NCBI RefSeq assembly: GCF_004802635.2 | Contig: NZ_CP046052.1 | Span: 3,635,501-3,699,500 of the forward strand | DNA from: Methylocystis heyeri | GTDB taxonomy: Bacteria > Pseudomonadota > Alphaproteobacteria > Rhizobiales > Beijerinckiaceae | DNA length: 64,000 nucleotides | Direction: 5' to 3' | Part shown: positions 1 to 64,000 of the stretch, in pieces | Layout of the letters: every line of letters begins with the position of its first letter | Numbering within the stretch: position 1 is the first letter of the stretch | Program-made: the position numbers and the translations under genes | Notes under the pieces: model-generated | Seen by the model: the letters and a program-made list of their open reading frames with translations, nothing else | Databases searched by the model: none | What the model was told of the DNA's origin: nothing

Positions 1-59
1 CGCATGCCCGGCCGCAGGGACTAGGGATCAAATATCAAGTTTCCCGTTCCGCTAAAATT

Positions 60-851
60 TCAAGTCGGGCTCTCAGCTTCACGTTCGAGTCGGAACATTA
101 AGATGAAAGACCGTTTTGGAGAACGAAGGATCAGGATCTTGTCAAGAATATGAGCAATAGAGCGTATCGCCCTTGGGAAATATACGTCCCATTGAACATT
201 TTGGACATAGTATAAATCGATCTTCGACACTGGCAAATGCTGATCAGCTATAGCTCTCAATATAACTTTGTCGTTTGATAGCCTATAATAGGCAGGGTAG
301 TCGTTTGCCATTGGATTGACATAGCGCCTGTACAAAGCCAGAACGCCGGAGCGTTGGATGAGTCTCGTAACAAATGTAAATGGATGGTGGTAGTTTGGAC
401 TCATCGACCAGTAAACGCCACCAGGCTTCAATATATCAGTCGCTTTTCTAAGAAAGGGCTTTGCATCCTCGACGTGCTCGACTACATTGTAAGAATACGC
501 TACATCGTAGGTCTCTGAGGGTACAGGAATATTTTCTAAGGGACAAACCCAGCGGTTTACGAGATGAGTTGGAGGTTCCATAACAGGAAAGGGATCAACC
601 CCGTCGAGCCAGTTAATCCGGTTTGAAAAATATTTGTATGACGGGTTAAGACCGTGCCCGCATCCAATATCTAGGACGCGCCCTGATAATGCTTTCTCTT
701 GATTTATAAACTCACCGTAGATTCGTTGAAAATTACCTCGATCGGCATCGTAATCGCTATAGCATCCACCTACATCGATGAAATGATAATTAACTACCAT
801 CCTTTTGCGTCTCAGATCGACCTCAGATGGTTTGCGTGCTTCTTTTAGCAT
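60..851 (-). CDS. Class I SAM-dependent methyltransferase
   Basis: This 263-residue protein is a Rossmann-fold methyltransferase. Motif I reads VLDIGCGHG near residue 57, and there is a later acidic loop (GVDPFP) and a YSYNVVEHVEDA stretch typical of Methyltransf_11 enzymes. I chose the ATG at 851 rather than one 36 bases upstream because AAAGGAG lies 11 bases before it. It is the most distal gene visible in the minus-strand polysaccharide cluster, so the acceptor is probably a sugar or a glycolipid intermediate, but nothing in the sequence names the substrate. The gene is visibly richer in A+T than the core genes further right, as are several cluster genes, which fits horizontal exchange of the locus. 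Confidence 0.85.
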   Translation of the reverse strand: MLKEARKPSEVDLRRKRMVVNYHFIDVGGCYSDYDADRGNFQRIYGEFINQEKALSGRVLDIGCGHGLNPSYKYFSNRINWLDGVDPFPVMEPPTHLVNRWVCPLENIPVPSETYDVAYSYNVVEHVEDAKPFLRKATDILKPGGVYWSMSPNYHHPFTFVTRLIQRSGVLALYRRYVNPMANDYPAYYRLSNDKVILRAIADQHLPVSKIDLYYVQNVQWDVYFPRAIRSIAHILDKILILRSPKRSFILMFRLEREAESPT

Positions 852-1034
852 GATTAGCGTGTCTCCTTTAGAGCCGATCCGACGCAAGTTTGATCCAAAC
901 GGTCCTGCGTCCCTCGATGCTACCCCTGTCCGGGCGCCCGCGAGTGATCGATGTCTCCACGGCGACGATCCTCGTCGCCAGGGATGACAACCTTCTCAGG
1001 CGAAGCGCTCAACCGTGAATTTGAAAACGTAATC

Positions 1035-1793
1035 TCAGCTCGACCTTCTCACTAACGCTCCGCAATGGTAGCTAAAGATACGGGAAGCCAAGTAGGGGTT
1101 GAGAGCCAATGCGCCTCTCCGAATCGCCATCTTTGCCATCCCCCTCATTCTGCCGCAATAAAAACTATGCACCTCCAGCGTATGGTCGAAAATTTCCAAT
1201 CCGATAACCTCAAGGCCGCAGGTTTGAAGCAGCAAGGAAAATGACTCAGGTGTGTATGCATTTATATGACCTATATTCAAGGTTTTCTGCAAGTCATTAT
1301 ATGTAGTCCTTGCGTGAAGTTCGCATGGAACCTCAAAATACATCAGCCCCTTGGTAACCCGGGACATTTCTTTAATCAGCGCTCTTGGGTTATCAATATG
1401 CTCAATGACATGAGTTGCGTAAGTAAAATCGAAGTTACGATCTTCGAATGGAATCGCATCTCCGTCGTATTGAAGTAGCCTGATATCTTCGCCTACGTCT
1501 CTATTACGATCGAGGTCGATCACGTCGATCCCGTGAAATTCCCGCCCGATCCCGATATTCTTTAGCTCCTGCAGAACGATCCCTGTCCCGCACCCAACTT
1601 CGAGGATCTTTCCTTGACTAACGTTTTCATCGCGGATATCGCCGCTCTTGCTTTTGGCATTATTAGTTAGAATATGGGCTATATTGCCAGACTTTTCCTT
1701 CGCGCCGAACTGTCTCCATTGAATCATTTTGCTTGAATAGCTGGTGTCATAATGAGCATTGTGCGGTTTAACATCAAATTGAAACGGCGCCAT
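1035..1793 (-). CDS. Class I SAM-dependent methyltransferase
   Basis: A 252-residue Methyltransf_11-type protein with motif I ILEVGCGTG near residue 64, the acidic GIDVIDLD loop after it, and the ATHVIEHIDNP post-motif. A textbook Shine-Dalgarno, AAGGAGG, sits just upstream of the ATG and fixes the start. It is the second small methyltransferase in a row in the polysaccharide cluster and follows the GMC-AKR fusion gene by about 75 bases on the same strand, so the two are likely co-transcribed. It probably modifies a sugar or the chain terminus, but the acceptor cannot be read from the sequence. Confidence 0.85.
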   Translation of the reverse strand: MAPFQFDVKPHNAHYDTSYSSKMIQWRQFGAKEKSGNIAHILTNNAKSKSGDIRDENVSQGKILEVGCGTGIVLQELKNIGIGREFHGIDVIDLDRNRDVGEDIRLLQYDGDAIPFEDRNFDFTYATHVIEHIDNPRALIKEMSRVTKGLMYFEVPCELHARTTYNDLQKTLNIGHINAYTPESFSLLLQTCGLEVIGLEIFDHTLEVHSFYCGRMRGMAKMAIRRGALALNPYLASRIFSYHCGALVRRSS

Positions 1794-1868
1794 GGTTCCT
1801 CCTTTTTCGGTCCAGCTCTTTCAGGTGTGCGCAGCCTCGGTGTTTGACCAACCGAACTTGGTGTCGGG

Positions 1869-4475
1869 TCAGGCGGGACGCGCTTCAGAGCCGAAGTATG
1901 TTCCGGCTTCCTGCGGAAACGCGGCGAGAAATGCCCTCGCCGAATTCTTCAGAGATTGGTTCTCCATGACTTCCCCGAGCCGCCGGACTCGCTGTGTCTT
2001 GCGGGAGGAAGCCAAAACGATTCCATCCTCGTTCGCCAACAGTGCGCAGGACAGCAGAACATCGGCGAGATTTCGTTCGGCGCTCAGATCCATTTGAGCG
2101 GCCTCCGAAAGCCTCTGGCATGCGTCCGGGCGTTGCGACAACCATTCCCCGACGGGCTGCAAGGCGTTCAGCAGCGCCCGATGCGTCAGAGTAAGGCGCG
2201 CGCCGCCGAAGGGCGGGCAGTCGTGGTTGAGTATGCTCCACGAATATTGAAACGCATCGAAAAAGCCGGGATGGGCCACCGCGATTGTTTCGCAGGCGGA
2301 GCGGTCCGAAGCCACCCCGATCCAGCGCACCAAACCCTTGCTTCGCAGATCGTCGAGAAAGCGCAGGACCTCGTCGGTGACGTCCTCGGGTTCCGCCTGA
2401 TGGAGGAAGAACAGATCCAAATAGTCCGTTCGGAGCCGCCGCAGCGATTCCGTGAGGGAGGCCTCGATCACCGGCAATCCAAACTGCCTGCGCGCTCCCT
2501 GGACCACCTTCGAACCAACGCCCCGCGTGATCATCGGGAGGGCTCGGCGGATTGGAGCCGCCAACGCGCGCGCCGCCATGACGTATGATTTTACCTGGGG
2601 GCGAGCCAAGCCGGCTTTGGAGGCGATCGTCACCTCGCTGCGGCGTCCGACCAAGGCTGCGCCGAGCGCATCTTCCGCGGAGCCCATCCCGTAGCTGGGA
2701 GCCACGTCGAAATGCCTTATCCCTCCCTCCAACGCCGCGTGGATCAGGCGGCTGGATTTACGCTGCTCCCAGCCGGCCGTCAGATACGCGCATCCAAACC
2801 CCAGAGGCGTAGTTTCGACGCCGGCAATTTTCGGGTGGCGCCTTGCCAACGGCTCCACGCGCGATTCGGCCTTCGATTCTGGCGTCCGATCATTCTGCAA
2901 GGCGTCGACGATACTATCACAAACCCGCAGTCCCAAAGCTATCGCCGTGAAGGTCGGATTCGGAAACCCGCTCGACGGATAGACCGCAGCGCCCGCTACA
3001 AAGAGATTCTGGGCGCCGAACACGCGCAAGTTTGCATCGACGACGCCGCCGGCGGCGTCGCCGGCCATGCGGGCGCCCCCCATCTGATGGTTGGCGTCGT
3101 CGATCCCTTGCAAAAAGGCCGGATCGCCAGCAGCGAGCCGAGGATCGAGTTCGATCCGGGCCAGGCCGGCGCCTTCGATATATTCCGCCAGCATCAGGGC
3201 GAAGCGCGATAGTGTGGCGATTTCCGCCTCTTCAACTTTCCAGACCACCTTCACCTGGGGTACGCCCAGGCAATCCCGTTCTTCAGATAAAGTAATGGCG
3301 CTCGACATCAGTGCGCGCTGCTCCGATGTCAAACGAAGTTGGATTCCGAGATCGGCCGGGTTGTACATGCGTCGATAGAAGATATACCGCAGCACCAAAG
3401 GCAACGAGAACCTGAGAATGAACAAGGCCTCGCGCGGCAGTGATTTCAAGTCGACGTCGAAACGCCCCCGCATCAGCGATTTGACGAAGGACTTGGCGAA
3501 GGCCAAATGTTCTGAAAGTGATGAGTTGAAGAGGAAATGACCCGCGATCGAGCCTAGCTCGTGCTTCATCTGGGCGTCGCAGGCCAATTTGAGCTTTGGA
3601 CTGTATTTGACGCCGTCGATGTAAGCATTGTCGAAAATCTCGTGAAAACGCTCTTTGTCGATCGGATAGGCGCTGCCAGCGTCGCAGTCGACATGATCGA
3701 GAAAGCCTTTTCCCAACCAGGGATTGCCGCTCCACGGGGCCGGCTGCCCGGACGCCAGGGGAAGCATGAGCAGCCGTGCGATTTCGACGGTGCCGTTGGC
3801 GAGAACGACGAAAGGGGCTCTGAACGTTGCTTCGCGCCCGGAGAGGCTTTTCGTCCGAGCCCCCACGACGCGATCATTTTCCATCTCGAACGCCGTGACC
3901 TGAGCATCGAGCAACACGGTCAGATTGGGGCTTTTTTCGATATCCTCTGCAAAGAGCTGCGCAAAATTCGGCTCTGGCGCCCAACGGGTGAAGATGAGGT
4001 CGATGTTCGAACTGCTCGCAGGGGGCGTGATTCCGAGCCGCTTCCATACTTCTGGGTCTTCGAGCTGCTGGCGCATTCCGATCAGCTCGAAAGCTCGGCG
4101 ATAATACGCTTGGATTTCCTCCGGAGCGATTGGCCAAGCCGTCTCTTCGCGCCAGGGTCGATCTAAAAAAACCGCTTGGTCCATGGGAACGAGCTGGCCG
4201 CCCCAGAAATTAGTTCCCCCGCCAAGAACGCGAAACCGCCCGGAATGCAACCCCACAAGCGGGAAACCTTCCCAACTGGCTCCCTCCATGAGCGCTTGTG
4301 ATTCTCGGCTTACCCGTTTTGTCCCTGCCTCGAGCAGAAGAACGCGCCTTTGCTTGCGCGCCAGTTCCGCCGCCATGGTTAACCCGACCGCCCCGCCGCC
4401 GACGATGATGATCTCCGGTGCTGGAAGCGCGCCGAGATCCACACGGGATAGTTCGAAAAGCATGTCGCTATACAT
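1869..4475 (-). CDS. GMC-family oxidoreductase fused to an aldo/keto reductase
   Basis: One uninterrupted 868-residue frame carries two complete enzymes. Residues about 21-525 are a GMC flavoprotein: the FAD-binding IIVGGGAVGLTMAAELA, a GGGTNFWGG loop, and the C-terminal HQMGG (His463) and GFPNPT (Asn506) that mark the GMC active site. Residues about 553-865 are an aldo/keto reductase with its tetrad in place: Asp590 and Tyr595 in FDVAPSYGMG, Lys620 in IASKAG, His692 in FFLHQ. The two are joined by roughly 25 hydrophilic residues. An ATG at 4463 is an alternative start with slightly better ribosome-binding spacing. In a polysaccharide cluster, oxidation and reduction at sugar positions (for example an epimerisation via a keto intermediate) is a reasonable inference, not shown. 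Confidence 0.85.
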   Translation of the reverse strand: MYSDMLFELSRVDLGALPAPEIIIVGGGAVGLTMAAELARKQRRVLLLEAGTKRVSRESQALMEGASWEGFPLVGLHSGRFRVLGGGTNFWGGQLVPMDQAVFLDRPWREETAWPIAPEEIQAYYRRAFELIGMRQQLEDPEVWKRLGITPPASSSNIDLIFTRWAPEPNFAQLFAEDIEKSPNLTVLLDAQVTAFEMENDRVVGARTKSLSGREATFRAPFVVLANGTVEIARLLMLPLASGQPAPWSGNPWLGKGFLDHVDCDAGSAYPIDKERFHEIFDNAYIDGVKYSPKLKLACDAQMKHELGSIAGHFLFNSSLSEHLAFAKSFVKSLMRGRFDVDLKSLPREALFILRFSLPLVLRYIFYRRMYNPADLGIQLRLTSEQRALMSSAITLSEERDCLGVPQVKVVWKVEEAEIATLSRFALMLAEYIEGAGLARIELDPRLAAGDPAFLQGIDDANHQMGGARMAGDAAGGVVDANLRVFGAQNLFVAGAAVYPSSGFPNPTFTAIALGLRVCDSIVDALQNDRTPESKAESRVEPLARRHPKIAGVETTPLGFGCAYLTAGWEQRKSSRLIHAALEGGIRHFDVAPSYGMGSAEDALGAALVGRRSEVTIASKAGLARPQVKSYVMAARALAAPIRRALPMITRGVGSKVVQGARRQFGLPVIEASLTESLRRLRTDYLDLFFLHQAEPEDVTDEVLRFLDDLRSKGLVRWIGVASDRSACETIAVAHPGFFDAFQYSWSILNHDCPPFGGARLTLTHRALLNALQPVGEWLSQRPDACQRLSEAAQMDLSAERNLADVLLSCALLANEDGIVLASSRKTQRVRRLGEVMENQSLKNSARAFLAAFPQEAGTYFGSEARPA

Positions 4476-4769
4476 CCCTATTGTTTGCGGGTGATACGCT
4501 TCCGGAGCTTTACGCTTTGCGTGCGCCGAAAGCCGGTTCGATTAGTTCGGTCGCACATTTGTGAGCATCGCCGCATCTCTCGCGGGTCTCGTCATTCCAA
4601 ACACGGCGCCGGGAGTCGCCGAACCCGCAGGGCCGGATTTCGACTGAGCGGCAAGCGGTGAATCCTCAAAGTGGGCGTTATGTCAAAATCTTCCCGCTCT
4701 GCCGGGTCCTAGTCGTATTGCGCATAGAGGGGCTTGGTCATGTCGGCCTCTTTTCAACCGTCGTACAGC

Positions 4770-6119
4770 TCATGTGATTGTGGGGCTGAAATCTGCCGCC
4801 GGCTCAGACGAACTATCCGGTGGCCGTATTGACGCCACGCGCGTTCGCGTTGGGGCGGTGCTCATTGATACGCAACATCCGGCAAAAAACAGAAGAAGTC
4901 TGCTGGCAAGAAAGGAGAAACTTACCTGGTTCTGGTAGAAAACCGCAATAAATACAGTAGAAATTACGATGAGCTCAGGGTTGGAGCGAGCTTTAAGCGC
5001 CCTTCCTGCTCCAAAGAGAGCTGATCCCATCAGTATCACGAGTGGGATCAAGCCTATTAATCCATTCTCAGCGAGGATCTCGACAAATATATTGTGTGGG
5101 TAGATCCCCGTGAAATGGACTGTGCAGCTGTAGCCGCAACCAAATAATATGTTGTTTGTTTCAATGAGGCTGATGGCGGCCATTAGAGCATTTCGCCTCT
5201 CCATGAGAGCAAGATCGATGATGTCTGCTTTCTTGAGGCCCATTGCGATTGCGATGGTGTCGATGAAATTGTCAAATCTGTCTCCAGAGTCCAGTGTATT
5301 ACTGTTTATATATACATATACGAAGATTACGAATCCAGCCAATACAAGGAAAATTGCAGCCGCAGATATAATCAGCCGGCCGCCGTGTTTATCGAATAGC
5401 CTGGGTATTATCAGTGACATTACAACGGCGACGATTGGTCCCGAGAGCGCACCTCTCGATCCATTCTGTATGAGCAGGTAGGCGCCGCCCGCAATTGTCG
5501 CCATGGACAATATTATCGTTATTATTCCTCCCCTCCAAAAGAAATGAGTTGAGAGAGAGTCCTTCAGGCTTCTGCTCTTGGGCAAAAAAAGCACAAAGAG
5601 CCCTGCAATCAAGCTGGAGAGTTGAACGTTAAATATTAGGGAAAGCCCGACGGCGGCGTCCTCGGCGCCGGTAAACACCAGTCGATCCCACGCCTGGTCG
5701 ACATTTGGGCTGAATATATAAACAGGGAAGACGCAGGCCAGGGCTACGTTCATCCAAAACGTAAAACCAGGAAGGGCTCGGCTGACTACAAATATTCTTC
5801 CTGCGACATAAAATAATATTCCAAAAATATCCTCTTTTGAGGCATTTATATAGTCCTCATCATGCGCCCAAGAGAGAAACCCTACGGAGGTAAACCGGAT
5901 CACAAGGAGCGTAATTGCAGCAATATCGGCGTATAGGATCCTTGAACTACCTCGAAGCCTGGTAATTAAGTTTAGTGCAGGCATGCCGCCTGTCAGGAAT
6001 AGCATCCAGCCAGGAATTATTTGTGACGCAGATAGTGTAAACGTCAATACGCTAAGCCCGACCGCGAGACCGGGGTTTACGGAGGATAGTAGTGTTAGAA
6101 TGGCAATCAGTAAAGTCAT
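4770..6119 (-). CDS. O-antigen ligase / polysaccharide polymerase family membrane protein
   Basis: A 449-residue, very hydrophobic protein with about ten to twelve predicted membrane segments. The C-terminal third holds the Wzy_C signature: a periplasmic loop followed by YPHNIFVEILAENGLIGLI, the arrangement seen in O-antigen ligases (WaaL) and Wzy-like polymerases. Family members join or transfer undecaprenyl-linked chains on the outer face of the inner membrane. Polymerase and ligase cannot be told apart from sequence; the cluster setting makes polymerase the better guess. The reading frame is A+T-rich compared with the enzymes on either side. Its start is 45 bases from the stop of the upstream beta-helix gene, so it belongs to the same transcript. 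Confidence 0.8.
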   Translation of the reverse strand: MTLLIAILTLLSSVNPGLAVGLSVLTFTLSASQIIPGWMLFLTGGMPALNLITRLRGSSRILYADIAAITLLVIRFTSVGFLSWAHDEDYINASKEDIFGILFYVAGRIFVVSRALPGFTFWMNVALACVFPVYIFSPNVDQAWDRLVFTGAEDAAVGLSLIFNVQLSSLIAGLFVLFLPKSRSLKDSLSTHFFWRGGIITIILSMATIAGGAYLLIQNGSRGALSGPIVAVVMSLIIPRLFDKHGGRLIISAAAIFLVLAGFVIFVYVYINSNTLDSGDRFDNFIDTIAIAMGLKKADIIDLALMERRNALMAAISLIETNNILFGCGYSCTVHFTGIYPHNIFVEILAENGLIGLIPLVILMGSALFGAGRALKARSNPELIVISTVFIAVFYQNQVSFSFLASRLLLFFAGCCVSMSTAPTRTRVASIRPPDSSSEPAADFSPTIT

Positions 6120-6164
6120 TTAGGTCTCTTTGCCTGCCATGTTTACGCGGTCAATTCTAGATCT

Positions 6165-8180
6165 TTACGGACGAAAGAACTTTAGATGGGTACGCTCTTT
6201 CTGTAACGCAGTGAGACCGCCTAATCTAGATCTGAAGGCGTCTTTGACGGTCGACGTCACGTCAGTAAAGAGGCCTGATCCGCTCGACGAGCGGAAGCAT
6301 CCTTCGACGCCGGACCCACTATCCTTGAATCTCTGGTTATCATCCTTGAATTCCACGTAACACTCGGTTCCCCGCTCGAGTTTCGCAATCTTGGCCGTCG
6401 TGTAGGCGTTCCTCTGAACGACATTGTATTGCGGTGCAAAAGGTCGATCGGACAGAAGATCGCTGAGCCGCGGATATCGTTCCTTCCACGGAGATGATTT
6501 GTACGGTACGGAATTTAATCTTTGAAATAGCAGGCCGCCCCGTTCTTCGTTCAAAAGGTTTTGCCAGCCGGGTTTTTCGCGTGAGGTTACCCAGAACGGC
6601 TCGTTCTGAATTTTGCAAAAGAAATTTCCGGCGATGTTGGTGTCGCGTCCGCTATTCAAAAAGATCGCCCGTTCGAGATTGTAAAAGATATTGCCCTTCA
6701 CAAGGGCGCCGCCGGTATGGTCGTCGAAATAAATGCCGAGCGCGTTCCATTCCCGATCGTCGCTGAACGAGCGGATGTCATGTATATAGTTGCCTACAAT
6801 CTTGACGCCGTAGCCGGTCCAGTCGCGCCATGTCTCTATAGCGCCTGCATCCACCGTCTCTCTGACGACGTGAGAAATTTCGTTGTCCTCGATCAGATGG
6901 TCATTGCCCAAATAGCGGATGGCGTTGTGAGGCCCGCGGGTGATGAGCGTGCGCCTGATAATTTGACCCACCCCATCCAATTCCACGCCCGGTCGTCCTG
7001 AACGAATGTCTTGCCCGAAGTCGGCGATGATCGATTCCTCGACGGCATGACCCGAGGGTTTGAGAATCTGGCGATCTCCCCCTTTCATCTCGACGCCCGT
7101 CTCGCCTGTCTCGGCGACGACGCAGCGTGTCAGAGAGACGTTTTCTCCCCCGCTGACCACCAGACCGCGGCCGCCAGCCCTGCCGATAAAGCAATCGCGA
7201 AAGGCGATATTTGCACTGTCCTCGACCTTCACGGCGTCGCCGTGAGCCTTTTCGAGGGCGAGACCTTCTATCAGAACATTTTGTGCATTCTTGATCAGGA
7301 GGAGGTTTTCAACGATGGGGGCCTCGATCGGAGCTTCTGAGCGGGGTCGAAGGGCGATCAAGGCTTTTTGCCTGTCGACGTAGAAGTCGCCGGGCGCGGT
7401 CAGCTCCGACAAGGCGTTTTCAACGAAATAGCGATCGATGGGCCTCATCGGATAGGGGCCGTTCCAGGGGTTGGCCGCGAATGCGTCCAGGGACGCATCA
7501 TAGAGTTCGATCCCGTCGCTTCGCCAATGCCAGTCCATGCCCCAGAAGGCGCCGATGCGAAGGCCGGACTCGCCCTTCCAATCCTGAAATTTCTCTCGAG
7601 GCGCTGAAAATTTCACGCGTCGGTCGTCTCCCTGGCCGGAATCCAGCAGGCCCGACATAACGGCGAATCCCGACTTGGGCCAGCGCGCCGGCGTCAGCCG
7701 TTCTTCGCCCTGGTACAGGATGATCCCGCGGCGGGACGATCCGGGAGGCGCTCCTGAGCTCGCCGCTTGTTCTCCAGCTGACAAGGCGGTCAGAGCATCG
7801 TCGAAAGTTATGAGGCGGACGTCGCCCGACGGGGGGGCGCCCCCCTGGGGGCCTAGAGGACGGCCATCGTAGGCGACGGAAGGAAGAAGCCTGGCGCCGA
7901 GAAGCACGGGCTTCGCATCCGCCGCGGCGCGCAGCTTCAACGAGCCCGTAACGCCAGGGGGAAACTCGATGCGCAGTGGGCGCTGCAGTCGATATGAGCC
8001 CTCCGCCAATTCAATCGTCGCTTCGCCCGCAGGAGTCGCCGACAAATACTGGACCGCAGCAGAAACAGCGGATTCCAGAGAATCCGCGCCATCCACCTTT
8101 CTCGAGAAAGCTTCGCTCCATGCTGGAACAGTGAAGTTGGCCGCGCTCGCCATCGCTGAGAGAATGAACAGGCGTCTCAT
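6165..8180 (-). CDS. Secreted right-handed parallel beta-helix protein
   Basis: 671 residues beginning with a signal peptide (MRRLFILSAMASAANFTVPA, cleavage near WSEA). I chose the ATG at 8180 because AGAGGAG precedes it and because the signal peptide starts there; the frame is open for 34 more codons upstream without a plausible leader. The middle of the protein has successive short strands separated by G/N turns (NVLIEGLALEKAHGDAVKVE, NIAFRDCFIGRAGGRGLVVS and similar), the pattern of PbH1 repeats in polysaccharide lyases, hydrolases and C5-epimerases. In a polysaccharide cluster such a protein usually trims or remodels the polymer in the periplasm. The catalytic class is not identifiable here. 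Confidence 0.8.
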   Translation of the reverse strand: MRRLFILSAMASAANFTVPAWSEAFSRKVDGADSLESAVSAAVQYLSATPAGEATIELAEGSYRLQRPLRIEFPPGVTGSLKLRAAADAKPVLLGARLLPSVAYDGRPLGPQGGAPPSGDVRLITFDDALTALSAGEQAASSGAPPGSSRRGIILYQGEERLTPARWPKSGFAVMSGLLDSGQGDDRRVKFSAPREKFQDWKGESGLRIGAFWGMDWHWRSDGIELYDASLDAFAANPWNGPYPMRPIDRYFVENALSELTAPGDFYVDRQKALIALRPRSEAPIEAPIVENLLLIKNAQNVLIEGLALEKAHGDAVKVEDSANIAFRDCFIGRAGGRGLVVSGGENVSLTRCVVAETGETGVEMKGGDRQILKPSGHAVEESIIADFGQDIRSGRPGVELDGVGQIIRRTLITRGPHNAIRYLGNDHLIEDNEISHVVRETVDAGAIETWRDWTGYGVKIVGNYIHDIRSFSDDREWNALGIYFDDHTGGALVKGNIFYNLERAIFLNSGRDTNIAGNFFCKIQNEPFWVTSREKPGWQNLLNEERGGLLFQRLNSVPYKSSPWKERYPRLSDLLSDRPFAPQYNVVQRNAYTTAKIAKLERGTECYVEFKDDNQRFKDSGSGVEGCFRSSSGSGLFTDVTSTVKDAFRSRLGGLTALQKERTHLKFFRP

Positions 8181-8209
8181 GATCGCTCCTCTTTGACCGC
8201 CGCGCAGTT

Positions 8210-9373
8210 CTAGGCTTCCCCGCCACATATGTCGGCCGCGAGGCGGTCGTATTGGGCGAGAGACAGCTGACGCAATTCGCAAAAGCGCGCTCGGGCGGCG
8301 TTTTGCCTCTTTCGAAGCGACTCGGGTTGGAGGAATGTGTGGAGAATTGCGAGCGTTTCAGAAATCGGCGCCGCCGGCTGAATGACGCACTCTTCGGAGC
8401 CGAGGCATTCGGAAATATAGCCGTGGTCGGTTGCAATGACCGGCACGCCATAACTCAGCGCCTCCAATACGACCAAAGGTTGCGCTTCGTACTGATACCG
8501 GGTCGGAAAGAAAAAGACGTCTATATCCCGAAAGAAATCCTTTTTGCTTGGTCCCGACACGGGACCCCGAAAATCCAGCGTGTTTCCGAGAATCTCCCGC
8601 GCCTCAGCAATTGCTTCGCTCGCCTCGCCGGTCGCTGGTCCCGCTAAGACGAGCCTAAGGTCGAGACCTGCCTCACGTGCGGCGACCACTGTCTGGATCA
8701 CGGTATCCAGGCCCTTTTCAAGACTCAAATTGCTCAGGTGCCCAATCGTCAGGGGCGCTCCCTCAATTCTGCGGCTTCGTGTTTCGCCGGGATCGGCAAC
8801 CGCGCAGGCGTTGTGCGCAACGAGAATCCTGTCTATTCCAGCGTAACGAGACGCCAAATCTTTCGCCATCCGCTCACTCAGGACGATATGCGTCACAGGA
8901 CCGGCGAACCACAGAAGAGCCCGAAATCGAGCCGAGGTTGCCAGCGTATGTTTCGCGGAGTGGTGATGAAGGAACACTTCGTAGCTGAAGGCGCGTGCGA
9001 GGAACAGAAGCGCGAAATTGTAAAAAATGCCGTGGCCGGCCTCCAGGACCGAGTAAAAAACTCTCCCTTCACGGCGCCTATGGGCAAAAAGATAGTTCAC
9101 GGCCACAATGACGCGAAGCAACCGTTTTGAATGGTAGGCCACACGGCCAGCAGTAGCTCCGGGCGAAATGTCGGCGACTATTGGTTTCTGGCCTGCCTCT
9201 TTAAGTCTGTTTATCACAGTCGCGTTCACGTATGACTGGCCGTGCAGCGGCGGCGGGAGCGCGACTGCGGCGACGATCTGAACCTGTGAAGCGTTTTGTG
9301 TGCGGACGAACTCTTCCGGTGTTTTCCCCAGCTCATTCTCACTCATTAAAGCTGGGCTGTTCTCATATCGCAT
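8210..9373 (-). CDS. Glycosyltransferase family 4
   Basis: A 387-residue GT-B glycosyltransferase. The C-terminal half has the GT4 layout: TIGHLSNLSLEKGLDTVIQT, a central LRLVLAGPATG strand, then the nucleotide-sugar site DVFFFPTRYQYEAQPLVVLEALSYGVPVIATDHG with the conserved E-x7-E pair. An ATG nine codons in (9346) is an alternative start; neither has a strong ribosome-binding site. The stop lies 29 bases before the ATG of the beta-helix gene, so the two are likely one operon. The donor and acceptor sugars are unknown. Confidence 0.88.
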   Translation of the reverse strand: MRYENSPALMSENELGKTPEEFVRTQNASQVQIVAAVALPPPLHGQSYVNATVINRLKEAGQKPIVADISPGATAGRVAYHSKRLLRVIVAVNYLFAHRRREGRVFYSVLEAGHGIFYNFALLFLARAFSYEVFLHHHSAKHTLATSARFRALLWFAGPVTHIVLSERMAKDLASRYAGIDRILVAHNACAVADPGETRSRRIEGAPLTIGHLSNLSLEKGLDTVIQTVVAAREAGLDLRLVLAGPATGEASEAIAEAREILGNTLDFRGPVSGPSKKDFFRDIDVFFFPTRYQYEAQPLVVLEALSYGVPVIATDHGYISECLGSEECVIQPAAPISETLAILHTFLQPESLRKRQNAARARFCELRQLSLAQYDRLAADICGGEA

Positions 9374-9672
9374 TCGTAGAGTCCGTTTGATGAAGGGACC
9401 TTAGAAGGCCTGTGAGGTTTTGCGAGAGCGCCGGGGGGGTGTAACCCCTCCGGTCGGATCGCCTGTCGCATTTGCAACGCTCGTGTCCTTGTGCGCGACG
9501 ATGAAGGCGTCGAGCCGGACGATAGGGTAAATCGTCTCCGAACGACACAGTTCAGTTTGCACTTCCGAAGGACGAGCCCAAGACGGCGCGAGTTGCAGCG
9601 CCTCTTCTGTCGCTTCGCGGCACAACGCCGTGCGAAATTTTTTTTCGCTTCAGGCTCGTATCAGATGTTTTT
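9374..9672. other. Gap between GT4 and FkbM genes, no gene seen
   Basis: About 300 bases between two same-strand cluster genes. I see no conserved protein in any frame and no clear hairpin with a T-run. A G-run (9429-9435) and an A/T-run near 9640 are the only notable composition features. Confidence 0.4.
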
Positions 9673-10440
9673 TCAGAGCGAGGTGACGTGTTCAAGCGGC
9701 GCCAGAAGATGCTCTCTTAAAAATATCATGTCGGCCTGGAGTGGCAGGCCGTGAGTCAAACTGACTTGATTGAACACCCCCGCCAATCGAAAGCCTGCTT
9801 TATTGAGGTAATCAATCACCTCCCATGCGCACGCCTGACTTTTATATAGGGGGACATATGAAACTTCACAATAAATCACGGCGAAGCGATCGAGATAGTC
9901 GTTCGAAGCCATGAGGACCTCGAGTTCGAAACCCTGAACGTCGATCTTGAGTAGATTGAATTTGCCGAACTCTTCCACGCGAATGAATTCTCTAAGAGGA
10001 CCACAATGTACCTCTTCCGTCCTGATGGCGCGGGTCCCAAAGGCGACGGATTGCAAATCGCCGACTTCCAGCAACGATGACGAGTCGTCGTGCTCAGTCA
10101 CGTTGATGAGACGCTTCTCCGGGGACGGACTGATAGCCGCATTAACTAATCGGACACGCTCGTCGGAACCGAAGATCGATCTGAAAATCGCCGCAGGTTG
10201 TGAAAGTGGTTCGAAACAAATTACCCGACTGGTTGGGAACCTCTCCAGTGCAAAAGCGGCGAATTGGCCTTTGTTGGCTCCGACGTCGACGATGAGATCG
10301 AAATCGTTTTCGAACCGGGCGAAGGCGGGTTTGTGCTCAATGCTCGCAAAAACGCCTCGTGTCGCCGCCTTTCGGAAGGTTCGAGTCGATACAGCGGCCG
10401 CAAGTTTGCGGATCCTGAGGACAGCACGGGAAATATCCAC
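9673..10440 (-). CDS. FkbM family methyltransferase
   Basis: A 255-residue FkbM-type SAM methyltransferase. The SAM site VDVGANKGQFAAFAL lies near residue 51, followed by VICFEPLSQPA, and the family's NLLKIDVQGFELEVL stretch is intact near residue 160. FkbM members O-methylate sugars or polyketides and are frequent in exopolysaccharide and O-antigen clusters, where terminal methylation can end chain growth. It is the third methyltransferase in this cluster. Nearly 1 kb without a convincing gene separates it from the sugar dehydrogenase upstream, so it may have a separate promoter. Confidence 0.88.
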   Translation of the reverse strand: MDISRAVLRIRKLAAAVSTRTFRKAATRGVFASIEHKPAFARFENDFDLIVDVGANKGQFAAFALERFPTSRVICFEPLSQPAAIFRSIFGSDERVRLVNAAISPSPEKRLINVTEHDDSSSLLEVGDLQSVAFGTRAIRTEEVHCGPLREFIRVEEFGKFNLLKIDVQGFELEVLMASNDYLDRFAVIYCEVSYVPLYKSQACAWEVIDYLNKAGFRLAGVFNQVSLTHGLPLQADMIFLREHLLAPLEHVTSL

Positions 10441-11393
10441 GGGGTCTTCCTTCTCGATTCTTTTTTAAGTTGACCGACGATATCGGGACATAAAGCAGGC
10501 GTCTGGGCGTTGCCAAGACGACGAGCGCCCCACTGGTGGGCTTATCGTGATTCAAGCTTTGAATTTGCCGGTTCGCATCGCGCAACCTGTCGGCGCGATC
10601 TGTCGCCGGCGTTCGCCAATTGGAGCACAGCCCATGCGCGCTCCGGCGATGAGTGAAGGCCAATGTCTGGAAGCGGATGTCAGCCCCCCGCGAGCCGGGT
10701 GCTCTATACGGTTCTCGCGGCGGAGCAGACCGAACATATGGGTGGCATAGCAAGCCCGGCGGTCGGTTCCGCTTCTTCGGCAGGAGGCCTTTAGGATGCC
10801 GTTGTGGGAGAGAAACCAGGGGGCGTTCTATGAAACCGCGTCGATCGACGCCTGCAGAAAGGGCGGTCGCGATCAGCCGACTGGCTTTGCGCGGCAAGAG
10901 CGCGTGCTTGCAGAAGGCGGACGATGATTGCTTCCTCTTCCAGAGTCAGCGCCGTTGACGTTGGAGCTTTCAGCCCCTGATCTCACAATGCCCTTGGCGC
11001 CCCCAGATGCGGGAAATGGACATAGGTGTTAATAAATGGCGGCATTCGGCCGAAGACTTCTTGGACGAACTCGGTAAGTGCAAACGGATCGTGTTGGGGG
11101 TAGTAAAACAAATCAGGTCTGGGGCGAGGCTGTTGGCTGCGACGCTATTGGAGCATTTAGAGCGCGTTCGGCTTAAACGCAGTCGAACGCGCTCCAAATC
11201 TCATTGACGGAGCATGTTGTTTTCCAAAAACCGTTTCGCATTTTTTTGGGAACATGCTTTAGAGCGCTTTCCGACCAGACGACAGCGTCTGGTCGATAAG
11301 AAATCGCTCCAGATTCAAAAAGCTGGAGCAAAATCTTATCGAAAAAGTCTATCAACTTTTTCTGATTTTGCTCTAGCCTTTCTCTACGTTCGA
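10441..11393. other. Long intergenic stretch with a multi-hairpin repeat
   Basis: No gene is supportable here. The half next to the dehydrogenase gene is built from nested inverted repeats, annotated separately. In the minus direction a frame of about 50 codons ending near 10979 reads like ordinary protein (DLFYYPQHDPFAL, then FINTYVHFPHLG) but has no start codon and no family I recognise; it could be the tail of a decayed gene or chance. Confidence 0.5.
11160..11375. repeat. Composite intergenic palindromic repeat, copy 1
   Basis: Successive inverted repeats: GAGCGCGTTCG (11160-11170) with CGAACGCGCTC (11184-11194); AGCATGTT (11211-11218) with AACATGCT (11251-11258), enclosing an A-run and a T-run; CCAGACG with CGTCTGG around 11275-11291; and CTCCAG with CTGGAG around 11307-11318. 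The second hairpin, with its flanks, recurs almost base for base at 48335-48396, so this is a dispersed element, not a gene-specific terminator. It lies just downstream of the sugar dehydrogenase stop and might also stabilise or end that transcript. Confidence 0.8.
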
Positions 11394-12725
11394 TCAGGCT
11401 TTGAAAATATTGTCGCCGGTTATCGAACGACGAGTATAAATATTTCTAGTGTCGACGACAATAGATGCCGCGCTTCTCAGGGCGTCATAGTCGATTACGT
11501 CGTGATCCGTTACTACGAGCGCCACGGTGAATTTTTCAGCAGCGAGGTCTTCCCAGTGGATTGACTTACGACCGGTTAGATTTGCGTGCTCACGCGTCGC
11601 AGGTATCACGGGAACATGAGGATCGTAGAATGAAACCTTCGCCCCTCTGTCCTCCAATATCTCAATGATACGCAATGCGGGACTTTCGCGCATATCATCG
11701 ATGTTTTTCTTGTACGCGATGCCAACAACCAATACATTGGTCGCCGAAAGACCTATTTTTAAATTCGCATCTACGTGTCGCGCGACTTTTTCCACGACGT
11801 AGCGAGGCATGGTCGTGTTCACTTCGCCGGCTAGCTCGATAAATTTCGTCGAGACCTCAAATTCGCGCGCCTTCCATGTCAGATAGAAGGGATCGATCGG
11901 AATGCAGTGCCCCCCCAAGCCCGGGCCCGGGTAAAACGGCATGTAGCCAAAGGGTTTTGTCTTAGCAGCCTCGATTACTTCCCAAACGTCGATGCCCATT
12001 GCGTCGTAAACTATTTTCAACTCGTTCACGAGCGCGATGTTTACAGCGCGAAAAATATTTTCAGTCAGTTTGGCTGCCTCAGCTGCTCGGGTTGAGCTCA
12101 CAGATGTAACTGAGGAGACGATATTTTCATACAACGCGACCGCGAGCTGCAACGACGCCTCGTCGTCGGCTCCAACCACCTTCGGAATGGTTCTTGTCGT
12201 AAAGTGAGCATTGCCCGGATCTTCGCGCTCAGGAGAAAAGGCGAGGAAGTAATCCGTTCCGTAGACCAATCCTGTCGCGTCGAGTATTGGCTTGACGACT
12301 TCCGCTGTAGTTCCGGGCCAGGTGGTGGACTCCAATGCAACGAGTTGGCCTTTCCTCAGCTTCTTTGCGATAACTTCGGTGGTCCTTACTACGTGAGTGA
12401 GATCCGGGTCACGGTTTTGAGTCAGAGGGGTGGGCACGCAAATGATGACGGCATCCACCTCATCGAGTCGCGAGAAGTCCATCGTCGCATTTAAAAGGCC
12501 CGTATGCATCGCTTCCGCGATCGAACCGGCGGAGATATGCTTGAGATAACTCTGGCCCGCGTGGATAGCTTCGATTTTATCCGGGTCGATGTCAAACCCG
12601 AGGGTTCGATATCCACCCATCGCTGCCGATAAAGCCAACGGCAACCCGACGTAGCCCAGGCCAACGATGCCGACGCTGATTTTTTTAGTCTTGAAGTCCT
12701 CAAGCAGCTGATTGATGGCTATCAA
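11394..12725 (-). CDS. UDP-sugar (probably UDP-GlcNAc) 6-dehydrogenase
   Basis: A 443-residue nucleotide-sugar dehydrogenase of the WbpA/UDP-GlcNAc type. NAD-binding VGIVGLGYVGLPLA is at about 18-31, the central ALESTTWPGTT and FSPERED motifs are present, and the catalytic cysteine is Cys274 in GPGLGGHCIPIDPFYLTWKA. The C-terminal domain (VLVVGIAYKKNIDDMRESPA) is complete. It oxidises the C6 alcohol of a UDP-hexose(amine) to a uronic acid, which predicts an acidic sugar in the polymer. An N-acetyl-sugar substrate is favoured by the WbpA-like active-site sequence and by the neighbouring YdjC-type deacetylase, but UDP-glucose cannot be excluded. Confidence 0.88.
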   Translation of the reverse strand: MIAINQLLEDFKTKKISVGIVGLGYVGLPLALSAAMGGYRTLGFDIDPDKIEAIHAGQSYLKHISAGSIAEAMHTGLLNATMDFSRLDEVDAVIICVPTPLTQNRDPDLTHVVRTTEVIAKKLRKGQLVALESTTWPGTTAEVVKPILDATGLVYGTDYFLAFSPEREDPGNAHFTTRTIPKVVGADDEASLQLAVALYENIVSSVTSVSSTRAAEAAKLTENIFRAVNIALVNELKIVYDAMGIDVWEVIEAAKTKPFGYMPFYPGPGLGGHCIPIDPFYLTWKAREFEVSTKFIELAGEVNTTMPRYVVEKVARHVDANLKIGLSATNVLVVGIAYKKNIDDMRESPALRIIEILEDRGAKVSFYDPHVPVIPATREHANLTGRKSIHWEDLAAEKFTVALVVTDHDVIDYDALRSAASIVVDTRNIYTRRSITGDNIFKA

Positions 12726-12817
12726 AGCATCCCTCCGTCCGAAAGATAAGCGTATTCGCCAGACATGATTGTTTGGCGGGTTCGAGTCGCGCGCTTCGAG
12801 CTGTAGTTTAGGGAGTT

Positions 12818-13582
12818 CTACGTTCTGGTGAGCGCGTCATAGGTAATCAGGTCGACTTCCGCATCAAGCCCAGCGCGCCAATCGCTGCGTATCAGCTGAG
12901 TTTCGTCCTCGAAATCCGGATGACCGGGGTGGCACATAATTTCAATGACCGCCCCGTCGAGACGCTTCAGATTCGACCTGAGTGCAGATAGATCAGTAAA
13001 ATAATCGGTAGTGTGACACTTGCCGATTGCGCGGAGCGCCGTGTTCCATATTTGCTTCTTCAGGCGCTGCGATGTGTTGGGGGCGTTCGCTGGCGCGTAT
13101 AGATTTTTGGTCAATCGGGCCGCCTTAATTCGATTTGCCTGTATGAGATATACGAGCAAAGGGAAAAGCATCGGTCGAGTGTGGATGTGGTGGTGCGAAT
13201 CAACGTGGCTGATGCGCCCCAGGGCGCTCCGCACGCGATTAATCTGGAGTTGAAGCTCTTCAATAATCGCGCGTTGTAGCGGAAGGCCGGGAGTTTGCGG
13301 TAATTGAGCGCTGGAAAATTCGCCGTTGCCGTCGAGTAGTGGTTCCAGCTCGGGATTTTTCGATAGGGGAGCAAATTGAGTAATATTCAAATGGACGCCG
13401 AAGGAGCATTCGGGAAGTTTCTTGGCGAAGGCGATCGCCTGATCGAACTCAGGGCCGTTGGCGATGATGGTGGCCGAGGTGACGGCCTTTGCTTCCATTA
13501 GTTCTGCGGTTTCGAGGTTGGCTTTTTTTGAAATTCCAAAATCATCGGCGTTCATAAGGCATTTGATGTATGGCCGCGTCAT
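12818..13582 (-). CDS. ChbG/HpnK (YdjC) family carbohydrate deacetylase
   Basis: About 254 residues with the metal-binding motifs of the YdjC fold: NADDFG near the N-terminus, VHLN, SHVDSHHHIH and MCHPGHP. These enzymes remove N-acetyl groups from amino sugars. I take the ATG at 13582 (MTRPYIK) as the start; a longer start nine codons upstream adds nothing conserved. It sits between a sugar dehydrogenase and GT4 genes on the same strand, so de-N-acetylation of a lipid-linked or polymeric amino sugar is the likely role. A second, clearly different paralogue (hpnK) is at 47381-48244. Confidence 0.82.
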   Translation of the reverse strand: MTRPYIKCLMNADDFGISKKANLETAELMEAKAVTSATIIANGPEFDQAIAFAKKLPECSFGVHLNITQFAPLSKNPELEPLLDGNGEFSSAQLPQTPGLPLQRAIIEELQLQINRVRSALGRISHVDSHHHIHTRPMLFPLLVYLIQANRIKAARLTKNLYAPANAPNTSQRLKKQIWNTALRAIGKCHTTDYFTDLSALRSNLKRLDGAVIEIMCHPGHPDFEDETQLIRSDWRAGLDAEVDLITYDALTRT

Positions 13583-13727
13583 TCCTCTTACGCCTTCTGC
13601 ATATAGCAAATGGTCAACGCTTCAAAAGTTTCGCGCTGAACCTGAAATTGAGGCCAATTCGTTCTGGATGCTTTTTTCGTTTCAGTTGCAGTTCATTACT
13701 GCGGAGGTGGCGATTTTTGACAGACCC

Positions 13728-14855
13728 TTAAGAATGCAGCACCTCGTTCACTGCTCGAAAATTTTGGACCATCGTTTCGATTTGGAGTTTTTCGTTGACG
13801 AATGAGGGGATGCGTTGTTTCAGACGCTCAAATCCCGGCTGGTCATCGAATAATTCGACAATGGCCGAAGCCATGCCGGAGGCGCCGGATTCGGACGCCA
13901 CGAGACGACCGGTTTCATTGTCGACGACATAAGCGATCTCGGGCCCATGAAAGGCGCCGCGCGGACCGCTTTCAAATGCGACGACGGGAATTCCGTAAGC
14001 CAGCGCATGGTTGATGGATAGTCCGCCTGGTCCGGGCAAAACGAAAATGTCGGAACCAAGAAACCAGGGCGCTAGTAGGTTTTCTTCGTATATTCCTTCG
14101 AGAAGGCTGATCCGCCCGTCTCCGCCACGGTTTCTCCATTCCTGCTGCAATGAATTGGCTTCCTCGCCTCCGCCGATCACAACGAGTCGCGCGTCTGGGT
14201 ACCGCTCCGCAACCTTTGCGAAAACATCGAAGAGCAAGAGAGCGTTGCGCTCCTTCGTCAAGCGCCCGCAAAAAAGCATTTGGGGCCAACCGAAACGATA
14301 TGCGTTTTGCGCATTGGCGGCGGCGTTTCGCGGTCCGGCAATGTCAATTGTGTTTTCGATCGTCACGGTCGGGATTGAAGGATCGACGCTCGAGATCCAA
14401 TTTTTTCCTGCTTCCGTGTATGTCGCGACGACATCCGCCTCTTTAAATAGGCGAAGCCTGACATTGTCTGATAAGCACGCCAGCACACTGCCCGGTTTTC
14501 GAGCAAGGTTGGGGCCATGAGTATGAAACGCGAGGCGGTTCAGACGCCCTACATGGCGGGCCAACGCGAAAACATACGTAGCCGGGAAATAAAGCGAAAA
14601 CTCTGAGATGAGCGCTACGTCTCGGGGCAGAGCCTTTAGAACCGAGAGTATGTCCGTGGGATAACGCGGGTCGTTGCAAAAAAAATCTATGGGAATGCGC
14701 TTTAGGTATGGCTGGTCTCCAACGAAACTCAAACCGCTCCCTGCAGGGGGCTCTGCGGCCGTTATCACAGTCCAACCGTATTCTTGATGCAAACGTCGAA
14801 AAAGCGGCTCCCTATAGTGGGGCACGACCTTCTGGAAAAAGTAAACCTCTCTCAT
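13728..14855 (-). CDS. Glycosyltransferase family 4, paralogue of the next cluster GT
   Basis: A GT-B enzyme of about 375 residues starting MREVYFFQKVVPHYR, with the GT4 C-terminal features: LFCGRLTKERNALLLFDVF, ARLVVIGGGEE, and a donor site with GSDIFVLPGPGGLSINHALA. I chose the ATG at 14855 over a TTG five codons upstream because it aligns with the start of the paralogue at 15506-16627. The two share the opening VYFFQKVVPHYR, the MSEFSL/ISEFSL stretch and the GPGGLSINHALAYG/GHGGLSINHALAYG loop, so they arose by duplication and probably add similar sugars. The donor is unknown. Confidence 0.87.
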   Translation of the reverse strand: MREVYFFQKVVPHYREPLFRRLHQEYGWTVITAAEPPAGSGLSFVGDQPYLKRIPIDFFCNDPRYPTDILSVLKALPRDVALISEFSLYFPATYVFALARHVGRLNRLAFHTHGPNLARKPGSVLACLSDNVRLRLFKEADVVATYTEAGKNWISSVDPSIPTVTIENTIDIAGPRNAAANAQNAYRFGWPQMLFCGRLTKERNALLLFDVFAKVAERYPDARLVVIGGGEEANSLQQEWRNRGGDGRISLLEGIYEENLLAPWFLGSDIFVLPGPGGLSINHALAYGIPVVAFESGPRGAFHGPEIAYVVDNETGRLVASESGASGMASAIVELFDDQPGFERLKQRIPSFVNEKLQIETMVQNFRAVNEVLHS

Positions 14856-15505
14856 GTAAATCAGATCCAAGCTGTGAGTTACTGAAGCGCCACAGTAGTC
14901 ATTTCCACCGGGGGCTTTGACCCGGCTTTATCGGCCGTCAACAGGGATTCCAATCCAATGATGAATTTCGAACGACGACGCGGAAACGTCGGAATTCGTG
15001 AGGGTTCGATCCCACTTTGTCGAAGGTTCATGTTGTAAAGAAGACCAAGGACCCCGCCGTTGAAATTCGAACGGTAATTTGAGCGTGCATATTTTCCAGA
15101 TTGCAGCGCGGTTTCCATCGGGAGCCCGGGCCGAATGATGACGTAGCCGAGATGCTGGACGCTTTGGCCGGCAGATGAATTTTGTCGGAGTGATCTTTGT
15201 CGGAATTACGCTGTCCACACTCCCGCCCCCGACGTTTCTCTCAGCCATGAAAATGTGAAAATAGGGGCTCCTTGAAACCTTTGATGGGATGCGTGGGTAG
15301 AAAGGCCGGAGTGTGAGCGAACCGTCTGGCGCAGCTTTTGGACTGGGCGCGGCGATACTTCGCGCGCGAAGATCGCATCATCAACAGGCGATTGACCCCG
15401 GTCGTTCTTACTCTGTCAGCGATCCGCTCGAGAGGATCGCGCGTCCGTGCGGCGTCAGGCGCCGAAGAATCGGTGCGCTGGACGCGAACCGCCGCCTGGA
15501 AGATT
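14856..15505. other. Intergenic stretch between duplicated GT genes
   Basis: 650 bases between the two paralogous glycosyltransferase genes. Several short open frames exist on both strands but none has recognisable domains or a convincing start. I see no clear terminator. It may hold remnants from the duplication. Confidence 0.4.
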
Positions 15506-16627
15506 TCATGATCGCAATATGGCGTCGACCCGGCCAAAATTGTGAACCATCGTCTCGATCCGCAGTCGGTCGTCAACGTACCGGGGAATCGAGGTGCGAA
15601 TGCTGTCGAGTTGATCCGGCTCGGCTAGAAGCGCGCATATCTCCGAGGCCATTCCATCGATCCCCTTCGTTGGTTCGACCAGTCGGCCCGTGGCTCCCGA
15701 TTGCACATATTCGATCTCGGGCGCGTGAAAAGAGCCGCGCTCGTCGGAAAAGGCGATTACCGGCAATCCATAGGCGAGAGCATGATTGATCGACAGACCG
15801 CCATGGCCGGGAATTATGAATAAATCCGACCCCAGAAACCAAGGCGCCAACTTCTTCTCTTCGTAAATCGCCTCGAGATAGACAATTCTTTCGTCGTCGC
15901 CACGTTTCCGACGCTCTCTCAGCATTACGGGCAGATCCTCGCCTGAGCCAATGACCACAAGTCGTAGATCGGGATATGTCGGCGCCAGTCGATCGAAGAG
16001 TTCCAGGAGCAAGGGCGCTCTTTTCTCGGGCAGCAACCGTGAACAGAACAACAGTTGCGGGAAGCCGAGACGGTGAGCCGTGGCGGTCGCCGCTGCAGCG
16101 CGCACATTGCCCACATCGATGGTGTTTTCGATCGTAACGGTTCTGACGCCAGGAGCGACACTATTGATCCATCGTTCGCCGGCCGAGGTATAAGTGGCGA
16201 CGACGTCCGCCAATTTGAAAAGTTGGACCCGAAGGGCGTCCGACAAAAACGCCATCGGCGCGCCGACCGGATGGGTCAGATTTTGACCATGAGTATGGAA
16301 GCCCAACCTTTTTATTTTTCCTGTGTGGCGCGCCGCCGCAAAGAGATAGGTTAACGGGAACCGCAAGGAAAACTCCGACATCAGTGCGATCGGCCCCGGT
16401 AGCCGATCGAGCGCGGACAAACCGCATGTCGGGTAATTCAAATTGTTTTGAAGGAATACGATCGGTATGTACTCCATGAAAGGCTCATGGGAAGACAGAA
16501 GCAATCCCCTTGGGTCGGGGGTGTGCTCCGCCGTTAGAACTTTCCAACCATAGGCGTGATACAAAGCGCGAAATAGGGCCAAGCGGTAGTGCGGCACGAC
16601 CTTTTGAAAGAAATATACATTAGTCAC
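15506..16627 (-). CDS. Glycosyltransferase family 4, first GT of the cluster
   Basis: A 373-residue GT-B enzyme beginning from GTG with TNVYFFQKVVPHYR. GT4 hallmarks are LLFCSRLLPEKRAPLLLELF, LRLVVIGSGED, and the acceptor/donor loop FLGSDLFIIPGHGGLSINHALAYGLPVIAF. It is clearly paralogous to the downstream gene at 13728-14855 over its whole length. It is the first sugar-acting gene after the RfaH-like regulator and its leader, the position often taken by genes whose expression depends on antitermination. Substrates are not deducible. Confidence 0.87.
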   Translation of the reverse strand: MTNVYFFQKVVPHYRLALFRALYHAYGWKVLTAEHTPDPRGLLLSSHEPFMEYIPIVFLQNNLNYPTCGLSALDRLPGPIALMSEFSLRFPLTYLFAAARHTGKIKRLGFHTHGQNLTHPVGAPMAFLSDALRVQLFKLADVVATYTSAGERWINSVAPGVRTVTIENTIDVGNVRAAAATATAHRLGFPQLLFCSRLLPEKRAPLLLELFDRLAPTYPDLRLVVIGSGEDLPVMLRERRKRGDDERIVYLEAIYEEKKLAPWFLGSDLFIIPGHGGLSINHALAYGLPVIAFSDERGSFHAPEIEYVQSGATGRLVEPTKGIDGMASEICALLAEPDQLDSIRTSIPRYVDDRLRIETMVHNFGRVDAILRS

Positions 16628-17210
16628 CTATCTTACCCCGCCCCTGCCGTTTCGGAGAGAGAGCCAAGCGCAGTGTGAATTGCTACTGGTTCCCAGTGTT
16701 GGAGGCTCGCTGCGGCGTCCACGCCGCGCCTGTTTTTATTTAACCGTAGTCGTCATTCGGGGCCCGTAGAAATATCTGGGTTGCGCACATTCATCGCCTG
16801 CGTGCGTATTTCTCGCCCGATGTCTCCCGGCGATTTCAGGCTGAAAGGCGTCGGCGAGGGCTTGAGGAACCGGCGTCAATAAACCGGCGCCTTTCGGATC
16901 GTCTGCACCTCGAGGCTGGTCGAAATGAGGGCCACTCCGCTCAAGATGCATTCTCAAAATATCGACCTCGAATCTGATGCTCTCGATTCACCCCCGATGG
17001 ATCGCCCTATGACGAAGCGACCATCTAGGCGTCATGCGTATTCCCCACGCTACCGCCATTCGGGTGCGTCTACACGCATCCGTCGTTGAGCCACGAGCGC
17101 TGGCTCACTTCCATCCCGCACGGACTCGCGCACAATGGAATCGATCGTGTCTCTTTACGCCGGACAAGGAATGTCCGCCAATAGCTTAGCGGCTTTTCCA
17201 GTATGCCCTT
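16628..17210 (-). other. Long untranslated leader of the polysaccharide genes
   Basis: 583 bases between the RfaH-like gene and the first glycosyltransferase, with no supportable gene. A 70-codon frame near 16736-16951 has no conserved features. The stretch contains the exact ops motif (17046-17057), so it is best read as a transcribed leader through which polymerase must be made processive. Confidence 0.5.
17046..17057 (-). promoter_or_regulatory. ops element (RfaH recruitment site)
   Basis: Read on the minus strand this is GGCGGTAGCGTG, identical to the 12-base ops core of enterobacterial JUMPstart leaders, where paused RNA polymerase exposes the non-template strand and recruits RfaH. It lies on the coding strand of the cluster, about 155 bases past the stop of an RfaH/NusG-like gene and about 420 bases before the first glycosyltransferase. 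A given 12-mer is expected roughly once per 17 Mb of random single strand, so its occurrence in this leader is unlikely to be chance. That the local NusG paralogue reads it is inference. Confidence 0.7.
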
Positions 17211-17747
17211 CTAACCCAGCCGCTCCACCCATTCAAGCGCCGCAGAAGTGCGGATATGCCCGCCCATTATCTCGAGTAAAACTTCGACGCGACCGCGTTC
17301 GTCGAGGCGTTCCAAAATGCCGAGAGCATGCGCCAATGGCCCCGCCGTCAAGCGCACCTTCTGGCCAGGCTGCATATCTTCTGCGATCCTCATCCGGCCG
17401 ACGGGATCGGCCGACTGGATGAGATCCTCCACCACGCCGACCGGAACAGGCGCCGGCCGATCGTCGACCATGAAGAGACCGGCGACGCCGATCGTACCGT
17501 TGACGCTGCGCCAGCGATCCCGGCCGAGATCGAGTGAAACGAAGAGATAACGCGGAAATAGCGGAGCGTTGACGGTCCGCAACTGTCGCGCGTGCCGCAC
17601 AGTGCGCGGGCGTCGCGGCAAAAAGCTGTGAAAGCCCTGGGCTTCCAGCTGCATTTGAGCCGTCCCCTCCTTATGCGGAAGGGTTTGCGCCAGATACCAT
17701 CGCCGGCTTGTTGCCGCCATCGACTGAGACAAAGCCCGCAAGTTCAT
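17211..17747 (-). CDS. NusG-family specialised antiterminator, RfaH-like
   Basis: About 178 residues from the ATG at 17747, which has GGAG five bases before it; the longer frame from a TTG is less likely. The N-terminal NGN domain is clear: RRWYLAQTLPHKEGTAQ, then APLFPRYLFVSLDLGRDRW, closely matching RfaH's PLFPNYLF region. A KOW-like C-terminal segment follows (QPGQKVRLTAGPLAHALGIL). Such paralogues bind paused RNA polymerase at ops and suppress Rho-dependent termination in long surface-polysaccharide operons. It is the first gene of the minus-strand cluster and is followed by a leader containing an exact ops motif. It is not the housekeeping NusG, which sits with secE and rplK. Confidence 0.85.
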   Translation of the reverse strand: MNLRALSQSMAATSRRWYLAQTLPHKEGTAQMQLEAQGFHSFLPRRPRTVRHARQLRTVNAPLFPRYLFVSLDLGRDRWRSVNGTIGVAGLFMVDDRPAPVPVGVVEDLIQSADPVGRMRIAEDMQPGQKVRLTAGPLAHALGILERLDERGRVEVLLEIMGGHIRTSAALEWVERLG

Positions 17748-17980
17748 CAACACTCCGTCAACGCCTTCGCCGCCCGTCAGGCTACCTGGCTGCAACCGTT
17801 TGATGGCTAACGCTTAGCGAGCCTTTTTACCAAATGTGCGACAGGGCGCAACCAACTCTGGCTTTCGGTTTTGCCTAATAGGAATTTTATGAGGATTTTC
17901 CAGAGTGCGAGGCGAGCGCTTCGGGCCCGTTGCGATCGGGTGAACCACGGCGAGGGCGGCTCAGAATGCATTCGCGCCTG

Positions 17981-18032
17981 GGAGCGCATTTTTATCGCAA
18001 AAACATGCCTGCTTTTTGCGCAAATGCGCTCC
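17981..18032. repeat. Two-tier palindrome between TonB receptor and RfaH-like genes
   Basis: GGAGCGCATTT (17981-17991) pairs with AAATGCGCTCC (18022-18032), and inside it GCAAAAA (17997-18003) pairs with TTTTTGC (18013-18019). It may end the TonB receptor transcript, whose stop is about 160 bases upstream on the minus strand. Similar GC(T)nGCG hairpins recur at 33511-33554 and 48293-48317, which suggests an intergenic repeat family. The rest of the 17748-18193 gap shows nothing else. Confidence 0.65.
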
Positions 18033-18193
18033 GGGAGCCAAGTGCGTTGCGGCTCTCCATCGATCCCGCTATCTGCGCTCAGGCCGCTCGGCCTGAGCGG
18101 TTGGGAGTCTTTGTCGAAACGCCGAGACCCCAAATTCCCTGCTTGAGCCCGTTCCCTTCACGCGAACCGGCGCCCGCTTCGCCCGAAGACGCT

Positions 18194-20590
18194 CTAATAT
18201 TTGGCGGCGATGGGCGTCGCCTCGCCCCAGGCGATGGGCCCGCTCAGCGTGAGGCGCACGGCGGGTGGATCCACCGGTTTGAAGGTGCGGTCGGCGATGC
18301 CGAAGGCGCTGCCGCCGACATATCCCGGGAACAAGAGGAAATCCTGCTTGCCGAAGACATTGGCGGCGTAGTCGATGTTGTCCGAGCGCGAATTGGCGAT
18401 GTTGAATCCATCGAGCTGGATCTTCCAGCCATTGTCGAAACGATACCCAATGCGCGCATTGAGCGTTCCGGTGGCCGGAGATTGTATCTGGCCGTTTTCG
18501 GTCAGAGGACGCGCGCCGAAATAGCGGTATTGCAATGCGCCGAACCAGCCGGTTTTCTCGCCGATCTCGAGTTCGGCCGAGGCGACCCAGACCGGCGCCA
18601 GCGACAGATAATTGCCTGGCGACATTCCCCAAATGCCCATGGGCCATAGGCCGCCGTCGCTGCCCAGCCCCCCGGCGATGTAATTAGCCCAGGCGACCGC
18701 CTGCACGGTGTCGAAGCCCTTGAAGCGCGCATGAGTGCCGGTCACCTGGCTGTCGAAATGCGCCCAGGAGGTCGGGTCGTATCTCGTCGTCCATTCGAAG
18801 CCGTAGCGTCGGCCGGGACGTCCATAGACGCTGGTGGCGGCGTCGGCGTTGAACTCCTGTTCCGCGTCCATGTTCTGCCAGAACAGCGACAGGCTTGACT
18901 CGAGTCCCTCGATCGGCCTGGTGCGGAAACCCGCTTCCGCGCCGCGCGTCTTGGTCAAAAGCTGCACATTGGGGATATAGGCGTATTGGGTCCCGTCGGT
19001 CGCAAAATGATTGGTCGCCGCGCGCATGTCTTCGGCGCGCAGCCCTTCGCCGAAGTTCAGGAAGAATTCGGTATTGTAGAACGGCCCGAACACCGTCCCG
19101 AATTTGGGGCTGGTGAAGAAACGACCCAATTCGCCGTTGTTGTAGCCGCCGATATAAAACGGCGTTCCCTGGAGCCAGCCCAGCGCCGCGATCGGATTCA
19201 TCGCGTTGTTGACCGAGCCGTGAACATAGTCGAGCCTGAAGCCTGCAGTCGAGCGCGCCCAGGGCGTCCATTTCAGCGTGGTGTCGGTCCACAGCGCCTG
19301 GATATATTCCTTGATGTAGTTGTTGGCGATCTCGTCATACTGGATGCGCTCGTAGGATTCGCCGTTGCCATTGTGGATGAAGTCGAAAATATTTTCGGTT
19401 CCGACGCGGGTCTCGGTCGGATAGGAGGCGAGCTGGTAGTTCCAGCCGTGCTGAGCTTTCAGGCCGATCTGATTGCGATGATCATATTGGTGAGTCTGGT
19501 CGCCTAGCCCGCCGCCCGTGACCGGCGCTCCGAGCTGATAGGTGAAATTGTCATAGAGATTGGTGTCGTTGTGGATGAAATAGGCTTCGGCGCGCGACCA
19601 CTGCTCCTTGGTGGTTTCGCTCCAGCGCGCCGAAAGACTGTAGCGGGAGGCGTTGCCGCCGTCGGTCGGGTCCTGGGTTCCCCAGCGCGACATCAACCCC
19701 ATCCAGACGAGATGATAGGGGATCTGGTCGGTGGCGAAGTAATGGTTGGAATAGGCCATGCCGGTGACTGCGTAGCCATTGTCCTCCGTGCCGACGCTCC
19801 AGCGCGCGACGCCGTTGATCTTGCGCGCTTCGTCGGGGCGCTCCCATGGGCCGTTGTAGATATTGCCTTCGAGCGCCATCAGCAGCTCGCCTTCGCCGAC
19901 GCCCCAGGATTTCGCCATCAGCGTGCGACCCCAGGCGAAACTGCCTCCGGAGGCGAGAATGAGGCCGTTTCGCAAGGAATCCACATATTGCATGTGGACG
20001 GCGCCCACCGAGGAGAACACGCCTTCATCGGCAAAATAGGGCCCCTTGCGGACATCCATGCCGCTGAGCAGTTCCGGGATCAGGAAATTGGTGTCGGCAT
20101 AGCCGTTGCTGTGCACATGAGACGGCTGGTTGACGTTCATGCCGTCGAGCGTGATGCCGATATCATAGCCGTGATCGAGCGCGAAGCCGCGCAGGAAATA
20201 CTGGTTCGCCTTGCCCATGCCGCTGTGCTGGGCCACGACGAGGCCGGGCACGATTTCAAGCGCCTCGCCCGGCTGGGCGTAGATGCGCTCCGTGACCTGC
20301 TGCTCGGAATATATGCGTTCGCTCGAGGCCGTGACCGCGGGCTGGACGCCCGGCTGCGGGTTGCCGACGACATCGGGGGAAGGAAGCGCCGGGGCCGCCG
20401 GCTCTGTCGCCGCCGGGGCGCGGGGCGCCGGAGCGGGGGCCGCCGTCGGCTTGGGCTTTCGCGCCGCAGCGCCGACTTCGATGGACGGCAATTTTTCCTG
20501 GGCCAGCGCCGCGGGCGCAGCGAGAGCGAGGGTCAGAGCGGCAGCGCTCGCGCCGGCGTAGAGAGCGCGGGCAAAGAATGAGAACGACAT
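18194..20590 (-). CDS. TonB-dependent outer-membrane receptor
   Basis: About 798 residues. The ATG at 20590 has AAGGA seven bases upstream and opens a signal peptide ending AAPAALA-QEK. A Pro/Ala-rich linker of about 50 residues follows, then a plug domain (IYAQPGEALEIVPGLVVAQH, YFLRGFALDHGYDIG, DGMNVNQPSHVHSNGYAD) and a long barrel of alternating aromatic strands. The plug's FLRGF-LDHG and P-H-H-GY signature marks a distinct receptor subfamily of unknown ligand. The small Cys-rich DUF2946-like gene immediately upstream on the same strand hints at a metal such as copper, by analogy only. No energising TonB-ExbBD genes are in the window. Confidence 0.88.
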   Translation of the reverse strand: MSFSFFARALYAGASAAALTLALAAPAALAQEKLPSIEVGAAARKPKPTAAPAPAPRAPAATEPAAPALPSPDVVGNPQPGVQPAVTASSERIYSEQQVTERIYAQPGEALEIVPGLVVAQHSGMGKANQYFLRGFALDHGYDIGITLDGMNVNQPSHVHSNGYADTNFLIPELLSGMDVRKGPYFADEGVFSSVGAVHMQYVDSLRNGLILASGGSFAWGRTLMAKSWGVGEGELLMALEGNIYNGPWERPDEARKINGVARWSVGTEDNGYAVTGMAYSNHYFATDQIPYHLVWMGLMSRWGTQDPTDGGNASRYSLSARWSETTKEQWSRAEAYFIHNDTNLYDNFTYQLGAPVTGGGLGDQTHQYDHRNQIGLKAQHGWNYQLASYPTETRVGTENIFDFIHNGNGESYERIQYDEIANNYIKEYIQALWTDTTLKWTPWARSTAGFRLDYVHGSVNNAMNPIAALGWLQGTPFYIGGYNNGELGRFFTSPKFGTVFGPFYNTEFFLNFGEGLRAEDMRAATNHFATDGTQYAYIPNVQLLTKTRGAEAGFRTRPIEGLESSLSLFWQNMDAEQEFNADAATSVYGRPGRRYGFEWTTRYDPTSWAHFDSQVTGTHARFKGFDTVQAVAWANYIAGGLGSDGGLWPMGIWGMSPGNYLSLAPVWVASAELEIGEKTGWFGALQYRYFGARPLTENGQIQSPATGTLNARIGYRFDNGWKIQLDGFNIANSRSDNIDYAANVFGKQDFLLFPGYVGGSAFGIADRTFKPVDPPAVRLTLSGPIAWGEATPIAAKY

Positions 20591-20692
20591 GACATATCCT
20601 TCGGCCCGCAAGCTCGCGGGCGGACAGCAGCCTCTGGTGAGGTCCGCGCATGGAAATTTCGGGCGGCGACGGCGCTCGAGGAACGCTTCGGG

Positions 20693-21037
20693 TCAGCCGT
20701 AAATCGGAGATGCTCTGGCGCGATGCGATTTGGCGAGCCGGCCGGATCGCGCGGCGGTCGGGCTGAACTCGGCGAGGCGGATGGTGACGGGCGCCGCCCT
20801 ATTCAGCAGCTGCGCCGGCGCCGCGGGGACGCCGGTCAGTCCGCACAGCTGGCACAGCGTGCAACAATCGCCATGCCGTCCGGCCGGCGGCGCGCTGTTT
20901 TTCTGATTGAGACAATGCGCGGAGACTGCATTGGAATGCCCCGCCGCCATGCCGATATGATAGGCGCGCCCCTGCGCCGTCGCGGTGAGCGCGACGGCCA
21001 GAACGATCAGCAGAAGCCAATGGCGCACTGCGGGCAT
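20693..21037 (-). CDS. Small exported Cys-rich protein, DUF2946-like
   Basis: About 114 residues from the internal ATG near 21037, which begins a clear signal peptide (MPAVRHWLLLIVLAVALTA); a longer frame adds 27 basic residues with no role I can see. The mature part has an AHCLNQ followed by a dense cysteine patch, GDCCTLCQLCGL, resembling the DUF2946 family that is often found beside copper-linked TonB receptors. It lies about 100 bases upstream of the TonB receptor and points the same way, so they are probably co-transcribed. Periplasmic metal binding is a plausible inference. Confidence 0.6.
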   Translation of the reverse strand: MPAVRHWLLLIVLAVALTATAQGRAYHIGMAAGHSNAVSAHCLNQKNSAPPAGRHGDCCTLCQLCGLTGVPAAPAQLLNRAAPVTIRLAEFSPTAARSGRLAKSHRARASPIYG

Positions 21038-21243
21038 GTCGGTATTTCGTCTCGGGCGGCTATGAAATCTTACCCGAAGCTTACCTACCGAAAATTGACG
21101 AAACAACGACGATAGCATCGACGCTCGCAGATTTTATGGCTGATGTGTCTCTAAGGACACATGAGGGACGGCGCGCTTATCCTTTGAAAGAGGATCGCCG
21201 GGTGACGATAATGCGCCCTGGTGATTTGCGGCCGAAGGAAAAC

Positions 21244-22107
21244 ATGGGTGTTCGCCTCAGAACCGCGATGCTGGCTGCGGCCCTGCTGGTCGCGGGTTTC
21301 GCGCTTCGCGCGCCGTTCGATCAACTGCGACGCTATTTGATCGCCCGCTGCAACGATCCCGTGCGACTGCCCCGGCTCGCGGAGGAGTCGCGGGTCCGTT
21401 TTCAGCCGGGCGCAAGGGACTGCGCCGCGCGCGTCGCTGAAATGCTCCCGGCGGCTCTCGCCCGGATCGAGCAGGAGCAGGGGCGTCCCTTCGCCAACCC
21501 TCCGACCGTCGCCGTCTATGTTTCCTATGAGGACTACGCCCGGGCTGGCGGCCTCGGCGACGCTTCGGTCGCCGCGGTGGCGCGCTCCGGCTATGTGCTG
21601 CTCTCGCCGACGCTCTGCGGCGACGAAAGCGAGCGTCTCGCCGGGGTGCTCGCCCATGAGCTTTCGCATTCTCATATTTTTGGCTGGCGCAGGTCCTGGT
21701 TCGCCGCACGGCCGCCGAGCTGGTTCACCGAGGGGCTCGCCGTGATGGTCTCTGGAGGCGGCGGCGCCGAGGGCGTCGATGAAGCCATGGCCGTCAGGGC
21801 GATGGCCAGGGGCTGGGCCATAACAATCGAAGACACGGGGCTGTGGCGGGATTTCGGCGCGATTGGATTTGCGGCCGAGCCGCCGCCCGAGATATTTGGG
21901 GGCGACCGCTTTGCGGGGCGCCAGCGTCTCGCCTATCGGGAGGCGCAGATGTTCGTCGCCTGGCTGCGTCGCATCGATCCGCAAGGGTTCGCGCGTCTTC
22001 TGAACCGCGTCGAGAACAACGAATCCTTCAAGGATTCATTTGTGAAAATCTACGGCGCAGGCTCCTCCAGGCGCTGGAGCGAATTTCTCGCCGGGGTCTC
22101 CCGATAG
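21244..22107 (+). CDS. Membrane-anchored gluzincin-type zinc metallopeptidase
   Basis: 287 residues from the ATG at 21244, chosen because GAAGGA precedes it and because a hydrophobic N-terminal helix (AMLAAALLVAGFAL) starts directly after. The zinc site is HELSHSH: His138, Glu139 and His142. A second glutamate follows in WFTEGLAV (Glu163), the spacing of gluzincins of the peptidase MA-like superfamily. The protein probably sits in the inner membrane with its catalytic domain in the periplasm. It diverges from the DUF2946/TonB pair and is followed after eight bases by a HAD phosphatase gene. Substrate unknown. Confidence 0.75.
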   Translation: MGVRLRTAMLAAALLVAGFALRAPFDQLRRYLIARCNDPVRLPRLAEESRVRFQPGARDCAARVAEMLPAALARIEQEQGRPFANPPTVAVYVSYEDYARAGGLGDASVAAVARSGYVLLSPTLCGDESERLAGVLAHELSHSHIFGWRRSWFAARPPSWFTEGLAVMVSGGGGAEGVDEAMAVRAMARGWAITIEDTGLWRDFGAIGFAAEPPPEIFGGDRFAGRQRLAYREAQMFVAWLRRIDPQGFARLLNRVENNESFKDSFVKIYGAGSSRRWSEFLAGVSR

Positions 22108-22115
22108 GGCATCAT

Positions 22116-22913
22116 ATGCGTTCAGGCCTCTCGTCAGACCAACCGAATTTGCGTCCGCTTCACGGGCTGCTGCTCGATCTCGACGGCGTCGTCCTTGTCG
22201 CGGGTCGGCTTCTGCCCGGTTCGCTGGAGGCGATCGGGCGCATCAGGGCGGCGGGATTGCCGATGAAATTCATCACCAACACCACAAGGCGGCCGCGGCG
22301 GCGCATCGTCGAAGGCTTGACGGCGCTCGGAATAGGCGTCTCTGAGGAGGACGTCTACACCCCCGCGACCATCGCGCACGACCTTTTCGCGCGGGAGGGG
22401 TTGAGCCCGTTTCTCATCGTCCATCCCGATTTGAAGGAAGATTTTATCGGCCTGCCCGCCGATGGCGTGGAGGCGGTCGTCGTCGGAGACGCGGGGGAAT
22501 TCTTCACCTATCCATCGCTCAACCAGGCGTTTCGAAAAATCCACGACGGCGCGCCTTTCTACGCCCTCGCCAAAAATCGCAATTTTCTGGATCACGACGG
22601 AGAGCTGAGCCTGGATGCAGGCCCCTTTGTCGTCGGCCTCGAATATGCCTCGGGGCGCGAAGCCATCGTCCTCGGCAAGCCTTCGCCGAATTTTTTCAGG
22701 ACCGCCGTCCAGGGCCTCGGCTGCGCGCCCGAAAATGCGGCGATGATCGGCGACGACGCCGAAGCCGATGTCGGGGGCGCGATGTCGGCCGGGCTGATGG
22801 GCGTTCTGGTGCGAAGCGGCAAATACCGGGCGGGACATGAAGACCGTCTCGCCCGCCCGCCGGACCTCATCGCCGATGATCTGAGAGCGGCGGTGGATAT
22901 TCTTCTGGGCTGA
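22116..22913 (+). CDS. HAD-superfamily subfamily IIA hydrolase (LHPP-like)
   Basis: 265 residues from the ATG at 22116; the frame is open further upstream inside the previous gene, but the conserved protein begins here. The HAD motifs are LLDLDGVV near residue 21, FITNTTRRPRRR for the NT motif II, and GKPSPNFFRTA plus MIGDDAEADVGGAMSAG at the C-terminus. The closest described relatives are the phospholysine/phosphohistidine pyrophosphate phosphatases and NagD-type sugar phosphatases. The gene starts eight bases after the peptidase stop, so the two are likely co-expressed, and it ends four bases from the convergent trans-sulfuration gene. Confidence 0.82.
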   Translation: MRSGLSSDQPNLRPLHGLLLDLDGVVLVAGRLLPGSLEAIGRIRAAGLPMKFITNTTRRPRRRIVEGLTALGIGVSEEDVYTPATIAHDLFAREGLSPFLIVHPDLKEDFIGLPADGVEAVVVGDAGEFFTYPSLNQAFRKIHDGAPFYALAKNRNFLDHDGELSLDAGPFVVGLEYASGREAIVLGKPSPNFFRTAVQGLGCAPENAAMIGDDAEADVGGAMSAGLMGVLVRSGKYRAGHEDRLARPPDLIADDLRAAVDILLG

Positions 22914-22916
22914 AAT

Positions 22917-24191
22917 TCAGCTGAGCGCCTGTTCGATATCGATGATGAGATCTGCGGCGTTTTCTATGCCGATCGACATGCGGATGAGGCCCGGCGTAAT
23001 CCCGATCTCGCGCCGCGTTTCTTCGGCAAGCCCGGAATGGACCGTGGTCCAGGGATGGCAGATCAGCGACTCGGTTCCGCCGAGGCTCACCGCCAGCTTG
23101 AAAATCTGAAGGCGGTCGAGAAAAGCGAAGGCCGCCGGCTCGCCGCCCTCGATCTCGAAGGAAAAAGTCGAGCCCGCCGAGCTGGATTGTTTTTCCATCA
23201 GGGCGCGGGCGGGATGGCCCTCCGGCAGTAGCGGCGGGTAATGCACCCGGGCGATTTCGGGCCGCTTTGCGAGATAGCGCGCGATCTCGGCCGCATTGGC
23301 CGCGGCGCGCTCCATGCGCAAGGATAGGGTCTCCAGCGACCGCGTCAGCATCCAGCAGGAGTGCGGATCGAGCTGGGTTCCGATCGCGCCGCGCATGGCG
23401 CGGATCGGTTTCAGGCTTGCGGCCGAACCCAATACCGCGCCGCCGATGAGATCGCTGTGCCCGCCGACATATTTGGTCAGCGAATAGAGCGACAGATCCG
23501 CCCCATGGAGCAGGGGCGCCTGAAAGGCAGGGCCGAGCAGGGTGTTGTCGCAGCATAGCAGCGGCCTGCCGTCCTGGCGGGCGCCGAGTTCTTCCGCAAT
23601 ACGCCGCGCCAGCGCAATGTCGGTCAGCGTGTTGAGAGGGTTGGACGGCGTCTCGATGAAGATCAGGCTGATGCGCCCGTGCTTTTGCGCCTCCTCGCCG
23701 GCGGCCCTCATTTCGGCTTCGCTGGTCCCGTCCTTGAAGCCGACGCCCTTGATCCCGAACTGCGCCATGATGCGGTCGATCAGCACCTCGGTTCCGCCAT
23801 AGAGCGGCCTGCTGTGCAGAATGGCCTCGCCCGGCCGCGCATAAGAGAGGATGGTGGTGGCGATCGCGGCCATTCCCGATGCAAACACCAACCCGCCGCC
23901 GGCGTGCTCGCAGATCGCCAGCCGGTCTTCGAGTATTTCGAGATTGGGGTGGTTGAACCTGGAATAGATGAGGCCGCTCTGGCCTTCCTCCGCCGGGACG
24001 CGGCCGGAGACCTGATCGAAAAAATCGCGGCCCTGCTCGGCGCTCTGAAACACGAAGGTCGAAGTGAGGAAAACCGGCGGCTTGACCGACCCTTCCGAAA
24101 GAGCGGGGTCGTAACCGTAATTGACCATCAGGGTTTCGGGATGCAGCTCATGTCCGCCGAGGCGGGCCTTGTGGTATCGCGCAGTATCCAT
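22917..24191 (-). CDS. Trans-sulfuration family PLP enzyme (cystathionine gamma-synthase/lyase-like)
   Basis: A 424-residue Cys/Met-metabolism PLP enzyme. The Schiff-base lysine is Lys240 in YSLTKYVGGHSD. Other family landmarks are YSRFNHPN, FASGMAAI, the PLP-phosphate site SRPLYGGTE, IETPSNP, and the C-terminal LGGTESLICHP. Reactions in this family include cystathionine gamma-synthase, gamma-lyase, methionine gamma-lyase and O-acetylhomoserine sulfhydrylase; sequence reading alone does not separate them. The long N-terminal segment before the first conserved block matches the 'cystathionine gamma-synthase family' group often found in alphaproteobacteria. Confidence 0.88.
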   Translation of the reverse strand: MDTARYHKARLGGHELHPETLMVNYGYDPALSEGSVKPPVFLTSTFVFQSAEQGRDFFDQVSGRVPAEEGQSGLIYSRFNHPNLEILEDRLAICEHAGGGLVFASGMAAIATTILSYARPGEAILHSRPLYGGTEVLIDRIMAQFGIKGVGFKDGTSEAEMRAAGEEAQKHGRISLIFIETPSNPLNTLTDIALARRIAEELGARQDGRPLLCCDNTLLGPAFQAPLLHGADLSLYSLTKYVGGHSDLIGGAVLGSAASLKPIRAMRGAIGTQLDPHSCWMLTRSLETLSLRMERAAANAAEIARYLAKRPEIARVHYPPLLPEGHPARALMEKQSSSAGSTFSFEIEGGEPAAFAFLDRLQIFKLAVSLGGTESLICHPWTTVHSGLAEETRREIGITPGLIRMSIGIENAADLIIDIEQALS

Positions 24192-24346
24192 GGCGGAGCC
24201 TCCGGCGCTCGCCGGCGCCGGCCGTGAGCGGACGGCGCGCTGACAGGTAAGTTATCGCTCGCGCCGCCCAAGCCAAGAGAAGGCTGCGGATTTTGTGTCG
24301 AAGCTGGTCTCTGCCATCGGGCGCGGATGCGCGATGGCCTATACCC

Positions 24347-24379
24347 TGGACCAATCCCGAAACGATGGACATCCGCTTT
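24347..24379 (+). pseudogene. Rhs core remnant (cassette 1)
   Basis: A 33-base island encoding WTNPETMDIRF, the same peptide as in the Rhs core copies at 25002 and 29183, with synonymous differences. Both flanks are unrelated. It is the leftover core junction of an Rhs tip cassette whose toxin is gone; its immunity gene (Imm21-like) follows 28 bases on. Confidence 0.7.
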
Positions 24380-24407
24380 GCAGCAACGAACAAGGAGGAA
24401 TCATTAG

Positions 24408-24965
24408 ATGGCTGCCGAAATAAGCCGCTGCTCTATCTCAAAATGGATAGGCTCATTTGGCGGGCCTCTAATCTGTATTGAATCGGACCATAGGAACGGG
24501 TGGCGCGGAGCGAATCGCGCTCGTTTGACGCAAGACAATGTGGAAGACGACTATCAGTTAGCCTGCAATGTTGCAGGCTACGCCGGCATCATAAGCTTAA
24601 GAGGATTTCAAGCTTTAATTTTGGGTGGCATGCCTTTGGAAACAGCAGTATTTACCGACAATGAAGGTAAAAAAGTTATAACAATAGCCGTTTATTCGGA
24701 CACCGATGAAGACATATATCATTGGTTGCTATGCCTAAATCGTGAGTTTTTTGATGATTGCAAATAGAGAGTTCGCTTAGACGTACGTAGTGGGTCATTA
24801 AGCATTTTTGACTCTGCGCAGGATGGCGGGAACGATGATTTTCCGGTGATCTATTTCGAGTTGTGTCCAGGATGTTATGAAGTAGCTACAAAAGTCTATA
24901 ATCCGGACGAGAGAACACAGCTCGTTCTGCATAAATTTATAAGGTGCGATAGGTCTTCCAGTTGA
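24408..24965 (+). pseudogene. Imm21-family immunity gene interrupted by an amber codon
   Basis: The first 119 codons give WIGSFGGPLICIE, DDYQLACNVAGYAGI and FQALILGGMPLETAVF, the layout of Imm21 immunity proteins of polymorphic toxin systems. A TAG at 24765-24767 stops the frame, but the same frame stays open to a TGA at 24963 and encodes what Imm21 C-termini normally contain: SIFDSAQDGG then FELCPGCYEVATKVYNPDE and a final short strand. I therefore read this as one roughly 185-codon gene split by a nonsense mutation. A truncated 119-residue product could still be made. The partner toxin is absent; only an Rhs core scrap lies upstream. Confidence 0.65.
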
Positions 24966-25001
24966 TCGGTTCGCGAGCCGAAGGCGACGCGATCCAGAGC
25001 G

Positions 25002-25622
25002 GCGCCCAAGCTCTATTACGTCCACACCGACCATCTCGGCCGTCCGGCGCGGATGACGGCGCAGAACCAGGGCTGGGTTTGGGATGTGATCTACGCCCCC
25101 TTCGGCGCGGTGAGCCATATCTGGACCAACCCGGAGACGATGGACATCCGCTTCCCCGGCCAGTGGTTCCAGCTCGAAACCGGCCTCGCCTACAACTGGC
25201 ATCGGCATTACGATGCGAGTTTGGGGAGGTATCTACAGCCCGATCCGATTGGCTACGGCGGTGGGCGGAATTTGTATGGGTATGTTGGTGGGAATCCGTT
25301 GGGGTACGTCGATCCGGATGGCAGAAATCCGGTACTGGTTGTTGCGGGGATTTGCGCAGAGTTCCCAGCCCTTTGTGCAGCCGGCGCCGCAGCTGCATCA
25401 GAGATGGTGTCGAATGTAATCGACGCTTATAAACATTACCCACCGGCGGATAAGCCAGAGGATCCATGTGAGGCGCAGGTTCTACGGGACGAGGCAGTGT
25501 GTGGCTCTCTTCCAAATAACACAGCGCCACAGAAAGCAGCACGTTCTAGATGCTGGGATAGCTCCGCCAACCGTTACGGTGCTTGCCGTGCAGGGAATCC
25601 TCTGCCCCCTTTAGCTACATAG
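25002..25622 (+). pseudogene. Orphan Rhs core end with C-terminal toxin tip (cassette 2)
   Basis: Begins abruptly inside the Rhs core with no N-terminus and no start (in-frame TGA at 24963). Core sequence runs KLYYVHTDHLGRPARMTAQ, then WFQLETGLAYNWHRHYDAS, LGRYLQPDPIGYGGG and the hypervariable boundary NPLGYVDPDG. The tip after it is about 95 residues: an Ala-rich hydrophobic helix, then a four-Cys segment (DPCEAQVLRDEAVCG, ARSRCWDSSANRYGAC) ending LPPLAT. I do not recognise the toxin class. It resembles displaced 'orphan' tips that accumulate behind a main rhs gene and can be recombined onto it. A translation start at the internal ATG 25053 is possible. Confidence 0.75.
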
Positions 25623-25637
25623 TGGGATGATGAACCA

Positions 25638-25937
25638 ATGACGGCCATTGCAGAACGTGAGTTTCATCTGAAAACAGATCCACTTGCGAGGGTTGTGCTC
25701 TCAGTTGAAGCGCCCCTCATGGATGGCGATGATTTCAGATGTGATTACTGCATCGAGTGGCCGTCTGGAGCTGAGCACGGCCATGCTTTTGGGGTGGATT
25801 CTCTACAAGCTCTCGTTCTCGCTCTGCAAAGAGCGGGAGCAGATATCCATGCCTCTATGTATGCTAAATCTGGCGATCTTATCTGGATAGCTGAGGGCAA
25901 TGGCTTAGGACTGCTTATTCCGCTTCCGGGGACATAG
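25638..25937 (+). CDS. Putative immunity protein, DUF6968-like
   Basis: A 99-residue soluble protein starting 15 bases after the orphan Rhs tip, the place where the cognate immunity gene normally sits. The segments FRCDYCIEWPSGAEHGHAFG and VDSLQALVLALQRAGADI resemble the DUF6968 family, common behind Rhs and other polymorphic toxins. Neutralising the four-Cys tip toxin is inferred from position only. Base composition is lower in G+C than the flanking core genes, as is usual in such cassettes. Confidence 0.6.
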   Translation: MTAIAEREFHLKTDPLARVVLSVEAPLMDGDDFRCDYCIEWPSGAEHGHAFGVDSLQALVLALQRAGADIHASMYAKSGDLIWIAEGNGLGLLIPLPGT

Positions 25938-25971
25938 CCACGAGCTGAATGTTTGATTACGGAGTCTCAAT

Positions 25972-26181
25972 ATGGATGCTGTAGCCGCCCAAAAACTTAT
26001 AGCGTTAGCGACGTCCATAGACAAAACGATCGGGGCTATATTGGATGAGGTCGAAAATATCAGTGACGATCAAGAACGGGCGCGCTACAAGCGCGCAATC
26101 GAAGATATAATGGGCTATATTGCGCGGGACCTGATTTTTCCAATTGTTGATCAGCACCCACAGCTAGATCCAGATAAGTGA
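25972..26181 (+). CDS. Small helical hypothetical protein in Rhs cassette
   Basis: 69 residues, predicted mostly helical and acidic (AILDEVENISDDQERARYKR, DIMGYIARDLIF, ending HPQLDPDK). It follows the DUF6968-like gene by 34 bases on the same strand and precedes the next Rhs fragment. Position suggests an additional immunity or accessory gene of the cassette. I do not recognise a family. Confidence 0.45.
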   Translation: MDAVAAQKLIALATSIDKTIGAILDEVENISDDQERARYKRAIEDIMGYIARDLIFPIVDQHPQLDPDK

Positions 26182-26274
26182 CACGCACCGTACCCGATAC
26201 TGGTTTTCTGAAAATTGGCAGCCAACAAGTGCTGCGGGCGCTGGTTAGCTGGAGGGTTTCCCCGTTGGCAGGAG

Positions 26275-26679
26275 ACCGCAAAGACATCCGCCAGCGACAG
26301 CGGCGCGGCGGGCTCGAATAATTCCCTGAGCTACAGCTACGATGTCGAGGGGCGGCTCTCCAAATCCTCCGCGCCGCTCCTGCTGTTCAACAACGGCGGG
26401 CGCTACGGCTATGACGCGCTCGACCGCCTGGCTTGGCGGGTGGTAGCGAAGCCCTTGCCAACTCCGTCGATCACGACGCTCTATGTCCATGACACCCACA
26501 ACCACATCATCGCCGAGACGGATCTGTCGGGCGTCACCTGGCGCGAATATATCTGGCTGGACGATCTTCCGGTCGCGGTGGTGGATGGGGTCAACACCGG
26601 CTCGCCCAAGCTCTATTACGTCCACACCGACCATCTCGGCCGTCCGGCGCGGATGACGGCGCAGAACCAGGGCTGGGTG
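26275..26679 (+). pseudogene. Rhs core fragment, left half (cassette 3)
   Basis: Encodes YD-repeat Rhs core: LSYSYDVEGRLSKSS, YGYDALDRLAWRVV, HNHIIAETDLSGVTWREYIW, then KLYYVHTDHLGRPARMTAQ. Bases 26603-26678 are identical to 25003-25078 in cassette 2. The upstream join near 26275 is abrupt with no Rhs N-terminus. The fragment is cut at GGCTGGGTG by the IS66 element and resumes at 29183. Confidence 0.8.
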
Positions 26680-26764
26680 GTAAGCGCCAAGGCAGCCCCG
26701 TGATGGCGGCGCATAGGTGGCCCAGCTATCAATAGCAGCACAATTTGTACTGCTGTGAGCATCT

Positions 26765-27154
26765 ATGTCTGCGCCTATGCCTGGTGATAGAAGTTTCCAA
26801 CTGATCGAAGCCGTGGTTGATCGTCTTGATGGCGCTCCGGTTTCTCGCCGTCGCCGGTGGTCTGACGAGTTCAAGGCACGAGCTGTTGCGGCGACACTGG
26901 ATCCCGACGTGAATATTTCCGCGGCCGCGCGGGAGATGGGCATTTCGCCGTCTCAGCTTTTTGGCTGGCGCCGGCAAGCGATGCGCGAAGGTGCGGTGAC
27001 GGCCTCGCCTACCGCTTGCGCGAATCCGCCGGATGTCGAGGGCAGGTCTGCGCCAACGGTGGAAATCTCCGTCGGCGCCACAGTGATCCGCGTCAGCGCC
27101 GACATTGGCGAAGCCGATCTGCGTCGCGTGATCCGCGCGGTGCGCTCGGCATGA
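26765..27154 (+). CDS. tnpA: IS66 accessory protein TnpA
   Basis: 129 residues with a helix-turn-helix of the transposase-8/IS66 OrfA type: RRRWSDEFKARAVAATLDPD, then ISAAAREMGISPSQLFGWRR. It is the first gene of the IS66 element and overlaps tnpB by four bases (ATGA), implying translational coupling. In IS66 elements TnpA is needed together with TnpB and TnpC for efficient transposition. Confidence 0.9.
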   Translation: MSAPMPGDRSFQLIEAVVDRLDGAPVSRRRRWSDEFKARAVAATLDPDVNISAAAREMGISPSQLFGWRRQAMREGAVTASPTACANPPDVEGRSAPTVEISVGATVIRVSADIGEADLRRVIRAVRSA

Positions 27155-27495
27155 TCGCGTCGGGCGTGAAAATCTATCTGGCCAGCCAACCGGTCGATTT
27201 TCGCAAAGGCCCGGACGGTTTGCTGTCGCTGGTGCGCGATGTCGGCGCCGACCCGTTCAACGGCGCGCTTTATGTGTTCCGGGCCAAGAGAGCCGATAGA
27301 ATCAAGATCGTTTGGTTTGATGGGACCGGCGTGTGCCTGTTCTCGAAGCGATTGGAGGAATCGCAATTTTGCTGGCCGCGGATCGGGCCAAACCAGGTTC
27401 AACTCAATCATGCCCAGTTGATGGCGCTGGTTGACGGATTGGATTGGAAACGGGTGCGTCCGGTCGACCTCAAACGCCCGGTCAGCGCCGGCTGA
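27151..27495 (+). CDS. tnpB: IS66 accessory protein TnpB (IS66 Orf2)
   Basis: 114 residues of the IS66 Orf2 family: VKIYLASQPVDFRKGPDGLL, then FRAKRADRIKIVWFDGTGVC and KRLEESQFCWPR. The start is the ATG that overlaps the tnpA stop; the frame extends further upstream but without conserved sequence. Full length for the family, so probably functional. Confidence 0.92.
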   Translation: MIASGVKIYLASQPVDFRKGPDGLLSLVRDVGADPFNGALYVFRAKRADRIKIVWFDGTGVCLFSKRLEESQFCWPRIGPNQVQLNHAQLMALVDGLDWKRVRPVDLKRPVSAG

Positions 27496-27567
27496 ACGGT
27501 CGGAAAATCGGCATGATTACGTTGAAAACACGAGCGTTTCCACTGGATCTGTGCTTTAATCATCCTA

Positions 27568-29160
27568 ATGAAAATGCTCGATTTTCCGCTTCCTGACGAT
27601 GTTGACGCGCTGAAAGCGCTGGTCCGCGTCATGGCCGAAAAGGCGGCGCGCACAGAGGCGCTCGAAAGCGAAATCCGCGACCTCAAAGTCCTCAATGCGG
27701 CAGCTGACGAACGCATCGCCCGGCTGACTTCGATCCTCAAGGCGCTGGAGCGAAACCGCTTCGGCAAGCGCTCGGAAAAGCTGGGGGCTGCCGCGGCCGA
27801 ACAGCAGGCCTTCGTGTTTGAGGAGATCCAGACCGGCATCGCCGAAATCAAGGCGGGGCTGGACAAAGCGGGCGGCTCGGCCAAACAAAAGCGGGCGCCG
27901 CGTCCGCGTAAGGCGTTCGCCTCTCATCTTGAACGGGTCGAGGTGGTGATCGAGCCCGAGGTACCCGCCGAACATCTGGGCAAGGAGAAGATCAAGATCG
28001 GCGAGGACGTTTGTGAACGCTTGGACGTCGAGCCGCCGCGCTTCCGGGTGATCGTCACCCGCCGCCCGAAATACGCCTTCAAAGACGTCGACGTCGATGG
28101 CGTCATCCAGGCGCCTGCTCCCGCGCGCATTATCGAGGGCGGCATTCCCACCGAGGCCCTGTTGGCGATGATCGCCGTCTCCAAATACGCCGACGGCCTG
28201 CCGCTTTATAGGCAGGAAGGCATTTACGCCCGCGACGGGGTCGAGCTTGATCGTTCGCTGATGGCGCAATGGATGGGGCGGCTTGGCTTCGAACTGGAGC
28301 CGCTTTCGGACCATGTGCTGTGGCGGATCAAGCAGAGCCCGCGCGTCTTTGCCGACGAGACGACGTTGCCGACGCTGGAGCCCGGCGCCGGCAAGGCGAA
28401 GAAAGCCTATTTATGGGCCTACGCGAGAGACGATCGGCCCTTTGGCGGCGGCGATCCGCCGATGGTCGCCTACCGCTTCGAGGACAGCCGTTCCGGCGAT
28501 TGCGCCTTGCGGCATCTGAAGGGGTATTACGGCATTCTGCAAGTCGATGGCTACGCCGCCTATCAGCGGCTGGCCGGGGCAGATCGCGGCGAGAAGGCTT
28601 TGCTCCTGGCCTGCTGCTGGGCGCATCTGCGCCGAAGATTTTACGAACTGCATGTCGCCGGCAGCTCCAGCTTGGCCACCGCTACGGTCGAGCGGATGAA
28701 GGATCTCTGGTCGGTGGAAGACCAGGTTCGCGATCTGATGCCGGACGATAGGTTGGCGGCGCGCCGCCAATCCTCGGCTCCGATCGTCGCCGAATTGTTT
28801 GCGCGCTGGGAACGGGAGCTGGCGCTCATCTCGGGCAAATCCAAGCTCGCCGAACACATCCGCTACGCTTTGGGGCGCCGAGCCAGCTTGGAACTGTTCC
28901 TCGCCGACGGCCACGTCGAGATCGACTCCAATGTAGTCGAGCGGGCGATCCGGCCCCAGACCATTACAAGAAAGAATGCGCTCTTCGCCGGTTCCGACGG
29001 TGGTGGCCGGACGTGGGCAACTTTGGCGACCCTGCTGACCACCGCGAAAATGAACGGCGCCGATCCATTCGCCTGGCTCAAGCAAACCCTCGAGCGCATC
29101 GCCAACGGCTGGCCAAACCGCGACATCGAGGCTCTCATGCCCTGGAATTACGTCGCCTAA
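27568..29160 (+). CDS. tnpC: IS66 transposase TnpC
   Basis: 530 residues, full length for an IS66 DDE transposase. The N-terminal coiled coil and LKALERNRFGKRSEKLG leader region are followed by a zinc-binding/IS66 central region (EVVIEPEVPAEHL, FRVIVTRRPKYAF) and the DDE core: VFADETTLPTLEPG, LQVDGYAAYQRLAG, and HVEIDSNVVERAIRP near the C-terminus. The stop is 22 bases inside the right inverted repeat end. No disruption seen. Confidence 0.94.
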   Translation: MKMLDFPLPDDVDALKALVRVMAEKAARTEALESEIRDLKVLNAAADERIARLTSILKALERNRFGKRSEKLGAAAAEQQAFVFEEIQTGIAEIKAGLDKAGGSAKQKRAPRPRKAFASHLERVEVVIEPEVPAEHLGKEKIKIGEDVCERLDVEPPRFRVIVTRRPKYAFKDVDVDGVIQAPAPARIIEGGIPTEALLAMIAVSKYADGLPLYRQEGIYARDGVELDRSLMAQWMGRLGFELEPLSDHVLWRIKQSPRVFADETTLPTLEPGAGKAKKAYLWAYARDDRPFGGGDPPMVAYRFEDSRSGDCALRHLKGYYGILQVDGYAAYQRLAGADRGEKALLLACCWAHLRRRFYELHVAGSSSLATATVERMKDLWSVEDQVRDLMPDDRLAARRQSSAPIVAELFARWERELALISGKSKLAEHIRYALGRRASLELFLADGHVEIDSNVVERAIRPQTITRKNALFAGSDGGGRTWATLATLLTTAKMNGADPFAWLKQTLERIANGWPNRDIEALMPWNYVA

Positions 29161-29182
29161 ACGGCCTCGGCTTTGCGCTTAC

Positions 29183-29301
29183 GCTGGGTGTAGGATGTGA
29201 TCTACGCCCCCTTCGGCGCGGTGAGCCATATCTGGACCAACCCGGAGACGATGGATATCCGCTTTCCGGGTCAGTGGTTCCAGCTCGAAACCGGCCTCGC
29301 C
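29183..29301 (+). pseudogene. Rhs core fragment, right half (cassette 3)
   Basis: Continues the Rhs core broken by IS66: after the target duplication the sequence matches cassette 2 (VIYAPFGAVSHIWTNPETMD, then FQLETGLA) with a few synonymous changes. Joined across the IS, the frame reads GGC TGG GTG TAG, where cassette 2 has TGG in place of TAG, so this copy already carried a stop codon independent of the IS. Homology ends at 29301, exactly where the IS3-type orfA begins. Confidence 0.8.
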
Positions 29302-29454
29302 TTCCAGCAACTGGCTCCGCCACGTGGTGATCTGGTTCGGGTGGACGTCGAACTGCTGCGCCAACTCGGACAGCGTCTTCTCGCCCTTGATCGCGGCCAA
29401 AGCCACTTTCGCCTTGAAGGCCGGTGAATGCGTCCGGCGGCTCCGTTTCGTCAT
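29302..29454 (-). mobile_element. IS3-family orfA remnant
   Basis: Reads from an ATG at 29454 as [20 protein letters not shown], then LSELAQQFDVHPNQITTW, the helix-turn-helix start of IS3-family OrfA. It is cut after about 51 codons at the junction with the Rhs fragment; orfB and the far end are absent. The short stretch 29455-29535 should contain the 5' end of the element. Confidence 0.85.
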
Positions 29455-29509
29455 CGAATGCTCCTGATTCGCAGCGAGAATCCTCGCCGTTGTCAGGCAG
29501 ATAATCCAC

Positions 29510-29929
29510 TCAAGCTACTGTCCGAATTTGTGAGGCCAGCTCTATGTCGGCGCCGTCCCGGGCCAGGGTCCAGATGCGGCGGTTCACCGACAGCGAGAAA
29601 ACCGGGCGCAGCTTGTCGACATTCTGGATCAGCGCCGCCGCCGGCGTCTTTTCTAGTTCTTCCGACTCGGGCGCGTCCTGGGCGATCTCGGCTTCCCATT
29701 CGCCGCGCTCGACGCCGTCGCCGGATTTGAGGGTCTGGATCCGATGGTCGCCGTCGTCTCTGACCCGCAGCTCATATCCTTTACGATGCAGCTTCTCCCC
29801 GGCGAGGTCGAAATAGGCGGTGTGAAAGCGCTTGTCCTGAGGCTCGATCTCGCGGAGCGTCTCCAGCGCGCCAAAGAGTTCGGCCATCTCGGGGTCGAGA
29901 CGAATTTTCAGCTCCACTTCCCTCGGCAT
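29510..29929 (-). pseudogene. CYTH-domain triphosphatase, 3'-truncated
   Basis: Starts at the ATG 29929 (GAGG nine bases upstream) with MPREVELKIRLDPE, the EXEXK-type opening of CYTH enzymes, then FHTAYFDLAGEKLHRKGYEL and [16 protein letters not shown], which contribute tunnel residues. Conserved sequence stops after DGADIELA and is followed by seven unrelated residues and a stop that belong to the IS3-type end. CYTH proteins of this type are normally at least 200 residues and often carry a C-terminal CHAD domain, so more than half is lost. Inorganic triphosphatase activity is unlikely to survive. Confidence 0.8.
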
Positions 29930-29985
29930 TTTCGCGCGCCTCAAACGGAAGAGTTGGGAATGCGCCCTCGCGCCCTATCCAGCGT

Positions 29986-30321
29986 CTATCGTATCGTTCC
30001 GACCGGGATCTCCGGCATGGGGCAATGCGAAGCGGTCAGGTCCAGCGCAATGCGGAGAAGCTCCGTCGTGTCGGTCGGCTTGACGAACACCTGATCCGCT
30101 CCCGCCTTGCTGGCTTTTTCGTGCACGGCCGGAGCGGTGGAGTCGGTCATCACGATGACGGGCAGGTTCTCGAGGCGCCCGTCGCCGCGCAGGGCGCGCA
30201 AAAATTCGATCGGGTCGAATCCCGGCAAATCGAGATCGAGCAATATGACGCCGGGCCGCACGTCCTGGTCGTCCTCGATCAAAAGCACGCGGCAGGGCTT
30301 TTTCTTTGGTGCGTCCGACAT
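29986..30321 (-). CDS. CheY-like receiver protein with internal deletion
   Basis: 111 residues. The acidic pocket (VLLIEDDQDV), phospho-acceptor strand (VILLDLDLPGFDPIEFLRAL), switch strand (LPVIVMTDSTAP) and lysine strand (ADQVFVKPTDTTEL) of a response-regulator receiver are all present. However, VLLIEDDQDV runs straight into RPGVILLDLDLPG: helix 1, strand 2 and helix 2, usually 35-40 residues, are missing in frame. Without them the five-strand fold should not form, so the gene is probably non-functional, or a sequencing or assembly deletion should be considered. No DNA-binding domain and no kinase gene nearby. Confidence 0.7.
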   Translation of the reverse strand: MSDAPKKKPCRVLLIEDDQDVRPGVILLDLDLPGFDPIEFLRALRGDGRLENLPVIVMTDSTAPAVHEKASKAGADQVFVKPTDTTELLRIALDLTASHCPMPEIPVGTIR

Positions 30322-30404
30322 GATGCTTTCCGCGCGCGTTTTTTAAGACCCGCGCGGTGATAGATAATCCTGTTTGGCCGCCGGCAATGCCCCGGGACGC
30401 GTTT

Positions 30405-31178
30405 TTACAAGACCACGACCCGCACGCCTTTCTTGACGCGTCGATAGAGGTCGATCACATCGGCGTTGAGCATGCGAATGCAGCCGGAAGAAACCGCATG
30501 GCCGATGGTTTCCGGCTCGTTGGTGCCGTGGATGCGGAAAAGCGTGTCCTTGGGGCCCTTGAACAGATAGAGAGCCCGGGCGCCGAGCGGATTGTCCAAC
30601 CCGCCTTCCATATGGCTCGGGAGATCGGGGCGGCGCAGCAGCATTTCCCTCGGCGGCGTCCAGCCCGGCCAAAAGGCCTTGCGACCGACCTGGGCGGTTC
30701 CTTTCCAAGCGAAACCCTCACGCCCGACGCCGATGCCATATTCGATCGCCTGACCGTCGCCGAGCGAGAGGTAGAGCTTGCGCCGGGCGGTGTCTATGGT
30801 GATCGCGCCCGACTGCTGTCCGGTCGGATCGTTGACGAGGGTCGCGGTCGTCTGCCGGAAATCGACCTCGTCGTCGTAATCCACCGGGGAGGAATAGTTC
30901 GGGTCCGCGTCCGAAGGGCCGGCGCCGGGGCGAAGCCGCGCCGAACGCTCCCGGACCGCAGGGCGATCATACAGGCGATCCTGCGCATCATAGTCCTGGT
31001 CGAGCCGGCTGCCCGAGCGGGGCTGCGGCCTGTAGACAGGATCGGGCTCCGGGTCGGAATAATCATAGGGCGGATAGGCCTGCGCCGGCGCGTAATACTG
31101 GGCGCGGGCGGTTTGCGCGCCGAGCGTGAGGGAGCCTAGGACGCCGCCGAAGAGGCAGAGGATTCGCAAGCGGGACAT
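30405..31178 (-). CDS. L,D-transpeptidase (YkuD)
   Basis: 257 residues with a signal peptide ending GAQTARA, a Tyr/Pro/Asp-rich linker of about 80 residues, and a C-terminal YkuD domain. The catalytic block is FRIHGTNEPETIG, then SSGCIRMLNADVIDLY, holding the essential His and Cys. Such enzymes form 3-3 crosslinks in peptidoglycan or attach outer-membrane proteins to it in the periplasm. The low-complexity linker probably spans part of the periplasm. The gene stands alone on the minus strand. Confidence 0.9.
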   Translation of the reverse strand: MSRLRILCLFGGVLGSLTLGAQTARAQYYAPAQAYPPYDYSDPEPDPVYRPQPRSGSRLDQDYDAQDRLYDRPAVRERSARLRPGAGPSDADPNYSSPVDYDDEVDFRQTTATLVNDPTGQQSGAITIDTARRKLYLSLGDGQAIEYGIGVGREGFAWKGTAQVGRKAFWPGWTPPREMLLRRPDLPSHMEGGLDNPLGARALYLFKGPKDTLFRIHGTNEPETIGHAVSSGCIRMLNADVIDLYRRVKKGVRVVVL

Positions 31179-31349
31179 TGCTGACAGCCTTCAACTTTCA
31201 AACGCTTCTGTCGCCGGGAATGACGGCGAAATATGGGCGCCGGCGCTTTTGCCTCCCTCGCCCGCCGCGCCTTGCGCGCTAGTACATATGCCGTGGCCGG
31301 CGACCGGCCACTCGGTCCGGCGCGGTCGCCGATAAGAGACGCAAAAGCC

Positions 31350-31637
31350 ATGAGCAGCAAATACGGGCCGGCCCAGATCAAGGCGGAAATCCAAAAGGCG
31401 CTGCATGAGGTCGGCTCCGACATCGCCGTGATCTTGGACGGCGACGAGGTGATTTTGGAGGGCGCGGTCGGAACCTGGGCCGATCGCATCGCAGCGGAAC
31501 GCATCGCCCGCGCGGTCAGCGGGACCGACAGGGTGAGCAACCGCATCGTGAAAAAAGACGCCGGAAACGACACCGTCCATGAGGCGGGGATCGAGTCTTT
31601 TCCCGCGAGCGATCCTCCGGCGTGGACTTCGGGTTAA
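31350..31637 (+). CDS. BON-domain protein
   Basis: 95 residues from the ATG at 31350. A single BON domain (IKAEIQKALHEVGSDIAVIL, VILEGAVGTWADR, ERIARAVSGTDRVSNRIV) is followed by a tail ESFPASDPPAWTSG, a signature common in short rhizobial proteins. There is no signal peptide. BON domains bind phospholipid or small ligands. The stop overlaps the stop of the convergent MFS gene by four bases. Confidence 0.75.
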   Translation: MSSKYGPAQIKAEIQKALHEVGSDIAVILDGDEVILEGAVGTWADRIAAERIARAVSGTDRVSNRIVKKDAGNDTVHEAGIESFPASDPPAWTSG

Positions 31638-33034
31638 GCGAGTTCCGGCGCCGCGCCGCTGACGCTCTCGCCGTCGCGCGCGCGCAGCGTCCAGAAGGAC
31701 AGCGACGACAGCACGGTCAGGACGCCGAGGGTCAGAAAGGCCTTGTGCAGGGCGGCGATCACGGCGGCGTGGTTGGACTGGGGCAGGCCGTCGAGATACC
31801 AGCCCGCGATCAGGGAGCCGAGGGCGAGGCCGAAGCTCATCGAGATTTGCTGAAACGAGCTGGCGATGGTGGAGGCCTGGCTCGAATCCTTCTCCGGAAC
31901 GTCGGCATAGGCCATGCTGTTCATGCTGGAGAATTGCAGCGAGTTGAAGAACCCCAGCGCCAGGCCTATCGCGACGATGGCCACGAGCGGCGTCGTCTTG
32001 GCGACGAGGGCGTAAAGAGCGATCGTGGCGCCGATCATCACCGTATTGACGATGAGAACCCTTTTATAGCCGAAGCGGGCCAGCACCCGCCGCGATATGG
32101 TCTTCATGGCCATCGCGGCGGCGGCCGTCGGCATCATCAGGAGGCCCGATTCCCAGGGCGAATAACCCAGCCCGACCTGGAACAGCAGCGGCGTCAGAAA
32201 GGGCAGGCCGCCGACGCCGAGGCGCGTGACGAAACCGCCGATCACCGAGACCCGAAAAGTGCGGAATCTGAACAGCGCGAGCCGCAACAGCGGAAAGGGC
32301 GCATGAAGCGCATGACGCCAGTAACCTCCCAGCATAGCGAGGGACAGGCAAAAAAGCGCGACCGCGGGCGCGGCCGCGATCTCATGCTCGCCGAAGATTT
32401 CCAGCAGCCAGGAGAGCAGGGCGGTCCCGCCCCCGAAAAGCGCGAGCCCGAGCCAGTCGAGCGGCGGCGCCGCGCCGCCGCGATAATCGGGCATGTGGCT
32501 CAAGGCGAGCCAGAGCGCAATTGCGCCGATGGGCGCGTTGACGAAAAATATTTCGCGCCAGGACAGCCAGTGGACGATCAGGCCGCCGATGGTGGGCCCC
32601 AGCAGCGGGCCGATCAGCGCGGGGATAATGACGAAATTCATCGCCTGCAGCAGCTCGGCTTTGGGGAATGTGCGGATCACGGTGAGCCGCCCCACCGGCA
32701 TCATCATCGCCGCGCCGATTCCCTGCAAGATGCGGGCGGCGATCAACCAGGCGATGCTTTGGGCTAGTCCGCAGAGCACAGAAGAAATGGTGAAAACCGC
32801 GATCGCTGCTGAAAAAACCCGCCGCGTTCCATATTTGTCGGCGATCCATCCGCTCACCGGAATGCAGACGGCGAGGCTGAGAATATAGCTCGCGGCGACG
32901 GCTTTCAGACTCAGCGGCGCCACATTGAGGCTCGCCGCCATGGCCGGAACGGCGGTGTTCACAATGGTGGAGTCGAGCTGCTCCATGAAGAGGGCGCTGG
33001 CGACGACCCAGGGCAGGAAACGCTTGACGCTCAA
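31634..33034 (-). CDS. MFS transporter, DHA2 (EmrB/QacA) family
   Basis: 466 residues and about 13-14 membrane segments. The DHA2 features are QLDSTIVNTAVPAMAASL in helix 1 and motif A GWIADKYGTRRVF in the 2-3 loop, followed by motif C-like GPLLGPTIGGLI in helix 5. These transporters export drugs, bile acids or small organics with proton antiport, often with an EmrA-type adaptor, none of which is adjacent. Full length. Substrate unknown. Confidence 0.88.
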   Translation of the reverse strand: MSVKRFLPWVVASALFMEQLDSTIVNTAVPAMAASLNVAPLSLKAVAASYILSLAVCIPVSGWIADKYGTRRVFSAAIAVFTISSVLCGLAQSIAWLIAARILQGIGAAMMMPVGRLTVIRTFPKAELLQAMNFVIIPALIGPLLGPTIGGLIVHWLSWREIFFVNAPIGAIALWLALSHMPDYRGGAAPPLDWLGLALFGGGTALLSWLLEIFGEHEIAAAPAVALFCLSLAMLGGYWRHALHAPFPLLRLALFRFRTFRVSVIGGFVTRLGVGGLPFLTPLLFQVGLGYSPWESGLLMMPTAAAAMAMKTISRRVLARFGYKRVLIVNTVMIGATIALYALVAKTTPLVAIVAIGLALGFFNSLQFSSMNSMAYADVPEKDSSQASTIASSFQQISMSFGLALGSLIAGWYLDGLPQSNHAAVIAALHKAFLTLGVLTVLSSLSFWTLRARDGESVSGAAPELA

Positions 33035-33170
33035 ATTGTCTCTCCGCCTTGAGATGGCTCGTCGCGATTATAGGCCTGTTCGAGAACCCGGCGATTATTC
33101 GAGAGTTCATCATAGCCGCGATAAGCCTTACATTAGATAGCAACGCCGCCATTCACGCAGAAACGCCATC

Positions 33171-33426
33171 ATGCCCGCCATCGCCATCTGCAACCTTTCC
33201 GAAGAGACTTATCGCGCCCCGAAAGGTCCGAGCGGCGCGGAACGGCCGCAGCGCGGAAGAGGAAATATGCGCTATCCTGGAAGCCGCGGTGCGCCCGGTA
33301 GGACGTCTGCGCCTCGGCGGCACATTGGCGGAAATGAGCCGTAAGATCGGCCTGACCAACGCCGACGTCGACGCCCTGGAACAGGCCCGTGATCGCAAGC
33401 CTGCGGAGCCGCTGCGCTTCGAATGA
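33171..33426 (+). pseudogene. FitA-type ribbon-helix-helix antitoxin, frameshifted
   Basis: From the ATG at 33171 the frame reads MPAIAICNLSEETYRA, the start of a FitA-like antitoxin; the continuation VRAARNGRSAEEEICAILEA is found one frame over. Removing one A from the AAA at 33222-33224 restores a single 84-codon gene ending RKPAEPLRFE. The usual partner, a FitB-type PIN-domain toxin overlapping the stop, is not present downstream. I read it as a decayed toxin-antitoxin locus; a sequencing error in the A-run is the alternative explanation for the shift but not for the missing toxin. Confidence 0.7.
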
Positions 33427-33510
33427 TACGATTTCCGGATTTTGTGTTCGGGACCGACCAGCCCCCCTCGCCCTGAGCCCGCTAGCGCGCTTTCCGCTCG
33501 AACGGTGGAG

Positions 33511-33554
33511 CATCCTTCGAGGCTTTTTGCGTCCGCAAAAAGCGCCCCAGGATG
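33511..33554. repeat. Palindromic intergenic hairpin
   Basis: GCTTTTTGCG (33522-33531) and CGCAAAAAGC (33534-33543) form a perfect 10-bp stem with a 2-base loop; CATCCT and AGGATG extend it outside. It lies about 90 bases beyond the stop of the convergent FemAB-like gene. It resembles the hairpins at 17981-18032 and 48293-48317. Confidence 0.7.
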
Positions 33555-33646
33555 AGGGCGTCGAGCCGGCGTCAGGGCGCAGAGATCGAGCGGAATTGAT
33601 ATGAATCTGCTGGACGCGAATCGTCCCGAAGGCGTGAAGCCCAATC

Positions 33647-34837
33647 TCAATCGCAAGCTTCCTCCGATCCGTGTCGGAAGGGAAGCGCGGCTTCGCAATC
33701 GGTCATCATCTCGTCGACGGCGCTCCGTTCCCGCACCAGAAAATCGGCCACCGCGGCGCCAAAACGCGGATCGGCGAATTCATGCGCGGAGAGGGTCAGC
33801 GCCGGGCGATAGCCGCGCGCCAGCTTGTGTTCGCCCTGGGCCCCCGCCTCCACGCGCCTGTATCCGTTCCGGATGGCGTATTCGATCGCCTGATAATAGC
33901 AGACCTCGAAATGAAGAAAGGGACGCTCCTCGAGCGCGCCCCAGTTGCGCCCGTAGATCGCGTGGTCGCCGAGAAAGTTTATGGCTCCGGCGATATGATC
34001 GTCGCCGCGGCGCGCCATGACCAGCAGTATCCGATCCGCCATCGATGCGCCGATATGGTCGAAGAATGCGCGGGTGAGATAGGGCCGGCCCCATTTGCGC
34101 GATCCGGTGTCCATATAGAAAGCGAAGAAGCGGTCCCAGTGGCGGGGCTTTATGTCGGCGCCGGTGAGCAGCTCTATCGATATGTCCGCGCCCAAAGCCT
34201 CGCGCCGCTCGCGCTTGAGCGCTTTTCTCTTGCGCGAGGAAAGTTCGCCCAAAAAGTCGTCGAAGTTCCGATAGCCGCGGTTGAGAAAATGGAACTGCAC
34301 CCCGGTGCGCAGCAGGAAGCCCGCCTCCTGCAGCTTCTCAGATTCGTCTTGCTCGATGAAGGTGAGGTGAAGCGAGGAGGCGCCTGTCCGCTCGCGCAAG
34401 GCGCGCAGCCCCTGGATCAGAGCGCTTCCGGCCTGCGCCGGCGCGTCGCCGCGCAACAGGAGCCGGCGTCCGCTCACCGGCGTGAAAGGCGCAGCCACCT
34501 GTATCTTGGGATAATAGCGGCCTCCCGCCCTTTGGTAGGCGTCGGCCCAGCTCGAGTCGAACACATATTCCCCGAGGCTGTGGCTCTTGAGATAGCTCGG
34601 CGCCGCCGCGACCAGCCCGCCGGAGGCGTCCTCGACGAGAACATGCGCCGGCGTCCATCCCGATCGTCCTCCAACCGAGCCGGAGCGTTCGAGCGCGACG
34701 AGAAACGCATGGGCGACGAAGGGATTGAAACTGTCCGCGGCGAGCCCCTCGGCGGGATTGGCGCAAGCGTCCCAGGCCGCGGGATCGACCTTTTCGAGCG
34801 ACTCGACGATGCGGATGGTGAAGGAGGGCTGTGACAT
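33647..34837 (-). CDS. FemAB/GNAT-like acyltransferase (PF04339-type)
   Basis: 396 residues. The conserved parts are the N-terminal WDACANPAEG region, YVFDSSWADAYQRAG with YYPKIQVAAPFTPVSGRRLL, the basic SSRKRKALKRERREA stretch, and the C-terminal RPFLHFEVCYYQAIEYAI with AGAQGEHKLARGY. This is the layout of the FemAB-like/'peptidogalycan' GNAT family, which is widespread in proteobacteria and uncharacterised; an aminoacyl or acyl transfer role in the envelope is a family-level guess. No signal peptide. Confidence 0.8.
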   Translation of the reverse strand: MSQPSFTIRIVESLEKVDPAAWDACANPAEGLAADSFNPFVAHAFLVALERSGSVGGRSGWTPAHVLVEDASGGLVAAAPSYLKSHSLGEYVFDSSWADAYQRAGGRYYPKIQVAAPFTPVSGRRLLLRGDAPAQAGSALIQGLRALRERTGASSLHLTFIEQDESEKLQEAGFLLRTGVQFHFLNRGYRNFDDFLGELSSRKRKALKRERREALGADISIELLTGADIKPRHWDRFFAFYMDTGSRKWGRPYLTRAFFDHIGASMADRILLVMARRGDDHIAGAINFLGDHAIYGRNWGALEERPFLHFEVCYYQAIEYAIRNGYRRVEAGAQGEHKLARGYRPALTLSAHEFADPRFGAAVADFLVRERSAVDEMMTDCEAALPFRHGSEEACD

Positions 34838-34956
34838 CCAGAGGCGAGCAGCAAAATCCGGGCCGAAGACTGCCGGAACGCGGTCCGCAGAAGCTGGCGA
34901 ACTTTTGCGGCATGCACTTTCCGTTTTTCAATCGAACGCGCCTTGCGACGAAAATC

Positions 34957-36486
34957 TCAGCTCGTCTCGGCGGCGACGAAGTGCTCTTTCAGAATGTTGT
35001 CTCCCTTGCGCGAGTCGACTTCCTGCAGAAGAACGTCATACCCCCACAAGGACTGGAGATGCTTCATCACCAGAGCGGCTTCTTCGGCCTCGAGGAAGCG
35101 TCCCTCGACGACCTGGTGATGGAGGACGAGCTTTCTGCTTCCCGCGAGATCCACATCCACCACTTCTATGTGCGGCGATTGCGCCGGCGCGTCATATTCG
35201 GCGGCGAGGCGGCGGCGCAGCTCGCGGTAGCCTCTTTCATTGTGGATCGCCGCGACTTCGAGATAGGGAAGGTCCTTCTGGTCGACGACATGGAACAGCC
35301 GCCATTTGCGCATGAGGGTCGGGCTGAGAAACTGCGCGATGAAACTGTCGTCGCGATAATTGGCCCAAACGTCGCGGAGCGCGGCCATTTCGTCGCCGGT
35401 TCCGGCGAGATCAGGGAACCAGACTTTGTCCTCCGGGGTCGGATCGCGCACGATGCGCGCGATATCCTGCATCATGTCGAACCCGAGCGCATAAGGATTC
35501 ACGCCGCCATATGAAGGCTCGTAATACATGGGCTGGCGGATGACGCCGGTGTGCGAATGAAGGAACTCGAGAAAGCTTCCGTCCGTGATTCTGCCGGTTT
35601 CATGAAGGCGCGTCATTATCCTGTAGTGGCAATAGGTCGCGCAGCCCTCGTTCATGACCTTGGTGAGCTGCTGCGGATAGAAATATTGGGCAATCAGCCG
35701 GACGATCCGAAGCACTTCGCGCTGCCAGGGCTTCAGCCGCGGCGCTGCTTTTTCGAGGAAATAGAGAATATTCTCCTGAGGCAGGCCGAGCATCGCGCGC
35801 TGCCGGTCCTTGCCGGCTTTGGCGAGCGGCTGCGCGCGGCCCGGCACCGTCCTCCACAGGTCGTTGTAGACCCGCTCGCGCTCCTGCATGCGGTCGCGTT
35901 CGCGCTTCTCTTCCTGCTGCAGATCGAGCGGCCGCTTGTGCGGCGAGCGATCGACCCCTTGCGCCATCAGCGCATGGGCGGCGTCGAGCAGGCGCTCGAC
36001 CTCGGCATGGCCGTAGCGCTCTTCGCAGGTGGAGATGTAGTTCCGCGCGAAGGCGAGGTAGTCGAGTATGCTTTCCGGCGCGGTCCATTGCTGGAACTGA
36101 TAGTTGTTCTTGAAGAAGTGGTTGTGCCCGAAGGCCGCATGCGCCATCACCAGGGCCTGCATCGTCGCCGAGCTGCCTTCCATGATGTAGCTTATGCAGG
36201 GATTTGAATTGATGACGATCTCATAGGCGAGGTCTTGCAGCCCCTTGTGATAGATCGTCTGGTGCTGGACGAATCTCTTGCCGAACGACCAATGCTTGTA
36301 GAAGATCGGCATTCCCGTCGAAGCATAGGCGTCCAGCATCTGTTCGACGGTGATGACCTCGATCTGATTGGGGAAGACGTCGAGCCCGAGCTCCTTCTCG
36401 GCGATCGGTTCGATCGCGTCGTAGATTCGCTGGAGCGTCTCGAAGTTCCAGTCCTTGCCTTGGAAAAGCAGCGGTCCTGCCGTCAT
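34957..36486 (-). CDS. spoVR: SpoVR family protein
   Basis: 509 residues, full length for SpoVR/YcgB. Characteristic stretches are LLFQGKDWNFETLQRIYDAI, YKHWSFGKRF, INSNPCISYIMEGSSATMQA and the MNEGCATYCHYRIM metal-like His/Cys region. It overlaps the yeaH stop by four bases and completes the prkA-yeaH-spoVR operon, which in enterobacteria (yeaGH-ycgB) is induced under starvation and stationary phase. Biochemical function is unknown; it is thought to act with the kinase and the vWA-domain protein. Confidence 0.93.
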   Translation of the reverse strand: MTAGPLLFQGKDWNFETLQRIYDAIEPIAEKELGLDVFPNQIEVITVEQMLDAYASTGMPIFYKHWSFGKRFVQHQTIYHKGLQDLAYEIVINSNPCISYIMEGSSATMQALVMAHAAFGHNHFFKNNYQFQQWTAPESILDYLAFARNYISTCEERYGHAEVERLLDAAHALMAQGVDRSPHKRPLDLQQEEKRERDRMQERERVYNDLWRTVPGRAQPLAKAGKDRQRAMLGLPQENILYFLEKAAPRLKPWQREVLRIVRLIAQYFYPQQLTKVMNEGCATYCHYRIMTRLHETGRITDGSFLEFLHSHTGVIRQPMYYEPSYGGVNPYALGFDMMQDIARIVRDPTPEDKVWFPDLAGTGDEMAALRDVWANYRDDSFIAQFLSPTLMRKWRLFHVVDQKDLPYLEVAAIHNERGYRELRRRLAAEYDAPAQSPHIEVVDVDLAGSRKLVLHHQVVEGRFLEAEEAALVMKHLQSLWGYDVLLQEVDSRKGDNILKEHFVAAETS

Positions 36487-37793
36487 GCCTGATCACCATG
36501 AGCGGCGCCTGCTTCCCGCCTGTGGAACAATTCCCTGAACACGGGATAGATGCGCTCCCGCCGCGACACGCGTCTCATCTGGAATTTGCCTCCCTCCTTC
36601 TGGAGAGGGGCATAGGCCGTCCATAGCGAGCTTTGCCCGCCTTCGAACGGATTGGCTTCGTCGAGAAAGGATTCCCTCACCTCGATATAGGCGAAATACT
36701 GGCACAGCGGCAGGATGGCGCTCTGCAACAATTCGCGCGTGAGGTCGTTGTCTCCGAGGAGATTGTCGCCGTCGGACGCCTGGGCTGCGTAGATGTTCCA
36801 GTCCGCGGGATCGTAGCGGTCCTTGACCACGCGCAGCATTTCCTCGAGCGCGGAGGAAACCATGGTGCCGCCGGTCTCGACCGAACGAAAGAAGGTTTCT
36901 TCGTCGACCTCGGCCGCTTCGTCGGTGTGTCTTATGAACACGACCTCGATGCGCTTGTAGCGGCGCATGAGAAAAATATGCAGCAGCATGAAGAAGCGTT
37001 TGGCGATGTCCTTGGTGTGCTCGGTCATGGACCCGGACACGTCCATCAGGCAGAACATCACGGCCTGGGCCACGGGCTTGGGAAAGCGCTCGAAGCGACG
37101 GTAGCGCAGATCCACCGGATCGAGATAGGCGACGCGGCTGCGCCGCCTGCGCAGGGCGTCGAGCTTGCTTTGCAGGCTTTCGACGCTCGCGCTTTCCTCC
37201 GCCGCGGCTTCCGCGAGCTCGCTTTCCAGCCGCGCGATGGTCTCCGCTTTCGGCCGGCCCAGCGCGATCCTTCGCGAGAGGGACATGCGCATGGTCCGGT
37301 TCAGCGCCAGATTATTGGGCGTGCCGGTGGTGGCGTAACCGGCCCGTCTCAGCCCTTCCTTGTCCACCAGCGCGATTCTTCGCTTGGCGAGATCGGGCAA
37401 TTCGAGATCGTCGAGGAAAATATCGAGGAACTCCTCGCGCGTCAGCATGAAGCGGAAAGCGTCCTGCTGGCCCTTGCCGCCGCCGGCGCCGGAAGCGGCC
37501 CCATCTCCGCCCTCCCCGCCGGGAGGCCGTGCGATGCGGTCGCCTTCGACATATTCCCTGTTGCCCGGCAGGATCAGGTCCCGGCGCGAGCCGGGGCCAT
37601 GATGGAGGATCGGCTGCCGCACGCCGTCTGCGGGAATAGAGATTTCCCCCGGATTCTCGAGTTCTTCGATCGAACGCTCGCGACTGGCGTCGCGCACTGC
37701 GCGCTCGACCATGCGCTTCACGCGCCTCAGGAATCGCTGCCGGTTTTCGAAGTTCTTGCCGCTCGGATTAAGGCGACGATCGACGATGCGCAT
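36483..37793 (-). CDS. yeaH: YeaH/YhbH family vWA-like protein (DUF444)
   Basis: 436 residues from the ATG at 37793 (MRIVDRRLNPSGKNFENRQR), the standard DUF444 beginning; the upstream open frame is basic and unconserved. It has a Gly-rich insert (GGEGGDGAASGAGGGKG) near residue 95, and the MIDAS-like CLMDVSGSMTEHTKDIAKRF in the vWA-type half. The family works with the PrkA kinase and SpoVR in an unknown stress complex. The gene follows prkA by about 30 bases and overlaps spoVR by ATGA. Confidence 0.9.
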   Translation of the reverse strand: MRIVDRRLNPSGKNFENRQRFLRRVKRMVERAVRDASRERSIEELENPGEISIPADGVRQPILHHGPGSRRDLILPGNREYVEGDRIARPPGGEGGDGAASGAGGGKGQQDAFRFMLTREEFLDIFLDDLELPDLAKRRIALVDKEGLRRAGYATTGTPNNLALNRTMRMSLSRRIALGRPKAETIARLESELAEAAAEESASVESLQSKLDALRRRRSRVAYLDPVDLRYRRFERFPKPVAQAVMFCLMDVSGSMTEHTKDIAKRFFMLLHIFLMRRYKRIEVVFIRHTDEAAEVDEETFFRSVETGGTMVSSALEEMLRVVKDRYDPADWNIYAAQASDGDNLLGDNDLTRELLQSAILPLCQYFAYIEVRESFLDEANPFEGGQSSLWTAYAPLQKEGGKFQMRRVSRRERIYPVFRELFHRREAGAAHGDQA

Positions 37794-37825
37794 GCGTTTA
37801 CGTCTCACAGCTGCCGTGGATTGGT

Positions 37826-39766
37826 TCAACCAGACTGTTTGACGCGCATGTACCATTCCACCAAACGGCGAACCTGCCGCTCGGTATAGCCGCGCGTCGT
37901 CATGCGACTGACGAACTCCCCATGTTTTTTCTCGGTTTCCGTGTCCTTCTTGGAGCCGAAGCTGATGACGGGCAGCAAATCCTCGACCTGCGAGAACATT
38001 CGCTTTTCGATGACGTCTCTTATCTTTTCGTAGCTGTTCCAGGAGGGATTGCGGCCCCCGTTGGCGGCGCGCCAACGCAGTGCGAATTTGACCACCTCAT
38101 TGCGGAAATCCTTGGGGTTTGCGATGCCGGCGGGCTTTTCTATCTTGGTCAGCTCCTGGTTGAGCAGCTCCCGGTCCAGCATTTGCCCCGTATCCGGGTC
38201 CTTGAAATCCTGATCTTCGATCCAGGCGTCGGCGTAGTCGATGTAGCGGTCAAACAGGTTTTGGCCGTAATCCACATAGGATTCGAGATAGGCTTTCTGA
38301 ATCTCGTTTCCAATGAATTCGGCGTAGCGGGGCGCGAGCTCCGCCTTGGTGAACTCGAGATAGCGCTTCTCGGTCTCGGGCGGCAGTTGTTCACGACGCA
38401 CGCTCTGCTCCAGCACATACATAAGATGCACCGGATCGGCGGCGACTTCCACCGTGTCGTGGTTGAACGTCGCAGCCAGAACTTTGAAGGCGAAGCGGGT
38501 GGAGAGGCCGTCCATTCCTTCGTCCATTCCGGCGGTTTCGCGATATTCCACCATGCTTCTTGCGCGCGGGTCGACCTCGCGCAGGCTTTCGCCGTTGTAG
38601 ACCCGCATTTTGGAGAACAGATTGGAGTTCTCATGCGGCTTCAGCCGCGAAAGCACCGTGAACTGAGCCAGCATCTCCAGAGTTCCCGGCGCGCAGCTGG
38701 CGCTGGCGAGTTCCGAGGTCTTCAGGAGCTTTTCATATATCCTCTCCTCCTCAGACACGCGCAGGCAATAAGGAACCTTGATCACATAGATGCGGTCTAT
38801 GAACGCCTCATTGTTGCGGTTGGAGCGGAAACTCTGCCATTCAGATTCGTTGGAATGCGCCATCACTATGCCCGAGAACGGAATGGCGCCGATATTTTCC
38901 GTCCCGATATAGTTGCCCTCCTGAGTCGCGGTCAGGAGCGGATGCAGCATTTTGATCGGCGCCTTGAACATCTCCACGAATTCGAGCAGGCCCTGGTTGG
39001 CGCGGTTGAGTCCGCCGGAATAGCTGTAGGCGTCCGGGTCCGCCTGGGCGAAGTCCTCCAGCTTGCGTATGTCCACCTTACCGACGAGCGAGGAAATGTC
39101 CTGGTTGTTCTCGTCGCCGGGCTCGGTCTTGGCGATTGCGACCTGGCGCAGCCGTGACGGCGTGAGCTTGACCACCGTGAAGCGCGTTATGTCTCCGCCG
39201 AATTCGTCGAGCCTGCGCAGGCACCAGGGGCTCATCAGGCCTGTCAGCCTTCGGCGGGGGACGCCGTATTTTTCCTCCAGCATGGCGCCGGCGGTCGCCG
39301 GATCGAACAGGCCGAGCGGGCTTTCGAAGACCGGGCTGATCTCCTGCCCCGCCTTCAGCACATAGATCGGGTTCTGCTCCATGAGAATCTTCAGCCTTTC
39401 GGCGAGGGAGGATTTGCCCCCGCCGACCGGCCCGAGCAGATAGAGAATCTGCTTGCGTTCCTCGAGACCCTGCGCGGCGTGACGAAAGAAACTGACGATG
39501 CGTTCGATCGTCTCTTCCATCCCGTAGAATTCCGCGAAGGCCGGGTAGATACGGATCGTCCGGTTCATGAAGATCCGACCGAGCCTCTGGTCCTTCGAAG
39601 TGTCGATGAGCTCCGGCTCGCCGATCGCGTCGAGAATTCTCTCGGCCGCGGTGGCGTAGACTTTGGGGTTCTCACGGCAAAGGTCGAGATAAGCCGAGAG
39701 CGGCATCTCGATCGAGCGACGCTCTTCGTACGACCTTGCGAATTGCGCAAATACGTCTGCTGTCAT
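37826..39766 (-). CDS. prkA: PrkA family serine protein kinase
   Basis: About 646 residues from the ATG at 39766; a GTG at 39799 is possible. The AAA-type N-terminal domain has Walker A GPVGGGKSSLAERLK and the family stretch SPLGLFDPATAGAMLEEKYG. The C-terminal PrkA domain runs from about residue 400 (LRWRAANGGRNPSWNSYEKI, FVSRMTTRGYTERQVRRLVE). PrkA/YeaG is a serine kinase, in some species with AAA protease-like behaviour, acting in sporulation or stationary-phase control. First gene of a three-gene operon; no obvious sigma-specific promoter was recognised in the 600-base upstream gap. Confidence 0.92.
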   Translation of the reverse strand: MTADVFAQFARSYEERRSIEMPLSAYLDLCRENPKVYATAAERILDAIGEPELIDTSKDQRLGRIFMNRTIRIYPAFAEFYGMEETIERIVSFFRHAAQGLEERKQILYLLGPVGGGKSSLAERLKILMEQNPIYVLKAGQEISPVFESPLGLFDPATAGAMLEEKYGVPRRRLTGLMSPWCLRRLDEFGGDITRFTVVKLTPSRLRQVAIAKTEPGDENNQDISSLVGKVDIRKLEDFAQADPDAYSYSGGLNRANQGLLEFVEMFKAPIKMLHPLLTATQEGNYIGTENIGAIPFSGIVMAHSNESEWQSFRSNRNNEAFIDRIYVIKVPYCLRVSEEERIYEKLLKTSELASASCAPGTLEMLAQFTVLSRLKPHENSNLFSKMRVYNGESLREVDPRARSMVEYRETAGMDEGMDGLSTRFAFKVLAATFNHDTVEVAADPVHLMYVLEQSVRREQLPPETEKRYLEFTKAELAPRYAEFIGNEIQKAYLESYVDYGQNLFDRYIDYADAWIEDQDFKDPDTGQMLDRELLNQELTKIEKPAGIANPKDFRNEVVKFALRWRAANGGRNPSWNSYEKIRDVIEKRMFSQVEDLLPVISFGSKKDTETEKKHGEFVSRMTTRGYTERQVRRLVEWYMRVKQSG

Positions 39767-40370
39767 CACACCGCCACTTATTGAAGTTGAGTTTTTCACT
39801 CCAAGAGGAGGTCTTCCCGCAGCCTCCTTCTCCCTGAGTCATATGAGTAGCGCGCACGCATTAGCCAAGCCGGCACTCGGAGAAACTGGGGCAGCTCGGT
39901 TAATTCGGTTCGCCGCGACAGTAGACGGGCCTTCGCGATGAACCCGGTGCAAAATTCATCGATCCGACGCGATTTTTTCTTTGTGCGCCGATTTCCCCGG
40001 AATGCCCGCCCCGGCGCGTTCGTCTCAAAAAGACGCAATGTTTGGACCATTCAGTCCTTTCGACTCCATCGTGCTCAGGTTCAATCAGAGCCTTAGTCGC
40101 TGTTTGCGTACTTTACGCAATTTGCCGGGCGCGGGCCTTGTGCTCCAATTCAGGAGCACCCTGGATGTTCGCTTCTGCAAGGAAAGCGTGGAGTTGCAGG
40201 CGTCCACGCCTCTTTGGGGAAGGAGCGGCCAGGGTGCGCCGCTCGCCGCTGCAGAAGCGGAGACCGAAGCTTTTCGGCGCCGAAATATCCCGCGCATTGT
40301 CGCATGGATGGGCGCCGGTGGGAGACCGGCGATTTAGACGGCGCCAGATGACGGAGCGTTCGAGGTAAGC
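39767..40370. other. Intergenic stretch upstream of prkA
   Basis: About 600 bases between divergent prkA and a small plus-strand gene. Several short frames on both strands lack any conserved feature. The region presumably holds the prkA promoter. I see no strong hairpin or repeat. Confidence 0.45.
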
Positions 40371-40598
40371 ATGACGCATTCACAAGATCACCTATCCTGC
40401 GCGACAAAGGCTCTCGAGAATTTCGAGCGCTGTTTTGGCTGCAATAAGGCCGATGCGATCTCCGATCTGATCTCCGATCTAGGCCATCTCGCAGATCAGC
40501 TCGGACTCGACTATATGCAGGAAGTGGAGAGAGGAGTGGGACATTGGCGCGCGGAGCGCGGCGCGCCTCTCGACGCCGTAACCGTCGATCTCACATAG
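40371..40598 (+). CDS. Small hypothetical protein
   Basis: 75 residues, acidic and mostly helical, with a short CFGCNKADAISDLISDLGHL segment (two cysteines). The ATG has GAGG five bases upstream, which supports it as a real gene. It lies 34 bases ahead of the isoaspartyl peptidase on the same strand. I recognise no family. Confidence 0.55.
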   Translation: MTHSQDHLSCATKALENFERCFGCNKADAISDLISDLGHLADQLGLDYMQEVERGVGHWRAERGAPLDAVTVDLT

Positions 40599-40632
40599 CC
40601 GCGCCAGCGTCGGAACGCGCGGGGGCTGTGGC

Positions 40633-41523
40633 GTGAACGATTTTTCCCTGACGATCCATGGCGGGGCCGGCGCTCTCCTCCCGAGCGACGGCTATGCGGA
40701 GTCATTGCGGCGCATTGTCGACTCCGGCGCGCGCCTCCTCGCGAGCGGGGGATCGGCCCTCGACGCCGTCTCCCACTGCGTGGCCCTGCTCGAGGACGAT
40801 CCGCTCTACAACGCCGGCCGCGGCGCCGTGCTCGACGCCGAAGGCGAGGTTCGCCTCGATGCGTCGATCATGGACGGGCGCAATCTCGCCGCCGGCGCCG
40901 TGGCGGGGGTTCGCGGCGTGAAGAACCCGGTTCTGCTGGCCCGGGCCGTCATGGAAAGAACTCCTCACGTCCTCTTGATCGGAACCGGGGCGGAGAATTT
41001 CGGCCGCGCCCAGGGCGCGCTTTTTGAAAGGCCGGAATATTTCCTGACTGAAAGGCGCGTCCGCGAGCTTGCGGCCATAAAGCGACGCGGCGCAGACGAC
41101 GCGGGAACGCCGATGGGCACGGTCGGCGCGGTCGCACGCGATCGATGGGGCGATCTCGCCGCCGCGACCTCCACGGGCGGCCTCGCCGGCCAGCTCGGAG
41201 GCCGGGTAGGCGATTCTCCGATTATCGGGGCCGGCGCCGTCGCCGACAATGCGAGCTGCGCAGTCTCGTGCACGGGCGCGGGCGAGCATTTCATCAAAAC
41301 CTCCCTCGCCAGAATGGCCGCGTTCAACATAGAGTTTCGCAATATGCAGGCCCTTGACGCCGCTCGCGAGACCTTGCGCTATCTCGTCGACAGGATTGGA
41401 GGAGTCGGCGGCTTCATCCTCGTCGACCGCCACGGCCGTTGCGCGCAAGCCCATTCGACTCCGGGGATGCTCTTCGCAAAGATCGAAAACGGCGAGATCG
41501 TCGTTCGGATGAAATCTGAGTAA
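40633..41523 (+). CDS. iaaA: Isoaspartyl peptidase / L-asparaginase (Ntn hydrolase)
   Basis: 296 residues of the plant-type asparaginase family. It opens LTIHGGAGAL and has NAGRGAVLD, then the autocleavage site GTPMGTVGAVARD, where Thr163 becomes the catalytic N-terminal nucleophile of the beta subunit. TSTGGLAGQLGGRVGDSPII, next to it, supplies substrate-binding residues. The enzyme cleaves isoaspartyl dipeptides and asparagine in the cytoplasm. Complete and full length; it follows the 75-residue gene closely. Confidence 0.92.
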   Translation: MNDFSLTIHGGAGALLPSDGYAESLRRIVDSGARLLASGGSALDAVSHCVALLEDDPLYNAGRGAVLDAEGEVRLDASIMDGRNLAAGAVAGVRGVKNPVLLARAVMERTPHVLLIGTGAENFGRAQGALFERPEYFLTERRVRELAAIKRRGADDAGTPMGTVGAVARDRWGDLAAATSTGGLAGQLGGRVGDSPIIGAGAVADNASCAVSCTGAGEHFIKTSLARMAAFNIEFRNMQALDAARETLRYLVDRIGGVGGFILVDRHGRCAQAHSTPGMLFAKIENGEIVVRMKSE

Positions 41524-41727
41524 CCGCGCCGGAACTGAAATTCGCGGTCAATGCGTACGTGGCGCAGGCCGCTTGTTCGCCTGCGCTTTTCGTCTAAATG
41601 ACTCTTGCGGACGGATACGGCGGGATGTCATGCCGATGAGCGCGATGGCTCCGAAGCGGAAACCCGCTTGTTCAAAGCTTTGGATTTTGGCGGCGCGCGT
41701 TTCCGCGCGTGTGGCTGGAGGGTAGTC

Positions 41728-41925
41728 ATGGCCGACTCTGGTCAGAGGCGAGTCGACTCCCGACGATTCATTCCCAAAAAATGCGTGGTGGATCCGGCGG
41801 CGGCGGATAGCGCCGCGACCGCGGAATCGATCGCGTCCTATGGGACCCAGTCGACCGAACAGACGGAGTCTGTCGCTCCGCCGCTGAAAAAATTGAAGAA
41901 ATGGTCGAGGTCCGAGCTCGGCTGA
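41728..41925 (+). CDS. Short hypothetical protein
   Basis: 65 residues from the ATG at 41728, preceded by a good GGAGGG at five to six bases. The sequence is Ser/Ala/Thr-rich in the middle (ADSAATAESIASYG) and ends in a basic PPLKKLKKWSRSELG. No domain is recognised. The reading frame continues upstream, but the ribosome-binding site favours this start. It lies just ahead of the yihY-like gene. Confidence 0.4.
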   Translation: MADSGQRRVDSRRFIPKKCVVDPAAADSAATAESIASYGTQSTEQTESVAPPLKKLKKWSRSELG

Positions 41926-41971
41926 CGGTTCGCAAATCGGCGCAGATCTCCGACACAAAGAGGCTCGCCCC

Positions 41972-42901
41972 ATGAACCTCGCATCGAAACGGAGTTCTGT
42001 CGCTTCTTCCCCGGGAAGGCCCGCCGCCGAGGGAGCGGCGCCGGGCCCGAGGCTCGGATGGGCCGGCGTCGCCAGGCGAACCTTCGATAATATTTTCGAT
42101 CACAGGCTGTTGTCGATCGCGGGCGGGGTCTCCTTTTTCGCGCTTTTCGCTCTGTTTCCGGCAATCGCGGCTCTCGTTGCGGTCTATTCGCTGTTTTCCG
42201 ATCCAAACACGATAGCGGCGCATCTGCAGGCGCTCTCCAAAGTAGCGCCCAGCGGCGCAATCTCCGTGGTCGACGAGCAGCTGAAGCGTGTGGCGGCGCA
42301 GGGAAGCGCGACGCTCGGCTTTGCTTCCATCGTAGGCTTTCTTGTTTCGCTGTGGAGCGCCAATGCGGCCACGAAGGCGATTTTCGACGCCCTCAACGTC
42401 GTTTACGAGGAGCGTGAAAGCAGAGGCTTTTTTCGCCTGAACGCAATTTCGCTGGTTTTCACTTTGCTCGGCATTGTTTTCGTGTCGGCCGCGATCGCGG
42501 TGATGATCGGGCTGCCGCCGTTGCTGTCGCATCTGGGCGCGCCGGACGAGATCATGAAGTTGGTCAATATCTCGAGATGGCCTTTGATGCTCATAGTCTT
42601 CTGCATCGCCGTGGCCTTCCTTTATCGCTTCGGGCCCGACCGGACGCATGCGCGCTGGCGATGGATCAGCTGGGGCGGCGCCTTTGCGGGAATAGGCTGG
42701 ATCATCGTGTCCCTGCTGTTCACCTTCTATGCGGAGCATTTCGGCCGTTTCAACGAAACCTACGGATCGCTCGGCGCCGTGATCGGCTTCATGATCTGGG
42801 TCTGGATATCGAATGTCGTGCTTCTTTTGGGCGGTGAAATCGACGCGGTGATCGAACGGCGGCCGCAGCAGGATCACGAACGTCAGGCTTCGCGAATCTG
42901 A
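41972..42901 (+). CDS. YihY/BrkB family inner-membrane protein
   Basis: 309 residues with about six membrane segments. The family core is seen in AGGVSFFALFALFPAIAALV, then SLWSANAATKAIFDALNVVY near residue 130, and YGSLGAVIGFMIWVWISNVV at the end of the membrane domain. GAGG sits eight bases before the ATG. YihY/BrkB proteins were once annotated as RNase BN but are membrane proteins of unknown, possibly transport, function. Confidence 0.88.
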   Translation: MNLASKRSSVASSPGRPAAEGAAPGPRLGWAGVARRTFDNIFDHRLLSIAGGVSFFALFALFPAIAALVAVYSLFSDPNTIAAHLQALSKVAPSGAISVVDEQLKRVAAQGSATLGFASIVGFLVSLWSANAATKAIFDALNVVYEERESRGFFRLNAISLVFTLLGIVFVSAAIAVMIGLPPLLSHLGAPDEIMKLVNISRWPLMLIVFCIAVAFLYRFGPDRTHARWRWISWGGAFAGIGWIIVSLLFTFYAEHFGRFNETYGSLGAVIGFMIWVWISNVVLLLGGEIDAVIERRPQQDHERQASRI

Positions 42902-43044
42902 AAGAAGCGGGTTCGAAGAGATTACGTTTCAATCCCGAGGGCCCACGCCTCGGCGATGTTGGAACCAAGGGGCGCTTTCCCTGTTACTCCGACAATGGCG
43001 GGCGTTTCCGAAAGGCAGCCCATGTCGATCGCGAGCCTCGGCGC

Positions 43045-44148
43045 ATGAGGGAAGAACCATCTCCGCAAGAGAGATCGGATTCGTCCATGAGCGGAAGGGC
43101 CGAGCGCCAGGCAGTCGCCCCGCGGGCAGAAGAGCCGCATTTCGTTTCGCTGTGGATCGCCTTGATCGTCGGCGCAGTCGTGCTGCATGAACTGCAATGG
43201 ATTCTCCTGCCATTCGTCATCGCCGGTCTGGTCGCTTTCCTGTGCACGCCTCTGGTCGATCGCCTTGGGCGCGGAAAATCGCATGGCGCGGCGACTGTGG
43301 CGGTGTTTCTCGTCATTGTCGGCGCCCTTGCGGCGCTGGGCCTGCTCGGAGCGCCGCCTCTCGCGCGGGAGCTCGCCCGCCTCGTGACGGACATGCGTCA
43401 CACTTTCGAAATTCTGGCCAAGAGCACTGTGGGCGACGGAAACGTCAGCCTGTTTGGCCAGAGCATGAACGCCGAACAAATTGCGCAAGCGGCGACGGAC
43501 GGCGTTCGTTCATGGATCGAACAGCCGGAACGCGTTCTCGCCCTCGGCGGCGTCGGCTTCGCCGGCCTGTTCGGCATGTTTCTGACCTGCGTGCTGCTGT
43601 TCTATCTGCTCCTGAGCGGACGGCGCATCATGGCCGGACTGATCTGGCTGGCGCCGCCCGAACGGCGGCCGCTGGTCGCGGAAACGCTCCGGCGACTCGA
43701 TCCGGTTCTGAGGCGTTACTTCATAGGCGTCGTGATCGTCGTCATCTATGCGACGCTGGCGGCTTATGCCGGACTGGGGCTGATGCTCGGCATCCGCCAC
43801 GCTGCTTTCCTCGCGCTCCTGACCGGACTGCTCGAAATGGTCCCCGTCGTAGGGCCGGCGGCATCCGCGCTGATCGCAGGACTCGTCGCCATTCGTCACG
43901 CCACGGGCATAGGACCGATCATCGGCTACGCCGTCTATGTCGCCGTTCTTCGTCTTTCCATCGACCAGCTGCTCGGTCCTCTGGTGCTGGGCGTTGCGGC
44001 GCAACTTCATCCCGTGGCGATCATCTTCGCATTTCTGGCCGGCGGAGCCCTCTTCGGCATTCCCGGAGTCATACTCGCCGCGCCCATGTTTCTGGTCGTG
44101 AAGGTTTCGCTCGCGACCTGGCGCAAGGAACCATTGCCGAGAGCGTGA
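43045..44148 (+). CDS. AI-2E family transporter (PerM-like)
   Basis: 367 residues with the AI-2E/PerM permease layout: paired N-terminal membrane helices (LQWILLPFVIAGLVAFLCTP), a soluble stretch (about 105-170), then four or more C-terminal helices with LLEMVPVVGPAASALIAGLV and LHPVAIIFAFLAGGALFGIPG, the family hallmark. An ATG at 43087 is an alternative start. Some members export autoinducer-2 or act as Na+/H+ antiporters; the substrate here is unknown. A second member is at 49721-50758. Confidence 0.87.
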   Translation: MREEPSPQERSDSSMSGRAERQAVAPRAEEPHFVSLWIALIVGAVVLHELQWILLPFVIAGLVAFLCTPLVDRLGRGKSHGAATVAVFLVIVGALAALGLLGAPPLARELARLVTDMRHTFEILAKSTVGDGNVSLFGQSMNAEQIAQAATDGVRSWIEQPERVLALGGVGFAGLFGMFLTCVLLFYLLLSGRRIMAGLIWLAPPERRPLVAETLRRLDPVLRRYFIGVVIVVIYATLAAYAGLGLMLGIRHAAFLALLTGLLEMVPVVGPAASALIAGLVAIRHATGIGPIIGYAVYVAVLRLSIDQLLGPLVLGVAAQLHPVAIIFAFLAGGALFGIPGVILAAPMFLVVKVSLATWRKEPLPRA

Positions 44149-44176
44149 TCGCAAAACGGAAGGAGGAAACGAAGCC

Positions 44177-45442
44177 ATGTTCGTTCGGCGAAAAGCTCTG
44201 CATTATCTTCGATCCAGGCTCGCGCCCGACCCGCCGTCCTTGCGGATCGTGTTCTGGGACGGGCAAAGCTATGATTTTGTCGATGCGCCCAGGGCGACCA
44301 TCAGAATCTCTTCGCCGACAATCCTGAAAGCGCTCGTAAGGGGAAATTTCGAGGAGCTGGCCAGGGCCTATGTCGCTGGCGAGATCGAGGCGGAGGGGCC
44401 GATTTCGGAAGTGGTGGACGCCGGCGCGGGGCTCGCGGAAAGCCTGGAGACCCTCTCCTTCCTGGCGCGCGCCCGAGGCCTCGCGCGTTTCATTCCTTTT
44501 CCGAGATCGCGCCGGAAGGAAGCGGCCGACGCCGCCTATCACTACAATCTCTCGAATGATTTCTATCGGCTCTGGCTCGACGACAGAATGATCTACAGCT
44601 GCGCCTATTTCCGTAGCGGAAGGGAGGATATTCACACCGCTCAGTTGCAAAAGCTCGATCATGTCTGCTGCAAGCTCATGCTGCGCCCGGGCGACAGCTT
44701 CCTGGACGTCGGCTGCGGCTGGGGAGGCTTGCTGCGCTGGGCCGCGCGCTGCTACGGTGCGAGGGCGTTGGGCGTGACGGTCAGCGATCGTCAGTTCGCC
44801 TACGCCCGGGAGCAATTCAAGGCAATCGGCGCGGGCGCCGCGATCGAAGTGAGGCTCGACGACTTTCGCGACCTGAAAGGGATGCAGTTCGACAAGATCG
44901 CTTCTGTCGGCATGTATGAGCATGTGGGAGAGCGCAATCTTTCCGACTATTTTCGCACTGTATCGAAACTGCTGCGACCGGGCGGAGTCTTTCTCAACCA
45001 CGGCGTCGTGGCGGGAGCCTCCGTCGGTCGATCTTCCGGGCCGGCCGGCGGCGGCTTCATAGAGAAATATGTTTTTCCGGGAGGATCGATCTCGCCTCTC
45101 TCGCGTTTGATGGCCGAAATCCCTTCGGCCGGGCTCGAAATAATCGACGTCGAAGATCTGCGTCCACATTATGCGAGGACACTACGACTGTGGTCGCAAC
45201 GTCTCGAAGAGCGTCGCGACGAAGCGACGAGATTGATAGGACCGGAACGCTATCGCATCTGGCGCGCGTATCTCGCGGGGATGGCCTACGCTTTTGAAAG
45301 AGGCTGGCTGTCGATTGCTCAGATACTCGCCTGCAAGCCGCTGGAGGGCCATTCCGTCAGTCGCCCGTGGACGCGGGAATATCAATATGATCTCAACCCC
45401 GCTCCCCCGATGAGCGGAGACATCAGTACACACAACGATTGA
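44177..45442 (+). CDS. cfa: Cyclopropane-fatty-acyl-phospholipid synthase
   Basis: 421 residues with AAGGAGG ten bases before the ATG. The N-terminal lipid-binding region is followed by the family's YHYNLSNDFYRLWLDDRMIY, the SAM site FLDVGCGWGGLLRWAA, and GVTVSDRQFAYAREQ, VGMYEHVGERNLSDYF and FLNHG. The enzyme methylenates cis double bonds in membrane phospholipids using SAM. It lies between an AI-2E permease gene and the hopanoid-linked genes, a membrane-lipid-modification neighbourhood. Confidence 0.92.
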   Translation: MFVRRKALHYLRSRLAPDPPSLRIVFWDGQSYDFVDAPRATIRISSPTILKALVRGNFEELARAYVAGEIEAEGPISEVVDAGAGLAESLETLSFLARARGLARFIPFPRSRRKEAADAAYHYNLSNDFYRLWLDDRMIYSCAYFRSGREDIHTAQLQKLDHVCCKLMLRPGDSFLDVGCGWGGLLRWAARCYGARALGVTVSDRQFAYAREQFKAIGAGAAIEVRLDDFRDLKGMQFDKIASVGMYEHVGERNLSDYFRTVSKLLRPGGVFLNHGVVAGASVGRSSGPAGGGFIEKYVFPGGSISPLSRLMAEIPSAGLEIIDVEDLRPHYARTLRLWSQRLEERRDEATRLIGPERYRIWRAYLAGMAYAFERGWLSIAQILACKPLEGHSVSRPWTREYQYDLNPAPPMSGDISTHND

Positions 45443-45499
45443 CCGCGTTGCGTTGCGCTGCTTCCCTGATCGTTCGGATTACATGGGTCGCTTTCGCTA

Positions 45500-46210
45500 A
45501 TGAACAGCATCGAAGACATGCTTCATCGAGCTCCGGCGCCCGGCCTGCGCCATTCTCTGGCCCAACGCGCTCTCGGCGTTCTCGATCGGCGTCTGCGCGA
45601 GAGACTCGGCGTAGTCGAATATTCCGATTCATCGCGTTGCGTTTTTCGCATTCAACTGATCGCGAGCGACGAAGCCATTATGCTGGGAGACGGGACTCTC
45701 GTGCGGGCGGGCGAGCGGCTCATCGATCTTCACATCTGGAACGAACATGTTCCGTCCACGGGCGACCAGGGCCCGACCATGGGCTTCATCCGCCGCTTGA
45801 ACGGCCAGATCGATTTTTCGCTCGCCGAACTCGCGGATCATCTCGAAAAGCGCGAAGATCTGAACGATGTGAAGGCGATCCGCGGCAATCTCGTTTTCGC
45901 TTCGAGAAGCCGGATCGCGCAGCTTGCGCGAATCGCCTCCGCTTACGGCTTTGAGCATATCCCTCGCCAGGTCGCGCCTACGATCGCCGAACGCCTGCAT
46001 ATCTTCGGCGAAAATATCCTTGTTTCAATGCTCGTCTTCATGCGCAATCCGAAAACGCTGCGGCGCGATACGCTCGCGCGCGACCGCACCCGGACTTTTC
46101 TTTCGCGGCAGGCGCTGCAGCGACGATATCCGCCATCGGGCCGCTCTGGAGGCGAGAGGGAAGAGAAAACGGGAAGAGTAGGCGACGCTGCATTGCGGCG
46201 CTCGCTGTGA
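45500..46210 (+). CDS. YkoP-like domain protein upstream of hpnI
   Basis: 236 residues. The conserved block is YSDSSRCVFRIQLIASDEAI, GERLIDLHIWNEHVP and GFIRRLNGQIDFSLAELADH, which I assign to the YkoP-like domain family; the C-terminal 35 residues are low-complexity and basic. The stop overlaps the GTG start of hpnI by GTGA, so the two are translationally coupled. No enzymatic motif stands out. A role in the hopanoid glycosylation step is inferred from coupling only. Confidence 0.7.
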   Translation: MNSIEDMLHRAPAPGLRHSLAQRALGVLDRRLRERLGVVEYSDSSRCVFRIQLIASDEAIMLGDGTLVRAGERLIDLHIWNEHVPSTGDQGPTMGFIRRLNGQIDFSLAELADHLEKREDLNDVKAIRGNLVFASRSRIAQLARIASAYGFEHIPRQVAPTIAERLHIFGENILVSMLVFMRNPKTLRRDTLARDRTRTFLSRQALQRRYPPSGRSGGEREEKTGRVGDAALRRSL

Positions 46211-47376
46211 CTGCGCTGTCCAATCCGCAGATCGTGGTTCTGATCGGCGACGGCTTCGCCGCTTGCGCGATCCTCGGATGCCTTTATCTTTCCCTTGCAG
46301 CGATCATGGTGCTTCGCTTTCCAAGAGAGGAGAGCTTCGAAGAGATCGCTGCGCCGGTCACGGTGCTGAAGCCGCTGCACGGGGCGGAGCCCGGCCTGCT
46401 GCGCCGCGTCCGTTCCTGTTGCATGCAGAACTACCGCGGCGAGGTCCAGGTGGTTTGCGGCGTGCGCGATGTCGCCGATCCCGCCGCCGGCCAGATCGCG
46501 CCTATCGTCGGGGCTCAGGCCTTCGAGATCGAACTGATAGTGAACGCCGCCGAACACGGGCGAAACAGGAAAGTGTCGAACCTCGCGAACATGTTGCCGT
46601 CGGCGAGGCATGATATTCTCGTGATCGCCGACAGCGACATAGAGGTCGAGCCCGATTATCTCGCAAGAGTGGTGTCGCAACTGCATCGGCCCAATGTGGG
46701 GGCGGTGACCTGCCTTTATCATGGCGTCGCAGCCAAGGAAGGGTGGTCGGAATATGCCGCCCTCGCCATCAACGGCCATTTTCTGCCGAGCGCGATTTTC
46801 GCGGTGAGTTTCGGTCTGGCGCAACCCTGCTTCGGTTCGACCATCGCCCTTCGCAAGAGCGTGTTGCGCGGCTTCGGCGGGTTCGAGGCTTTCGCGGATC
46901 GACTCGCCGACGATTACGCCATAGGCGCCGCCGTGCGGTCGGCGGGAAAAGAGGTCTCCGTCGGCGCGTTCACCGTAGGACATATGTGTTCGATCGACAG
47001 CTTTCGCGGCTTGCTGTCGCAGGAGATGCGCGTGGCGCGCACGATCAGGAGCCTCGATCCGATCGGCTACGCCGGAACCTTCATAACCCACCCTTTCGCG
47101 CTCGCTCTGCTCAGCCTCGTTTTGGGCTGCGAATTCGGAGATCTGTTGGCTGTCCTCGCGCTGGCGTGCCGCGCTGCGCTATGCTTCGCGGTTGGATACG
47201 CATTCCGGCTGCGCCCGCAGCCCTATTGGATCATTCCCTTCAGGGATGCGCTTTCATTCGCGATCTATGCGGTAAGCTTCTTTGGCGAGATCGTAACCTG
47301 GAGAGGTTTCGACTATCGCGTGAACGCGGAAGGAAAACCGGCTCCCCACCGCGCCGCGTCGCAGCGGAAGGCGTGA
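46207..47376 (+). CDS. hpnI: Hopanoid glycosyltransferase HpnI
   Basis: 389 residues from a GTG that overlaps the previous stop. An N-terminal membrane helix leads into a GT2/GT21 ceramide-glucosyltransferase-like catalytic domain: VTVLKPLHGAEPGLLRRVRS, ILVIADSDIEVEPDYL (DxD-like), FADRLADDYAIG (catalytic Asp) and QEMRVARTIR in place of QxxRW, then two to three C-terminal helices. In Burkholderia HpnI adds N-acetylglucosamine to bacteriohopanetetrol, the first step toward glucosaminyl- and cyclitol-hopanoids. hpnK follows five bases on. Confidence 0.9.
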   Translation: MTALSNPQIVVLIGDGFAACAILGCLYLSLAAIMVLRFPREESFEEIAAPVTVLKPLHGAEPGLLRRVRSCCMQNYRGEVQVVCGVRDVADPAAGQIAPIVGAQAFEIELIVNAAEHGRNRKVSNLANMLPSARHDILVIADSDIEVEPDYLARVVSQLHRPNVGAVTCLYHGVAAKEGWSEYAALAINGHFLPSAIFAVSFGLAQPCFGSTIALRKSVLRGFGGFEAFADRLADDYAIGAAVRSAGKEVSVGAFTVGHMCSIDSFRGLLSQEMRVARTIRSLDPIGYAGTFITHPFALALLSLVLGCEFGDLLAVLALACRAALCFAVGYAFRLRPQPYWIIPFRDALSFAIYAVSFFGEIVTWRGFDYRVNAEGKPAPHRAASQRKA

Positions 47377-47380
47377 CGCG

Positions 47381-48244
47381 ATGAGGTCGGGCGCGCCGCA
47401 GGGGAGGCCTCCATGCAAGCGTCTGGCGACCACCGCCGACGACTTCGGGCTCGCCATGGAGGTCAATGAAGCCGTCGAAGCGGCGCACCGGCGCGGCTTC
47501 CTTACCGCGGCGAGCCTCATGGTGGGCGCGGCGGCGGCGCAGGACGCAATCGCAAGAGCGCGTAAATTGCCGGAACTCGCTGTGGGGCTTCATGTCGTCG
47601 CCGTCGAAGGAAAGCCGGCGCTTGCACCAAATCTCATTCCAGCCCTGGTCGACGCCACGGGAAACCTGCGGCGCGATCTCGTCCGTTTTGGCGTCGACAT
47701 CGCTCTCGGCAGAGAAACGCGCCGCCAGCTCGTGGCGGAAATAACCGCCCAGTTCGAATTATTCGAGCGTAGCGGGCTCGCCCTTTCCCATGTCGATGCG
47801 CATAAGCATTTTCTGCTTCACCCGATTGTCGCGGACATGATTCTTTCAGTGGGGTCGCGCTTCGGCATGCGCGTTCTCCGGGTTCCCTGCGAACCCCGGG
47901 CGATATTGGCGAAATGCGAGAAGCTGCCCTTCGCGCCCGCCGATTTCCTGTTCGAGGTCTGGGCGCTTGCGCTGAAGAGAAAAGCGATGCGGGCGGGTCT
48001 GCTGGTTCCGGACGCCGTTTACGGCCGGCGCTGGTCGGGCGCCTTCGACAGACGAAGGATGGCCGCGCTTATTCGAGCCATGGCGCCCGGATGGAACGAG
48101 ATCTACTGTCATCCCGCGACGAGCTCCCGTTTCGCCGGAAGCGCGGCAGGCTATGAATACGAGGCCGAACTCGATGCGCTGCTCGCTCCCGATACGGCCG
48201 GAGCGCTGGAGGAATCCGGATTCCGCCTCGCCAACCGTCGTTAG
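47381..48244 (+). CDS. hpnK: Hopanoid deacetylase HpnK
   Basis: 287 residues of the YdjC/ChbG fold: TTADDFGLAMEVNEAVEAAH near the N-terminus, VGLHVVAVEGKP, SHVDAHKHFLLHP and YCHPAT provide the metal-binding Asp/His set. HpnK removes the acetyl group left by HpnI, giving BHT-glucosamine; HpnJ, a radical SAM enzyme, then makes the cyclitol ether. No hpnJ is in the window. It is distinct from the YdjC-family gene at 12818-13582. Confidence 0.9.
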   Translation: MRSGAPQGRPPCKRLATTADDFGLAMEVNEAVEAAHRRGFLTAASLMVGAAAAQDAIARARKLPELAVGLHVVAVEGKPALAPNLIPALVDATGNLRRDLVRFGVDIALGRETRRQLVAEITAQFELFERSGLALSHVDAHKHFLLHPIVADMILSVGSRFGMRVLRVPCEPRAILAKCEKLPFAPADFLFEVWALALKRKAMRAGLLVPDAVYGRRWSGAFDRRRMAALIRAMAPGWNEIYCHPATSSRFAGSAAGYEYEAELDALLAPDTAGALEESGFRLANRR

Positions 48245-48292
48245 CCCCTCTTTGCGCAGGATCAGCCGACCGCGAAGGATCCGAACGCATTT

Positions 48293-48317
48293 GCGCAAAA
48301 GCAGCGGGCTTTTGCGC
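48293..48317. terminator. Hairpin between convergent hpnK and hpnA
   Basis: GCGCAAAAGC (48293-48302) and GCTTTTGCGC (48308-48317) form a perfect 10-bp stem with a 5-base loop, placed between the stops of two convergent genes. It could serve as a bidirectional terminator; it is also of the same sequence type as the hairpins at 17981 and 33511. Confidence 0.55.
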
Positions 48318-48334
48318 GGGGGCCGCGCTCCAAG

Positions 48335-48396
48335 GTCATTGACGCAGCATGTTCCGTTCCAAAAACCGCGTCGCATTTTTTGGGAGCATGCTCTAA
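48335..48396. repeat. Dispersed palindromic repeat, copy 2
   Basis: CATTGACGCAGCATGTTCC, then CCAAAAACCG, CGCATTTTTTGGGAGCATGC and TCTAAA, closely matching 11200-11262 on the same strand. The arms AGCATG-T and A/GCATGCT flank an A-run and a T-run. It reaches the hpnA stop codon at 48393. Confidence 0.85.
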
Positions 48397-49463
48397 AAAA
48401 TCTGGCGCGATTTCGCTTCCCTTGAGGCATTCCGCTCGAGGGATAGGCGCGCGAGGGGCGCGTCGCTCAGATAGCCGGCCGCCCGGAACCAGCCCACGGC
48501 GTCCCGCAACGCTTCGCTGTAAGGCCGCGGGCGCAGGCCGAGTTCACGCTCGGCCTTGGCGCTCGTAAAGAACATCCGCTGTCGCGCCATTCGGACTCCG
48601 GCGATGGTCGCGAGAGGTTCCCGGCGGGTAAAACATGCGAGCGCTTCGGCTCCGCAGGCGATCGGCAACGCCGAATACCACGGCATGCGGAACCACGGAC
48701 CGCGCCGGCCCGTCATCTCCGCGATATCGTGCAGCAATCTCGAAAGCAGTACATTCTGTCCGCCGAGTATATAGCGTTCGCCGATTTTGCCGCGTTCCAG
48801 CGCCGCGAGATGTCCCATCGCGGCGTCCTCGACATGCAGCAGGTTGAGGCCGGTGTCGACGAAAGCGGGGATTCGTCCAGCGGCGGCTTCGAGAACGAGG
48901 CGGCCCGTCGGAGTCGGCCGGATGTCTCGCGGTCCCACCGGCGTCGAAGGATTGACGACGACGGCGGGGAGCCCTTCATGCTCGATCATTTCGAGCACGA
49001 GACGCTCTGCTGCGATCTTGCTGCGCTTATAAGCGCCGATGGCTTGTTCCTCGTTGGCGAGGATGGACTCGTCGGCGATGTCGTCCCGCCCGCTGCGGCC
49101 CAGAGTGGCGACGCTGCTCGTATAGACGACGCGCTCTACTCCGGCGCGCATCGCTTCCTGCATGACGATCCGGGCGCCCTCGACATTCGTGACGCGGGTC
49201 TCCCGAGGCGTGAGCGCCCACAGGCGGTAATCCGCCGCGACGTGGAAAGCATAGCGCGAGCCCGCGACGGCTCTCGCCACGCTGCTTCGATCGAGCAGGT
49301 CTCCCTCGAAATAACGAACCCCGTTTTCCGGCAGTTGGTCCCGACGACTGTTCCGGCGGACGAGCGCGTTTACGACGCAACCGCGCCTGACGAGTTGGCG
49401 GAGCAGCGCCGAACCCAGGAATCCGGTTGCTCCCGTAATGAAGACCGTCGTTCCAGCGTGCAT
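48393..49463 (-). CDS. hpnA: Hopanoid-associated sugar epimerase HpnA
   Basis: 356 residues, an extended short-chain dehydrogenase: FITGATGFLGSALLRQLVRR for NAD(P) binding, AADYRLW, then VVYTSSVATLG and the catalytic YKRSK (Tyr145, Lys149). NVEGARIVMQEAM and the C-terminal ALRDAVGWFRAAGYL match the HpnA group of dihydroflavonol reductase-like epimerases found in hopanoid clusters. Its substrate has not been defined biochemically. It is convergent with hpnK; no squalene-hopene cyclase is in the window. Confidence 0.85.
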   Translation of the reverse strand: MHAGTTVFITGATGFLGSALLRQLVRRGCVVNALVRRNSRRDQLPENGVRYFEGDLLDRSSVARAVAGSRYAFHVAADYRLWALTPRETRVTNVEGARIVMQEAMRAGVERVVYTSSVATLGRSGRDDIADESILANEEQAIGAYKRSKIAAERLVLEMIEHEGLPAVVVNPSTPVGPRDIRPTPTGRLVLEAAAGRIPAFVDTGLNLLHVEDAAMGHLAALERGKIGERYILGGQNVLLSRLLHDIAEMTGRRGPWFRMPWYSALPIACGAEALACFTRREPLATIAGVRMARQRMFFTSAKAERELGLRPRPYSEALRDAVGWFRAAGYLSDAPLARLSLERNASREAKSRQIF

Positions 49464-49720
49464 CTAATCCCGCCCCAGATCATTTTTCCAAAAGGGCCGC
49501 CGCGCCAGGTCGGACGAACATAAACCCCCGTAAGAACAACATAAGGAGCCGGCGTGGAATGCCTACCTAGGAGATGTACGAGGAGTCCTGAAACCCGTAA
49601 TTCCACCTCCTCAGGCGCCGCGGAACCAACATGGCGGCGGAGCATTACAAGGCGCGGCCCTTTCTTGCGCTGCCCGCCGGGCCGACTTTCCGATTGTGCG
49701 CGGGCGAGCGGAAGATTTCC

Positions 49721-50758
49721 ATGAACACCGCAGAGTTTTCGAAGAGAGCGGCGATCTTCATCGGTCTCGCGCTAATTCCGTTCCTGGTTTGGCATCTGTT
49801 CAACGTCGTGCTGATCGCCGTCGGCGCGGTGCTGATCGCCACTTTGCTCAGCCTCGTGGCCGAGCCGTTCATAAGGTTGCGGCTGCCGAGATCCGTGGCG
49901 CTCGTCGCCTCCGGCCTCGTCGTCGCAGCGGTATTGTTCGAGGCGGCCTATTTGTTCGGGACCGGCGTCGGCTTCGAAATGCAGGAAGTGATGCGGCGCG
50001 TCGAGGAAGCCCAGCAGACCATCACGCAGTCGATGAACAATTCGCAGATCGGCAAGACCGTCCTCAGTCATCTTCAGGGACAGAATGTGCCGGTGGGGCA
50101 GTTGATCGGAGGCCTCTTCCATATCAGCGCGGCCTTTCTCGTGGCGGTCGTGGTGACGGTCTTCGCCGGCGTCTACCTCGCCGCGCAGCCGGCGCTTTAC
50201 CTGACCGGGTTCGGCAAATTGTTTCCGCCTCAGTGGCGTGAAAACGCCGATGAGACGCTGGACCATCTCGCCCAGGGCCTGCGCCTGTGGATGCTGGGAC
50301 AGCTTCTCGAAATGCTGATCATCGGCGTGCTCTCGGGCCTTGCGGTGTGGATGATCGGATTGCCTTCGCCTTTGGCGCTCGGCGTGATCGCGGGCGTCGC
50401 CGAATTCGTTCCCTATCTCGGCCCTATCGTCGCAGCGGTGCCTGCGGTGCTGGTCGCAATCACGCTCAATTCGACGGCGGTGCTGTGGACTTTGACAGCC
50501 TATGTCCTCATCCACCAGGCCGAAGGCCAGGTCGTGATGCCGATCATCCAGCGGCGCATGGTTTTCATCCCGCCTGCGCTCATGTTGATGAGCATTCTTG
50601 CGATCGGCTCCTTGTGGGGTGTTTCCGGAACGATCTTCGCCGCGCCGATTACGGTGATCCTGTTTGTGCTCGTCACCAAGCTTTACGTGCGTGATTCGCT
50701 CGGCGAGCCTGCGCCATTGCCCGGCGAGCCGGAAGCCGCGGAACAAAACATAGAGTAA
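49721..50758 (+). CDS. AI-2E family transporter
   Basis: 345 residues from the ATG at 49721, which has GGAAGA upstream and begins MNTAEFSKRAAIFIGLALIP directly before the first helix; a longer frame adds 30 residues without a role. The family signature in the C-terminal membrane half is GVAEFVPYLGPIVAAVPAVL and QAEGQVVMPIIQRRMVFIPP, then LWGVSGTIFAAP. A soluble segment with EVMRRVEEAQQTITQSMNNS lies between the two membrane halves. Paralogous to 43045-44148; substrate unknown. Confidence 0.87.
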   Translation: MNTAEFSKRAAIFIGLALIPFLVWHLFNVVLIAVGAVLIATLLSLVAEPFIRLRLPRSVALVASGLVVAAVLFEAAYLFGTGVGFEMQEVMRRVEEAQQTITQSMNNSQIGKTVLSHLQGQNVPVGQLIGGLFHISAAFLVAVVVTVFAGVYLAAQPALYLTGFGKLFPPQWRENADETLDHLAQGLRLWMLGQLLEMLIIGVLSGLAVWMIGLPSPLALGVIAGVAEFVPYLGPIVAAVPAVLVAITLNSTAVLWTLTAYVLIHQAEGQVVMPIIQRRMVFIPPALMLMSILAIGSLWGVSGTIFAAPITVILFVLVTKLYVRDSLGEPAPLPGEPEAAEQNIE

Positions 50759-50904
50759 GACCGCGAGCGGCGCCCGCCTCGCTCGAAAACGCTCCAGCGT
50801 CGGAACGGCGCAAGGGGCGAGCCAGTTGAACAACCGCGATAGGGAATGGCTGGTCTCTCCACAGGGTCGTCGCAGGGGCCGACGAAGAAACCGCAAATCG
50901 AACC

Positions 50905-51243
50905 ATGCATATGGACGATGTTCGGGACTCCTTCGGGCTCGCCGTCTGCGTAGTGTGGCTGGTCAGCGTCATCCTTCTGGCGGCATTCGGCTACGTCGCT
51001 ATTTCGGTGGCGCTGGAAACCAGCCCCGAGCGGACTCTTTTGCAGATATCCAACAGCGGCCGCCATCCGGCGCGTGCGATGAAGGAAGCGCATGCGCGCA
51101 AAGCCGCGGTCGCGAAGATCGAGAAGACGCATAGAAAGGAACCGGCCAAAACATCGCTCAAGGCCAATGAAAGCCGCAAGCAAGACAAGAAGCGCGCGAT
51201 TTCGGTTCCGCGACGGGCCAAGCCCTTCCCGGCCCAGGGCTGA
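50905..51243 (+). CDS. Small membrane-anchored basic protein
   Basis: 112 residues: one membrane helix near the N-terminus (LAVCVVWLVSVILLAAFGYV) and a long Lys/Arg/Ala-rich tail (HARKAAVAKIEKTHRKEPAK). No family recognised. A tail of this kind could bind nucleic acid or the phosphate groups of the envelope, but that is speculation. Two ATGs close together (50905 and 50911) both fit. Confidence 0.5.
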   Translation: MHMDDVRDSFGLAVCVVWLVSVILLAAFGYVAISVALETSPERTLLQISNSGRHPARAMKEAHARKAAVAKIEKTHRKEPAKTSLKANESRKQDKKRAISVPRRAKPFPAQG

Positions 51244-51336
51244 CGAGGCGACGGCGGAGCTAACTCCAAATAGCACTGGACCGGAACCTTAAAACCGGCC
51301 CAACTTTCGTTCCTTGTCGCAACGGGGGACGAAGTC

Positions 51337-52215
51337 ATGCTTCCGACTGGCGCAAAGCGGTTGCTTCGCGGATCGCCCCGGGTCGTTGTTCTCTTCGCCG
51401 TCGTCTGCGTCTTTTCGCCCGGCTCTCCGACCGTCGATCAGGACGCCGTTTCCCCGATGAAGGAAAGTTCGATCGATCCGCCCTGGCCGTTCCGCACGTC
51501 GGCGCCTGGGACGAATTCATCCTGCGCTCCGGCCGGATCTACCAACCTCCTCGATCCCCCAAGCCCTTCGCCGGACGGCGGCGATTCCTATTTCGAGCTC
51601 ATCCACCGGGAGGCCGGCGCCGCAGCCATGCCCGCAGATCTCGCATATGCGGTGGCCTTTGTGGAAAGCGGCTTCAACCCCGAAGCCTCCGGCGACGTCG
51701 GCGAGGTCGGCTTGATGCAGGTGCGGCCGCAAACCGCGGCCATGCTGGGCTTTCGGGGCACGAACCGGGAGTTGGCGACGCCTGGGGCCAATGTCCGATA
51801 TGGAGTGGCCTATCTCGCCGAGGCGTGGCGTCTCGCCGAGGGGGATCTGTGCCGGACCCTGATGAAATATCGCGCCGGCCATGGCGAAGAGCGCATGACG
51901 GCGCGGTCGGTCGAATATTGCGCTCGCGCCAAAGACTATCTCAAGCGCATCGGCTCTTCATTGGGCGCGAGGAGCCCTGTCGCCCCGGCGTCGGTTCGGC
52001 TTAATGTCGAACAGCCGCGGCGGTCGATCGAAATAAAAACCGCCGAGCGCAAATCGCCGCGGCCGACAGCGCTGCGTTTCGCCGGCCTTTCCGGATCGGA
52101 TCGTTTCTGGGCGATGCACGAAGCCCGCATCCGGGCGATGAAAGAGCGCGTCTACGCAAAGTGGCGCCAGATGGCCCATCGCCACGCCCGTGAGCGGATC
52201 GCTTCGAGGACGTAG
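51337..52215 (+). CDS. Lytic transglycosylase (SLT domain)
   Basis: 292 residues. A hydrophobic N-terminus (VVVLFAVVCVFSPG) acts as a signal or anchor, then a Pro/Ser-rich linker, and from about residue 87 the SLT fold: DLAYAVAFVESGFNPEASG with the catalytic Glu, GEVGLMQVRPQTAAMLGF, and ANVRYGVAYLAEAW. It cleaves peptidoglycan glycan strands to 1,6-anhydro ends. The C-terminal 90 residues are basic and unassigned. Confidence 0.87.
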   Translation: MLPTGAKRLLRGSPRVVVLFAVVCVFSPGSPTVDQDAVSPMKESSIDPPWPFRTSAPGTNSSCAPAGSTNLLDPPSPSPDGGDSYFELIHREAGAAAMPADLAYAVAFVESGFNPEASGDVGEVGLMQVRPQTAAMLGFRGTNRELATPGANVRYGVAYLAEAWRLAEGDLCRTLMKYRAGHGEERMTARSVEYCARAKDYLKRIGSSLGARSPVAPASVRLNVEQPRRSIEIKTAERKSPRPTALRFAGLSGSDRFWAMHEARIRAMKERVYAKWRQMAHRHARERIASRT

Positions 52216-52419
52216 CCTTTGGGCCATGCGCCGGCGCCACGGGCTCCGGGACGAAAGCCGCCAAGCTGGAAAACTCTCGAAGAACTTACAGATAGCTCTT
52301 TGCGGGCAGGCGCGCAAAAGGGCCGAGGCGGGCTTTCGAAAGAAAGCGTCGCAAGCGGGTCTCGAAGATTCCCGGCGGCGTCGGGCCCGATCCGATCACA
52401 AAGATGGACGAGGCCGGTC

Positions 52420-52896
52420 ATGTCAATGAAGTTATCAGCAGCCGCGGCGCTCGCCGCGCTTCTAGCTCTTGCCGGCGGCGCCGGCGCGCAAGAAGACAAC
52501 ATGCCTTCGTGCAATCCTTCTTCCGGGCGCGGCGCCGCGAGAATCGACTGCCTCAATCGCATAACGCGCGCCCTCAACGACCGGATAGGCGCGCTGGAGG
52601 CGCAGTTGACGAAATTCCAGCAGAACCAGCAGTCGTCCGACAACGCCCAATATCTGCGCCGATCCGATCTCGACGGCGCGCTCAACAATGCGCTCAGCGG
52701 CTATGTCAAATATAATGCGCCGATCGCGATCAATGTGCAGAGCGAACCGAGCACCAATCAATCGAATGGAAGCTGCCTCGCGGCGGATATGGTCCAGGAG
52801 GGCGTCGTCATCGACAAGCCTTGCAGCTTCGATTCCAAGTCCGAGATGAGATGGCAGCTGCTGCCGGCGATGAAGACCTCGGCCTTCAATCGTTAG
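52420..52896 (+). CDS. Small exported coiled-coil protein
   Basis: About 158 residues from ATG 52420 with a clear signal peptide (LSAAAALAALLALAGGAGA-QED). The mature part has two cysteines (PSCNPSSG, RIDCLNR), a heptad-like ALNDRIGALEAQLTKFQQNQ, and a second pair of cysteines (GSCLAADM, KPCSFDSKSEMRW). Likely periplasmic or outer-membrane-exposed. No family recognised. The frame is open upstream but unconserved. Confidence 0.6.
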   Translation: MSMKLSAAAALAALLALAGGAGAQEDNMPSCNPSSGRGAARIDCLNRITRALNDRIGALEAQLTKFQQNQQSSDNAQYLRRSDLDGALNNALSGYVKYNAPIAINVQSEPSTNQSNGSCLAADMVQEGVVIDKPCSFDSKSEMRWQLLPAMKTSAFNR

Positions 52897-52909
52897 CGGG
52901 CGCCCGGAT

Positions 52910-53467
52910 TTACGCCTCTTTGCGCGCGAAGACGATTTGCGTATCGCCATAACGGCGGTTTTCGTCCTGCAGGATTCCGGGCGGGAGATCCACTGCGACT
53001 CCCGCCGATTCCTCGATAACCACGATCGCGCCGGGCGCGAGCCAACCGCCCCCGAGCAATTCGGCGAGCGCGAGCGGGGCCAACCCCTTGCCATAAGGCG
53101 GATCGAGAAAAGCCAGCGAAAAAACCTCGCCTGCTGGCGCGGCGCCGAGCTTGGCGGCGTCCCTGCGGAAGACGCGGGTGACGCCGCCGAGGCCGAGCTT
53201 TTCGATATTTTCGCGGAGCAGCGCGCGCGCCTCGGCGCCGCTGTCCACGAACATCGCCCGGGCCGCGCCGCGGGAGAGCGCCTCGAACCCCAGCGCGCCC
53301 GTGCCCGCAAAAACGTCGATCACCGCCGCGTCTCGCGCCGGGTCGTCATAGGCGTGGGCGAGGATATCGAAAATCGACTCTCTCAACCGGTCCGAGGTCG
53401 GCCGCACATTCTGCGTTTTCGGCCCCGCCAATGCGCGCCCACGCAGGGCGCCTCCGACGATGCGCAT
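52910..53467 (-). CDS. rsmD: 16S rRNA (guanine966-N2)-methyltransferase RsmD
   Basis: 185 residues. The RsmD features are RIVGGALRGRALAGPK at the N-terminus, RPTSDRLRESIFDIL, the SAM motif VIDVFAGTGALGFEALSRGA, and the catalytic LDPPYGKGL. It methylates G966 of 16S rRNA in the 30S subunit. Its start lies four bases from the stop of the upstream pseudouridine synthase gene, so they form an rRNA-modification pair on the minus strand. Confidence 0.93.
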   Translation of the reverse strand: MRIVGGALRGRALAGPKTQNVRPTSDRLRESIFDILAHAYDDPARDAAVIDVFAGTGALGFEALSRGAARAMFVDSGAEARALLRENIEKLGLGGVTRVFRRDAAKLGAAPAGEVFSLAFLDPPYGKGLAPLALAELLGGGWLAPGAIVVIEESAGVAVDLPPGILQDENRRYGDTQIVFARKEA

Positions 53468-53470
53468 GGC

Positions 53471-55288
53471 TTAGCGCGGGCCTTTCGGGCCGCGGGCGGG
53501 AGGCTTGCCGCCGCGCGGAGATCCGCCGCCGGGCCGCCCCCGCGGCTTCCCGTCCCCCTTCGGCTTGCCGCGGGGCGGGCCTTTCCCGTCAGCGGCCGCG
53601 CTGCGCGGGGGGCGGCGGCCTTCGAAAGCGGGGCGTTCGCCGAAAGTTTTCTCACGCGGGGCGCGTTCCCGTTGCGGCGCGGCTTCGGCGGAGCGACGCT
53701 GCGGCCTTTCGAACTCGCGGTTTTTCGCTCCCTCGGCGCGCTGGGGACGGCGGCCTTCGAAGGCGGGGCGCTCGCCGAAAGATTTCTCACGCGGGGCGCG
53801 TTCCCGTTGTGGCGAGGCTTCGGCGGAGCGACGCTGCGGCCTTTCGAACTCGCGGTTTTTCGCGCCCTCGGCGCGCTGGGGGCGGCGGCCTTCGAAGGCG
53901 GGGCGTTCGCCGAAAGATTTCTCACGCGGGGCACGTTCCCGTTGGGGCGCGGCCTCCCGGTCACGGCGCTGGGGCCTTTCAAACTCGCGGCTCTCGGCCC
54001 GCGGGGGCCGCGGCGATCTTGTCGCCTTATCCACCCCCGCGGGGGCTCTTTCGCGGCGCACACGGGATTCGCCCTGCCCGGAGGAAGCCGCGCGCACCGG
54101 TCTTCCGGCGTCCTGCGCGCGCGCGGGTTTTTCCCCGGAGCGCGCGCGTGGTTTGCGATCGAGCGGCGCGTCCTGGTCGCGCCTGATGGCGGCGAAACGG
54201 CGCGCATTGCGGGTCCCTTCGGCGGGTTTCTCGCCCTTGACGACGATCCGCTCCACCGCCACGGAGCGACCCTTGCGATCGGCGGTGACGGCGCGCTCAA
54301 CCCGGGCGCGCGGCGTCTGCCGGGCGTCGGTCTCCCGCTGCTTACGCAGCGACGAAACATGCTGGCGCGGACGGCTTTCGTCCTTGCGGCGCTTCTCCTG
54401 CGCTTCGGCCGCGGAGGGCGGCTCCCGCAGGCCCGAAGAAAAGTCGACGCCCGCGAGTTCGGCGAGGCCTTTTCCGAGCTGATCGCGCAGAACCTTGAGC
54501 TTGACCTCTTCGACCGCGCCTTCCGCCAGGTCGCCGAGCTGGAACGGCCCGAAAGAAATGCGGATGAGACGGTTCACGTCCAGAGCCAGATGCTCCAGAA
54601 CGCGCTTGATCTCGCGGTTCTTGCCTTCGGTGAGGCCCATGGTGAGCCAGGCGTTGGCGCCCTGCACCCGGTCGAGCCGCGCCTCGATCGGCGCATAGGC
54701 CACGCCTTCGACGGTGACGCCTCTGGCCAGCGTGTCGAGCTGCGCCTGATCGACCTCGCCATGGGCGCGCACGCGATAGCGGCGAGTCCAGCCGGTCGCC
54801 GGAAGTTCGAGCGTGCGCGCGAGGCCGCCGTCATTGGTGAGCAGCAGCAGGCCTTCGGTGTTGATGTCGAGCCGGCCCACGCTCACGACGCGCGGCAGGT
54901 CGGGCCAGCGCTCGGAAAGAAAATCGAAGACGGTTTGCCGCCCTTCGGGGTCTTTCGCGCTGGTGACGAGGCCTGCGGGCTTGTGGAACAGGAACAGCCG
55001 GGTGCGCTCGCGCTCGGCCATCGGCTTGCCGTCGATGAGGATATTGTCCCCCTCGCGGATGTTGAAGGCCGGACTTGCGAGCGTTTTTCCATTGACCGAG
55101 ACGCGGCCTTCCGCGATCCACTGTTCGGCGTCGCGCCGCGAGCAGGCTCCCGCGCGCGCCATCACCTTGGCGACGCGCTCGCCTTCGAATTCTTTTTCCG
55201 GCGGCGCGCTCGGTGCGGCGCGGCGGCGCATGGGCTTTTCGCCGCCCTTGGCGGGGGCGCGGGAACGTCTTGGTTTGTCATCGGTCAT
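53471..55288 (-). CDS. rluB: rRNA pseudouridine synthase (RluB/RsuA family) with a long repeat tail
   Basis: 605 residues. An S4 domain spans about 39-95 (RVAKVMARAGACSRRDAEQW) and the RsuA-type catalytic domain about 98-280, with catalytic Asp141 in VGRLDINTEGLLLLTNDG. The remaining 325 residues are an Arg/Glu/Pro-rich disordered tail containing three near-identical 45-residue repeats. RluB-class enzymes make pseudouridine 2605 in 23S rRNA; the tail is much longer than in E. coli RluB (about 290 residues) and probably helps RNA binding. The rluB rather than rluE/rsuA assignment rests on overall similarity. Confidence 0.85.
   Translation of the reverse strand: MTDDKPRRSRAPAKGGEKPMRRRAAPSAPPEKEFEGERVAKVMARAGACSRRDAEQWIAEGRVSVNGKTLASPAFNIREGDNILIDGKPMAERERTRLFLFHKPAGLVTSAKDPEGRQTVFDFLSERWPDLPRVVSVGRLDINTEGLLLLTNDGGLARTLELPATGWTRRYRVRAHGEVDQAQLDTLARGVTVEGVAYAPIEARLDRVQGANAWLTMGLTEGKNREIKRVLEHLALDVNRLIRISFGPFQLGDLAEGAVEEVKLKVLRDQLGKGLAELAGVDFSSGLREPPSAAEAQEKRRKDESRPRQHVSSLRKQRETDARQTPRARVERAVTADRKGRSVAVERIVVKGEKPAEGTRNARRFAAIRRDQDAPLDRKPRARSGEKPARAQDAGRPVRAASSGQGESRVRRERAPAGVDKATRSPRPPRAESREFERPQRRDREAAPQRERAPREKSFGERPAFEGRRPQRAEGAKNREFERPQRRSAEASPQRERAPREKSFGERPAFEGRRPQRAEGAKNREFERPQRRSAEAAPQRERAPREKTFGERPAFEGRRPPRSAAADGKGPPRGKPKGDGKPRGRPGGGSPRGGKPPARGPKGPR
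53605..53995 (-). repeat. Three 135-bp tandem repeats in the rluB tail
   Basis: The unit is 45 codons: REFERPQRR, then QRERAPREKSFGERPAFEGR and RPQRAEGAKN. Matching points are spaced exactly 135 bases apart (53641, 53776, 53911). Copies differ by a few codons (RDREAAP, RSAEASP, RSAEAAP), so they arose by recent unit duplication. Confidence 0.85.
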
Positions 55289-55341
55289 GAGCTTTGATAG
55301 CAGGCAAAGCGAGGCGAATGAAAGGGCGAAGCGAAGCCGCC

Positions 55342-55785
55342 ATGAAACACGACCCTTTCGAGGCCGCTTTCGCCGCCGCGCGGCGGGCCGCGCAACAGGG
55401 CGAGACGCCGGTCGGCGCGGCGATTGCGCGCAGCGGCAAGATCATCGCCGCCGCCGGCAATCGCACGATTTCCGACCGCGACCCCACCGCCCATGCCGAG
55501 ATATTGGCGATTCGCGCCGCCTGCGCAGAGCTGGGCTCCGAGCGGCTGATCGATTGCGATCTCTATGTGACGCTCGAGCCCTGCGCCATGTGCGCGGGAG
55601 CGATTTCCTTCGCCCGCATCCGGCGGCTGTATTTTAGCGCGAGTGATCCCAAAGGGGGCGCGGTGGAACATGGCGCGAGGTTTTTCTCTCAAGCAACCTG
55701 CCACCACGCGCCCGAGGTCTATGGGGGGTTGCGCGAAAGCCAGGCCGCGCAAATGCTGCGGGAGTTTTTTCAGGCCCGGCGGTGA
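55342..55785 (+). CDS. tadA: tRNA-specific adenosine deaminase TadA
   Basis: About 147 residues from the ATG at 55342; ATGs at 55318 and 55294 are possible but add non-conserved residues. The zinc site is TAHAEILAIR (His51, proton-shuttling Glu53) and LEPCAMCAGA (Cys81, Cys84). TadA converts A34 to inosine in tRNA-Arg(ACG). Divergent from rluB, with only about 50 bases between, so promoters overlap. Confidence 0.9.
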   Translation: MKHDPFEAAFAAARRAAQQGETPVGAAIARSGKIIAAAGNRTISDRDPTAHAEILAIRAACAELGSERLIDCDLYVTLEPCAMCAGAISFARIRRLYFSASDPKGGAVEHGARFFSQATCHHAPEVYGGLRESQAAQMLREFFQARR

Positions 55786-55813
55786 GGCGGGGCAGTTCTT
55801 CGCGCCGGGAGCT

Positions 55814-55939
55814 GTCATTGCGAGCGCAGCGAAGCAATCCAGGGGCAAAGCAGGAAATAAAAATAGACTTATTTGTCGATTAAAAATAAGAAATGACGCT
55901 TGATGTGGCTCTGGATTGCTTCACCGCGCTCGCAGTGAC
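55814..55939. repeat. Long inverted repeat, MITE-like
   Basis: The left arm GTCATTGCGAGCGCAGCGAA-GCAATCCAG (55814 on) is matched by the right arm CTGGATTGCTTCACCGCGCT-CGCAGTGAC ending at 55939; about 70 A+T-rich bases lie between, with a small inner hairpin (CTTATTT/AAATAAG). The arm sequence is of the widely scattered 'CATTGCGAGCG..GAAGCAATCC' type seen in many bacteria. It fills most of the 236-base gap between tadA and the ccm operon. Confidence 0.8.
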
Positions 55940-56021
55940 GGGCGCAGGGCGCCCGTATTACTTCTATCGTTTACAGAACTTCGCCGCTATCCCAGTACAG
56001 ATTTTCACGGCGCCCGGCTAC

Positions 56022-57434
56022 TCAAAGAAACCCTTCCAGCGCCTTCAGCACCGCCTCGGGCGCTTCTTCCGCGAGGTAATGGCCGCTGTCGATAGCCTCG
56101 CCGCGAAGATCGCTCGCCCACTCCCGCCAGCTTTCGAGCAGCGAGGGCTGCTGCGGAAAATGCGCGGCGCTCCAGAGCAGCTGCGTTGGCACGATGATCT
56201 TTTTGCCCGCCGCCTTGTCGGCGAGCAGCTGCTCCTTGTCGACCCCTTCGCCGGCGCGAAAGTCCTCGCAAAAGGCATGGATGCGCAGGGGATCGGCGAA
56301 GGCTGCGCAATAGGCCTCCAGGGCCGTGTCACCGAAGGGATCGAGGGTCTTGTCGCGGGTTCCGTTCTGCAGCGCGTCGATCAGAAAACCGCCGGGGTCC
56401 ATGGCGATCAGATTTTCGGGACGCGGCGCCTCGAAGCTCATGAATTTGGCGCGGCCGACCCGCTGGAGATTGGAGTCGCCGACACCCTCTTCCAGCGGGG
56501 CGATGTCGAGCAGGGCGAGCCTCGTAAGCCGGCCGGGATGATCGAGGGCGAGGCGCATGCCGACCCTCGCCCCGCGGTCGTGGCCGACCAGCGCAAATTG
56601 CACATGGCCGAGCTCTTCCATCACCGTTACGGCGTCCTCGGCCATCAGGCGCTTGGCGTAGCTCTTGCCGTTCTCGCTGTCGGGGACGGAGGACCAGCCA
56701 TAGCCGCGAAGGTCCATGACGACGACGAAGAAGCGCTCGGCGAGGCGAGAGGCGATCTTCCGCCAGGCGATATTGGTCTCGCCGAAGCCGTGCAGCAGCA
56801 GCACCGGCGCTCCCGCGCCATGGGAGCGGGCGAAGATCTTGCCGGCTTGCGTGTCGATCCAATGAGAGGCGAAGCCGGGGTAGAAGTCGTGTGAGTTGGA
56901 CATGTCCGGAGAGGCTTGGTGGTTGGAGGAGTGCTGCGCGGACGTTGGCGCACCCCCGGAGGCATCGGCGTTTTCGACGCCGAGCTCCTTGAGCCGGAGG
57001 CGTTCCGCCTCGCTCAAGGCTTTTGGGGTCGCCACGGCCCAACGGCGTTTGCGGGCGGCGCTCCAGATCGCCGAGCCTCCGCCGATAAGGACCAGCAGCG
57101 GCGCAAGCCAGAGCAGCAGCGTCTCCGGCTTGAACGGCGGGCGCAGCAGCACGAAATCGCCATAGCGCGAGACCACGAAGTTACGGACCTGCTCGTCGGT
57201 GGCGCCGACCTTGATCTGTTCGCGCACCAGCGTGCGCAGATCCTTGGCAAGCGGCGCGTCGGAATCGTCGATGGACTGGTTCTGGCAGACGAGACAGCGC
57301 AATTCGCCCGAAATGTTGCGCGCACGGGCTTCCAGCGCCGGGTCCGAAAGCTTTTCGCTGGGCTCCAGCGCGAAAGCCGAGAACGGAACCGCAAGGCCGG
57401 CAAGAAGGGAGAAGGTTTTCAGAGACTGTTTCAT
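56022..57434 (-). CDS. ccmH: CcmH fused in frame to an alpha/beta hydrolase
   Basis: 470 residues. Residues 1-22 are a signal peptide, the CcmH thiol site is LRCLVCQNQS (Cys47, Cys50), and two helices of membrane anchor end near 125; this is a complete CcmH (cytochrome c maturation, reduction of apocytochrome thiols). No stop codon follows. After a 20-residue linker (160-177) comes a full alpha/beta hydrolase of the haloacetate dehalogenase type: LLLHGFGETNIAWRK, the nucleophile in VGHDRGARVGMRL, and the His in DSGHYLAEEAPE. Met178 (codon at 56901-56903) could start a separate hydrolase, but no ribosome-binding site precedes it. The start overlaps ccmF by ATGA. Confidence 0.82.
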   Translation of the reverse strand: MKQSLKTFSLLAGLAVPFSAFALEPSEKLSDPALEARARNISGELRCLVCQNQSIDDSDAPLAKDLRTLVREQIKVGATDEQVRNFVVSRYGDFVLLRPPFKPETLLLWLAPLLVLIGGGSAIWSAARKRRWAVATPKALSEAERLRLKELGVENADASGGAPTSAQHSSNHQASPDMSNSHDFYPGFASHWIDTQAGKIFARSHGAGAPVLLLHGFGETNIAWRKIASRLAERFFVVVMDLRGYGWSSVPDSENGKSYAKRLMAEDAVTVMEELGHVQFALVGHDRGARVGMRLALDHPGRLTRLALLDIAPLEEGVGDSNLQRVGRAKFMSFEAPRPENLIAMDPGGFLIDALQNGTRDKTLDPFGDTALEAYCAAFADPLRIHAFCEDFRAGEGVDKEQLLADKAAGKKIIVPTQLLWSAAHFPQQPSLLESWREWASDLRGEAIDSGHYLAEEAPEAVLKALEGFL

Positions 57435-59404
57435 TCGGCCGCCTGCGGCAAGGGGGCGCTCGCGCGCCTTGCGACGCCGATGCGCAATCTCCGGTCGGCG
57501 AGCGAAAATGCGCCGCCGAGCGCCATGACCAGAGCGCCGATCCAGATCAGCGTGACCAGCGGCTTGTAATAAAGGCGCGCGTCGACGGTTCCATCGGCGT
57601 GAGATTCGCCCAGCGCGGCATAGACCTGGCCGAGGCCGAGAGTGGCGATGCCGGCCTCGGTGCGGGCCATTTTGCGCGCCTGGTAGAAGCGCTTGGCGGG
57701 TTCGATCCGGGCAACGACCGCGCCGTCTCGCCTCACGTCCATTGTGGCGTAGGTTTCGGTGTAGTTCGGCCCGCTGCGCGGCGCGATATCGGTAAGGACG
57801 ATCCGATAGGGGCCGACCTCGTACGCATTGCCGACGCTCATGGTGACGATGTTCTCGACGCCCCAGCCGGTGGCGGCGAGGCCGAGCAGCGACAGGCCCA
57901 TTCCGGCATGGGCTATGGCCGTGCCGAAGGCCGACAGCGGAAGGCCCAAGAACCGCGCGAGCGTCGCCCCCGGCGAGCCGCCGCGCAGAAGCGCCCTTTG
58001 CATCAGCTCGGAGAGCGAACCGACCACGAGATAGACGGCGACGCCCGCTGCGACCACCGAAAGCCAGGGCGCGCCCTCGAAAGCGCCGAAGGCGCCGAGC
58101 GCCAGCAGTCCGGCGACGAAGGCGGCGCGCAGCCGCTGCAGGGCGGCGGGAAGATCGCCGCGCTTCCAGGCCAGCATCTGCCCGATGGGAATGAGCAGGG
58201 CGAGCGGCAAAGCGATGGGGATCAGCACCGTATTGAAGAAGGGCGCGCCGACAGAGATTTTCTCCCCCGTCATGGCTTCGAGCGCCAGCGGATAAAGCGT
58301 GCCGATGACCACCGTGGCGCAGCACACCGTCAAAAGCAGATTGTTCACCACCAGCGCGCCCTCGCGCGAGATCGGGGTGAAAAGCCCGCCGACCGGTAGG
58401 GCGCCGGCCCGCAGGGCGAACAGCGCGAGCGCGCCGCCGATGAAGAAGACCAGAATCGCCAGGATGAAGACGCCGCGCTCGGGATCGCTGGCGAAGGCGT
58501 GGACCGAGGTCAGCACGCCGGAGCGCACCAGGAAGGTGCCGAGCAGCGAGAGCGAAAAGGCCAGGATCGAAAGGAAAATGGTCCAGATCTTGAGCGCCTC
58601 GCGCTTTTCCATGACCGCGGCGCTGTGGACCAGCGCGGTGCCCGCGAGCCAGGGCATCAGCGAGGCGTTTTCGACCGGATCCCAGAACCAGAATCCGCCC
58701 CAGCCGAGCGTGTAATAGGCCCAGTAAGAACCCATCGCGATGCCGAGCGTCAGGCTCAGCCAGGCCCCCAGCGTCCAGGGCCGGATGATGCGGGCCCAGG
58801 CGGCGTCGATGCGCCCGCCGATGAGGGCGGCGGCGGCGAAGGAGAACACCACCGAGAAGCCGACATAGCCGAGGTACAGCAGCGGAGGATGAATAGCGAG
58901 GCCGGGGTCCTGCAGGATCGGGTTGAGGTCGCGCCCTTCCCAGGGCGCCTGCGCGACGCGGGCGAAGGGATTGGAAGTCAGCAGGATGAAGAGCAGGAAA
59001 GCCGCGCCCAGGAGTCCCTGCATCGCCAGCGTGTCGGCGCGAAGCCGCGCCGGCATGGCGGCCGAGAAGGCGGCGATCAGCGCCCCGCAGAAGGAAAGCA
59101 CCAGCACCCACAAAAGCATGGAGCCTTCGTGGTTCCCCCACACGCCGGAAATCTTGTAGATCAAGGGCTTGGCCGAATGGGAGTTCTCGATCACATTGAG
59201 AAGCGAGAAATCCGAAGCGACATGGGCGTAGGTGAGCGCGCCATAAGCCAGGGCGACCAGCGCGAATTGCGCGATCGCCGCCGGGCGTGCGACCCCCATC
59301 AGGGCGCTGTCGCCGAGGCGGGCGCCCGCAAAGGGAATGAAAGCCTGGGCCAGCGCAAGGGCCAGCGCCAGAACGAGGGCGAAATGTCCGGTTTCGACGA
59401 TCAT
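57431..59404 (-). CDS. ccmF: Cytochrome c heme lyase subunit CcmF
   Basis: 657 residues, about 15 membrane segments, full length. The tryptophan-rich heme-handling motif WGGFWFWDPVENASLMPWL is near residue 220, preceded by VWGNHEGSMLLWVL. CcmF with CcmH ligates heme to apocytochrome c in the periplasm. It sits between ccmE (stop eight bases upstream) and ccmH (4-bp overlap) in the classic alphaproteobacterial cycHJKL order. Confidence 0.95.
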   Translation of the reverse strand: MIVETGHFALVLALALALAQAFIPFAGARLGDSALMGVARPAAIAQFALVALAYGALTYAHVASDFSLLNVIENSHSAKPLIYKISGVWGNHEGSMLLWVLVLSFCGALIAAFSAAMPARLRADTLAMQGLLGAAFLLFILLTSNPFARVAQAPWEGRDLNPILQDPGLAIHPPLLYLGYVGFSVVFSFAAAALIGGRIDAAWARIIRPWTLGAWLSLTLGIAMGSYWAYYTLGWGGFWFWDPVENASLMPWLAGTALVHSAAVMEKREALKIWTIFLSILAFSLSLLGTFLVRSGVLTSVHAFASDPERGVFILAILVFFIGGALALFALRAGALPVGGLFTPISREGALVVNNLLLTVCCATVVIGTLYPLALEAMTGEKISVGAPFFNTVLIPIALPLALLIPIGQMLAWKRGDLPAALQRLRAAFVAGLLALGAFGAFEGAPWLSVVAAGVAVYLVVGSLSELMQRALLRGGSPGATLARFLGLPLSAFGTAIAHAGMGLSLLGLAATGWGVENIVTMSVGNAYEVGPYRIVLTDIAPRSGPNYTETYATMDVRRDGAVVARIEPAKRFYQARKMARTEAGIATLGLGQVYAALGESHADGTVDARLYYKPLVTLIWIGALVMALGGAFSLADRRLRIGVARRASAPLPQAAE

Positions 59405-59411
59405 GCGCGCC

Positions 59412-59852
59412 TCATTTCTTTTCGCCCTGCCAGACGCCTTGTTTCTTGAGCGCTTCGGCCACGTCGCGCGGCATGTAGCGCTCGTCGTGCTTGGCCAGCA
59501 CGCTGTCGGCGCGGAACCTGCCCTCGCCGGCGAGCACGCCGTCCGCGACCACGCCCTGTCCCTCGCGGAAGAGATCCGGCAGCAGCCCGGTATAGGTCAC
59601 GGCCACTTCTTTGGCGGTGTCGGTGATTACGAAGCTCACGTCGCGGCCCTCGCCTTTGACGACCGAGCCCTGCTTCACCAGGCCGCCGATGCGCAGCCGC
59701 GCGCCGGGCGCCGGGTGTTTTTCGACGAGTTGCGTCGGCGTGTAGAAGAACACGATATTGTCGCGCAGCGCGAACATGACCAGTCCGGCCGCGAGCCCGA
59801 GCGCCGCCAGGGCGCCGGAAATGAGCGTCAGCCGTTTGCCTTTGCGCGTCAT
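59412..59852 (-). CDS. ccmE: Heme chaperone CcmE
   Basis: 146 residues. One N-terminal membrane anchor is followed by an OB-fold periplasmic domain: [38 protein letters not shown], and the heme-binding [10 protein letters not shown], where His122 forms the covalent bond to heme and Tyr126 is the axial ligand. It receives heme from CcmC and hands it to CcmFH. Confidence 0.95.
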
Positions 59853-59854
59853 GG

Positions 59855-60982
59855 CTACCTTCCGATGTTCAATTGTTCGGCCAGCGCGTCGAGCCGGGCG
59901 ACTTCCTGCGGCTTGCCCGACAGCGCCTTTTTGCCGTCGCTGAGCGCGGTTTTGGCTTTATCGGGCTCGGACAGCACGCTGTAGGCGCGGATCAGCTTCA
60001 GCCAGCCTTCCACGTCGTCGCCCTTTTGGGCAAGGCGCTCCGCGAGCCTCGCCACCATGCCGCGGATGGTCGCCTCCTGCTGGCTTCTGGGCAGGGCCGC
60101 GATGGCCTTGCCCTGTTCCGTGGCCGGGCCCTCGGCGGTCGTCGCCGCCGGCTGCTCCGCCGCGGGGCCGCCGGACAATTTGTCGAGCTGGCCCTGGACG
60201 AGGTCGCGATAACCGGCCTGCGAGGGCGCGTCGGCCAGCAGCTTCGTCCAGATGTCGCGCGCTTTTTCGCTCTCGCCTTCCTGCGCTGCGCCGAGGCCGA
60301 GATAATAGCGCGCCATGGCGTCTTTTTCGTCGAGGGCGAGGGCGGCGTCGAACTGGCGGCGCGCCGCCGGCGTCACCTCGCCTTGCGCGGCGATGACGAT
60401 GGCTTCGCCGAGCGCGTCGTGACGGGTCGGCGTCGCGCCCAGCAGCCGCAAGGCTTCGCCAAAGGCGTGCACGGCTTCTTCATAGCGGCCGTTGCGCAGA
60501 TAGAAGGGGGCGACCACCTCGAAGCCGCGCCCGTCCTCGGGATGCTGGACGAGATGGGCCTCGATCTGGGCCACGGCTGCGGAAAGATCCTGATGCGGCG
60601 GGGTCTTCGCCAGCCGCTCGGCCAGAGGCATATCCGGCAGATTGGCGGAGCCTAGATGAAGATAGAGCGGCAAAGCGACGACCGGAACCAGAACCACGGT
60701 CGCGACGGCGGCGGCAGCGCGCAATTTTCCCGATGCGAGAGAGGTTTTCTCCCCCGTCTGGCTGGCGCGCAAAAGCCGGCGCGCGGCCTCCAGCCGGGCG
60801 GCCTCGGCGTCGCCGGGGTCGAGCCGTCCTTCGGCGCATTCGCGCTCGATTTCCGCGATCTGCTCGCTGAAAAAGGCTTTGTCGGTGGCGCTCGCGTCGG
60901 CGGGCGCGTTTTTTCGGGCGAGCGGCGCGAGCACGGCCATGACGGCGGCGCCGGTGAGAAGGGCGAAAACGAGCCAGATCAT
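59855..60982 (-). CDS. ccmI: Cytochrome c biogenesis factor CcmI (CycH)
   Basis: About 375 residues from the ATG at 60982 ([20 protein letters not shown]), which opens the first membrane helix; a longer frame adds 24 residues unlike the family. A second helix lies near residue 95, and the C-terminal periplasmic part carries TPR-like repeats ([40 protein letters not shown]). CcmI binds apocytochrome c and delivers it to CcmFH. First gene of the ccm operon. Confidence 0.9.
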
Positions 60983-61232
60983 GCGTGTTTGTTTAGAGGG
61001 TTGCGCCGGGCTTTGGAAGCGCGGCGTGAGACCTCGGCTAAGGAAAGTCGACAAAAATAGGCGGATTTATTCCCGGCGACGCCAAATCAAGGCGCCCGCG
61101 CCGGTTCGAGCAATGGGTTGGTCTGGTTTCCGTTTGTGACCCATAGCTGACGAAGCTCCGAAGGATCGGCCGCGGGTTGCAAAATCCAAACGGCATCCAA
61201 CGCGACGCCCCGATACGGAACGGGAACGCCCC

Positions 61233-61279
61233 TTGACGCGGCGTCCTCAGCTTGCTACTTTCTATTACCCAATAGGTAA
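61233..61279 (+). promoter_or_regulatory. Promoter and operator of the higBA cassette
   Basis: A -35-like TTGACG (61233-61238) and -10-like TACTTT (61256-61261) are separated by 17 bases. Immediately downstream TTACC (61265-61269) and GGTAA (61275-61279) form an inverted repeat with a 5-base spacer. This is the usual place for a HigA autoregulatory operator. The site lies 40 bases before the toxin's GTG start. Confidence 0.6.
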
Positions 61280-61318
61280 CATTTTCGGCCGGCATACAGA
61301 TTACGAAAAAGGTACCAC

Positions 61319-61663
61319 GTGGAGATTAAAGCTAAAGGCAAGCTTAAGGCGGCGCTAGAAAGCGAAGCGGCATGCCAAAAGCAGTATGGCCGCGACATGA
61401 CGAAGAAAATCATGCTGCGCCTGAGCGTGCTGCGCGCCGCCGTGTCGCTGGCCGACTTCTGGCCACCGATGTCCGGGCCTGAACGTTGCCACGAGTTGAA
61501 AGGAAAGCGCGCGGGCACCTTTTCGATCGATCTGAATCAGCCCTATCGACTGCTATTCGTCCCAATCGAAGAGAACACGCCGACGGACCGCTCCGATGAG
61601 CCAGAGCGGTGGGCATCGATAACAAAAATAGAAATAGTCGGAATCGAGGATACCCATGGATAG
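61319..61663 (+). CDS. higB: HigB-like RelE/ParE-superfamily toxin
   Basis: 114 residues beginning at GTG 61319. The fold is suggested by KIMLRLSVLRAAVSLADFWP, HELKGKRAGTFSIDLNQPYR and LLFVPI, with the final ITKIEIVGIEDTHG, the layout of HigB/proteic killer toxins that cleave mRNA on the ribosome. The gene precedes and overlaps its antitoxin gene by eight bases, the toxin-first order of higBA. Slightly longer than typical HigB (about 95-105). Confidence 0.82.
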   Translation: MEIKAKGKLKAALESEAACQKQYGRDMTKKIMLRLSVLRAAVSLADFWPPMSGPERCHELKGKRAGTFSIDLNQPYRLLFVPIEENTPTDRSDEPERWASITKIEIVGIEDTHG

Positions 61664-62798
61664 CGTTCAGCAAGCGACTCTGCTCCCGCCGACGGCTGTC
61701 CCTCATCCTGGCGAGGTTGTGGCGGACTATCTTGAATTCCAGGGGTGGACGCAGCGCGATCTGGCGCGGCGTACGGGCCTCACGCCGAAGACCATCAGCG
61801 AGATTTGCAACGGAAAGGCTCCTGTTACAGCGCCGACGGCGCTTGCCTTGGAAAAGGTACTTCAGCGCCCCGCGCATTTTTGGCTCAACCTCCAACGTCA
61901 ATTCGAAGAAGCTGAGGCGAGGCAACTCTATCTTGTGCGATCCGCTCAATGGGCTGACTGGGCTCACAAATTCCCTCTGAGGGAGATGCGGAAGCTCCGC
62001 TTTTTGAAACCGGGGCAGACGGAAGTAGATGCCTTGCTCCACTTTCTCGGGGTGTCATCTCCTGAAAGCTGGGACGCTGTGTGGAGCGCTTCTCGTGTGG
62101 CGTACCGACAAACCCGAAAATTCGCGACTAGCGTCGAAGCAATTTCCGCGTGGGTCCGCGAAACGGAGCTTGTGGCGGCAGAACTTCAGACGGCGGATTT
62201 CAGTGATCATTTGCTCCGCGCGTCGATCGAAGAGCTAAGGCGGCTGACCAGAATACGAGCCAGTGAGGTCATGGAACCAATTCAGAAAATTTGCTCTGCG
62301 GCAGGAGTTGCCGTGGTCTGGGTTCCAGAACTGCATCACTGTGCAATTAGCGGCTGTGCGCGGATGCTCTCGGACAGGAAGGCACTCATTGCGCTGACGC
62401 TCCGGTACAAGACTGACGATCAGATGTGGTTTACCTTCTTTCATGAAGTAGGTCACTTGCTTCTTCATAGAAAAAATAGATCGTTCGTTCTTGATAACGC
62501 GGCAGATAATCTTTCTGATCAGGTCGTTGATCCTGAAATGCAACGGTATGAGAGCGAGGCAAATCAGTTTGCCGCCGACACGCTGATTCCACCTGCTGCT
62601 CTCGGCGAGTTCGTGCGGAAGAAAAGTTTCACGAACGAAGACATTCACGACTTTGCGGAAGAGATCCGAATCGGTCCGGGTATCGTTGTCGGTCGATTAC
62701 AACATGAACGCCTATTGGCGCGTCATCAAGGAAACACGCTCAAGCAAAAGCTCAACTGGCAACTTGCTGAGGATGACGACCAGACTTGGAGGCAATGA
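61656..62798 (+). CDS. higA: HigA-type antitoxin fused to an ImmA/IrrE-like metallopeptidase domain
   Basis: 380 residues. Residues about 15-80 are a Xre-type helix-turn-helix of the HigA family (HPGEVVADYLEFQGWTQRDL, GLTPKTISEICNGKAPVTAP). Residues about 210-330 are an ImmA/IrrE-like domain with the zinc site FHEVGHLLLH (His263, Glu264, His267) and a downstream YESEANQFAADTLI. The N-terminal part neutralises HigB and represses the operon; the peptidase-like part may regulate the antitoxin or sense stress. Longer than classic HigA (about 100 residues). Confidence 0.85.
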   Translation: MDSVQQATLLPPTAVPHPGEVVADYLEFQGWTQRDLARRTGLTPKTISEICNGKAPVTAPTALALEKVLQRPAHFWLNLQRQFEEAEARQLYLVRSAQWADWAHKFPLREMRKLRFLKPGQTEVDALLHFLGVSSPESWDAVWSASRVAYRQTRKFATSVEAISAWVRETELVAAELQTADFSDHLLRASIEELRRLTRIRASEVMEPIQKICSAAGVAVVWVPELHHCAISGCARMLSDRKALIALTLRYKTDDQMWFTFFHEVGHLLLHRKNRSFVLDNAADNLSDQVVDPEMQRYESEANQFAADTLIPPAALGEFVRKKSFTNEDIHDFAEEIRIGPGIVVGRLQHERLLARHQGNTLKQKLNWQLAEDDDQTWRQ

Positions 62799-63382
62799 TG
62801 ATTGGGAAAATTTTCATAACCAGCAGCGGCTATGATCCGCAGCTTGGTAAGCATGTAAAAGACCCTTATCTCGGACCAAAGGCGAGCCTTGGAGCTTGTC
62901 GTCCCGATATCAGGCGCCGTGTCAAAGAAGGGGACCATTTGTTCGTGATATCCGGGAAGCTTCCCAATGTGCGCCAATTCGTGATGGGCGGCTTCGAAGT
63001 TGCGCAGAAGATCGACGCCGTACAAGCGTACGAGCAGTTTCCTGATCAGCGCCTTCGCATGCGCGACGATGGTCAGCTAACTGGAAACGTTATTGTCGAT
63101 GGAAGCGGGGCACAGCACGAACTCGACACTCATGATCCGGCAACGTTTGGAAAGCGCACCCCAAATTATATTGTGGGCACCGATTGCATTTCCTTGGTTG
63201 ATCCAACGGAGATCGCGCTCGGTCGAGAGCAAACGCTCGATGTGCTTCGGGAAATCTTTAAGAAGAACGGCGGATCACCGTTTGAGATCGTAGGTCATTA
63301 CGGCTCAAACCTGACTGAAGTTCAAGTCTTAGAGCTGCGCAAATGGTTGCGTTCGCTAAGGAAAGTGACCAAAGCGGCCTAA
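62798..63382 (+). CDS. Unclassified protein coupled to higBA (possibly Nmad2-like)
   Basis: About 194 residues from ATG 62798, with GGAGG five bases upstream inside the end of higA; the neighbouring ATG at 62795 is too close to that site. The N-terminal half (IFITSSGYDPQLGKHVKDPY, LGPKASLGACRPDIRRRVKE, GDHLFVISGKL) has the compact beta-strand, GD-turn look of PUA/ASCH/EVE-like nucleotide-modification-associated domains such as Nmad2, an assignment I hold weakly. The tight overlap makes it part of the higBA transcript. Base composition is lower in G+C than the ccm genes next door. Confidence 0.6.
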   Translation: MIGKIFITSSGYDPQLGKHVKDPYLGPKASLGACRPDIRRRVKEGDHLFVISGKLPNVRQFVMGGFEVAQKIDAVQAYEQFPDQRLRMRDDGQLTGNVIVDGSGAQHELDTHDPATFGKRTPNYIVGTDCISLVDPTEIALGREQTLDVLREIFKKNGGSPFEIVGHYGSNLTEVQVLELRKWLRSLRKVTKAA

Positions 63383-63405
63383 CATTTGGGAAGGAAAGTG
63401 CGGCT

Positions 63406-63475
63406 ATGAGACAGCTTTATATGTTCTGGCCGCCGAAGCAGGCCGTGTCAGACCAGACCGGAGGTTGTGATATTA
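63406..63475 (+). pseudogene. Start of a fourth cassette gene cut by the IS element
   Basis: ATG at 63406 with AAGGAA eight bases upstream opens MRQLYMFWPPKQAVSDQTGG and is interrupted after about 23 codons where the IS5-type end begins. Its distance (23 bases) from the previous stop suggests it belonged to the same operon. Too short to classify. Confidence 0.4.
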
Positions 63476-64000
63476 GGGTCCAGACCCATAAAGTGCTTGG
63501 CGTAAAGAGCGGGTTGTGATTCAGGGCTTCCGAAAGGAAGCGCCGATGATTCCCGAACAATTCTGGCTGACAGATGCGCAGTTTTCGAAGATTGCGCCAC
63601 ATCTTCCCACTGACACGCGCGGCAAGGCGCGGGTCGACGACCGCAGGGTCATCAGCGGCATCGTCCAAGTGCTCAAATCCGGCGGGCGCTGGGTCGACGC
63701 ACCGCCGGAATACGGGCCCAAAAAGACACTTTATAATCGCTATGTCCGTTGGGCCGCCAAGGGCGTCTGGGTCGACTTGTTCCATGCACTCGCTCAAGCC
63801 GGCGGGCCGCCGACGGAAGTTCTCATCGACTCCTCGGCGGTGAAAGCGCATCGCTCGGCCAGCGGCGGCAAAGGGGGGAGAAAAATCAGGCCATCGGCCG
63901 CTCGCGCGGTGGACGCACAACGAAAATCCACGCGCTGACCGACGCGCAATGTCGACCCATAGCTTTCATGCTCACAGCCGGAAACGTCGCCGATTGCACA
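63476..64000 (+). mobile_element. IS5-family (IS427-type) insertion sequence, partial at window edge
   Basis: The element probably starts at GGGTCCAGACCCATAAAG near 63476 (itself partly palindromic) and continues past the window. orfA is annotated separately. orfB follows by a -1 shift near the G6/A5 run at 63873-63886 and reads GEKNQAIGRSRGGRTTKIHA, then LTAGNVADCT to the last base, the IS5-type DDE core. The right end cannot be seen, so the left boundary is approximate. Confidence 0.8.
63546..63938 (+). CDS. IS5-family transposase OrfA
   Basis: 130 residues from the ATG at 63546, with AAGGA eight bases upstream. FWLTDAQFSKIAPHLPTDTR, then RVISGIVQVLKSGGRWVDAP, PEYGPKKTLYNRYVRWA and LIDSSAVKAHRSASGGKGG are typical of IS427-group OrfA. 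The catalytic half is in the overlapping -1 frame, as in other members that use ribosomal frameshifting. Confidence 0.88.
   Translation: MIPEQFWLTDAQFSKIAPHLPTDTRGKARVDDRRVISGIVQVLKSGGRWVDAPPEYGPKKTLYNRYVRWAAKGVWVDLFHALAQAGGPPTEVLIDSSAVKAHRSASGGKGGRKIRPSAARAVDAQRKSTR

Follow-up and report, generated by a model that had tools for sequence, protein, structure and literature searches.

RfaH of Escherichia coli is a NusG-family protein with polysaccharide operons as its targets, and in the accessible text of Wang 2020 (PMC7593976) only E. coli RfaH has a recruitment mode that is known in detail. The ops element has a role in both pausing and recognition, with U11 as the pause base and eleven ops-contacting positions in the protein (Zuber 2018, PMC5995543). 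Autoinhibition of E. coli RfaH requires E48 and F130 (PMC7593976). The JUMPstart RNA of gammaproteobacteria (Rfam RF01707; Weinberg 2010, PMC2864571) has a stem-loop directly 5′ of ops, which in E. coli K-12 consists of a 5-bp stem, one G, and ops. LoaP is a NusG paralogue that acts on a long operon, the leader of which contains both an RNA hairpin and a pause site; as far as the accessible part of the report on the dfn leader goes, the hairpin itself shows no discernible pause, the pause lies downstream, and ops is no part of the leader (PMC12691694). UpxY of Bacteroides, also a NusG paralogue, has its gene inside the operon that it targets (PMC7593976).

RfaH-like proteins are already known in Alphaproteobacteria, which hold 18% of rfaH genes (PMC7593976). 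A 2019 review, in its accessible text, reports recruitment data for no specialised NusG paralogue except RfaH, and it suggested recruitment in cis for paralogues encoded in or near their operons (PMC6391919). Among the matches listed in a literature search, no title or beginning of an abstract dealt with an ops element in Alphaproteobacteria; bioRxiv and most subscription papers were outside its coverage. The proteins are known, and what appears to be new is their putative loading signal.

Here we describe a locus in a 64,000-nucleotide stretch of the Methylocystis heyeri genome (the window). We interpret the leader behind its RfaH-like gene as a composite loading signal for the protein encoded just upstream, which would serve a long polysaccharide operon, and we assign this reading a probability of roughly 85%. 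The locus shares with the E. coli system a NusG-family protein and polysaccharide operons as targets, and its ops 12-mer agrees at every base with the one in the K-12 O-antigen leader. In contrast to E. coli RfaH, the regulator is encoded in cis, before its site. This arrangement resembles that of UpxY, for which we know of no ops site, and the RNA hairpin in the leader of a long operon resembles that of LoaP.

The leader, its composite element, and the operon behind it

The leader (16628..17210, minus strand) extends over 583 nt between the RfaH-like gene (17211..17747, minus strand) and the first glycosyltransferase gene (15506..16627, minus strand), as described in the original prediction. 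The reported identity of the 12-mer GGCGGTAGCGTG at 17046..17057 (minus strand) with the ops core is likewise exact, and this copy is the only one in the window. The original prediction also argued from the rarity of such a match. The exact 12-mer occurs once in the 4.73-Mb genome, as does the reversed-pattern control. Because base composition predicts approximately 1.5 exact copies genome-wide but 8e-5 in the leader on this strand, the place of the 12-mer is striking and the 12-mer as such is not; the argument holds for position only. If the 12-mer stood by chance beside an unrelated hairpin, the genome-wide expectation would be accounted for, but neither the expectation for the leader nor a position that is kept across the class (see below) would be, and we give this explanation practically no weight.

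The earlier account of the leader was incomplete, as it missed an adjoining hairpin and a distant second site in the genome. The hairpin half, CGGATGCGT-GTAG-ACGCACCCG (17061..17082, minus strand), folds as RNA with one A-C mismatch. The composite element consists of a hairpin whose 3′ arm contains TCACCC, followed by [GT]GCGGTAGC[GA]TG, and GGCGGTAGCGTG is the 3′ half of the element. The aligned sites have the consensus TCACCCGRAN-KGCGGTAGC[GA]TGG, in which the pairing partner of TCACCC is a GGGTGA-type arm farther upstream. When the element model was run across the window, the sole good match was at 17043-17087 (33 bits); an extra copy elsewhere in the window was rejected, the next matches (28034 and 913) scoring only 11.6 and 10.1. 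A consensus scan of the leader (16628..17210) found no terminator-like site on the minus strand and recognized no promoter.

The element resembles JUMPstart in having a stem-loop directly 5′ of ops, but the stems of the window type have other sequences, are mostly longer, and occur in Alphaproteobacteria. Membership in Rfam RF01707 was rejected: the window scores 18.3 bits where the gathering threshold is 35, which none of 13 related loci attains either.

Permutation, arm-pairing, and spacer tests were carried out on 109 of 122 non-redundant sites; of the 13 dropped sites, 11 came from genomes that lack the gene (one of these 11 is site-like) and two were judged to be chance matches. At least three of the five CACCC letters are paired upstream in 106 of the 109 sites, with a distance of 11-16 nt from the end of the stem to the pause base of ops. 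The arms fold better with their own partners than with permuted ones (mean −12.73 versus −11.23 kcal/mol, sd 0.13; 0 of 200 permutations), a statistic that is inflated by kinship among the sequences. With all 122 sites kept, the means are −11.99 for own arms and −10.40 for swapped arms, and 90 of 122 sites are better than their own swap mean. Two pairs change on both sides among nine sequences that were chosen for equal loops, a biased selection for covariation. For the 4-nt spacer, pairing that would extend the stem amounts to 208/431 (0.483), compared with a mean of 0.423 for swapped arms (0 of 500). Because this excess is modest, we rejected a general pairing of the spacer into the stem, and the stem end probably differs between lineages.

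The conserved parts could in principle form a double-stranded DNA operator, in which the inverted repeat and GCGGTAGC are bound by a conventional transcription factor and no RNA or pausing signal is involved. The hairpin arms are an inverted repeat in DNA as well, and the sites are intergenic. However, the loops of the 109 selected sites vary from 3 to 11 nt in both parities, 69 of their 975 pairs are G-U, and the core equals E. coli ops. In addition, the sites follow the stop codon of the RfaH-like gene on the same strand, and the presence of the pattern tracks that gene (see below). We consider an operator very improbable and prefer the composite loading signal.

Several individual loci show variations of the element. 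A longer possible stem, GCACTCCG...CGGAGTGC, which would pair into the first ops bases, is found in L021, L048, L052, L058, L060, and L181, and GCACGCC...GGCGTGC, as judged by eye, is a matching double change in it. In L005, L034, and L102, which include the two closest relatives of the window protein, a C replaces the flipped-out T6 of ops (GCGGCAGC); inspection by eye of two of these three revealed no pattern relating the variant to protein residues. A near-identical pair of elements approximately 1.8 kb apart on one strand was seen in L047, 66 and 1824 nt past the gene (G267:C47:93594 and 95352).

The cluster 3′ of the leader is co-directional with the RfaH-like gene and is of the polysaccharide type. 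The family search identified the gene next to the leader as a glycosyltransferase of the Glyco_trans_1_4 family. It is followed, always on the minus strand, by a second, similar glycosyltransferase (13728..14870), a ChbG/HpnK-like deacetylase (12818..13609; model matches below cut-off), a nucleotide-sugar dehydrogenase (11394..12725; TIGR03026, 409 bits), an FkbM-type methyltransferase (9673..10440), a glycosyltransferase (8210..9373), a right-handed beta-helix protein (6165..8282), and an O-antigen ligase/polymerase-like membrane protein (4770..6119; Wzy_C, 28.9 bits, below the cut-off of 31.7). Then come an FAD/GMC oxidoreductase fused to an aldo-keto reductase in one frame (1869..4475) and two further open reading frames (1035-1793 and 60-887). 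Judged by location, this leader appears to carry the RfaH-type trait of an ops element ahead of the target genes. The tandem glycosyltransferases at 13728-16627 are alike, with YFFQKVVPHYR near the start of both, and are probably a duplication. Elsewhere in the window, near Rhs-like frames, the frames at 26765-29160 resemble what we take to be the three proteins of an IS66-type element.

Conservation of the element and its co-occurrence with the gene

Loci were gathered by the protein alone, which gave 61 non-redundant RfaH-like genes. The top 8-mer within 300 nt downstream is GCGGTAGC, present at 42 of the 61 genes, compared with one upstream and none in antisense; the best shuffled 8-mer reached five. 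GCGGYAGC occurs within the same distance downstream of 45 genes, 50-198 nt past the stop codon (median 74); in the interval 60-360 nt before the matched gene start, it was present in two of 61. An ACCC arm stands just 5′ of the core in all 45 loci. A search downstream of orthologues, suggested along with the original prediction, thus recovered the motif. Orthologues without it had been named there as evidence against the idea, and the core is indeed absent within 300 nt downstream in 16 of 61. Six of these core-less genomes (G025, G003, G162, G333, G122, and G037) have a site elsewhere before a polysaccharide-type gene; no site was found elsewhere in the remaining ones. Eight of 69 records were examined as plasmid neighbourhoods, where the core lies downstream of the gene in three (Mesorhizobium sp. 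AR02, Sinorhizobium chiapasense with the T6C variant, and Ensifer adhaerens with an altered arm) and is absent in five.

The association was also examined at the level of whole genomes. Of 397 genomes of the order, 78 carry RfaH-like genes (80 in total) and 76 carry the loose pattern CACCCNNNNKGCGGTAGC (82 sites). Gene and site occur together in 59 genomes, the gene only in 19, the site only in 17, and neither in 302, corresponding to an odds ratio of 55 (Fisher p 6e-38). The pattern is therefore present in 59 of the 78 gene-bearing genomes versus 17 of the 319 others; the 19 gene-bearing genomes without it have no match to CACCCNNNNKGCGGTAGC anywhere. Almost half of the sites (40/82) are on the strand of the gene, 69-272 nt past the matched part of the RfaH-like gene. 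These 40 belong to 15 families by hand count, and 12 of them come from one genus. The loose pattern exceeds its reverse only modestly, with 82 matches versus 56 in the order (hand count) and 22 versus 5 in 61 relatives. A covariance-model search of the order had matches in 63 of the 397 genomes, but because several weak ones cover the hairpin part only, we relied on the patterns and the neighbourhood.

When 327 genomes of the class were searched with the stricter pattern CACCCNNNNKGCGGTAGCNTG, 26 sites were found, compared with none for the reversed control; in 14 of the 26 cases, the stop codon of a same-strand RfaH-like gene lies 38-144 nt before the site. In a phylum sample, it matched 8 of 339 genomes and the reverse matched none. 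Two of these matches, by hand count, are among the 233 genomes outside the class. One adjoins an RfaH-like gene, and the other has no RfaH-like gene within the 1.7 kb examined. L250 has the element and an RfaH-like gene outside Alphaproteobacteria, with a K at the apparent K10 position (RCKPRQE, by eye). The proposal of an RfaH-like regulator with an ops-type element outside the enterobacteria is thus upheld, and the arrangement is kept in place far beyond the Methylocystis heyeri genome.

The RfaH-like protein

The proposed loading factor is a NusG paralogue of 178 amino acids (PF02357, E 3.6e-15). Its best NCBIfam model is RfaH (TIGR01955, 94.4 bits), below the cut-off of 144.5; it also falls below the cut-offs for LoaP (NF033641, 44.1 bits against 125) and UpxY (NF033644, 63.5 bits against 100). 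Two NusG-family genes were found in the genome, and the other one (102 bits) is presumably the housekeeping nusG. The window protein has an NGN domain (PF02357) and a KOW-type C-terminal domain, and its predicted model matches NusG and RfaH chains.

Residue equivalents were mapped from an alignment to E. coli RfaH, and conservation was counted over 26 rows. The four residues with which E. coli RfaH reads bases, K10, H20, R23, and R73, are replaced by L23, Q33, A36, and I86 in the window protein, and they are kept in 1, 5, 9, and 1 of the 26 rows, respectively. In contrast, all 26 rows agree at the equivalents of Q24, N70, and T72, and G74 and V75 are kept in 25 and 23; the window protein retains all five. 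The T68 equivalent is S in 24 rows, and that of A71 is G in 25. The RNA polymerase-binding residue F56 corresponds to F69 in the window protein and is kept in every row. Comparison of the ops-contacting residues, proposed with the original prediction, therefore gives a divided answer, with the five positions above retained and the base-reading side chains exchanged. W79 and R80 are invariant and R78 is found in 25 of 26 rows (RWRS). This stretch and RHAR (51-54) may provide new contacts to ops.

The protein also differs from E. coli RfaH at the autoinhibitory interface, where E48 is replaced by A and F130 by L; R138 is kept. AlphaFold2 predicted the C-terminal domain as strands (pLDDT of about 78 over residues 131-178), at modest confidence from a shallow alignment. 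The Rho-contact residues of NusG, I-F-G, correspond to I-M-G.

The replacement of all four base-reading residues would be in keeping with the element being a hairpin-stabilized pause for general factors (NusA, NusG, or ribosome loading) and the RfaH-like protein being recruited without reading ops, and ops-like sequences are reported to pause RNA polymerases of diverse bacteria (Wang 2020, PMC7593976). On the other hand, the presence of the pattern follows the gene, and the window protein still has the equivalents of Q24, N70, T72, G74, and V75. The top 8-mer also contains bases 3-8 of ops, which in E. coli are important for RfaH recruitment and not for pausing (PMC5995543). A general pause is in our opinion unlikely, and a loading signal read by the RfaH-like protein is preferred.

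Proposed circuit and candidate targets in trans

During transcription of the leader, the nascent RNA hairpin would fold 11-16 nt behind the consensus pause at ops. Its conservation and matching arms are observed, and its folding in the cell is expected from them. The polymerase would then halt in a position that exposes GCGGTAGC on the non-template strand, whereupon the RfaH-like protein would bind and remain as an elongation and antitermination factor through the polysaccharide operon. The order, strand, spacing, conservation, and co-occurrence of the parts are features of the sequences; the pause, loading, and antitermination are proposed by analogy with E. coli RfaH.

The original prediction envisaged a self-reinforcing, all-or-none switch. 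Because the site is located 3′ of the regulator coding region, loading there comes too late to increase transcription of the regulator gene itself, and this order prevails (45 of 61 downstream versus 2 of 61 upstream). We rejected the switch for the window locus on the order of its parts. Since the regulator gene precedes the loading site on the same strand, the circuit would be feed-forward in cis, and this loading in cis, combined with action in trans, appears to be the better reading. Same-strand sites upstream of the gene are present in G266 (~460 nt), G175 (5.4 kb), and G066 (22.8 kb), where self-activation is conceivable.

Action in trans is suggested by the second site in the same genome (C1:1300740-1300757(-); full element C1:1300734-1300779, equal to L085 8735-8780 (-)), which is 2.35 Mb from the window site. 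Its core is TGCGGTAGCATT, without the G at position 12, and it directly precedes a gene for a Wzy_C membrane protein. This gene is followed by a chain-length/tyrosine-kinase-like and a methyltransferase-like protein, both named from their sequence and not by family search. Judging from the site, the RfaH-like protein may act on this second polysaccharide operon.

The first large same-strand frame behind non-adjacent sites is of the polysaccharide type in 17 of 20 cases, counting sugar-nucleotide enzymes, DegT aminotransferases, glycosyltransferases, and sugar transferases; the other three are an asparagine synthase, a Gfo/Idh oxidoreductase, and one frame without a family. The 20 frames represent 18 of 25 non-adjacent sites of the order, together with L086 and L087 from relatives; for L205, the second large frame was taken. 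The scan left out the second site of G267 as well as G266, G040, G082, G248, and G125, and the second site of the present genome was scanned separately. The 18 include some sites that lie close to the gene without adjoining it (G397, 1.2 kb; G385, 2.0 kb; G286, divergent at 1.3 kb). As a control, 10 of the 17 sites from genomes that lack the gene were scanned in the same way, and only one was of the polysaccharide type; that one has a site-like spacer. Eleven class sites have no gene in the 1.5 kb examined, and the 10 scanned gave two DegT aminotransferases, two ABC transporters, two nucleotidyl/cytidylyl transferases, one formyltransferase, and three without a family. At a twelfth class site (L198), the gene is divergent at 886 nt.

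A wider and more tentative proposal, which we find possible but rather doubtful, is that Alphaproteobacteria use a class-wide loading code in which an RNA hairpin, as for LoaP, is combined with non-template ops, as for RfaH. It would be read by other side chains (the RWRSVNGT patch and the RHAR motif in place of K10, H20, R23, and R73), would operate without alpha-helical autoinhibition, and would include a hand-over from ribosome to polymerase. Given the median distance of 74 nt from stop codon to core, a terminating ribosome may hand the fresh protein to the polymerase paused just ahead. If this is true, the regulator would prefer its own operon.

A class-wide loading signal of this putative kind, with candidate targets in cis and in trans, would make regulons predictable from sequence. 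As the ops bases are identical and the residues that read them are altered, the evolution of recognition and of autoinhibition would be directly testable. The recurrence of the element beside surface-sugar genes in many relatives suggests how RfaH-like helpers may find their targets.
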